Below, in pieces: positions 1 through 26,471 of a stretch of 26,471 nucleotides of DNA. The stretch is from positions 1 through 26,471 of the IMG/VR virus record IMGVR_UViG_3300031963_000811, one strand, 5' to 3'. A model generated the notes under the pieces. The model worked only from the letters and a program-made list of their open reading frames with translations. It did not search any database and was not told the DNA's origin. This stretch comes from a virus. A program made the translations under genes and the position numbers. The first letter of the stretch is position 1; every line of letters begins with the position of its first letter.

Positions 1-170
1 CCGCTACCTTCACCAGCGCCGACACGCCGACTTTGTTCGGCACCGCGGCAACGGTGGGTGCAGCGTCGCCTTTGGCAGCTGAAGAAAATGTGATTGCAAC
101 TATTGCAGCCGCAAACCTTCCGTCGTCTGGCACGCTGGTCGTCGATCTGTACTACTCGATGCCGAACTAA
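1..170 (+). CDS. Phage head-region protein, C-terminal fragment (5' end outside window)
   Basis: An open frame enters from the left edge (first full codon at base 3) and ends at TAA 168-170. It encodes about 55 residues ending in TLVVDLYYSMPN. The composition is Ala/Thr/Val-rich with beta-strand character, as in capsid or cement/decoration proteins. It lies directly upstream of a terminator and the tail genes, where podovirus head genes normally end. No domain can be named from the fragment. A capsid or cement protein is an inference from position only. Confidence 0.6.
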   Translation, partial: ATFTSADTPTLFGTAATVGAASPLAAEENVIATIAAANLPSSGTLVVDLYYSMPN

Positions 171-180
171 TCGGCTTCCG

Positions 181-207
181 GGGGCTGGGGAAACCTGGCC
201 CCTTTTT
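181..207 (+). terminator. Intrinsic terminator after the head gene
   Basis: A 9-bp stem (181-189 with 194-202, including two G-U pairs) closes a GAAA tetraloop at 190-193 and is followed by five T residues at 203-207. It starts 10 bases after the upstream stop codon. This is a classic rho-independent terminator and would reduce read-through from the head genes into the tail genes. Confidence 0.85.
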
Positions 208-224
208 CACATCGGAGAATTGAT

Positions 225-413
225 ATGACGATCTATTACGGTATCAATGAGGGCGACAACGAGTACGAAGCAGCCGTTAGCTCCTCGTCAACGACAAGCA
301 AAGAAGTAGAAATTGTGGTCAACGACACCGCGGTTACTGATCGCACTAGCTTGCTGGTTGCAATTGACAATCTAAAAAACTTTATTCTGCGTCAAAATTA
401 TCCACCGGCGTAA
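225..413 (+). CDS. Small conserved-looking phage protein, unknown function
   Basis: Encodes 62 residues. The ATG at 225 follows a GGAG Shine-Dalgarno at about 213-216. The protein is acidic and Ser/Thr-rich in the first half, and its second half (about residues 40-58) is predicted helical and ends in NYPPA. It is the first gene after the terminator. Small acidic proteins of this kind often sit between capsid and tail-adaptor genes in podoviruses, but I recognise no family with a known role. No transmembrane segment or signal peptide is visible. Confidence 0.7.
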   Translation: MTIYYGINEGDNEYEAAVSSSSTTSKEVEIVVNDTAVTDRTSLLVAIDNLKNFILRQNYPPA

Positions 414-423
414 GGAGTAAATC

Positions 424-738
424 ATGCCTATTCGTCGCGCAGATGATACCGCCTACACGCTAGCGTCGAGCGTTAGTGCAACTGGCTCCGCGGTTGCCAT
501 TAAAGGCGGTCAGTATATATTTATGGTGGAAGGCACCGCCGGCGGCACTACTGCATCTTTGCAAATTAGAACGCCGAACGGCACCTGGTCTAATGTGTAC
601 GCTATCGATACGTTGGTTGCGTCGGCTACGCTGCCTTACGTCGATACAATGATTGATTTGCCGGCCGGTGATGTTCGCCTTGCGCTAACTGGCGGCACGC
701 CATCTGCAATTTTTGCGTATTTGATTGGTCTTGGTTAA
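424..738 (+). CDS. Small beta-rich phage structural protein, hypothetical
   Basis: Encodes 104 residues from ATG 424, preceded by a strong AAGGAG site that overlaps the end of the upstream gene. Alternating hydrophobic residues and Gly/Thr turns (AIKGGQYIFMVEG, ASLQIRTPNGTW) suggest an all-beta sandwich, as in phage head-decoration or tail-accessory proteins. It sits 12 bases before the gp11-like adaptor. A structural role is inferred from fold character and position. No specific family is recognised. Confidence 0.7.
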   Translation: MPIRRADDTAYTLASSVSATGSAVAIKGGQYIFMVEGTAGGTTASLQIRTPNGTWSNVYAIDTLVASATLPYVDTMIDLPAGDVRLALTGGTPSAIFAYLIGLG

Positions 739-750
739 TAGGGGGTCAAC

Positions 751-1350
751 ATGGCCTCAGTCATTCAGGTAGCCAATCGCGCGCTGACTAAGCTCGGCGC
801 GGCGCGCATTATTTCCTTATCTGACGACAACAAGCAAGCGCGCGCTGTCGCAAGCTGTTTTGAGGATCTTCGCGACGACGAGCTGCGAGCGCACCGCTGG
901 CAGTTTGCGATGAAGCGCATCGAGCTGGCTGCGCTGTCTGCAGCGCCGACATTTGGCTACAAGCACCAGTATGCGCTGCCGCCAGATTTTCTGCGCATCG
1001 ATATGGTCGACGACCGCTACCCTGCGGCCGTGATGGACAACTACATTGACGCCGAATATTTGGAATGGACCATTGAGGGCAACGTCGTCCTGACCGACAT
1101 TGGCGCGCCGTTGAAGCTGCGCTATATCGCCCAGGTGACTGAACCGAATGCCTGGGACAGCAACTTTCGCGAGGCGCTGGCGTCGCGGATCGCTATGGAA
1201 ATTTGTGAAGAATTGACGCAATCTGATAGCAAAAAGCAGGCTGCTATGAATGATTATAGACGTGCAATTCAGCAAGCCGTTCGTATTGGCGCAATTGAAA
1301 AGCCAAGCGTAATGCCGCCAGATAACCAATGGATTATATCGAGGTTGTAA
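751..1350 (+). CDS. Tail tubular protein A-like head-tail adaptor (T7 gp11 family)
   Basis: At 199 residues it is close in length to T7 gp11. It opens with the typical VIQVANRALTKLGA helix, followed by a segment on which many members have DDNKQARA and by the DLRDDELRAHRWQFA helix. Gp11/P22 gp4-type proteins form a dodecameric ring under the portal and connect it to the tail nozzle. The region YALPPDFLRI also fits the family. The ATG at 751 lies just after a GGGGGT site and 12 bases after the previous stop. The gp12-like gene is two genes downstream, as expected for this module. Confidence 0.85.
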   Translation: MASVIQVANRALTKLGAARIISLSDDNKQARAVASCFEDLRDDELRAHRWQFAMKRIELAALSAAPTFGYKHQYALPPDFLRIDMVDDRYPAAVMDNYIDAEYLEWTIEGNVVLTDIGAPLKLRYIAQVTEPNAWDSNFREALASRIAMEICEELTQSDSKKQAAMNDYRRAIQQAVRIGAIEKPSVMPPDNQWIISRL

Positions 1351-1351
1351 T

Positions 1352-1930
1352 ATGCCGCTACTACCTCATTCAAATTCGTCCGTGCCTGCGGTAAGGCTGG
1401 CCACATTTGATAGTTCCAATGTTTTAAGCGAAACCAGCTCTAGTTATCCTTTGCCGGTCATTGACCTGGCGCAGCTGCGCACGCATGAGGGGCGCATGTT
1501 TACGGCCGGCAGGCTTTGGGATAATGGCAGCAAAATTGCAAGCGGCGCATTTGCCGATATAGCATTCACCACCAGTTCAACCGTCGGACCGCATAGTATT
1601 TTGGATGTCCAGGTGGGCGGCGATGCTGAAGTATATTTTTATGAAGATGCCGTTATTAGTGGCGGCACCGCGGTCACGCCGGTTAATCGTAATCGACGAT
1701 CGGCCAGGACAAGTTCAGCGACTGTAGTACATACGCCGACCATCACATCGGCCGGCACGTTGCTCGAATCTGCGTTTGCACCAGGAGGCACAGGCCACAA
1801 GGCTGGCGGCGGTGGCGGTGGTTTTACTGGCGAGTTTGTAACGCAGTTTAGTAAAGTTTATTTGGTGCGCGTCAAGAACGTATCTGGTTCGGCGCAAATT
1901 GTTCAAGCAAATATTTGGTTGTATGAATAA
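1352..1930 (+). CDS. Phage structural protein, beta-rich, unknown role
   Basis: Encodes 192 residues. The ATG at 1352 is two bases after the gp11-like stop, with GAGG at 1341-1344. A beta-rich core (about residues 60-130) with DVQVGGDAEVYFYEDA and TPVNRNRRS is followed by a six-glycine run and a terminal strand region ending in IWLYE. I recall proteins with this ending pattern in phage head or tail modules, without an assigned function. The stop overlaps the next start (TAATG), so translation is probably coupled to the tail nozzle gene. A capsid-decoration or tail-accessory role is a guess. Confidence 0.7.
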   Translation: MPLLPHSNSSVPAVRLATFDSSNVLSETSSSYPLPVIDLAQLRTHEGRMFTAGRLWDNGSKIASGAFADIAFTTSSTVGPHSILDVQVGGDAEVYFYEDAVISGGTAVTPVNRNRRSARTSSATVVHTPTITSAGTLLESAFAPGGTGHKAGGGGGGFTGEFVTQFSKVYLVRVKNVSGSAQIVQANIWLYE

Positions 1931-4212
1931 TGCCAAAAGCCTCACCGATTCGGACAAGTTTTAATGCCGGCGAATTGTCTCCGCTCATGGATGGCCGCGT
2001 CGATGTTGCGAAATACAGCAACGGCTGCAAAGTCCTAGAAAATTTTATCCCGACCGTGCAAGGCCCGGCCGTGCGCCGTGGTGGCACGCGCTATGTCGCC
2101 GAGGTCAAGAGCAGCGCCAATCGCACTTGGCTGGCTCATTTCGAGTTTTCCAGCACGCAGTCGTTTGTGCTTGAGTTCGGCAATCAGTACATTCGCTTTT
2201 TTTTCAACCGCGGCCAACTGTTGTCGGGCGGTTCGCCATACGAGATCGTCTCGCCGTATCTGCTGGCCGACCTGACCAATGCCGACGGCGGTTTTGCGAT
2301 CGACATGGTGCAATCGGGCGACATCATCTACATGGCGCATCCGAGCTATCCGCTGCAGAAGCTCTCGCGCCTGGGGAATACCAACTGGACGATCACGGCG
2401 GTCGATCTGCTTAACGGTCCGTTTAAAGATCAAAACTCCGATCGGACCAGGACAATGTACGCATCGGCCACGACCGGCACGATCACGCTGACGGCCAGCT
2501 CGGCGACGTTTACGTCGGCCATGGTCGGCAGTTACGTCTATCTGGAACCGTCGGACCTATCGAATGTAAAGCCTTGGTATGCTGGCCAGGAATTTACGAC
2601 CAATCCATTTGGCGTGTTACGTCGCTCTGAGGGCAAGACATATACCTGCACCACGAATGGCGTGCCGAGTTCTGGCAAGGTTTGGCGCACCGGCGGCGAC
2701 AAGCCGGTGCATACCTACGGCACGCAGGCTGATGGCGATGCCGGTGTGATTGCTGGCACGGTGGTTGAGCGCAACGGCCTTGATTGGCTGTTTGTCGACA
2801 ACGGGTTTGGCTACGTCAAGATTACCGCTTTTACCAATTCAACAACCGTCACGGCTGTCGTGCAGGGCAACAACCCGTTGCCAGGCGGCGTCGTCGGATC
2901 CACCAAGGCGACATTCCGCTGGGCTTTGGCGGCATTTTCGGCTGTTGAGGGGTATCCAAGCAAAGTGACTTTTTTCCGCGAGCGATTAGCGATGGCGAAA
3001 GGCCAGCAGCTGTTTTTCTCGGTGGCCGGCGATTTCGAGAATTTTGCAGCCAAGGACGACAGCGGCCTGGTGACGGCCGACATGGCCATTAGGGCGACGA
3101 TTTCATCTGACCAGGTAAACCAGGTGTCGTGGCTTGCGCCGTCAAACGCGTTAATTATTGGCACAACCGGCGGCGAGTTCGCCTGCATGGAAAACACGAC
3201 AAACGAAGCATTTGCGCCTGGCAACATAAAAATCGAGCAGCAAACATCGGACGGCAGCCGGGCCATTGTGCCGGCGCGCGTCGGGTATTCGACATTGTTC
3301 GTGCAGCGGTCTGGCAAAAAGCTGAAAGAAGCGGCCTATAACTTGCAGCAAAACGGATATATCACGAACGATCTGACGGTCTTGTCCAATCACATTGCCG
3401 GCGACGGGATCCTGCAAACTGCATGGCACCGCGAACCGTATGCCGCGTTGTGGTCGGTGCGCGCTGATGGTCAGTTGCTGGGATTTACGTTTAACAAAGA
3501 ACAGGACGTGGTCGGCTGGCACCGGCACATCATTGGCGGCGACGGTGTCGTCGAAGCGGTGGCGGTCATTCCATCGCCGGACGGCACGCAGGACGATCTT
3601 TGGATGATTGTCCGTCGCACGATCAACGGCGCGACAAAGCGCTATGTCGAATATTTGAACCGCGCATACGATCCAGAGCAGGACACGCAGGCCGATTGCT
3701 TTTATGTCGACGCTGGGGCGACCTATTCGGGCAGCCCGACGACGACGATTAGCGGCCTGGGCTACCTGGAGGGCAAGACGGTGCAGGTGCTTGCCGACGG
3801 CGCTGCGCATCCAGATCGGACCGTGGCAAGCGGATCGATCACGCTGCAGCGCTCTGCTAGTAAGGTCCAGGTCGGCTTGCCTTGTTTGGCGACGCTGCAA
3901 ACTAACCGGATCGAGGCAGGCGCTGCCGACGGCACCGCGCAGGGCAAAACCAAGCGCATCAACAAGGTTGTAATTCGTTTCCTTAATACGCTGGGCGCGT
4001 TGGCTGGGCCTGACGCCAATACGCTCGACACGGTGGAATTCCGCACGCCGGAAGATCTGATGAACCAAGCGCCGCCGCTGTTTACCGGCGATAAGTTGAT
4101 CGAATGGCCAAGCGGTTACGATTTTGACGGGTATGTGATGGTGCGCCAGGCGCAGCCGCTGCCAATGACGGTGGTCGCTGTAATGCCGCAGCTGCATACG
4201 TTTGACAGATGA
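1930..4212 (+). CDS. Tail tubular protein B-like tail nozzle protein (T7 gp12 family)
   Basis: Encodes 760 residues, similar to T7 gp12. The N-terminus has the family signature: FNAGELSPLMDGRVDVAKY, then LENFIPTVQGPAVRRGGTRYVAE. In such phages this protein forms the hexameric nozzle below the gp11-like ring, through which DNA leaves the virion. The remainder is long and beta-rich, with the region around residues 345-400 (FFRERLAMAKGQQLFFS) typical of this family. The ATG overlaps the previous TAA, and its stop overlaps the next gene's ATG (ATGA). A 406-codon antisense open frame across it looks like a by-product of composition. Confidence 0.88.
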   Translation: MPKASPIRTSFNAGELSPLMDGRVDVAKYSNGCKVLENFIPTVQGPAVRRGGTRYVAEVKSSANRTWLAHFEFSSTQSFVLEFGNQYIRFFFNRGQLLSGGSPYEIVSPYLLADLTNADGGFAIDMVQSGDIIYMAHPSYPLQKLSRLGNTNWTITAVDLLNGPFKDQNSDRTRTMYASATTGTITLTASSATFTSAMVGSYVYLEPSDLSNVKPWYAGQEFTTNPFGVLRRSEGKTYTCTTNGVPSSGKVWRTGGDKPVHTYGTQADGDAGVIAGTVVERNGLDWLFVDNGFGYVKITAFTNSTTVTAVVQGNNPLPGGVVGSTKATFRWALAAFSAVEGYPSKVTFFRERLAMAKGQQLFFSVAGDFENFAAKDDSGLVTADMAIRATISSDQVNQVSWLAPSNALIIGTTGGEFACMENTTNEAFAPGNIKIEQQTSDGSRAIVPARVGYSTLFVQRSGKKLKEAAYNLQQNGYITNDLTVLSNHIAGDGILQTAWHREPYAALWSVRADGQLLGFTFNKEQDVVGWHRHIIGGDGVVEAVAVIPSPDGTQDDLWMIVRRTINGATKRYVEYLNRAYDPEQDTQADCFYVDAGATYSGSPTTTISGLGYLEGKTVQVLADGAAHPDRTVASGSITLQRSASKVQVGLPCLATLQTNRIEAGAADGTAQGKTKRINKVVIRFLNTLGALAGPDANTLDTVEFRTPEDLMNQAPPLFTGDKLIEWPSGYDFDGYVMVRQAQPLPMTVVAVMPQLHTFDR

Positions 4213-4634
4213 TCGTGCTGCCGTTTGAAGCTGGTCATTTGCAGCTGTTGTCGTTGCAAGAAAACCAGCTGCATTTCCAGCCGTTGTTTGCAAGACCAGA
4301 GTACGGCGATTGGTTAGAAAAAAGTGGACCGGCGTTTTCTGCAGCTGTTGGCGATGAGATAATTGCATCACTAGGAATCACGCCGCAGTGGGAGAATAGA
4401 GCTGTGGCGTGGGGTCTGATCGGTAAACAAGCGAGGCGGCATTTCGTGCCGTTGACCAAAGCGATCATGCGGTTTTTGGATCTGTGCGAGTACCGCCGCA
4501 TTGAAACGCCGGTCGATGTTGGGTTTGAGGAAGGCGATCGTTGGGCGACGATGCTGGGGTTTGAGCGCGAAGGAACGATGAGAGCGTTTATGCCGGACGG
4601 CCGCGACTGTCATCTTTACGCAAGGGTTAAATAA
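4209..4634 (+). CDS. GNAT-like small internal virion protein (T7 gp13 type)
   Basis: Encodes 141 residues, about the length of T7 gp13. The pattern of strands and helices resembles an acetyltransferase (GNAT) fold: EIIASLGITPQW, then VAWGLIG, a helix rich in hydrophobic residues around 75-92, and the final MLGFEREGTMRAF strand-turn typical of GNAT C-termini. The acetyl-CoA loop (Q/R-x-x-G-x-G/A) is not clear, so catalysis is doubtful. The family is linked to assembly of the internal virion core or tail. It begins in an ATGA overlap with the gp12-like gene and ends in a TAATG overlap with the gp14-like gene. Confidence 0.75.
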   Translation: MIVLPFEAGHLQLLSLQENQLHFQPLFARPEYGDWLEKSGPAFSAAVGDEIIASLGITPQWENRAVAWGLIGKQARRHFVPLTKAIMRFLDLCEYRRIETPVDVGFEEGDRWATMLGFEREGTMRAFMPDGRDCHLYARVK

Positions 4635-5185
4635 TGGGTGCTTTAGCTTTACCTCTACAAATTGCCTCTGCGGCGGTAAGCGCAATCGGCTCGATCAGAG
4701 CTGCGCAGGCGCAATCGGCCAGCTATCAGGCCCAGGCGCAGGCAATGGAATACAACGCCACCGTCGCCAAAAACAATGCCGTCGCCGCTAATCAGCAAGC
4801 GAGCGCCGCCGAAGAGCAGCAGCGCAGAAAATTTGCGATGTTGCAAGGGCAGGCTGCAGCTGGCGCTGCGCAATCTGGTGCTGGGCTGGAAGGCAGCAAT
4901 GCGGACATATTGGAACAGAATGCGTTGATGAACGAGCTGGACGCGCTGACGATCCGCTACGAGGGGCAGAACCGGGCGAAAACTTTGGAAGCGCAGGCGC
5001 AGCTCGACGAATACCAGGCGGTTGCGGCGAGCAGAAATGCTGATACGGCGATGCAAGCAGGGTATTGGAACGCTGGGGCAAACCTGCTGTCGGGCGCGAC
5101 AAGCTACAGCATGTATTCCAAGGGGCTTTATGGCGCTGGCGGCCAGGGCGGTTTCATGGGAATTAAAATTCCAGGGGGTCGCTAA
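4634..5185 (+). CDS. Internal virion protein B-like ejection protein (T7 gp14 type)
   Basis: Encodes 183 residues, similar in length to T7 gp14. A short hydrophobic N-terminal helix (residues 2-20) is followed by long Ala/Gln-rich amphipathic helices (about 24-145, repeated AQAQ and EEQQRRKF segments) and a Gly-rich tail. Proteins of this type are ejected first and form a channel in the host outer membrane. The gene follows the gp13-like gene by a TAATG overlap, and the next start lies one base after its stop. The assignment rests on composition, length and order rather than on a diagnostic motif. Confidence 0.75.
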   Translation: MGALALPLQIASAAVSAIGSIRAAQAQSASYQAQAQAMEYNATVAKNNAVAANQQASAAEEQQRRKFAMLQGQAAAGAAQSGAGLEGSNADILEQNALMNELDALTIRYEGQNRAKTLEAQAQLDEYQAVAASRNADTAMQAGYWNAGANLLSGATSYSMYSKGLYGAGGQGGFMGIKIPGGR

Positions 5186-8100
5186 ATGGCCGTTCGCATA
5201 CCGCAATACGAAGATCGCCTGACGCCAAGCGGTTTTGTCACGCCTCGCGCCCAGGGCGTTGAAGTCACGCCGGCGCTTGGTCGTGCGATTGAAAATCTTG
5301 GCGACGCTGGTGTGCGGTTTGCCGGAGTCGAGATTGCAAACCAGAGGCGCGAGCAGGAAAAGGCTGACGCTGAATTTAAGCAGCAGGAAGAAGAGCGTCT
5401 CCGCAAACTTGAAGCCAAACAACAAGCTGATGCAGTCACCGAAGCTGGCAAGCGCGTTTCGTCTGCAAATCTAGAATTTCAAACCTGGTACAACACGGCC
5501 GCGAAAAACCCTGGAGAGAATTTTGCGGAGCAGGTCAAACAAAAGTGGACCGAGCTGTCGACGAGAACGCTTGACGGTAGCGGCGACGAACAAACTCGCC
5601 TGCAGCAAGCCCAGGCAGGGCAAGAACCTGATTACGGGATTCGTCACTCAGCTGCGCGCACGAATGCCGAACGCTCACTTACGCAGCTGGGCGAGCATTA
5701 CATTTCCAACGCGATTGGCGTTGAAGCCAAAGCTGGCGTTGCGCGGCGTCTCGACAACCTAGAGACGACGGTTTCCGACAACGAGCGCGCCGTCGGCGCT
5801 GATCCGTCGCTGTTTGACAAGCTGCGCACCGACACGCTGTCAGTAATTCAGAACGATCCGACGCTGGATGTCGAAACCAAGATTAGGACTGCGCGGCAAT
5901 CTTCCGACCGCTTGACGATTGCAGCGCTGCAGGGCGCGGTGGCGCGCGGCGAGAGTACAGCCGTAAAGTCGGCAATTATGAAGCGCCTGGGTGCTAACGC
6001 GTTGTCGTCTGAAGAAGAGCAGGCGATCATTGCGACGGGCAATCAGCCGCCTGCTTCTTCCAAATCTTTGCAAGCAGGACCGGATCCGAAATCGGTTCAA
6101 GGGCTGGTCACGCCTGGCAACATCGATCTGACCAACCGGCCGCAGGTCAAAAACAAGGATGGTTCTATCTCGACCGTAAGTTCGTTTTCGGTCAACGTCG
6201 ACGGCAAGGAAGTGCTGTTGACGCCGATCGCCGAAAACGGCAAGGTGCTTTCCGAAAAAGAGGCAATTGAGAAATACAAAAAGGATGGCAAGCATCTCGG
6301 CATCTTTGACACGCCGGCAGCGGCCAGCGCATACGCCGAGCAGCTGCACCAGTTCCAAGATCGTTTTTACAATCGCGGCAAGACCGGCGGCGGGGCGGGT
6401 GGGTTTAACCAGGCAGTCGCTTTTACGCTGAAGGCGGAGGGCGGCTATAACCCGAAAGATGCAAACGGATCGCCAGTAAATTTTGGCATCAATCAAGCGG
6501 CCAACCCTGATGTCGATGTCAAAAACCTGACCAAGGAAAAAGCGGCCGAGATTTACAAAGAGCGCTATTGGAACAAGATCGGGGGCGACGAGCTGGCTGC
6601 CAAAAACCCGGCGCTGGCCACGATCGCTTTTGACACGGCGGTGATCGCTGGTGTCGGCAAAGGCAAAGAGTTGCTGGCCAAGGCTGACGGCGATCCGACC
6701 AAGCTGATGCAGCTGCGCAAAGAGTTTTTGGCGTCACTGGTCCAGAAAAATCCTGAGAAATACGGTCGTTTCGAGAAAGCCTGGAACAACCGCAACGCGC
6801 AGCTGGAGAGCTTGATTGCCGGTGGCGGCGCAGCAGCTGGCAACACCCAGGAAAGTTTGGGCAATGTCACGGTGCAGCCAGAGGCAGATCCGACAATGAT
6901 GTCGATTGTCGACCGGCTGCCGCAGGACAAATTGATCCCGATGCTGCATTCCGCGCAAACCGCGATCAATCAGCAGCAATCCGCATTTCAAAGCTCGCTC
7001 AAGGCTACCGAGACTGATCACATGGCGGCATTCGCCAATGGCGACCAGGTGCCGAAGCTCCTGACCGAAGGGCAGTACAAGCAAGCCTATGGGCCAGCCG
7101 AAGGATCGCAGCGCTATGCTGAATATCAAAGAGCGCAGCAGCTGGGCATAGAGATCAATGCCGTGCGCACAATGACGGTTGAGCAGCAGCGCGTGGTGTT
7201 GGAAGGCCACAATCCGGTGCCTGGATCACCTGGCTATGCGATTGAAATGCAGCGCAAGCAAGTGCTGCAGCAGGCGATCGATCGTGTCAATGAAGCGCGC
7301 GGCGCGGATCCGATGGCTTATCAAATGTCGGTCGTCAAAATGGGTAACGTCAAGCCGATCGATTGGAACAACGGCGAGCAGACCGCTGCCGAGCTGGCTA
7401 ACCGCGTCGGCGTGGCGTACACGAACGCGCAGAATTTTGGGTCGCCGTTGATGCTGCTGACCAAGCAGGAAGCATCGAACCTTGCGGCCGGTATGAACAA
7501 CATGAGCGCGCAGGAGAAACTGCGCTACCTGGGTGTGATCAGGTCCAGCGTCAAGGACCAGGCTGCCTATCGCTCGGTCCTGCAGCAGATCGCGCCTGAT
7601 AGCGTTGTGACCTCTATGGCCGGAATAATCACGACCAAGGAAGGCAGCGTGATCGTGCCGCGCACGTTCGGCGCTGACGATTCTTACCAGCCGCAGCAGG
7701 TCGCGCAGCTGATGCTGGAAGGCGAGGCGATCCTAAACCCGACCAAGACAGCAGCTGGCCAGGACGGCAAGGGCGGCAAGTATCCGCTGCCAAAGGAAAG
7801 CGATTTTATGGCCGAGTTTAACAACCAGGTCGGCAACACATTTGCAGGCAACCCAGGTGCGGCCAGCGCCGCGATGCAGGGCGTCAAGGCGTACTACGTC
7901 GGCAAGGCGGCGCGCGAGGGCGATCTGTCTGACGTGATCAACGGCAAGCGCATGCAGGAGGCGATCAACGCCGTGACCGGCGGCGTGAGCGACATCAACG
8001 GCAGCAACGTGATCAGGCCGTGGGGCATGCCAGAAGATATTTTTAAGGACCGCGCAAAGATCGCATTTGACGGCACCATCAAGGGCAAGGGTATGGTCGC

Positions 8101-8308
8101 GTCCTACGGCGGCGTGACGCTGCAGAATTACGGCGACGGCACCTACCTGGTCCGCAGCGGCACCGATTTCCTGCGCGGTCCTGATGGCGCGCCGGTAATC
8201 ATCGATGTCGTGTCGGGCGCTCCAGCTGCACCAGCTAACGCCAGGACCGTGTCGACCAATCCAGGCAAAACCAAAGAACCGGCACCGGCGAAACTCAAGA
8301 CACGATGA
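5186..8308 (+). CDS. Large internal virion protein with central GH108-type muramidase domain
   Basis: Encodes 1040 residues. Residues 1-300 are mainly charged helices, including a coiled-coil-like segment at about 50-90. At about 409-545 lies a glycoside hydrolase 108-like domain: E418-G-G-Y, then N432-F-G-I and a YKERYW helix at 457-462, followed by a peptidoglycan-binding-like helical part. E418 is the likely catalytic acid. The remaining 490 residues are helical, ending in a Pro/Ala-rich tail. The likely role is to be ejected with the genome and cut peptidoglycan during entry, filling the place of T7 gp15/gp16, where the muramidase lies elsewhere. The start follows a GGGGG site at 5173-5177, and the stop overlaps the next ATG. 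Confidence 0.85.
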   Translation: MAVRIPQYEDRLTPSGFVTPRAQGVEVTPALGRAIENLGDAGVRFAGVEIANQRREQEKADAEFKQQEEERLRKLEAKQQADAVTEAGKRVSSANLEFQTWYNTAAKNPGENFAEQVKQKWTELSTRTLDGSGDEQTRLQQAQAGQEPDYGIRHSAARTNAERSLTQLGEHYISNAIGVEAKAGVARRLDNLETTVSDNERAVGADPSLFDKLRTDTLSVIQNDPTLDVETKIRTARQSSDRLTIAALQGAVARGESTAVKSAIMKRLGANALSSEEEQAIIATGNQPPASSKSLQAGPDPKSVQGLVTPGNIDLTNRPQVKNKDGSISTVSSFSVNVDGKEVLLTPIAENGKVLSEKEAIEKYKKDGKHLGIFDTPAAASAYAEQLHQFQDRFYNRGKTGGGAGGFNQAVAFTLKAEGGYNPKDANGSPVNFGINQAANPDVDVKNLTKEKAAEIYKERYWNKIGGDELAAKNPALATIAFDTAVIAGVGKGKELLAKADGDPTKLMQLRKEFLASLVQKNPEKYGRFEKAWNNRNAQLESLIAGGGAAAGNTQESLGNVTVQPEADPTMMSIVDRLPQDKLIPMLHSAQTAINQQQSAFQSSLKATETDHMAAFANGDQVPKLLTEGQYKQAYGPAEGSQRYAEYQRAQQLGIEINAVRTMTVEQQRVVLEGHNPVPGSPGYAIEMQRKQVLQQAIDRVNEARGADPMAYQMSVVKMGNVKPIDWNNGEQTAAELANRVGVAYTNAQNFGSPLMLLTKQEASNLAAGMNNMSAQEKLRYLGVIRSSVKDQAAYRSVLQQIAPDSVVTSMAGIITTKEGSVIVPRTFGADDSYQPQQVAQLMLEGEAILNPTKTAAGQDGKGGKYPLPKESDFMAEFNNQVGNTFAGNPGAASAAMQGVKAYYVGKAAREGDLSDVINGKRMQEAINAVTGGVSDINGSNVIRPWGMPEDIFKDRAKIAFDGTIKGKGMVASYGGVTLQNYGDGTYLVRSGTDFLRGPDGAPVIIDVVSGAPAAPANARTVSTNPGKTKEPAPAKLKTR

Positions 8309-11300
8309 GCTACTTATTCGATCTTAACCCGACCGAGCAACGCGGCGCGTTTCAGACAGCAGTCACGAACGCGACCGACGTGGTCAATGCTCCGTTTTTT
8401 GAGGGCATGGGTACGGGCTTAGTGTCCGGCGCAAAATCGGCCTACTACCGCGACATCTACAATTCGGCCAATCCGCAGACAGAAGCGGATCTCCAGCAGA
8501 ACGCGATCGACCAGCTTGAAAAGCTAAAGCCAGATCCTCGCAGCGTTGGTACGGCTGGGCAAATCCTATATAGCCTGGGCGATATTTTTGGTACGGTTTA
8601 CGCGCAAGCGATGGGCGGCAACATTACGCCGACAACGCTAGCAATGGGAACTGGCACATCTTACGCAAATTCGCAGGAACAGCTTTACATTCGCCAGGGC
8701 ATCGATCCGGTTACGGCGCAATCGTTGGCCGCAACCGATGCGGCGGCGGTGGGCCTGGGTGTGGTATTGCCGGCTGCTGTGCCTGGTAGATTTGCGACCA
8801 GAGCATTTTCTGGCGGTGCGATCAATACGGTAATCGGCACCGGCCAGCGCGCTGCTTTGTCTTTCGAGCTGGAGAATGCTGGCTACGCTGATTTGGCGCG
8901 CCAATATAAGGCGTTCGATGCAGCTCACGTCTTAACCGATTTTACGCTGGGCGCATTTTTTGGTGGGTTTTTAGGCCCACGGCCGGCAGGTCGCGACGTT
9001 ACTGGCCGGGTACTGCCGTCGGATGTCGATGCGACGCTGACCATGGGCAATGCGGCCCACATTGAAACAAGCACTATTCCTGGCATGCCAACGGATAACG
9101 GAGCGCGCCAGGCGCACGTCAACGCCGTCAACAAGGCGCTCGACGATCTGATGAACGGTCGGCCGGTAGATGTCGGCGACCAGGTGACAACCGCGGCGTT
9201 TGACCCAAGACCGGAAACCCTGCTGCGCCAGGAAGTGACGCTGGAAGTCGAGCAGCACCTGGCCGAGCAGCTGCAAAGCCTTAAGCGCGAACTGGAGCGC
9301 CGCGGGCTGTCGACCGAAGACATTGATCAAACCGGACCTGTAACGCTGCGAGAGGTGGCTCCTGGCATGCCAGGCAGCGCGGCAATTACACAAGTAATCC
9401 CAAATGCAGCCATTGGCGAGCGCACGTCGGTCAAGATCGAAGGCAACTACCAGGATGCAACCTGGGCGGTTGTTGACGCCAAAGATGTCGAAGCGACGAT
9501 GGCCAAAGGGCCAAACCAGTTTCGCGATCGTTTCCGCGCAGCCAGCCAGGCGCAGATTGAAAAGATCGCCAATGCGCCAGATTTCAACCTGCTGGAGGCG
9601 TCGCCGCTGATGGATTTTGGCGCGCCGACGCTGACTAACGACGGCTTGATTGTGGGCGGCAATGGCCGTTTTGCCGGCGTTGCCAGATCTTATGGCCGCG
9701 GCACCGGCGAAATTTACCGCTCGGCACTACGCGCTAGCCTGGACAAGTTTGGTTTAAAAGAAGCCGATTTGGCCGGCAAAGAGCGGCCGGTCCTGGTGCG
9801 CGTTCTCGACAATCCGGTTGACGTGCAGCGCGTAGCTATTGCATCCAACGAAGGCGCTGGCCTGCGCATGTCAGCCCTGGAGCAAGCCAAAGTCGATAGC
9901 GTTCGCCTGGGCGAGATTACCGGCCTGGCTGTTGGTGAAAACGGTGAAGTCAACCTGGCTGCAAACATTAGCTACATCCAACGCTGGGCCGGGCAGTTTC
10001 CTGAAACCGAACAAGCGGCCCTGGTAGACAAGGCTGGCCGGCTGTCTCAGGAAGGCGAGAAGCGCCTGCGCAACGCGATTCTGTTTCGCGCCTATGGTGA
10101 CAGCCCGACGCTGGAGCGCCTGGTTGAAAGCACCGATCCTGGCGCGCGCAATGTGGCCACGGCCCTAATCCGTACTGCGCCGACGGTGGCCGAAGTCAAG
10201 GCAGCTATTGAACGAGGTGATTTGTATTCGCTAGACATTTCTGAGGACGTGACGGCGGCTGTCGAAAAGCTCGATGCGCTGCGATCTAGCGGTCAAAAAA
10301 TTAGGGATTACCTGGCGCAAGATGAGATGTTTGGCGCAGAGCTGACGCCTGTGTCGCGCATGATATTGGAACAGTTTGACAAAAATATCCGCTCGGCCAA
10401 AGCTATGACCGAGATCATCAATGGGTATTACAACGCGGTCGAAGCTCTAGGCAATCCGCGCCAGGTCAACATGCTGGGCGAAGCGCCGCCAACAAAAGAA
10501 CAATTGATGGCATCGATTGTTGGCGACAAGCAAAAAAATCAACAAGCGCTGTTTGAAAATGCAGAGCAAGCTCGCGTCAATGAGATTCTTTCAACAGAGG
10601 GTGTATTTGACGAAGCGCAATTGGCAAACTTGCCTGAAGCAGAGCGCGGCGTTTTGCGGAATCTTTACCAGCGCGCTGCGCAGTTAAAGGATTCATTTGA
10701 TCAGCTCGGCCAGGAAATTGCCCAGCAGGTTGGCGGTAGGTTAAAGGTTGCAAATATTAAAGGTGCGGACCGTGCTGTCGCCAAAATCAATTTTGATCTG
10801 GGCGGCAATGCCGGCAATATCAAAGATTTGTTGCGCGCAACGATTGAAGTTGATTCGATAACGCAGGCACGCGCTGCCATTGATTTGCTACAGCAGCGAT
10901 TTGAAGTATTGGAAAGCGGTTATCGTGATTTGTTTGATCCGGCTGCCAATCCAAAAGATGGCTACCGCGACGCGAAAATGAATGTGCAGCTTGATGGCAT
11001 TGTTGCTGAAATGCAGGTCAACTTGCCGGAAATGTTGCAAGCCAAAAAGCAGGTTCATAGCAAGTATAAAGAACGCTCCGACATCGAGCGCGCATCAGAA
11101 GGTCGTCAGCGCACCGACGCAGAACAAGCCAGGATCGATCAGCTCAACGCTGAAATGAAAGATGCTTACGACGCTGCTTTTGCGTCGGCCATGAGAGATG
11201 CAAACCTGGCTTCAGAAACTGGTGCGCCGTTCTTGCGCGCAGAATCTGAACTAAATCGTCGGGGCGGGTCAGTATCCCAGGCTGCACAAGAAAACGCTAC

Positions 11301-11604
11301 GCCTGGCACGTTGCCTAGCGAAACAGGGATGCCCTCGACATCGAGAAGCTCAACACTAGCAGGGAATTTCACGGATATTACCTCCGTTGATAATGTACCG
11401 GAAATGTTGAAAAATGTCAATTCTGAGGCCGCGGTTGCCGCCCAAGTGCTAACGGAACGACCAAACCTTACCATAGCTGATGAAAATGGCCAGCCTATGC
11501 TGGCTGCCGATGCGATCGCCCAGGCAAATGCGGAAATCGCAACGGCCATGCGAGAAGCGCCTGGCTTTGATGCGGCGGTGTCTTGTGCCTTAAGGAATTC
11601 ATAA
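8305..11604 (+). CDS. Giant ejection protein with DdrB-like ParB and RelA/SpoT-like domains
   Basis: Encodes 1099 residues. Residues 1-235 contain hydrophobic, Gly/Ala-rich helices that could contact membrane. Residues about 372-700 match the DdrB-like ParB superfamily pattern: FRDRFRAASQAQI at 406-418, then GGNGR at 451-455, then NEGAGLRMSALEQAKVD. Residues about 795-930 look like a RelA/SpoT nucleotidyltransferase: K819/R823/K827, IKDLLRATI with D841, PKDGYRD at 883-889, AEMQV with E902 and Q904, then H918. The C-terminus ends in a Cys-containing AAVSCALRNS tail. It lies between two other ejection-type genes and overlaps both, so it is probably packaged and delivered into the cell. ParB and RelA/SpoT activities are family inference. 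Whether it acts as an effector is unknown. Confidence 0.8.
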   Translation: MSYLFDLNPTEQRGAFQTAVTNATDVVNAPFFEGMGTGLVSGAKSAYYRDIYNSANPQTEADLQQNAIDQLEKLKPDPRSVGTAGQILYSLGDIFGTVYAQAMGGNITPTTLAMGTGTSYANSQEQLYIRQGIDPVTAQSLAATDAAAVGLGVVLPAAVPGRFATRAFSGGAINTVIGTGQRAALSFELENAGYADLARQYKAFDAAHVLTDFTLGAFFGGFLGPRPAGRDVTGRVLPSDVDATLTMGNAAHIETSTIPGMPTDNGARQAHVNAVNKALDDLMNGRPVDVGDQVTTAAFDPRPETLLRQEVTLEVEQHLAEQLQSLKRELERRGLSTEDIDQTGPVTLREVAPGMPGSAAITQVIPNAAIGERTSVKIEGNYQDATWAVVDAKDVEATMAKGPNQFRDRFRAASQAQIEKIANAPDFNLLEASPLMDFGAPTLTNDGLIVGGNGRFAGVARSYGRGTGEIYRSALRASLDKFGLKEADLAGKERPVLVRVLDNPVDVQRVAIASNEGAGLRMSALEQAKVDSVRLGEITGLAVGENGEVNLAANISYIQRWAGQFPETEQAALVDKAGRLSQEGEKRLRNAILFRAYGDSPTLERLVESTDPGARNVATALIRTAPTVAEVKAAIERGDLYSLDISEDVTAAVEKLDALRSSGQKIRDYLAQDEMFGAELTPVSRMILEQFDKNIRSAKAMTEIINGYYNAVEALGNPRQVNMLGEAPPTKEQLMASIVGDKQKNQQALFENAEQARVNEILSTEGVFDEAQLANLPEAERGVLRNLYQRAAQLKDSFDQLGQEIAQQVGGRLKVANIKGADRAVAKINFDLGGNAGNIKDLLRATIEVDSITQARAAIDLLQQRFEVLESGYRDLFDPAANPKDGYRDAKMNVQLDGIVAEMQVNLPEMLQAKKQVHSKYKERSDIERASEGRQRTDAEQARIDQLNAEMKDAYDAAFASAMRDANLASETGAPFLRAESELNRRGGSVSQAAQENATPGTLPSETGMPSTSRSSTLAGNFTDITSVDNVPEMLKNVNSEAAVAAQVLTERPNLTIADENGQPMLAADAIAQANAEIATAMREAPGFDAAVSCALRNS
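11592..11596 (+). promoter_or_regulatory. Shine-Dalgarno AAGGA fixing the start at 11604
   Basis: AAGGA lies seven bases before ATG 11604. The upstream in-frame TTG at 11583 has no such site, so the ATG that overlaps the preceding TAA is the better start. Confidence 0.7.
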
Positions 11605-14129
11605 TGAAAGCTAAGTGCATACAAGCTGTATCCCAGGCAATCAATCGCCAGATTACGCAGGCCGAGGCTGCCGGTATTGAGCAGCGAATTATGCGCAATA
11701 TGCGCGCCGTGGCTGCCAAGGATCCGGCTGCATTTTCTCGCATGACACCGGCGATGCGCTTGCAACAAGCAGCGCAGCTGGCTGGGCAAGAGTTAATCAA
11801 AGATGCGCAGCTCAAGCTCCGGCGCGTGCAGCTGTCGATCGAAGCGCACGATCGCCTGGAAACCTACATTAACGACCAGGTTGCCGGTGGCATGGACCGC
11901 CTGGATGCGCTGCGTCGAACGCTGGTCTTTAATGCCGACGGCAAGAGCAACACGCTGTCGGCCGAAAGTCGTGGTAACGCAATTCGTGCCAATTCAATTC
12001 GGCAATTGATCGATACTTTCGAAGCGGTAGATCCGCGGTTTTTTGGCCTGCTCGAATCTGAAGAGGGTGTACGCATTCTGACCAAAGCGATCTTTGGCGA
12101 GAAAACCGGCAACGCCGTCGCTGACAAAGGCGCGAAAGCCTGGACCGACGTGGCCGACCAGCTGCGCGAGCAGTTCAACAATGCCGGGGGCAAGATACGC
12201 GAGCTGGAGAATTGGGCGCTGCCGCAGCACCATTCGCAGCTGAAGGTCGCCAAGGCCGGCCGCGACGCCTGGACGGCGGCTGTCTTTCCGATGCTGAACC
12301 GCCGGCGCTACCTGCGCGACGACGGCCTGCCGATGTCGGACAGCGAGGTCGTGCAGTTTCTGCATTCGGCCTGGGAAAGCATCGCCACCGGCGGTATCAA
12401 TCAAATGACGCCTGGCGCGCCAGGGCAAAGCATGCTGGCCAACCGTCGCGCTTTTGCTCGCGAAATCCACTACAAGGACGCCGACAGCTACCTGGCGTAT
12501 CAGCAGCAGTTTGGCGAGCAGTCGCTGTGGGGCGTAATTACCGGCCACGTCGAGGGGCTGTCGAAAGAAATCGCCATGCTCGAAACTTACGGGCCGAATG
12601 CTGATCGTTCGTTTAGCGTTATGCTTGAAAAGCAATTGCAGGCAAAGGCGCTTGATAATCCAGAGGCTACGACCAAAGCAGAAATGGAAGCGCGCCGCCT
12701 GGCCAACCTTTACGATTTCGTCTCTGGCCGCACGCAGCCCGTCGTCAACGAACACCTGGCGCAGACGTTCGACACGTTGCGCAACTGGCTAGTCAGCTCG
12801 CGCCTGGGATCCGCGGTTATCACGGCGTTGACCGACGAAGCAACAATTCACCTGACGGCCAACATTAACAAGCTGCCGGAAATGCAGCTGTTGGCTAACG
12901 AGCTAGCGGCGCTCAATCCGGCAAACCAAACCGAGAAAAACCTGGCGCTGCGTGCTGGCCTGGCGATCGATACTATGATCGGCGAGCTTAACCGCTGGGG
13001 CCAGGACAACCTGGGGCCGACGTTTTCCAGCAAGATGGCCAGCACCGTCATGCGCGCATCAGGCATGAACGCGTTGGATGGTGCGCGCCGTCGGGCGTTT
13101 GGCGTGACGATGATGTCGTCCCTGGGCGAGATCGCCGGCAAGTACAAAACACTCAAAGACATTGACCCAGCCGATTATCGGATCCTGCTGTCCAAGGGCA
13201 TCACCGCAGAAAACTTCCAGGTGTGGAAGCTGGCCCAGCTAGAGCAGTGGGGCGCTGGCAACGGCGTGCTGACGCCGGAATCGATCATGCGGATCCCTGA
13301 CGCTGACCTGGTTGCAGCTGGTTTTGCTGACGCGACTGTTGCCAAGCGCGAGGCGGTGCTGCGCCTCCTGGGCGTGGTGCTGGAGGAAACCGACATGGCC
13401 GTGATCCGACCAGGCGCGGCCGACAAGTTTCTGACCGGGGCAGGGATGGAGCGCGGCACCTGGAAAGGCGAGCTGACTAGGTCTTTCTTCTTGTTCAAGT
13501 CCTTCCCGCTGGCGATGATCGCTCGCCATTGGATGCGCGGCATGGGCATGGAGACGGCCGGCGGCAAAGCAGGTTATATCGCTAGCCTGGTGGTCGGCAC
13601 GACGGTCCTGGGCGCAGCGTCGCAGACAATCAACGATCTGCTACAGGGTAAGAATCCGCGCAACTACAACCCATTTGAGGGCGAATACGGGGCGCGTAAT
13701 TGGATGGCAGCAATGCTGAAGGGCGGCAGCCTGGGGATCTACGGCGATTTTCTATTTTCGGGCGCGACCCAGCACGGCAACACCGGACCGATCGCGTCGC
13801 TGTTGGGGCCGGTCGCTGGCCTGGTCGAGGAGGCATTTAACTTAACGCAGGGCAACATCATCCAGGCAATGCAGGGTAAGGACACCAAGTTTGGTGCCGA
13901 AGCGGTCAAATTTATCCGCGGCAATCTGCCTGGTGCAAATCTTTGGTACACAAAAGCGGCGATGGATCACCTGATTTTCCATCAACTGCAGGAGTATTTC
14001 TCGCCTGGGTATCTTGCTACAATGCAGCGCAGAGCGCAGCGAGAGTTTGGTCAGACGTATTTCTGGCAACCAGGCACCGGCCTTGATGGCATGCGTGCGC
14101 CTGATTTCGAAAAAGCTATAGGGGAATAA
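11604..14129 (+). CDS. Large internal virion / ejection protein, no recognised catalytic domain
   Basis: Encodes 841 residues from ATG 11604. An in-frame TTG at 11583 would add seven residues but lacks a ribosome site. The stop of the previous gene and this ATG share a base. The protein is largely helical. It carries a WALPQHHSQLKV segment near residue 205, long amphipathic helices, and a Gly/Ala-rich hydrophobic stretch (about 660-690, YIASLVVGTTVLGAASQT) that could insert in membrane. I recall similar proteins as the last large gene of the ejection block in BPP-1-like podoviruses. It occupies the T7 gp16 position but shows no transglycosylase motif. A role in DNA transfer is inferred from size and order. 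Confidence 0.75.
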   Translation: MKAKCIQAVSQAINRQITQAEAAGIEQRIMRNMRAVAAKDPAAFSRMTPAMRLQQAAQLAGQELIKDAQLKLRRVQLSIEAHDRLETYINDQVAGGMDRLDALRRTLVFNADGKSNTLSAESRGNAIRANSIRQLIDTFEAVDPRFFGLLESEEGVRILTKAIFGEKTGNAVADKGAKAWTDVADQLREQFNNAGGKIRELENWALPQHHSQLKVAKAGRDAWTAAVFPMLNRRRYLRDDGLPMSDSEVVQFLHSAWESIATGGINQMTPGAPGQSMLANRRAFAREIHYKDADSYLAYQQQFGEQSLWGVITGHVEGLSKEIAMLETYGPNADRSFSVMLEKQLQAKALDNPEATTKAEMEARRLANLYDFVSGRTQPVVNEHLAQTFDTLRNWLVSSRLGSAVITALTDEATIHLTANINKLPEMQLLANELAALNPANQTEKNLALRAGLAIDTMIGELNRWGQDNLGPTFSSKMASTVMRASGMNALDGARRRAFGVTMMSSLGEIAGKYKTLKDIDPADYRILLSKGITAENFQVWKLAQLEQWGAGNGVLTPESIMRIPDADLVAAGFADATVAKREAVLRLLGVVLEETDMAVIRPGAADKFLTGAGMERGTWKGELTRSFFLFKSFPLAMIARHWMRGMGMETAGGKAGYIASLVVGTTVLGAASQTINDLLQGKNPRNYNPFEGEYGARNWMAAMLKGGSLGIYGDFLFSGATQHGNTGPIASLLGPVAGLVEEAFNLTQGNIIQAMQGKDTKFGAEAVKFIRGNLPGANLWYTKAAMDHLIFHQLQEYFSPGYLATMQRRAQREFGQTYFWQPGTGLDGMRAPDFEKAIGE

Positions 14130-14132
14130 GCG

Positions 14133-15770
14133 ATGACGGTCAGCTCACAAACCGCACGCGTCAGCTACTCTGGCAACAGCTCGACGACAGCATTTGCGGT
14201 CAGTTTCTATTTTCTCGCCAGCAGCCACTTACGGGTGACGCTGCGCGCCGCCAGCGGCGTCGAAACCGTCCAAGTACTCAATACCGATTACACCGTGTCT
14301 GGCGCTGGCAATCCGGCCGGCGGCACGGTTACGATGACAACTGCGCCGGCAACAGGTCAGACGCTGGTAATTCAGCGCAACGTGCCGTTTACCCAGGAAG
14401 TCGATTATCAGCCGAACGATCCGTTTCCAGCCGAAAGCCATGAGCAAGCGCTGGACAAGTTGACGATGGAAGCGCAGCAGCTCAACGAAGCGGTCGGCCG
14501 CTCGATCAAGCTGTCGCCAACCAACACGATGGCATCGACCGAGTTTACTGTCGGCGCAACGGATCGCGCAAACAAGGTTCTATCGTTCGACGCCAGCGGT
14601 GAGCTTGCGGTTTCGCAGGAGCTTGGCACCTACAGAGGCAATTGGGCGTCCGGCACGGCGTATGCGGTGCGCGACATCATCAAGGACACATCCAACGCTA
14701 ACATCTACATTTGCCTGGTTGCGCACACGTCGAGCGGCAGCCAGCCGATTTCGACCAACACCGACAGCGCCAAATGGGCGCTGCTTGTCGACGCAGCGTC
14801 GGCCGCAACTTCGGCAAGCGACGCGGCTGCATCGGCTGCCCTGGCAAATGATTGGGCGACCAAGACAAGCAGCCCGGTGGCTGGCGGCGAATACAGCGCA
14901 AAGTATCATGCCCTGGCTGCCGCGAGTTCAGCGTCAGCTGCTTCGGGTTCCGCATCAACGGCCACGACACAAGCGTCTAATGCTGCATCGAGCGCCAGCT
15001 CGGCATCGTCCAGCGCTAGCACGGCAACGACACAAGCCGGGATTGCGACGACCCAGGCCGGCGCTGCCGCGACGCAGGCGAGCAGTGCGGCAAACTCTGC
15101 AGCGCTCGCGGCGGCATCTGCATCGGCTGGCCTTTACAACGCCGTCATCGACAAAAGCGCCGACTACACGGTTGCGCTTGCCGACAACGGTGACCTGATC
15201 AGAGTGGACACAAGCGGCGGTGCTAGGACGATTACGCTGCCGCTGATCAGCTCGCTTGTTGATGGTTTCAAGATCGCGATCGTCAAGTGGACCGGCGACA
15301 CAAACGAATTGTCGATTGTGCGCTCTGGTAGCAACACAATTAACGGTCAAACCTCATACAACATTGGCAGCCAATATGTATCGGCGACCTTTGTCGCGGA
15401 TGCGGAATCGGGCCAATGGTTTGCCACGGCGTCCGGCGTCGGTACGACGAACGCATTTGTAAACCGGTTTAGTGGCAACGGATCGACCACTGGTTTTACG
15501 CTGTCTGGCGATCCTGGCTCGATAAACAACACGGCCGTTTATATCAGCGGCGTCTATCAGCAGAAAAACACTTACACGTTGTCTGGCTCGACGCTGACGT
15601 TCTCGCCTGCGCCGCCGTCCGGCACCAACAACATTGAAGCCGTTTGGATAGCGCCATTGGCAATTGGGGTGCCAGGCGACGCAACCGTATCTGACGCGAA
15701 GCTGACATCAACTTTGAGGGCCTCCATTACCGGCAAGTCGGTAGCGATGGCCATCGTTTTCGGAGGATAA
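14133..15770 (+). CDS. Tail fibre protein with T7 gp17-like N-terminal anchor
   Basis: Encodes 545 residues. Residues 1-155 match the T7 tail-fibre N-terminal domain that attaches fibres to the tail: VSYSGNSSTTAFAVSFYF, LRVTLR, DYTVSGAGNPAGGTV, QRNVPFTQEVDYQ and the ALDKLTMEAQQLNEAVGRS helix. Residues 167-222 look like a small carbohydrate-binding-type module (YRGNW to KWALLV). Then comes an Ala/Ser/Thr repeat shaft (about 223-333) and a beta-structured distal part. The protein probably trimerises and binds the host surface. The gene starts three bases after the ejection gene. The short terminal domain and following genes suggest that recognition is shared between several proteins. Confidence 0.85.
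   Translation: MTVSSQTARVSYSGNSSTTAFAVSFYFLASSHLRVTLRAASGVETVQVLNTDYTVSGAGNPAGGTVTMTTAPATGQTLVIQRNVPFTQEVDYQPNDPFPAESHEQALDKLTMEAQQLNEAVGRSIKLSPTNTMASTEFTVGATDRANKVLSFDASGELAVSQELGTYRGNWASGTAYAVRDIIKDTSNANIYICLVAHTSSGSQPISTNTDSAKWALLVDAASAATSASDAAASAALANDWATKTSSPVAGGEYSAKYHALAAASSASAASGSASTATTQASNAASSASSASSSASTATTQAGIATTQAGAAATQASSAANSAALAAASASAGLYNAVIDKSADYTVALADNGDLIRVDTSGGARTITLPLISSLVDGFKIAIVKWTGDTNELSIVRSGSNTINGQTSYNIGSQYVSATFVADAESGQWFATASGVGTTNAFVNRFSGNGSTTGFTLSGDPGSINNTAVYISGVYQQKNTYTLSGSTLTFSPAPPSGTNNIEAVWIAPLAIGVPGDATVSDAKLTSTLRASITGKSVAMAIVFGG
14803..15135 (+). repeat. Ala/Ser/Thr-coding repeat of the fibre shaft
   Basis: The DNA codes for a low-complexity stretch with recurring ASSAS, SASTATTQA and TTQAGAAATQA units, of the kind that forms trimeric coiled-coil shafts in tail fibres. 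Such tracts are prone to length change by recombination. Confidence 0.7.
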
Positions 15771-15773
15771 ATC

Positions 15774-16127
15774 ATGGCCGCACCTAACGTCGTCGCAGTC
15801 GCGACAATCACCGGCAAAACTGCAGTTCAGCTGGTTGGCACTAGCGCCACAGCGATCGTCAGCAATAGCTCTGGCAGTAACAAGGTATTTAAGGTCAATG
15901 CTTTGTACATTTCGAATGTTGACGCATCGGCAAACTTCTTGATAACAGTCGATCTGTTTCGCAGCTCAACTGCTTACCGCATGGCGCTGCAAATGGTGGT
16001 GCCGGTAAATTCGACGATCGATTTGTTAAGCAAGTCGATCTATTTGGAGGAAGGCGACAGTTTGCGCTTAACGGCCAACACGGCGAGCAAACTTGAGGCC
16101 GTTGCTTCTTATGAGGAAATAAGCTGA
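15774..16127 (+). CDS. Small beta-rich fibre-region protein, hypothetical
   Basis: Encodes 117 residues. The ATG at 15774 follows a GGAGG site that overlaps the fibre gene's end. The sequence is a run of beta strands (VVAVATITGKTA, KVFKVNALYISNV, KSIYLEEGDSLRLTA), which suggests a compact jelly-roll or beta-sandwich protein. I recall related small proteins next to fibre genes in aquatic phages, without a known function. Position between two receptor-binding genes suggests a virion accessory or adaptor for the distal fibre. Its stop and the next ATG overlap (TGATG). Confidence 0.7.
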   Translation: MAAPNVVAVATITGKTAVQLVGTSATAIVSNSSGSNKVFKVNALYISNVDASANFLITVDLFRSSTAYRMALQMVVPVNSTIDLLSKSIYLEEGDSLRLTANTASKLEAVASYEEIS

Positions 16128-17038
16128 TGCGACGCGGCAACGGTGGTGTGATTGGCAACCTGAGCGAGCCAACAATCAACAGCACAAAAGGCGTTTGGTC
16201 ACTTTCCGACGTGCAGCAATACGGCCAAAGCTCTAAATGGCCTCCGACCGGAAACATGATTGAGTACCTGGTTGTCGCTGGTGGCGGCGGTGGTGGCCGT
16301 TCGATTGGGGACGGCGGGGCGTCTGGCGGTGGCGGTGGTGGCGGGTTGCTGGCCAGCACAGCGCCATTCAAAACCGGCGTTTCTTACTCTGTGCGCGTTG
16401 GCGCTGGCGGTGGCGGTGGCACGTCGCCGAGTAATGGCGGCGACTCTGTACTAGGACCGTTTCGAGCATTTGGCGGTGGCGGTGGATCGAACGGGCCATC
16501 GAGCATCGGAGCTGGGTCAGGTGGATCTGGTGGCGGCAGTAATTTGTATGGTGGCAACGCTGGGTTAGGAACCACAGGACAAGGCTTTGGTGGTGGAAAC
16601 GGAAACGGCGGTCTTGCCGGCGGCGGTGGAGGCGCAGGGGCAGCCGGAACAACCGCAGGCGGGAACGGCATCCAAAGTTCTATCACTGGAACAGCAACAT
16701 TCTACGCCGGAGGCGGTGGCGGCGGCGCTAACAGTAACGGTGCAAGTGGCGCTGCCGGAGGTTCTGGTGGCGGTGGGCAGGGCGGTGGACCTTACGGCGC
16801 AACTGGCACCGCAGGCACGGCCAACCTTGGCGGCGGTGGTGGTGGCAGTGGTCAGTGGAACGGTGGGGCCGCTAACGGTGCGGCTGGCGGTTCTGGTGTT
16901 GTCGTCATTGCTTACCCAAGCACGATTAGCAATCTGTCGACAATTGATGCCGGCCTAACTTATACGCTCGATACAACAACCAGGTCGGGATTTAGAATTT
17001 ACAGATTCACGGCCGGCATCGGTTCAATTACATGGTGA
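16127..17038 (+). CDS. Glycine-rich tail adhesin-like protein
   Basis: Encodes 303 residues. After a short N-terminal segment, IEYLVVAGGGGGG opens a glycine-rich domain (about residues 50-262) with repeated GGGGG blocks separated by short variable loops. The terminal part ends in a small domain (YTLDTTTRSGFRIYRF). Phage receptor-binding proteins with alternating polyglycine and variable loops are known (T-even gp38-type adhesins pack polyglycine-II helices), and glycine-rich tail proteins are common in aquatic phages. The loops would be the host-contact surface. It lies in a block of fibre genes. A virion tip adhesin is likely but not proven. Confidence 0.75.
   Translation: MRRGNGGVIGNLSEPTINSTKGVWSLSDVQQYGQSSKWPPTGNMIEYLVVAGGGGGGRSIGDGGASGGGGGGGLLASTAPFKTGVSYSVRVGAGGGGGTSPSNGGDSVLGPFRAFGGGGGSNGPSSIGAGSGGSGGGSNLYGGNAGLGTTGQGFGGGNGNGGLAGGGGGAGAAGTTAGGNGIQSSITGTATFYAGGGGGGANSNGASGAAGGSGGGGQGGGPYGATGTAGTANLGGGGGGSGQWNGGAANGAAGGSGVVVIAYPSTISNLSTIDAGLTYTLDTTTRSGFRIYRFTAGIGSITW
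16277..16896 (+). repeat. GGN-rich low-complexity coding tract
   Basis: The tract is dominated by GGN codons coding for runs of four to seven glycines separated by short non-glycine loops. The repeated DNA also creates proline-rich antisense open frames that I do not treat as genes. Confidence 0.8.
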
Positions 17039-17042
17039 TCTA

Positions 17043-17423
17043 ATGGCACATTACGCTTTGCTCGATGAGAACAATCTCGTTATTGATGTCTTTGTCGGCA
17101 GAGACGAAGGCGAGGATGGCGTTGATTGGGAAGCGCATTATGGCGCAGTAGCCGGTCAGACGTGCAAACGCACATCCTACAACACCGACGAAGGGGCGCA
17201 TAAAACCGGCGGCACGCCATTTCGCAAGAATTACGCTGGCATCGGATACGCCTACGATCCGGAGCGCGATGCGTTCATCCCGCCTTCAGTGTTTCCTAAT
17301 TGGGTGCTGGACGAAAACACTTGCACATGGGTGCCGCCCGTTCCTTATCCGACTGACGACAAGCGTTACAAGTGGGACCAGCTGCAAAATCGTTGGATCG
17401 AATATCCGGAGGATTACGTTTGA
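17043..17423 (+). CDS. Small fibre-region protein, possible adhesin partner or chaperone
   Basis: Encodes 126 residues. Notable segments are MAHYALLDENNLVIDVFVG, FRKNYAGIGYAYDPERDAFIPP and two Trp-rich motifs near the end (NWVLDENTCTWVPPVPYP and KWDQLQNRWIEYPEDY). The same architecture is familiar from small proteins beside fibre genes in marine phages, without an established role. The Trp/Pro-rich tail resembles that of fibre-assembly chaperones. It follows the glycine-rich adhesin gene by four bases, so co-production with it is likely. No catalytic motif is seen. Confidence 0.7.
   Translation: MAHYALLDENNLVIDVFVGRDEGEDGVDWEAHYGAVAGQTCKRTSYNTDEGAHKTGGTPFRKNYAGIGYAYDPERDAFIPPSVFPNWVLDENTCTWVPPVPYPTDDKRYKWDQLQNRWIEYPEDYV
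17408..17413 (+). promoter_or_regulatory. Shine-Dalgarno GGAGGA for the TTG start at 17420
   Basis: GGAGGA lies within the end of the upstream gene, six bases before TTG 17420, and explains initiation at a non-ATG codon there. Confidence 0.7.
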
Positions 17424-17848
17424 CCGCGAGAGAATTTCTGCTGTCGCTGAACCTTGATCGCGTGCCGCATAGCGGCAGATCGTTCATCGACCATCTCTCC
17501 GGCGTCGAGCAGATCCTGCGCGTGTGCCGGTGCTCTGACGCGGTCTGCGCTGCGGGGCTGTTCCACAGTATCTACGGCACGGCATTTTTTGATGCCGGCC
17601 TGGTCGTGGATCGCGACCAGGTAAGGGAACTCATTGGCAAAGAGGCAGAATATCTCGCCTGGCTTTTTTGCAATGCGAACCGACCGTTCTGCTGGTTCTG
17701 CGGAAACAAGATCCCGATGCGCGATGGCTCACATGTCATTGTCGACAACAAAACGCTTCACGATCTGCAAATGATAGAAGGCGCAAACCTGCTAGAGCAG
17801 CAGTGCGGTGCCGACATGATTGTGGCTACAGCAGCGAGGATGCAATGA
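17420..17848 (+). CDS. DUF6817-like (HD-like fold) protein
   Basis: Encodes 142 residues from a TTG start that overlaps the previous TGA. An earlier in-frame start at 17372 would lie inside the upstream gene and has no ribosome site. Conserved-looking residues are H17-S-G, D24-H25-L and F48-H49-S-I-Y-G-T, followed by an IGKEAEYLAWLF helix. This pattern, with His on successive helices, matches what I remember of DUF6817 proteins, which resemble HD-type hydrolases. Function is unknown. It ends in an ATGA overlap with the oxygenase gene, so the two are probably made and used together. Confidence 0.65.
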   Translation: MTAREFLLSLNLDRVPHSGRSFIDHLSGVEQILRVCRCSDAVCAAGLFHSIYGTAFFDAGLVVDRDQVRELIGKEAEYLAWLFCNANRPFCWFCGNKIPMRDGSHVIVDNKTLHDLQMIEGANLLEQQCGADMIVATAARMQ

Positions 17849-18423
17849 TTAACGTCGTCGAGAATTTTTTGTCGCCGCAGTACCAGGATCACCTGGAAAA
17901 AATCATGCTTGGCCGTGAATTCCCGTGGTTCTATTTGGATCACACGGCAGAACCGAATTACGAAACATGCTTTCCAGCTGACGGGATGCAGGACGGTTTT
18001 CAGTTTGTCCACACGTTCATTGACCAGGGCAATTTGTGTTCCGATCGACTATCGCTTGTTTTGCCGATCGCTTTTGCGCTGATGGCGAAAGAAGGCATCA
18101 ACACCGAAAGCCACGAACGAATGAAAGCCAACATCACATTCCCGATTGCCGGGCGAAGCGATGGGTCATTCAAGCCACCGCACGTTGACACGCTGAGAGC
18201 AAATACAATCACCGCTATCTATTACGTCAACGACGCAGACGGCGACACGTTGTTTTTTGATAACTACGAAACCGAAAAGTTCAACGGCTTCAGGTTTGAA
18301 GTTCGCCAACGCATACAGCCGAAGAAAGGAATGCTCGTCTACTTTGACGCCGACGTTCTGCACACGTCGGAATTCCCAACGACCGGCGCGCGTTGCGTGC
18401 TAAATTTTAATTTCGTCCAATAA
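17845..18423 (+). CDS. 2-oxoglutarate/Fe(II)-dependent oxygenase (prolyl-hydroxylase-like)
   Basis: Encodes 192 residues from ATG 17845, which overlaps the previous stop. The double-stranded beta-helix iron site is complete: H113-V-D115, then H173 (LHTSEF), with R183 ten residues later to bind 2-oxoglutarate. ITAIYYVNDADGDTLFF and PKKGMLVYFDADVLH are typical core strands. Such enzymes hydroxylate proteins, small molecules or nucleic-acid bases, and the substrate cannot be told from sequence. Related oxygenases occur next to tail genes in aquatic phages. Here the gene is coupled to a DUF6817-like gene between two fibre genes, so a virion or surface-sugar substrate is possible. Confidence 0.85.
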   Translation: MINVVENFLSPQYQDHLEKIMLGREFPWFYLDHTAEPNYETCFPADGMQDGFQFVHTFIDQGNLCSDRLSLVLPIAFALMAKEGINTESHERMKANITFPIAGRSDGSFKPPHVDTLRANTITAIYYVNDADGDTLFFDNYETEKFNGFRFEVRQRIQPKKGMLVYFDADVLHTSEFPTTGARCVLNFNFVQ

Positions 18424-18441
18424 GAAAGGTAGGGACGGTAT

Positions 18442-19212
18442 TTGCCATTAACTAAAGTAGACGCGCAACTTCTTGAGGGCGCAATAAACGCTAACTCCTC
18501 CGGCAACGTAGGCATTGGTACGAGTTCGCCAACAACCAAACTTAACATTGTTGATGGGTCTGCGACTGTTAATGTTCGGCTAGAAAGTGGTTCTGTAGTA
18601 GGCCAATATTTTGCGTCATCTTCTGGTGGTGCTGTATTTTTAGACACTGCTAGTTCGCACCCGTTGGTATTTAGAACTAACACCACCGAACGTATGCGTA
18701 TCGACACCAACGGCGTAATCACTTCAACGCTTGGTGGTATGCAGGTCATCTCTGGTACAGCGGTAACTGCATCAGGCACAAGCGTTGACTTCACCGGCAT
18801 ACCGTCGTGGGTTAAGCGCGTTACGGTGATGTTTAGTGGTGTTAGTTCAACCGGAGCCACAAACAAACTAATTCAAATCGGCTCAACATCTTTTGCTACA
18901 AGTGGATACATGAGCAGCAGCGCGTTAATACAAACAACCTCTGTTACTGCGGTTAGTTCAACGGCTGGTTTTATAGTTTTTGCAAACGCTGCGGCAGATA
19001 TAATCTACGGAACAATGACACTTGTTAATGTGTCTGGTAATACTTGGATTAGTAATCACATGGTCGTAGCAGACCAGACTAATGACTATAACATTTATGG
19101 TTCTGGAAGTAGTTTAACGGCTATTTCTGGTGTTCTAGATAGAGTTCGGATCACTCATGTAGGCGGCACAGATACATTTGACGCTGGAACCATCAACATC
19201 ATTTATGAATAG
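18442..19212 (+). CDS. Second tail fibre / receptor-binding protein, low GC
   Basis: Encodes 256 residues from TTG 18442, preceded by AGGGA at 18431-18435. Residues 20-36 (SGNVGIGTSSPTTKLNI) and ERMRIDTNG at 83-91 are the typical beta-repeat segments of phage fibre proteins. The C-terminal 150 residues form a Ser/Thr/Val-rich beta domain (VDFTGIPSWVKRVTVMFSGV) that is probably the receptor-binding tip. There is no anchor domain, so it must attach to another tail part. Five sampled 60-base lines hold 20-27 G+C each, well below the ejection genes (37 of 60 in one line), which suggests recent acquisition. Confidence 0.75.
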   Translation: MPLTKVDAQLLEGAINANSSGNVGIGTSSPTTKLNIVDGSATVNVRLESGSVVGQYFASSSGGAVFLDTASSHPLVFRTNTTERMRIDTNGVITSTLGGMQVISGTAVTASGTSVDFTGIPSWVKRVTVMFSGVSSTGATNKLIQIGSTSFATSGYMSSSALIQTTSVTAVSSTAGFIVFANAAADIIYGTMTLVNVSGNTWISNHMVVADQTNDYNIYGSGSSLTAISGVLDRVRITHVGGTDTFDAGTINIIYE

Positions 19213-19214
19213 TC

Positions 19215-19436
19215 ATGGACACGCAGATTCTCTTCAACATCGCGGTGGCAATTGCGGGCTTCTTCGGCGGTTGGATACTCAACAACATCCACAAATCGAT
19301 TGACCGGTTGGATGTCGACGTGCGTGCCATGCCCCACACCTATGTCAGCCGCGAAGACTACCGCGACGACATGCGCGAAGTGAAGGATATGCTTGGCAAG
19401 ATTTTTGATCGGCTAGAGGCCAAGCAAGACAAGTGA
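19215..19436 (+). CDS. Small single-membrane-segment protein
   Basis: Encodes 73 residues from ATG 19215, three bases after the fibre gene. One hydrophobic helix (about residues 5-24, ILFNIAVAIAGFFGGWIL) is followed by a charged, probably coiled-coil cytoplasmic part with regular Asp/Arg/Leu spacing (DYRDDMREVKDMLGKIFDRL). It stands at the head of the lysis-region block. Small proteins of this design occur next to lysis genes in many phages and could be holin-related or a membrane anchor. The function is not known. Confidence 0.65.
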   Translation: MDTQILFNIAVAIAGFFGGWILNNIHKSIDRLDVDVRAMPHTYVSREDYRDDMREVKDMLGKIFDRLEAKQDK

Positions 19437-19437
19437 G

Positions 19438-20127
19438 GTGGATCCGCTAACCTTACTTGCAGCTGCTAACGCTGCGGTCGCCGCGGTCAAAGCCGGATGC
19501 AAACTTTACAAAGACATAAAGGGCGCAGCCGGCGACGTAAGCGATGTATTGAAAGATCTGAAGGAGCAGTACAACAAAATAGTCGATCCAACGCCTGCGC
19601 AAAAAATGCAATACAACGCTGAAGTACAGCGCGTGCAAGAAATTGCGAAGTCTGATCCGAACGACGTATTTACGGACATCGGCAACCAGCTTGGCGTATT
19701 GATGGATTCTTATGATGCAATCAGTAAATTGTTTTTGAAAGAACAGCTGGAATCGAAACAGGTTTATAAGGGCGAGGAAAGTATTGGTCGCAGGGCATTG
19801 AAGCGAATACTAATAACGTCCAGGCTTGATGCAATGTTGACAGAGATACGCGAAACAATGGTGTTCCGAGCGCCGCCGGAATTGGGCGCATTGTGGGGCA
19901 AGTTTGAAGAGATGTGGCAGCGCATCGTTGCCGAGCAGGAGGCAGCTCATGCGGAAGAACTTAGACTAGCTCAGATAGCATCATGGCGACGCAGAAAAAG
20001 AATAGCGGAAATCAAGTCAAAGGTGGCATGGGTTTCAGCAGTAGTTTTCGTAGTTCTTTGGGCGGTGGGTCTAATGTGGCTAACAATGAGAAGCGCGATG
20101 ATGAGAACGTCCCTTGGTCACTTTTAG
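19438..20127 (+). CDS. Conserved-looking phage protein with C-terminal membrane helix
   Basis: Encodes 229 residues from GTG 19438, immediately after the upstream TGA. It has an Ala-rich N-terminus (MDPLTLLAAANAAVAAVKAG), a long charged helical middle and a C-terminal transmembrane helix (about residues 201-217, WVSAVVFVVLWAVGLMW). I recall very similar N-termini in proteins near lysis genes of marine phages, function unknown. Its last 145 bases also code, in another frame, for the start of the following membrane protein. A tail-linked or membrane-linked role is possible. Confidence 0.7.
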   Translation: MDPLTLLAAANAAVAAVKAGCKLYKDIKGAAGDVSDVLKDLKEQYNKIVDPTPAQKMQYNAEVQRVQEIAKSDPNDVFTDIGNQLGVLMDSYDAISKLFLKEQLESKQVYKGEESIGRRALKRILITSRLDAMLTEIRETMVFRAPPELGALWGKFEEMWQRIVAEQEAAHAEELRLAQIASWRRRKRIAEIKSKVAWVSAVVFVVLWAVGLMWLTMRSAMMRTSLGHF

Positions 20128-20288
20128 TAGTGGTCATGGCCGTGTTACTAATGTTCTTTATTATCATGCCGATCCTGGCGTTCATGTACTACGACATGTA
20201 TTTTGCAACACAAGCAGCGGTAGCAGAAGTCCAGAAAATGAAAGAGTTACGGCGCGATATTTTGCAAGAAAGGATGTACGGTAAATGA
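19983..20288 (+). CDS. Single-pass membrane protein overlapping the upstream gene
   Basis: Encodes 101 residues from ATG 19983. A second start at ATG 20028 (after AAAGGTGG) would give 86 residues and has the better ribosome site. A polar Ser/Gly/Asn N-terminus is followed by a hydrophobic helix (about residues 45-68, WSLLVVVMAVLLMFFIIMPILAF) and a short charged tail. It shares 145 bases with the preceding gene in a different frame, and its stop overlaps the endolysin ATG. The conserved tail (YYDMYF, VQKMKELR) looks like that of proteins I recall in marine phages. A holin-like or anchoring role is possible. Confidence 0.65.
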   Translation: MATQKKNSGNQVKGGMGFSSSFRSSLGGGSNVANNEKRDDENVPWSLLVVVMAVLLMFFIIMPILAFMYYDMYFATQAAVAEVQKMKELRRDILQERMYGK

Positions 20289-20938
20289 TCACGTTGGCAC
20301 AGTTCAAGAAGTTTGCCCCGCATACCAAATATGCACAACAATGGTATGACACTCTGTTTAGCCCGCAGACTGAGCTGGGCGGCAAATCGCTGTTAGATGA
20401 ATACCAGATCAACACACCAAAGCGCGTCGCCGCATTCCTGGCGCAATGCGCGCATGAGTCTGGTGGCTTTGTGTTTGTCACCGAGAATCTAAACTATAAC
20501 GCGTCTGGTCTGATGCGCGTGTTCCCGAAATATTTTCCTAGCATGGACCTGGCCAAACAATATGAGCGCAATCCAAAGAAGATCGCTAGCCGGGTATATG
20601 CTAACCGCATGGGCAATGGCGATGAAACCAGCCAAGAGGGTTTCGCGTTCCGTGGTCGCGGGATTTTGCAGCTGACAGGCAAAGACAACTATTTCTGGTT
20701 TGGTGCTTCACTTGAGATGACACCGGAGCAGGCATCGGAATACCTTGAGACATTCGAGGGTGCAGCGCAGAGCGCTTGCTGGTTTTGGGAAACGAACAAG
20801 TTAAACACGCTGGCAGACGCTGGTGACATAAAACAACTTACGCGCAGGATTAACGGCGGTTACATCGGGCTTGCAGATAGGGAGCATCATTATGAAATTG
20901 CGTTGGCTATGTTTGATAGTGGCAGTCGTTTGGCTTAG
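20285..20938 (+). CDS. Endolysin, glycoside hydrolase family 19 type
   Basis: Encodes 217 residues. The GH19 chitinase/lysozyme-like pattern is clear: AAFLAQCAHESGGF with likely catalytic E58, TENLNYNASGLMRVFPKYF, RVYANRMGNGDE, the FRGRGILQLTGKDNY substrate-cleft segment, and TRRINGGYIGLADR near the end. It cleaves the glycan of peptidoglycan to release phage. There is no signal peptide or N-terminal membrane anchor, so export through a holin is expected. Its ATG lies in an ATGA overlap with the membrane-protein gene, and its 3' end hides the start of the next lipoprotein gene. Confidence 0.9.
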   Translation: MITLAQFKKFAPHTKYAQQWYDTLFSPQTELGGKSLLDEYQINTPKRVAAFLAQCAHESGGFVFVTENLNYNASGLMRVFPKYFPSMDLAKQYERNPKKIASRVYANRMGNGDETSQEGFAFRGRGILQLTGKDNYFWFGASLEMTPEQASEYLETFEGAAQSACWFWETNKLNTLADAGDIKQLTRRINGGYIGLADREHHYEIALAMFDSGSRLA

Positions 20939-21143
20939 TGGCTGCGAGCGCTTTCGGTATTTTTGCCAGGATCCTGAAAATTGGGATAAGCCAAAATGCC
21001 AGCGGCCGCGATGCGCTGTAACTGGAACCTGTCCGGATCAATTGCTAAAACCGGAAGTGCTGAAGGAGGAAACAAATGAACCCACTAAAACTAATAAGCC
21101 AGTTCCTTGCAATGACGCAGGAGCAGCACGATGCAGTAATTAA
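20892..21143 (+). CDS. Small phage lipoprotein
   Basis: Encodes 83 residues from ATG 20892, which has GGGAG at 20880-20884 seven bases upstream. The earlier in-frame TTG at 20871 would give an unusual longer leader and is rejected. MKLRWLCLIVAVVWLSGC is a lipoprotein signal peptide with lipobox LSGC (C18). The mature part is Cys/Pro-rich (FRYFCQDPENWDKPKC). It overlaps the endolysin by 47 bases and the holin candidate by 68 bases in other frames. I recall such lipoproteins in lysis regions of marine phages. The role is unknown, possibly in the outer-membrane step or in superinfection exclusion. Confidence 0.75.
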   Translation: MKLRWLCLIVAVVWLSGCERFRYFCQDPENWDKPKCQRPRCAVTGTCPDQLLKPEVLKEETNEPTKTNKPVPCNDAGAARCSN

Positions 21144-21540
21144 GTTTTGTATTGCTGTCACGTTCTGCTGCACCGTGATAATCATGGTGGGCGTGAGCTT
21201 GTACTCGGTTGTATTCGTCGAGCAACCGCAAATGATGGCCCCGGCTGACAAGCAATTTTTTCTAATCTTGTCCGATATGTCAAAGTACATCCTCGGAAGT
21301 TTGGCGACATTACTTGCTGTCAAGGGTAAAGATGCGCTCCAGCAGTTTGTGCCGCCTGGTCTATCGAGCAAAGAAGATCGCGACGATAAGCCAACACCGC
21401 CAGCACCGAAGTCGCCAGCACCAGGTCACGCGCCGGTACGCATGGAACCGACCATTGATCCAATAAGCGCACCAGGTAGCGTCGCAGGTTATGGCGGCAA
21501 ACCAGCGCCTGTCCAACCACCTCACCCGGAGATTAGCTAA
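21076..21540 (+). CDS. Holin candidate with proline-rich cytoplasmic tail
   Basis: Encodes 154 residues from ATG 21076 after a perfect AAGGAGG site. Two hydrophobic helices are seen (about residues 22-48, KFCIAVTFCCTVIIMVGVSL, and 65-83, FFLILSDMSKYILGSLATL), followed by a Pro/Ala/Gly-rich polar tail of about 60 residues. A two-helix protein between an endolysin and spanins is the usual holin position. The long tail is atypical for holins. The family I remember from marine phages shares the core but its function is not settled. The stop overlaps the next ATG (TAATG). Confidence 0.7.
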   Translation: MNPLKLISQFLAMTQEQHDAVIKFCIAVTFCCTVIIMVGVSLYSVVFVEQPQMMAPADKQFFLILSDMSKYILGSLATLLAVKGKDALQQFVPPGLSSKEDRDDKPTPPAPKSPAPGHAPVRMEPTIDPISAPGSVAGYGGKPAPVQPPHPEIS

Positions 21541-21710
21541 TGAAAAATTTAATTGCACTTATTGCGTTTGTGCCGCTGGTCCTGTTTGCTGCTGAGACAA
21601 AGAAAGTTTGCAACAAACAAAAAGACAACAAGGGCAAAGAAGTCCAGGTTTGCAAAGATGTCCGGGTGCATAAGAAACTAGACAGCGCCACCAAGGTGCC
21701 ACCAAAGTGA
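21540..21710 (+). CDS. Small secreted protein of the lysis region
   Basis: Encodes 56 residues from ATG 21540, which shares one base with the previous TAA. A cleavable signal peptide is likely (MKNLIALIAFVPLVLFA with AAE after it), leaving about 40 mostly basic residues with two Cys (VCNKQKD and VCKDVRVHKK). Its stop overlaps the GTG of the spanin gene (GTGA). It has no obvious lipobox, so it would be periplasmic. No family is recognised. Coupled translation on both sides supports a real gene despite its length. Confidence 0.65.
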   Translation: MKNLIALIAFVPLVLFAAETKKVCNKQKDNKGKEVQVCKDVRVHKKLDSATKVPPK

Positions 21711-22189
21711 CTGCGTTCTTTAACCCTTGGGTGCTTCTGACGTTGGTCCTGGCGGTTGCCGGTGCGGCTGGCGCTGGGTATTACAAGGGCCACGACGCAG
21801 GCAAATCCCAAGTCAAGGCTGAATGGGCGCAGGAAAAAGCGGAGCAGTTTGCTGATCACGCAAAGCGCCAGGATGAGGCGCGCCAGCGAGAACAGCAGCT
21901 GCAAACAACGGCTGATAATTTGAGGCAGGAGAAAGACCGTGAAATCCGTAATCTTAATGCTCGCGCTACCGCTCTTACTAACAGCATGCGCGACCGGCCG
22001 AGTCGCGCCACCGCCGAAGCCGGTGGATTGTCCACGTCCACCGGTCCTGGATCCTCTGCCGCAGGATGTTCTGGAAAAGAGCTTTATCGAGAGACTGCAG
22101 AAGATCTTGTCCAACTAGTCAAGGACGCCGACGAGCTTAGATTAGCGTTGAAACAATGCTACTCGCAATACCAATCGTTGCCTAAGTAG
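21707..22189 (+). CDS. Rz: Rz-like inner-membrane spanin (i-spanin)
   Basis: Encodes 160 residues from GTG 21707. An N-terminal membrane helix (about residues 8-26) is followed by a long periplasmic coiled coil (about 45-95, KAEWAQEKAEQFADHAKRQDE...) and a C-terminal part with CSGKELYRETAEDLVQLVKDADELRLALKQCY. This is the design of lambda Rz, which pairs with the outer-membrane Rz1 to fuse the two membranes in the last step of lysis. The Rz1 gene lies inside it in another frame. The gene ends just before the terminator of the whole rightward block. Confidence 0.85.
   Translation: MTAFFNPWVLLTLVLAVAGAAGAGYYKGHDAGKSQVKAEWAQEKAEQFADHAKRQDEARQREQQLQTTADNLRQEKDREIRNLNARATALTNSMRDRPSRATAEAGGLSTSTGPGSSAAGCSGKELYRETAEDLVQLVKDADELRLALKQCYSQYQSLPK
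21927..21931 (+). promoter_or_regulatory. Shine-Dalgarno AGGAG for the embedded Rz1 gene
   Basis: AGGAG sits inside the Rz-like gene, seven bases before the GTG at 21939. It is the main evidence that the embedded frame is translated. Confidence 0.7.
21939..22118 (+). CDS. Rz1: Rz1-like outer-membrane spanin lipoprotein, embedded in Rz
   Basis: Encodes 59 residues from GTG 21939 in a frame different from the surrounding i-spanin gene. The protein has a lipoprotein signal peptide (MKSVILMLALPLLLTAC, lipobox LTAC, C17) and a proline-rich mature part (RVAPPPKPVDCPRPPVLDPLP) with a short charged end. A nested proline-rich lipoprotein is the classic lambda Rz/Rz1 arrangement. Mature o-spanin would be 43 residues and would join the i-spanin coiled coil across the periplasm. 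Confidence 0.88.
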   Translation: MKSVILMLALPLLLTACATGRVAPPPKPVDCPRPPVLDPLPQDVLEKSFIERLQKILSN

Positions 22190-22195
22190 GTTGCC

Positions 22196-22230
22196 AAGCG
22201 CCTGGCTCCTCTCCTTGTCAACAGGCGCTT
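22196..22230. other. Perfect 9-bp inverted repeat between convergent operons
   Basis: AAGCGCCTG at 22196-22204 pairs exactly with CAGGCGCTT at 22222-22230 around a 17-base loop. It is followed on the plus strand by GATTTT only, so it is a weak terminator alone, but it lies eight bases before a strong one. It could reinforce termination from the right-going operon or protect a transcript end. Confidence 0.6.
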
Positions 22231-22237
22231 GATTTTG

Positions 22238-22263
22238 CCCCGGCCAATAACCGGGGTTTTTTT
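22238..22263 (+). terminator. Intrinsic terminator at the end of the structural/lysis operon
   Basis: CCCCGG (22238-22243) pairs with CCGGGG (22251-22256) over a 7-base loop, followed by seven T residues (22257-22263). It lies after the spanin gene. The last T residues form part of the stop codon of the minus-strand HTH gene. No U tract follows the hairpin in the leftward direction. Confidence 0.88.
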
Positions 22264-22489
22264 ACCCTCGTTGACCTAGCATTGCTTTGATCTGGTCTAC
22301 TGGTATATCAACGCTTTCATGAATCGCCAGGATTAAATCAGCGCTCATTGGCCGCTGCCTATTGCGAACCCGGCTAATCAATGACGGCTCTTTGCCAAGC
22401 ATGTGGGCCAGGACCGCATCATTCTTGGCGTTCAACTTTTCGCGCGCCAGGTCCAGGATTTTATGGGGTGTCAATTTCCTTCCGTTCAT
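22262..22489 (-). CDS. Small helix-turn-helix (Cro/CI-like) regulator
   Basis: Encodes 75 residues. Residues about 22-60 fit an XRE/Cro-type helix-turn-helix: NDAVLAHMLGKEPSLISRVRNRQRPMSADLI, with the recognition helix at SLISRVRNR. There is no dimerisation or cleavage domain, so it is Cro-sized. Its start overlaps the upstream gene's stop (ATGA), and it is the last gene of the leftward operon, ending at the terminator. It could bind the palindrome over the operon promoter (25921-25933) and feed back, but that is inference only. Confidence 0.8.
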   Translation of the reverse strand: MNGRKLTPHKILDLAREKLNAKNDAVLAHMLGKEPSLISRVRNRQRPMSADLILAIHESVDIPVDQIKAMLGQRG

Positions 22490-22683
22490 TTGTTGTATTT
22501 CTCCATGATCGATCGTTTGCGCCAGGCTGTAATACCGCGTGGCTGAATTGGTTTATTGTTTCGTTCGTTGTGAACTATTGATGCGTAAGTGGCAATCAAA
22601 ACAATGCCGATTACAAATAGTCCTATGACGACTATGCCTGCAATGGTAATGGCAAGAATAGCGGCCAAGATTTGTAGCATCAT
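22486..22683 (-). CDS. Small membrane protein, unknown
   Basis: Encodes 65 residues. Two adjacent ATG codons (22683 and 22680) can serve, with AAGG just upstream. One long hydrophobic segment (about residues 3-34, rich in Ile/Val/Ala/Gly with a possible turn) is followed by a basic tail (WRKRSIMEKYNK). It is a probable inner-membrane protein with the tail in the cytoplasm. Placement between two small DNA-binding proteins in an early operon gives no clear role; exclusion or host-takeover functions are possible. Confidence 0.6.
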   Translation of the reverse strand: MMLQILAAILAITIAGIVVIGLFVIGIVLIATYASIVHNERNNKPIQPRGITAWRKRSIMEKYNK

Positions 22684-22690
22684 GCCGGCC

Positions 22691-22963
22691 TTAAAACAGG
22701 ATGACTTTAAAAACGGGCTTGATCATCTTGCCGGTAATCGAGCATTTGCGCGGTGGATCTTCTCGGACCAGGTCCAGGCTTAACAGCTCGTTGACGCGAC
22801 CGCAGACCGAGGACAGTTCCAGGTTGCAAACCCTGGCTAGCTCTCGACGTGAGTAGCTTTCCATTGGATCCATGACATTTAGAATGTGCTGTGCTTGCTT
22901 GCCGATCTTTCCTGTATCGCGATGCTCATGGTAAGCAATGATTGATGTTTCGGCGACGCTCAT
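22691..22963 (-). CDS. Winged-helix-like small DNA-binding protein
   Basis: Encodes 90 residues. Residues about 20-66 look like a winged helix: SRRELARVCNLELSSVCGRVNELLSLDLV, where the second helix pair is typical of DNA-binding helices. A wing-like C-terminal part holds two Cys (one in the DNA-binding helix and one in RKCSITGK). Small proteins of this type are common in phage early regions and may repress or modulate transcription. The ATG is in an ATGA overlap with the upstream gene. Confidence 0.65.
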   Translation of the reverse strand: MSVAETSIIAYHEHRDTGKIGKQAQHILNVMDPMESYSRRELARVCNLELSSVCGRVNELLSLDLVREDPPRKCSITGKMIKPVFKVILF

Positions 22964-23163
22964 AATTTATGCCCCCTTGTTGTCCGGCAACGCTCCCTGT
23001 CCTGGTGGCTAAAGTCCGGGCTAATTTCTGCAACGCTGCACGCCAGGCGCGGCTCGGTAGTAATTGCTTTAGATGCAAAGTACAAACTTGCCAGGGCGAT
23101 CGCCGCATAAAAACAAATTGCTGCAATTTCAGGTGCCGTTATAGGTTTATGTTCTTTATTCAT
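22960..23163 (-). CDS. Small single-membrane-segment protein, unknown
   Basis: Encodes 67 residues from ATG 23163, preceded by AAAGGA. One hydrophobic helix (about residues 11-30, PEIAAICFYAAIALASLYFA) is followed by a polar tail with a few Cys. It overlaps the upstream gene by eight bases and the next by four, which supports translation of all three. No family is recognised. Confidence 0.6.
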   Translation of the reverse strand: MNKEHKPITAPEIAAICFYAAIALASLYFASKAITTEPRLACSVAEISPDFSHQDRERCRTTRGHKL

Positions 23164-23425
23164 TTTTGTCCTTTGATAAGTTCCAAAGTAGCAACATGTC
23201 GTCTTTCAACATGGTTGCCGCTGTCGGGCCGCGTTTGGTTTCGACTGCTGCTATGAACTCCCTGCGCTTCACCAAGGGCCACCGCAGTACCGTTCTCGCC
23301 TCGCATTCGCGCCTCCACATCTCGCTGTTCTTTTCTGATCCGAGCAAAAGTTTTGCGAATGTTTGTATCGGAGGCGGGAACGTAGGCTTTTCCTGTAAGG
23401 AGAGTGCTGCCCGCCTCTTTGCCAT
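23156..23425 (-). CDS. Small phage protein, DUF7696-like
   Basis: Encodes 89 residues. Its ATG shares a base with the stop of the RecT-like gene (TAATG), which chooses this frame over a longer overlapping one (to 23495) that lacks such context. The middle WRRECEARTVLRWPLVKRREFIAAVETKRG segment resembles the Cys/Arg-rich pattern I associate with the DUF7696 family, whose role is unknown. It may help the recombination proteins made just before it. Confidence 0.55.
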   Translation of the reverse strand: MAKRRAALSLQEKPTFPPPIQTFAKLLLGSEKNSEMWRRECEARTVLRWPLVKRREFIAAVETKRGPTAATMLKDDMLLLWNLSKDKNE

Positions 23426-24177
23426 TAGAGCGCCTGTTCATCGGCCTCTGGTTCACGGATAACTGCCGCCTGGGCGCGCGCCTTGGCCATTGCAATTTTG
23501 CGCAGATTTTCCGGCAGCTGGCGCATTGCCGGCCGCAGGTTGTCTAGTTCTTCAATTGACGTAGCCTTGGCGATCTTGGCATTGATTTCGGCGGCGTCGG
23601 CTTCAGCCTGGTCTGGCGATTGTTCGACGACATCAGCTGGCCCCAGGTCGATTGTCACGGGCTGCGTCGCTGGCGCTGCAGCTGCTGGTGCCGGTGGCTT
23701 TTTGTCAAAATCTTCGGCTTCCTCTGGTGTGTACACGCCGACGGCAACGCCTGGGAACACGGTGCGGATCCCTTCGCTAATCACGCGGGCGCGCAGCATT
23801 TGGCGTGGGTACTGCCGCCAGGTTGGATTCTTGGTTAGGCCCGCGTTTTCGGCCATAGTTATTGTCCAGGTAATTTCTACGCTACCGCCGGCCGGGTGTG
23901 AGACGACGGCGCTGACTGCGGTGTCGGTGTACTCGGACCATTTTACCGTGCCGCCGGCCTGCTGGAAACGCGCCAGCATGGCGTCGGCCTTAAGGGTAGG
24001 CTTGCCGTTGATGACGTGGTAATCGCGCGCCGCGATCGCTGGGTGCATTCCTTCAGCCTGGCTAATTAGCATTAGGGCCATTGCCTGGTCCGGTGTGCGC
24101 ACGCCAAACAGGTTAGATTTGGCGACGGCCATTGCCATGCGCTCGATGTCGGTGACTGTCATTAGTTCGTTTTTCAT
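23425..24177 (-). CDS. RecT-like single-strand annealing protein
   Basis: Encodes 250 residues from ATG 24177 after a GGAG site. Core residues 1-155 match the RecT family: GVRTPDQAMALMLISQAEGM, INGKPTLKADAMLARFQQAGG, TWTITMAENAGL, NPTWRQYPRQMLRARVISEGIRTVFP and YTPEE. These proteins coat single-stranded DNA and anneal complementary strands in phage recombination. A Pro/Ala-rich linker (about 161-172) and a charged helical tail (190-250) follow. The start overlaps the stop of the YqaJ-like nuclease gene (ATGA), and the two make an exonuclease/annealase pair as in Red or RecET systems. Confidence 0.87.
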   Translation of the reverse strand: MKNELMTVTDIERMAMAVAKSNLFGVRTPDQAMALMLISQAEGMHPAIAARDYHVINGKPTLKADAMLARFQQAGGTVKWSEYTDTAVSAVVSHPAGGSVEITWTITMAENAGLTKNPTWRQYPRQMLRARVISEGIRTVFPGVAVGVYTPEEAEDFDKKPPAPAAAAPATQPVTIDLGPADVVEQSPDQAEADAAEINAKIAKATSIEELDNLRPAMRQLPENLRKIAMAKARAQAAVIREPEADEQAL

Positions 24178-24800
24178 TTTGATTTCTCCATAAGGGTTGC
24201 AACCATCGTGTCTACATCAATCAAAAATTTGCGGATCTCGGTTTCTAGGCCGGCGATATAACTGTCATTGCGGCCGATGCGTTCGACGTAGAGCTGCAAC
24301 GCAGGCGGCATGCGTGGGTCAAATGAGATGAAATCACACCATTGCCGGCCGGTGATCCAGAGCTGGCCCTGGACCTGGGCGACGTGATCTTCTGGCATGC
24401 CGTCCATCCAGGTCATCACATGGACCGAGCTGTTATATGGGCATTTGATTTCGATCAGGCCATCCCAATCAACCAGGCCGTCGGGCGATGCGCCGGCGTC
24501 AAGCTCTTGGTGCTGAATGAATCCGGTTTCCTCGACTTGCAGCTGGCGGCGCTGTTCGTAAACAATGCGCGCGCTGGCTTCGTGCGTCACGCCCCATTGC
24601 ATTGCGCTATTGCTGTAGTGAGGCGTCGCTGATTTGGTCAGGCGCTCGGTGGCAATGTCTACCAGGTAATTGATGCGCGCCGCGGCCGGGCTGCCGTTCT
24701 TGAGCTTGGCCATCACGTCTTTGAAACGCGACGCTGTGGCCTTGCCTACGCGCGCCTGGAACCATTCCGCGGTGCGCTGTTCGTCTGTAATTGTGTCCAA
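24174..24800 (-). CDS. YqaJ / lambda-exonuclease-like recombination nuclease
   Basis: Encodes 208 residues from TTG 24800, with AGGAG six bases upstream (24807-24811). Motifs are E74 in WGVTHE, D107 in GASPDGL, then E117-I-K119 ten and twelve residues later, the metal-binding arrangement of lambda exonuclease. The later QVQGQLWITGRQWCDF helix fits too. It should degrade one strand of DNA ends in the 5' to 3' sense and hand the other to the adjacent RecT-like protein. Length is close to lambda exonuclease (226). Confidence 0.88.
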   Translation of the reverse strand: MDTITDEQRTAEWFQARVGKATASRFKDVMAKLKNGSPAAARINYLVDIATERLTKSATPHYSNSAMQWGVTHEASARIVYEQRRQLQVEETGFIQHQELDAGASPDGLVDWDGLIEIKCPYNSSVHVMTWMDGMPEDHVAQVQGQLWITGRQWCDFISFDPRMPPALQLYVERIGRNDSYIAGLETEIRKFLIDVDTMVATLMEKSK

Positions 24801-24992
24801 TTAAAACTCCTCTTTGATTACTGAAACTCGGATCGCGTCGGGGTGTTGCTCCAGCAATTCCTCGACCAGGACGGCTGAAAACTCATGGTCGGATTTGCCG
24901 CTAACACGTCGGCCGTTTGGCAAAATGACTGTGTAGGTAAATCGGAACGGGCCTTTTTGCGATAATGGAAACGGTACTATTTGAGCGTTCAT
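24801..24992 (-). CDS. Small early protein, unknown
   Basis: Encodes 63 residues. The ATG at 24992 overlaps the upstream stop (ATGA). It has a beta-hairpin-like N-terminal half (FRFTYTVILPNGRRVSGKS) and a helix (EFSAVLVEELLEQHP), suggesting a compact fold. The nuclease ribosome site lies in its last codons, so translation is coupled. No family or function is recognised. Confidence 0.6.
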   Translation of the reverse strand: MNAQIVPFPLSQKGPFRFTYTVILPNGRRVSGKSDHEFSAVLVEELLEQHPDAIRVSVIKEEF

Positions 24993-25204
24993 TCGTCATC
25001 TCCAGAGTAACGAGCGTCAAACATTGCATCGATGCGCGCCTGTTCGCGGTATTCAAAACGGCGTTCTTCAATCTCGGCTGCGCAGCTGGTCATGATGGCT
25101 AGTACATCTTCGAGCGGTAGCCTGGTCCATGCTGCTGTGATGTTTACCGGGATACCGCAGGCCAGGTGGTGAATCGCGTCATACTTAAAATTTGTTGTCT
25201 GCAT
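24989..25204 (-). CDS. Small early protein, unknown
   Basis: Encodes 71 residues from ATG 25204 (MQTTNFKYDAIHHLACG), preceded by GGAG. An in-frame TTG four codons upstream coincides with that site and is rejected as the start. The protein is mainly helical with an acidic end (ARYSGDDE). It contains a segment that could be a helix-turn-helix-like pair (about 15-45), but the resemblance is weak. It overlaps the next gene by four bases. Confidence 0.6.
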   Translation of the reverse strand: MQTTNFKYDAIHHLACGIPVNITAAWTRLPLEDVLAIMTSCAAEIEERRFEYREQARIDAMFDARYSGDDE

Positions 25205-25315
25205 TATTTTCTCCAATCAATTCAAAGTGCCGGTTGCGGGCCGGCGTCGGCTAGGTGGGGAATCGGATCTGCTTGCCAGGCAGTCGCCACGCGCCACCAT
25301 TACGACCGCTGTACA
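25205..25315. other. Non-coding gap with small hairpin
   Basis: No gene is supported here. A 5-bp stem (GCCGG 25229-25233 with CCGGC 25241-25245) is not followed by a T tract in either direction. A 27-codon minus-strand frame starting with ATG has no ribosome site. The stretch includes the leader and GGAG site (25211-25214) of the downstream gene. Confidence 0.6.
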
Positions 25316-25882
25316 TTACGCTGCAATCCTGCCGACGCTGTTATAACCGTAACCGTCGTCGCCCAAGGAGCTAACGCTGGCCGCTGTCGGGCTGACGGCC
25401 ATGTCGTCGAAGCTGTAATTTGACGCGATATTCATGGCTATTTCGTCCAGGGTCATGTTGCCAATCATTGGTTTAGCGCCGCCGGTGTATTCGATCCACG
25501 CGCCAAACTGGCTGTCGATTACTTTCATGTTGTTGACGACACCATACTTGGCGGCCGTCCATTCCAGCGTCGACTGCAAAAACTCGGCGGTGTATTTCCG
25601 CTCGGTAAACACAAAGTCAGCGCCAAACGAAACTTCCTCGCCGTTGATCGAGCTGTAGTTGCTGCCCTGGTAGTCGGTCATGCCGTCGAAGTAGCTGCCC
25701 TCGAACCGCTTAACGATGGCGTTGACCTGCTTGCTGTTCGGGCCGTTGGTCCATTTGACATTGATGCTAGCGCCGCCGGCGTAGGTATTAGACCTGACGC
25801 TAAACTTTACGCCAGGGAATGATTCTTTGAGCGACTGCCTAATGAGCTTGGCAGTCTCAGCGCAGGTTAAATATTTTTTCAT
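25316..25882 (-). CDS. Protein with large polyvalent-protein domain 29 (LPD29)
   Basis: Encodes 188 residues from ATG 25882, with AGGAG seven bases upstream. Residues 1-95 fit the LPD29 pattern: KYLTCAETAKLIRQSLKESFPGVKFSVRS, YAGGASINVKWTNGP, QVNAIVKRFEGSYFDGMTD. The rest is a mixed helix/strand region with a Gly/Tyr-rich end (LGDDGYGYNSVG). LPD domains occur in phage and plasmid polyproteins linked to DNA processing or defence, usually fused to other domains. Here it is alone. It is the first gene after a strong promoter (start site about 36 bases upstream). Confidence 0.75.
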   Translation of the reverse strand: MKKYLTCAETAKLIRQSLKESFPGVKFSVRSNTYAGGASINVKWTNGPNSKQVNAIVKRFEGSYFDGMTDYQGSNYSSINGEEVSFGADFVFTERKYTAEFLQSTLEWTAAKYGVVNNMKVIDSQFGAWIEYTGGAKPMIGNMTLDEIAMNIASNYSFDDMAVSPTAASVSSLGDDGYGYNSVGRIAA

Positions 25883-25920
25883 GGCGATTCTCCTGTTCAG
25901 TTAAAAATGAAATACGACAA

Positions 25921-25933
25921 TGAGATTATCTCA
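25921..25933. promoter_or_regulatory. Perfect 13-base palindrome over the -10 box (putative operator)
   Basis: TGAGAT-T-ATCTCA reads identically on both strands apart from its centre and covers the whole -10 hexamer of the leftward promoter. A dimeric regulator bound here would block RNA polymerase. The small helix-turn-helix protein at 22262-22489 is one candidate binder. Confidence 0.55.
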
Positions 25934-25953
25934 ACACTGTTGCCAAACGTCAA
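25925..25953 (-). promoter_or_regulatory. Sigma-70-type promoter of the leftward early operon
   Basis: On the minus strand TTGACG (25953-25948) and GATAAT (25930-25925) are separated by exactly 17 bases. Each matches five of six consensus bases. A TGA just before the -10 box makes an extended -10. The -35 box overlaps the stop of the preceding gene. Expected transcript start is about 25918. Confidence 0.75.
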
Positions 25954-26258
25954 GCGGCCTCTGGTAATTTTGCTTGTTTAATTATGTCGTCAATCTCAAA
26001 CAGCGCCTCGGCCTGCTGGCGCTCGATTACCTGCTTGGTGGCACGTCCTTCGCTGATTTTGACGCGCACGGACCACATGCTATAGGGCGCGTAGAAATAC
26101 ATGCCGGCCGGACCGACGCGCTCTTCGCGTGCGATCGTGGTGATCAGGCCGTCGGCGCGTTTGACGGTAATGACAGCGACGCGCATCGTGCTAGTCACCT
26201 GGACATAGGTTTGGGCAAACCAGCCAAAATTTGCACTTTTCGAAATAGTTGTTTCCAT
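25950..26258 (-). CDS. Small early protein, unknown
   Basis: Encodes 102 residues from ATG 26258, with AGGAG shortly upstream. Residues 15-75 show alternating strands (VQVTSTMRVAVITVKRADGLITTIAREER), followed by a helix (TKQVIERQQAEALFEIDDIIKQA). No domain is recognised. Its stop codon lies inside the -35 box of the next promoter, so the following gene has its own start of transcription. This gene must be read from a promoter outside the window or upstream of 26303. Confidence 0.65.
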   Translation of the reverse strand: METTISKSANFGWFAQTYVQVTSTMRVAVITVKRADGLITTIAREERVGPAGMYFYAPYSMWSVRVKISEGRATKQVIERQQAEALFEIDDIIKQAKLPEAA

Positions 26259-26281
26259 GTTTAGATCTCCTGGTCAGTAAT

Positions 26282-26295
26282 GGGGCCGAAGCCCC
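26282..26295 (-). other. UUCG-tetraloop hairpin between two early genes
   Basis: On the minus strand GGGGC-UUCG-GCCCC forms a five-pair stem with a very stable C(UUCG)G tetraloop, in the 44-base gap between the 26303 gene and the next ribosome site. No U tract follows, so it is not a good terminator. It could stabilise or mark an RNA end. Confidence 0.6.
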
Positions 26296-26302
26296 GGTAA
26301 AA

Positions 26303-26464
26303 TTAGGCGCGCGGTACGGTGCCGATCAGCTTGCCTTCCATCACTTTGAACAGCAGACACTTGGCGCGGTTCAGCGACTGCCTGGCTCCTTCAGCGTCAC
26401 CAAAAGCAATTTGCTCTTGGGCGTCGGACATTAAGCCAGCTATTACCATGTTTGCGCCGGTCAT
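26303..26464 (-). CDS. Small early protein, possibly 5'-truncated by the window end
   Basis: The frame ends at TAA (26305-26303). From ATG 26464 it encodes 53 residues with helical character (DAQEQIAFGDAEGARQSLNRAKCLLFKVM). No ribosome site is visible in the seven bases left before the window edge and the frame stays open upstream, so the true start may lie outside. The function is not recognised. Confidence 0.5.
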   Translation of the reverse strand: MTGANMVIAGLMSDAQEQIAFGDAEGARQSLNRAKCLLFKVMEGKLIGTVPRA

Positions 26465-26471
26465 TTTGTAA

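Follow-up and report, generated by a model that had tools for sequence, protein, structure and literature searches.

Which protein, if any, reads a near-consensus promoter whose -10 box lies within a perfect palindrome? This question is raised by a 26,471-base IMG/VR virus record (the whole stretch of DNA that was analyzed, hereafter the window), where such a promoter is found near the right end on the minus strand. A first-pass annotation made from the sequence proposed a repressible early promoter, closed into a negative feedback loop by a small helix-turn-helix (HTH) protein encoded at the end of the same operon. The proposed kind of mechanism stands, whereas two of its details do not: the assignment of the head promoter and the identity of the binder. 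Our best reading is a Cro-only early regulon with extra promoter-operator copies.

The minus-strand order is CTTGACG-TTTGGCAACAGTGTTGA-GATAAT-CTCATTGTCG, followed by an AGGAG site and the ATG of the LPD29-domain gene (Table 1). Fourteen sigma-70-type matches in the whole window score at least 9/12, and the predicted promoter at 25953..25925 tops them with 10/12 hexamer letters, a 17-base spacer (within the accepted 16–18) and an extended -10; the earlier description of TTGACG-17-GATAAT as the best promoter of the window is therefore borne out in sequence and coordinates. The 13-mer palindrome occurs once in the window. Perfect 6-1-6 palindromes as such are ordinary (11 in the window, 8.3 expected), whereas one placed on the -10 of a promoter of at least 10/12 arose in none of 100 dinucleotide shuffles and is the sole such case in the window. 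It had been said to cover the -10 exactly; it is perfect and does lie on the -10, but is not exactly centered there (palindrome center 25927, -10 at 25925-25930). Because the 13-mer sits just upstream of the expected start, it falls outside the transcript of its own promoter, on which ground an RNA hairpin or terminator was rejected as its function. A search for related phage DNA records covering window positions 1-25000 returned none at the megablast level.

Table 1. Features of the promoter region and of the operon it feeds (window coordinates).
Feature	Position	Strand	Basis or remark
-35 hexamer TTGACG	25948..25953	-	includes the TGA (25952-25950) that ends the upstream 102-aa gene
-10 hexamer GATAAT	25925..25930	-	TGA directly before (extended -10)
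Perfect palindrome TGAGAT-T-ATCTCA	25921..25933	.	core of the proposed Cro-type operator
Full 17-bp predicted operator, family register, GTTGAGATAATCTCATT	25919..25935	-	consensus GTTG-N9-CAAC
Expected transcription start	25918 (about)	-	inferred from -10 position only
AGGAG ribosome-binding site of the LPD29 gene	25890..25894	-	sequence
LPD29-domain protein, 188 aa, first gene behind promoter	25316..25882	-	PF18847 E 9.3e-27
75-aa gene, operon member, no function assigned	24989..25216	-	
63-aa gene, operon member, no function assigned	24801..24992	-	
YqaJ-type exonuclease	24174..24800	-	PF09588 E 1.1e-26; phrog_149
RecT-like annealing protein	23425..24177	-	PF03837 E 1.4e-7; phrog_561
75-aa HTH protein, operon end	22262..22489	-	phrog_638 E 3.1e-8
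102-aa gene upstream of promoter, same direction	25950..26258	-	
Cut 79-aa gene upstream, same direction	26303..26470	-	complete in L002 at 638-877

The claim that this is an early promoter holds in part. A repressible promoter leading into the LPD29, YqaJ nuclease and RecT-like genes is supported by the Pfam matches in Table 1, but it is not the head early promoter; it is internal, since two same-direction genes precede it and since the head promoter lies further up, beyond the window edge, in the close relative L002 (contig 3300044701_001103; 97.3% identity to window 19142-26470). There, one more small gene is followed by a head promoter, TTGACA-18-TATATT, which bears a weaker operator copy (TGATATATTCTCA), and then by a divergent gene for an 80-aa HTH protein. 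A second relative, L204, matches the last 156 bases of the window at 99.4% and has the same divergent region. In both, some 1 kb separates the promoter from the upstream 80-aa HTH gene, which points away from the operon and is the first gene of a leftward operon that in L205 continues with a RusA-like gene (by our reading), an SSB-like protein (a Pfam match for the L003 homologue) and probable replication genes. Two further features of the window operon were seen. On the plus strand at 22237-22257, a GC-rich hairpin with a T-run, likely a terminator, separates the convergent late genes from the LPD29/RecT operon, and on the minus strand at 25251-25316 a 21-codon frame (MYSGRNGGAWRLPGKQIRFPT) overlaps the stop of LPD29; sequence resembling it is found after LPD29 in L003 and after the head promoter in L205.

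The 80-aa protein resembles the Cro repressors of lambdoid phages. Its match to the P22_Cro family (PF14549) has an E-value of 1.2e-6 and 28.6 bits, just under the 30.2 cut-off, and a profile of 19 relatives matches Xfaso 1 Cro (3bd1; E 1.6e-7) and P22 Cro (3.9e-5). The predicted structure, of pLDDT 90.3 except for about ten N-terminal residues, has a Cro fold as modeled: the top Foldseek match is Xfaso 1 Cro (3bd1; E 3.3e-3), followed by DNA-bound N15 Cro (7.8e-2), with a probability of 1.00, although no match reached an E-value of 0.001. Predicted palindromic operators at divergent early promoters, its own included, are a further Cro-like trait. The first ATG falls at the gene's own predicted operator (L003 4147-4163; L002 293-309), so that translation probably begins 27 bases further on, at an internal ATG of a leaderless mRNA. 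The protein would then probably be read from this internal ATG as 71 aa, which fits the poorly modeled N-terminal residues. The L002 protein is 96–100% identical to the HTHs of L204, L205, and L003.

L003, in which LPD29 is 65% identical, has four exact TGAG-N5-CTCA sites (0.12 expected): on the head (main early) promoter, on the LPD29 promoter, on a third promoter after LPD29, and on that of the HTH gene itself. All three operon promoters read TTGACA-17/18 with TGTTGAGATAATCTCA or CGTTGAGATAATCTCA; the first has a spacer unlike those of the second and third, and inverted repeats in the spacers (TTGACATTTGTCAA) are not conserved. In the window promoter and in the second and third promoters of L003, the -35 contains the TGA stop of the preceding gene. 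L205 lacks LPD29 and the genes before it, and its head promoter directly joins the stretch that trails LPD29 in the window. The head-promoter site is degenerate (TGATATATTCTCA) in L002, L204, and L205, though the L003 sites are perfect, and in the L002 contig TGAG-N5-CTCA with one mismatch allowed is not clearly enriched (five occurrences vs. four for the reversed control). Related words occur elsewhere in these genomes. In L205 (8507-8523) and L204 (3055-3071), another operator-like word, flanked by a TTGACG -35 and a weak -10, is found right where a gene of the leftward operon ends and ahead of a 57-aa gene; in L003, a related word at 1593 precedes a gene that we read as GIY-YIG-like.

LPD29 itself was considered as the carrier of the site and rejected: of the 200-bp stretches preceding the gene at 80 LPD29 loci, only that of L003 contains a convincing copy, the copies upstream in L008 and L031 look like chance, and that of L002 has two mismatches. 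Among these 80 loci, L002 and L003 alone yielded the HTH, so the site goes with the HTH and not with LPD29. From a scan with a profile of six HTH relatives, the best 80 of 117 viral loci were taken; they contributed 38 distinct HTH (cro) promoters to an ungapped alignment. In these, GTTG is found at -19 to -16 (the four letters in 37, 36, 37, and 37 of 38), followed by a CA[TA]CAT-like -10, and 37/38 have the fixed-place GTTG within a GTTG-N9-CA[TA]C word over the -10, at a place where a sigma-70 promoter needs nothing. The spacing from -10 to ATG is 6 nt in 30/38, which suggests a leaderless HTH (cro) mRNA. On the divergent side, GTTG-N9-CAAC (at most one mismatch) is present in 31/38 loci within a 105-bp stretch, 60–165 bp from the ATG, the pattern and the stretch both having been picked after viewing these sequences. 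The mean in shuffled sequences was 2.40 and the maximum 6, and eleven control offsets gave at most 5/36. The 38 loci form 20 sequence clusters, 16 of which have the divergent-side match; the word is absent from the divergent side in seven loci (L306, L309, L314, L321, L325, L329, and L343).

When a near-consensus promoter was required together with the operator, 18 matches were found in 243 kb of operon strand from the best 80 of 117 loci, against one in 739 kb of control sequence. Fifteen lie at 104–139 bp, and three are internal copies at 599–1163 bp that precede a small gene and a YqaJ-type exonuclease (our reading of the translation), the same circuit position as that of the window promoter. 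With CATT as their outer right half (in the window two positions off the consensus CAAC), the window and L002 sites escape this strict scan. A wide pattern scan returned at least 120 stretches and was set aside as mostly chance, given the short pattern. When recognition helix and operator letters were compared by eye, the outer GTTG and the helix were both conserved, and the inner letters followed no clean rule. Our literature search found no earlier report of the operator GTTGAG-N5-CTCAAC.

The window site can be recovered from sequences outside its own clade. A symmetric matrix was built from 21 divergent-side (operon-side) and 19 HTH-side sites, none of them from the window's clade. Among 26,455 places, window 25919-25935 comes first with the operon-side matrix and second with both the HTH-side matrix and that from all sites. 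With the combined matrix, the three expected sites come top in L002 (13.2, 12.6, and 12.1; next 8.9) and the four exact sites come top in L003. The place that outscores the promoter site with the HTH-side and combined matrices is window 4353-4369 (GATGAGATAATTGCATC), within the structural gene 4209-4634. In contig G004 the surrounding block is nearly identical, although the gene overall is 83% identical.

We therefore weighed which protein would read the palindrome. The 75-aa HTH protein at the operon end, which had been proposed to bind it and close a negative loop, is a small HTH protein (phrog_638) of the same operon, kept at 96% identity in L002 and L205. Of the 80 HTH loci (the best of 117, many truncated within about 4 kb), a single one (L316, 36% identical) has a relative of it. 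All 80, by contrast, encode the 80-aa Cro-type HTH, with the same motif on its own promoter, and nothing links the 75-aa protein's own promoter to the site. The proposal of a small phage HTH repressor is thus supported in kind, while this candidate for the binder is improbable; the 80-aa Cro-fold HTH is the likely ligand of the predicted site. It is very improbable that the palindrome is a mere by-product of a good promoter recently duplicated within the operon, with no protein reading it. The second and third L003 copies do have alike spacers and flanks, and strong extended -10 promoters have TGTTGA-GATAAT in common, but the CTCA downstream of the -10 has no promoter role and is nevertheless retained in all perfect copies despite differing spacers. 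Moreover, the HTH promoters of distant relatives have the operator word again, in a different register, and this difference in position relative to the -10 between the two promoter types indicates that the operator does not follow from promoter sequence, as does the ability of a matrix from distant relatives to pick out the window site.

A host regulator, rather than a phage protein, might be proposed as the reader because similar words are found on integrase promoters of another phage family (L083, L227, L237-L242, and others). In L083 and L227, the integrase is likewise preceded by the word TTGAGATAATCTCA with a promoter, and in many of their relatives the integrase promoter carries variants (GTTGAGACAATCTCAAC, GTTGCGAGAATCTCACC); inspection by eye found no such word on the integrase promoters of L248, L257-L259, and L261. 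More broadly, in the temperate family L237-L263 a conserved degenerate palindrome lies on the -10 of integrase promoters, though not in all, which suggests that the integrase of this family may be under repressor control. At least three members have distant relatives (32–35%) of the 80-aa HTH, detected in L242, L244, and L262 at E-values of at most 1e-5. In L242, the gene of this distant HTH and a divergent 193-aa repressor-like gene flank ATTGAGATTGACTCAAC; sites and HTHs of the same type thus occur together in another genome setting as well. Since the other family also has distant HTH relatives, a shared phage repressor family explains both sets of sites. In addition, the promoter with TTGAGATAATCTCA was found in 11 stretches from scattered phyla in genome_contigs (84,980 species), against about 7.5 by chance (a rough estimate from pattern length and collection size), and a host reader is accordingly highly improbable.

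We thus consider it very probable that the Cro-type 80-aa HTH, encoded beyond the window edge, binds the 17-bp operator on the window promoter as part of a wider circuit. The 13-mer would be the core of a 17-bp operator, GTTGAG-N5-CTCA(A)C, on which a repressor dimer would cover the -10 and shut out RNA polymerase. The repressor would act on its own promoter, with an apparently leaderless mRNA, on the main early promoter facing the HTH gene, and on extra promoter copies, the window promoter among them, within the recombination operon. All operator-bearing promoters would be open early in infection; as repressor accumulated, the recombination genes and the repressor itself would be turned down.

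Whether such a circuit belongs to a lysis-lysogeny switch was addressed by searching family records, several of which are fragments. No tyrosine integrase was found in 26 of these, compared with four positives among four records of a temperate comparison family; no S24 repressor/peptidase was found in 21, a search that a CI without S24 would escape, as does the 193-aa repressor-like protein of L242. No serine recombinase was found in 16 family records, and HTH_3 gave one weak match in 11. In L002 and L003, the interval from the HTH to the recombination operon contains no gene of repressor size. The records searched thus gave no sign of a CI-type gene facing cro or of an integrase, the components of a lambdoid lysis-lysogeny switch, and this seems to be a phage family with a repeated promoter-plus-site unit and without lysogeny genes. 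Limnohabitans phage DC33 (L211, PQ492659.1), which carries a 54% identical HTH, is described as forming clear plaques (PMC12195039); its record is filed as Inoviridae, yet the description is of a 39-kb phage with head and tail. It is possible, although we advance it tentatively, that strictly lytic tailed phages of about 40 kb keep Cro without CI or integrase as a Cro-only regulon, in which the unit has been copied to gene ends so that each early cassette has its own copy and can be swapped or lost there. A sign of copying to gene ends would be the -35 that contains the preceding gene's stop codon.

Cro is known from textbooks chiefly as the opponent of CI in temperate phages. A broad, largely metagenomic family with Cro and operators and no sign of CI or integrase could be used to ask what Cro does in lytic growth alone, and the analysis yields a ready operator motif together with dozens of natural predicted repressor-operator pairs for recognition studies. 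The resemblance to lambdoid Cro proteins (P22, N15, Xfaso 1, and a Pfl 6 prophage) includes a small Cro-fold HTH, divergent early promoters, palindromic operators over promoter elements and, as the sequences imply, autoregulation. In contrast to these systems, no integrase or S24 repressor was found in the family records, extra operator-bearing promoters occur within the recombination operon, the operator is GTTGAG-N5-CTCAAC, and each promoter has a single operator, whereas those of lambda are clustered in triplets.

Telomere phage PY54 is similar in that its Cro is reported to bind a single palindromic site and its cro and cI mRNAs to be leaderless (PMC4488713), a property suggested for cro here by promoter geometry. 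That phage is described as temperate, with a CI repressor and the Cro site at the cI promoter (PMC4488713), whereas the sites of the window family are on the promoter of cro itself and on those of the recombination operon. Mycobacteriophage stoperators are also comparable, as one repressor has several sites per phage genome. Stoperators, however, are reported to halt transcription elongation at numerous genome-wide sites with an asymmetric recognition sequence, while the window family has few sites, each palindromic and each on a promoter.
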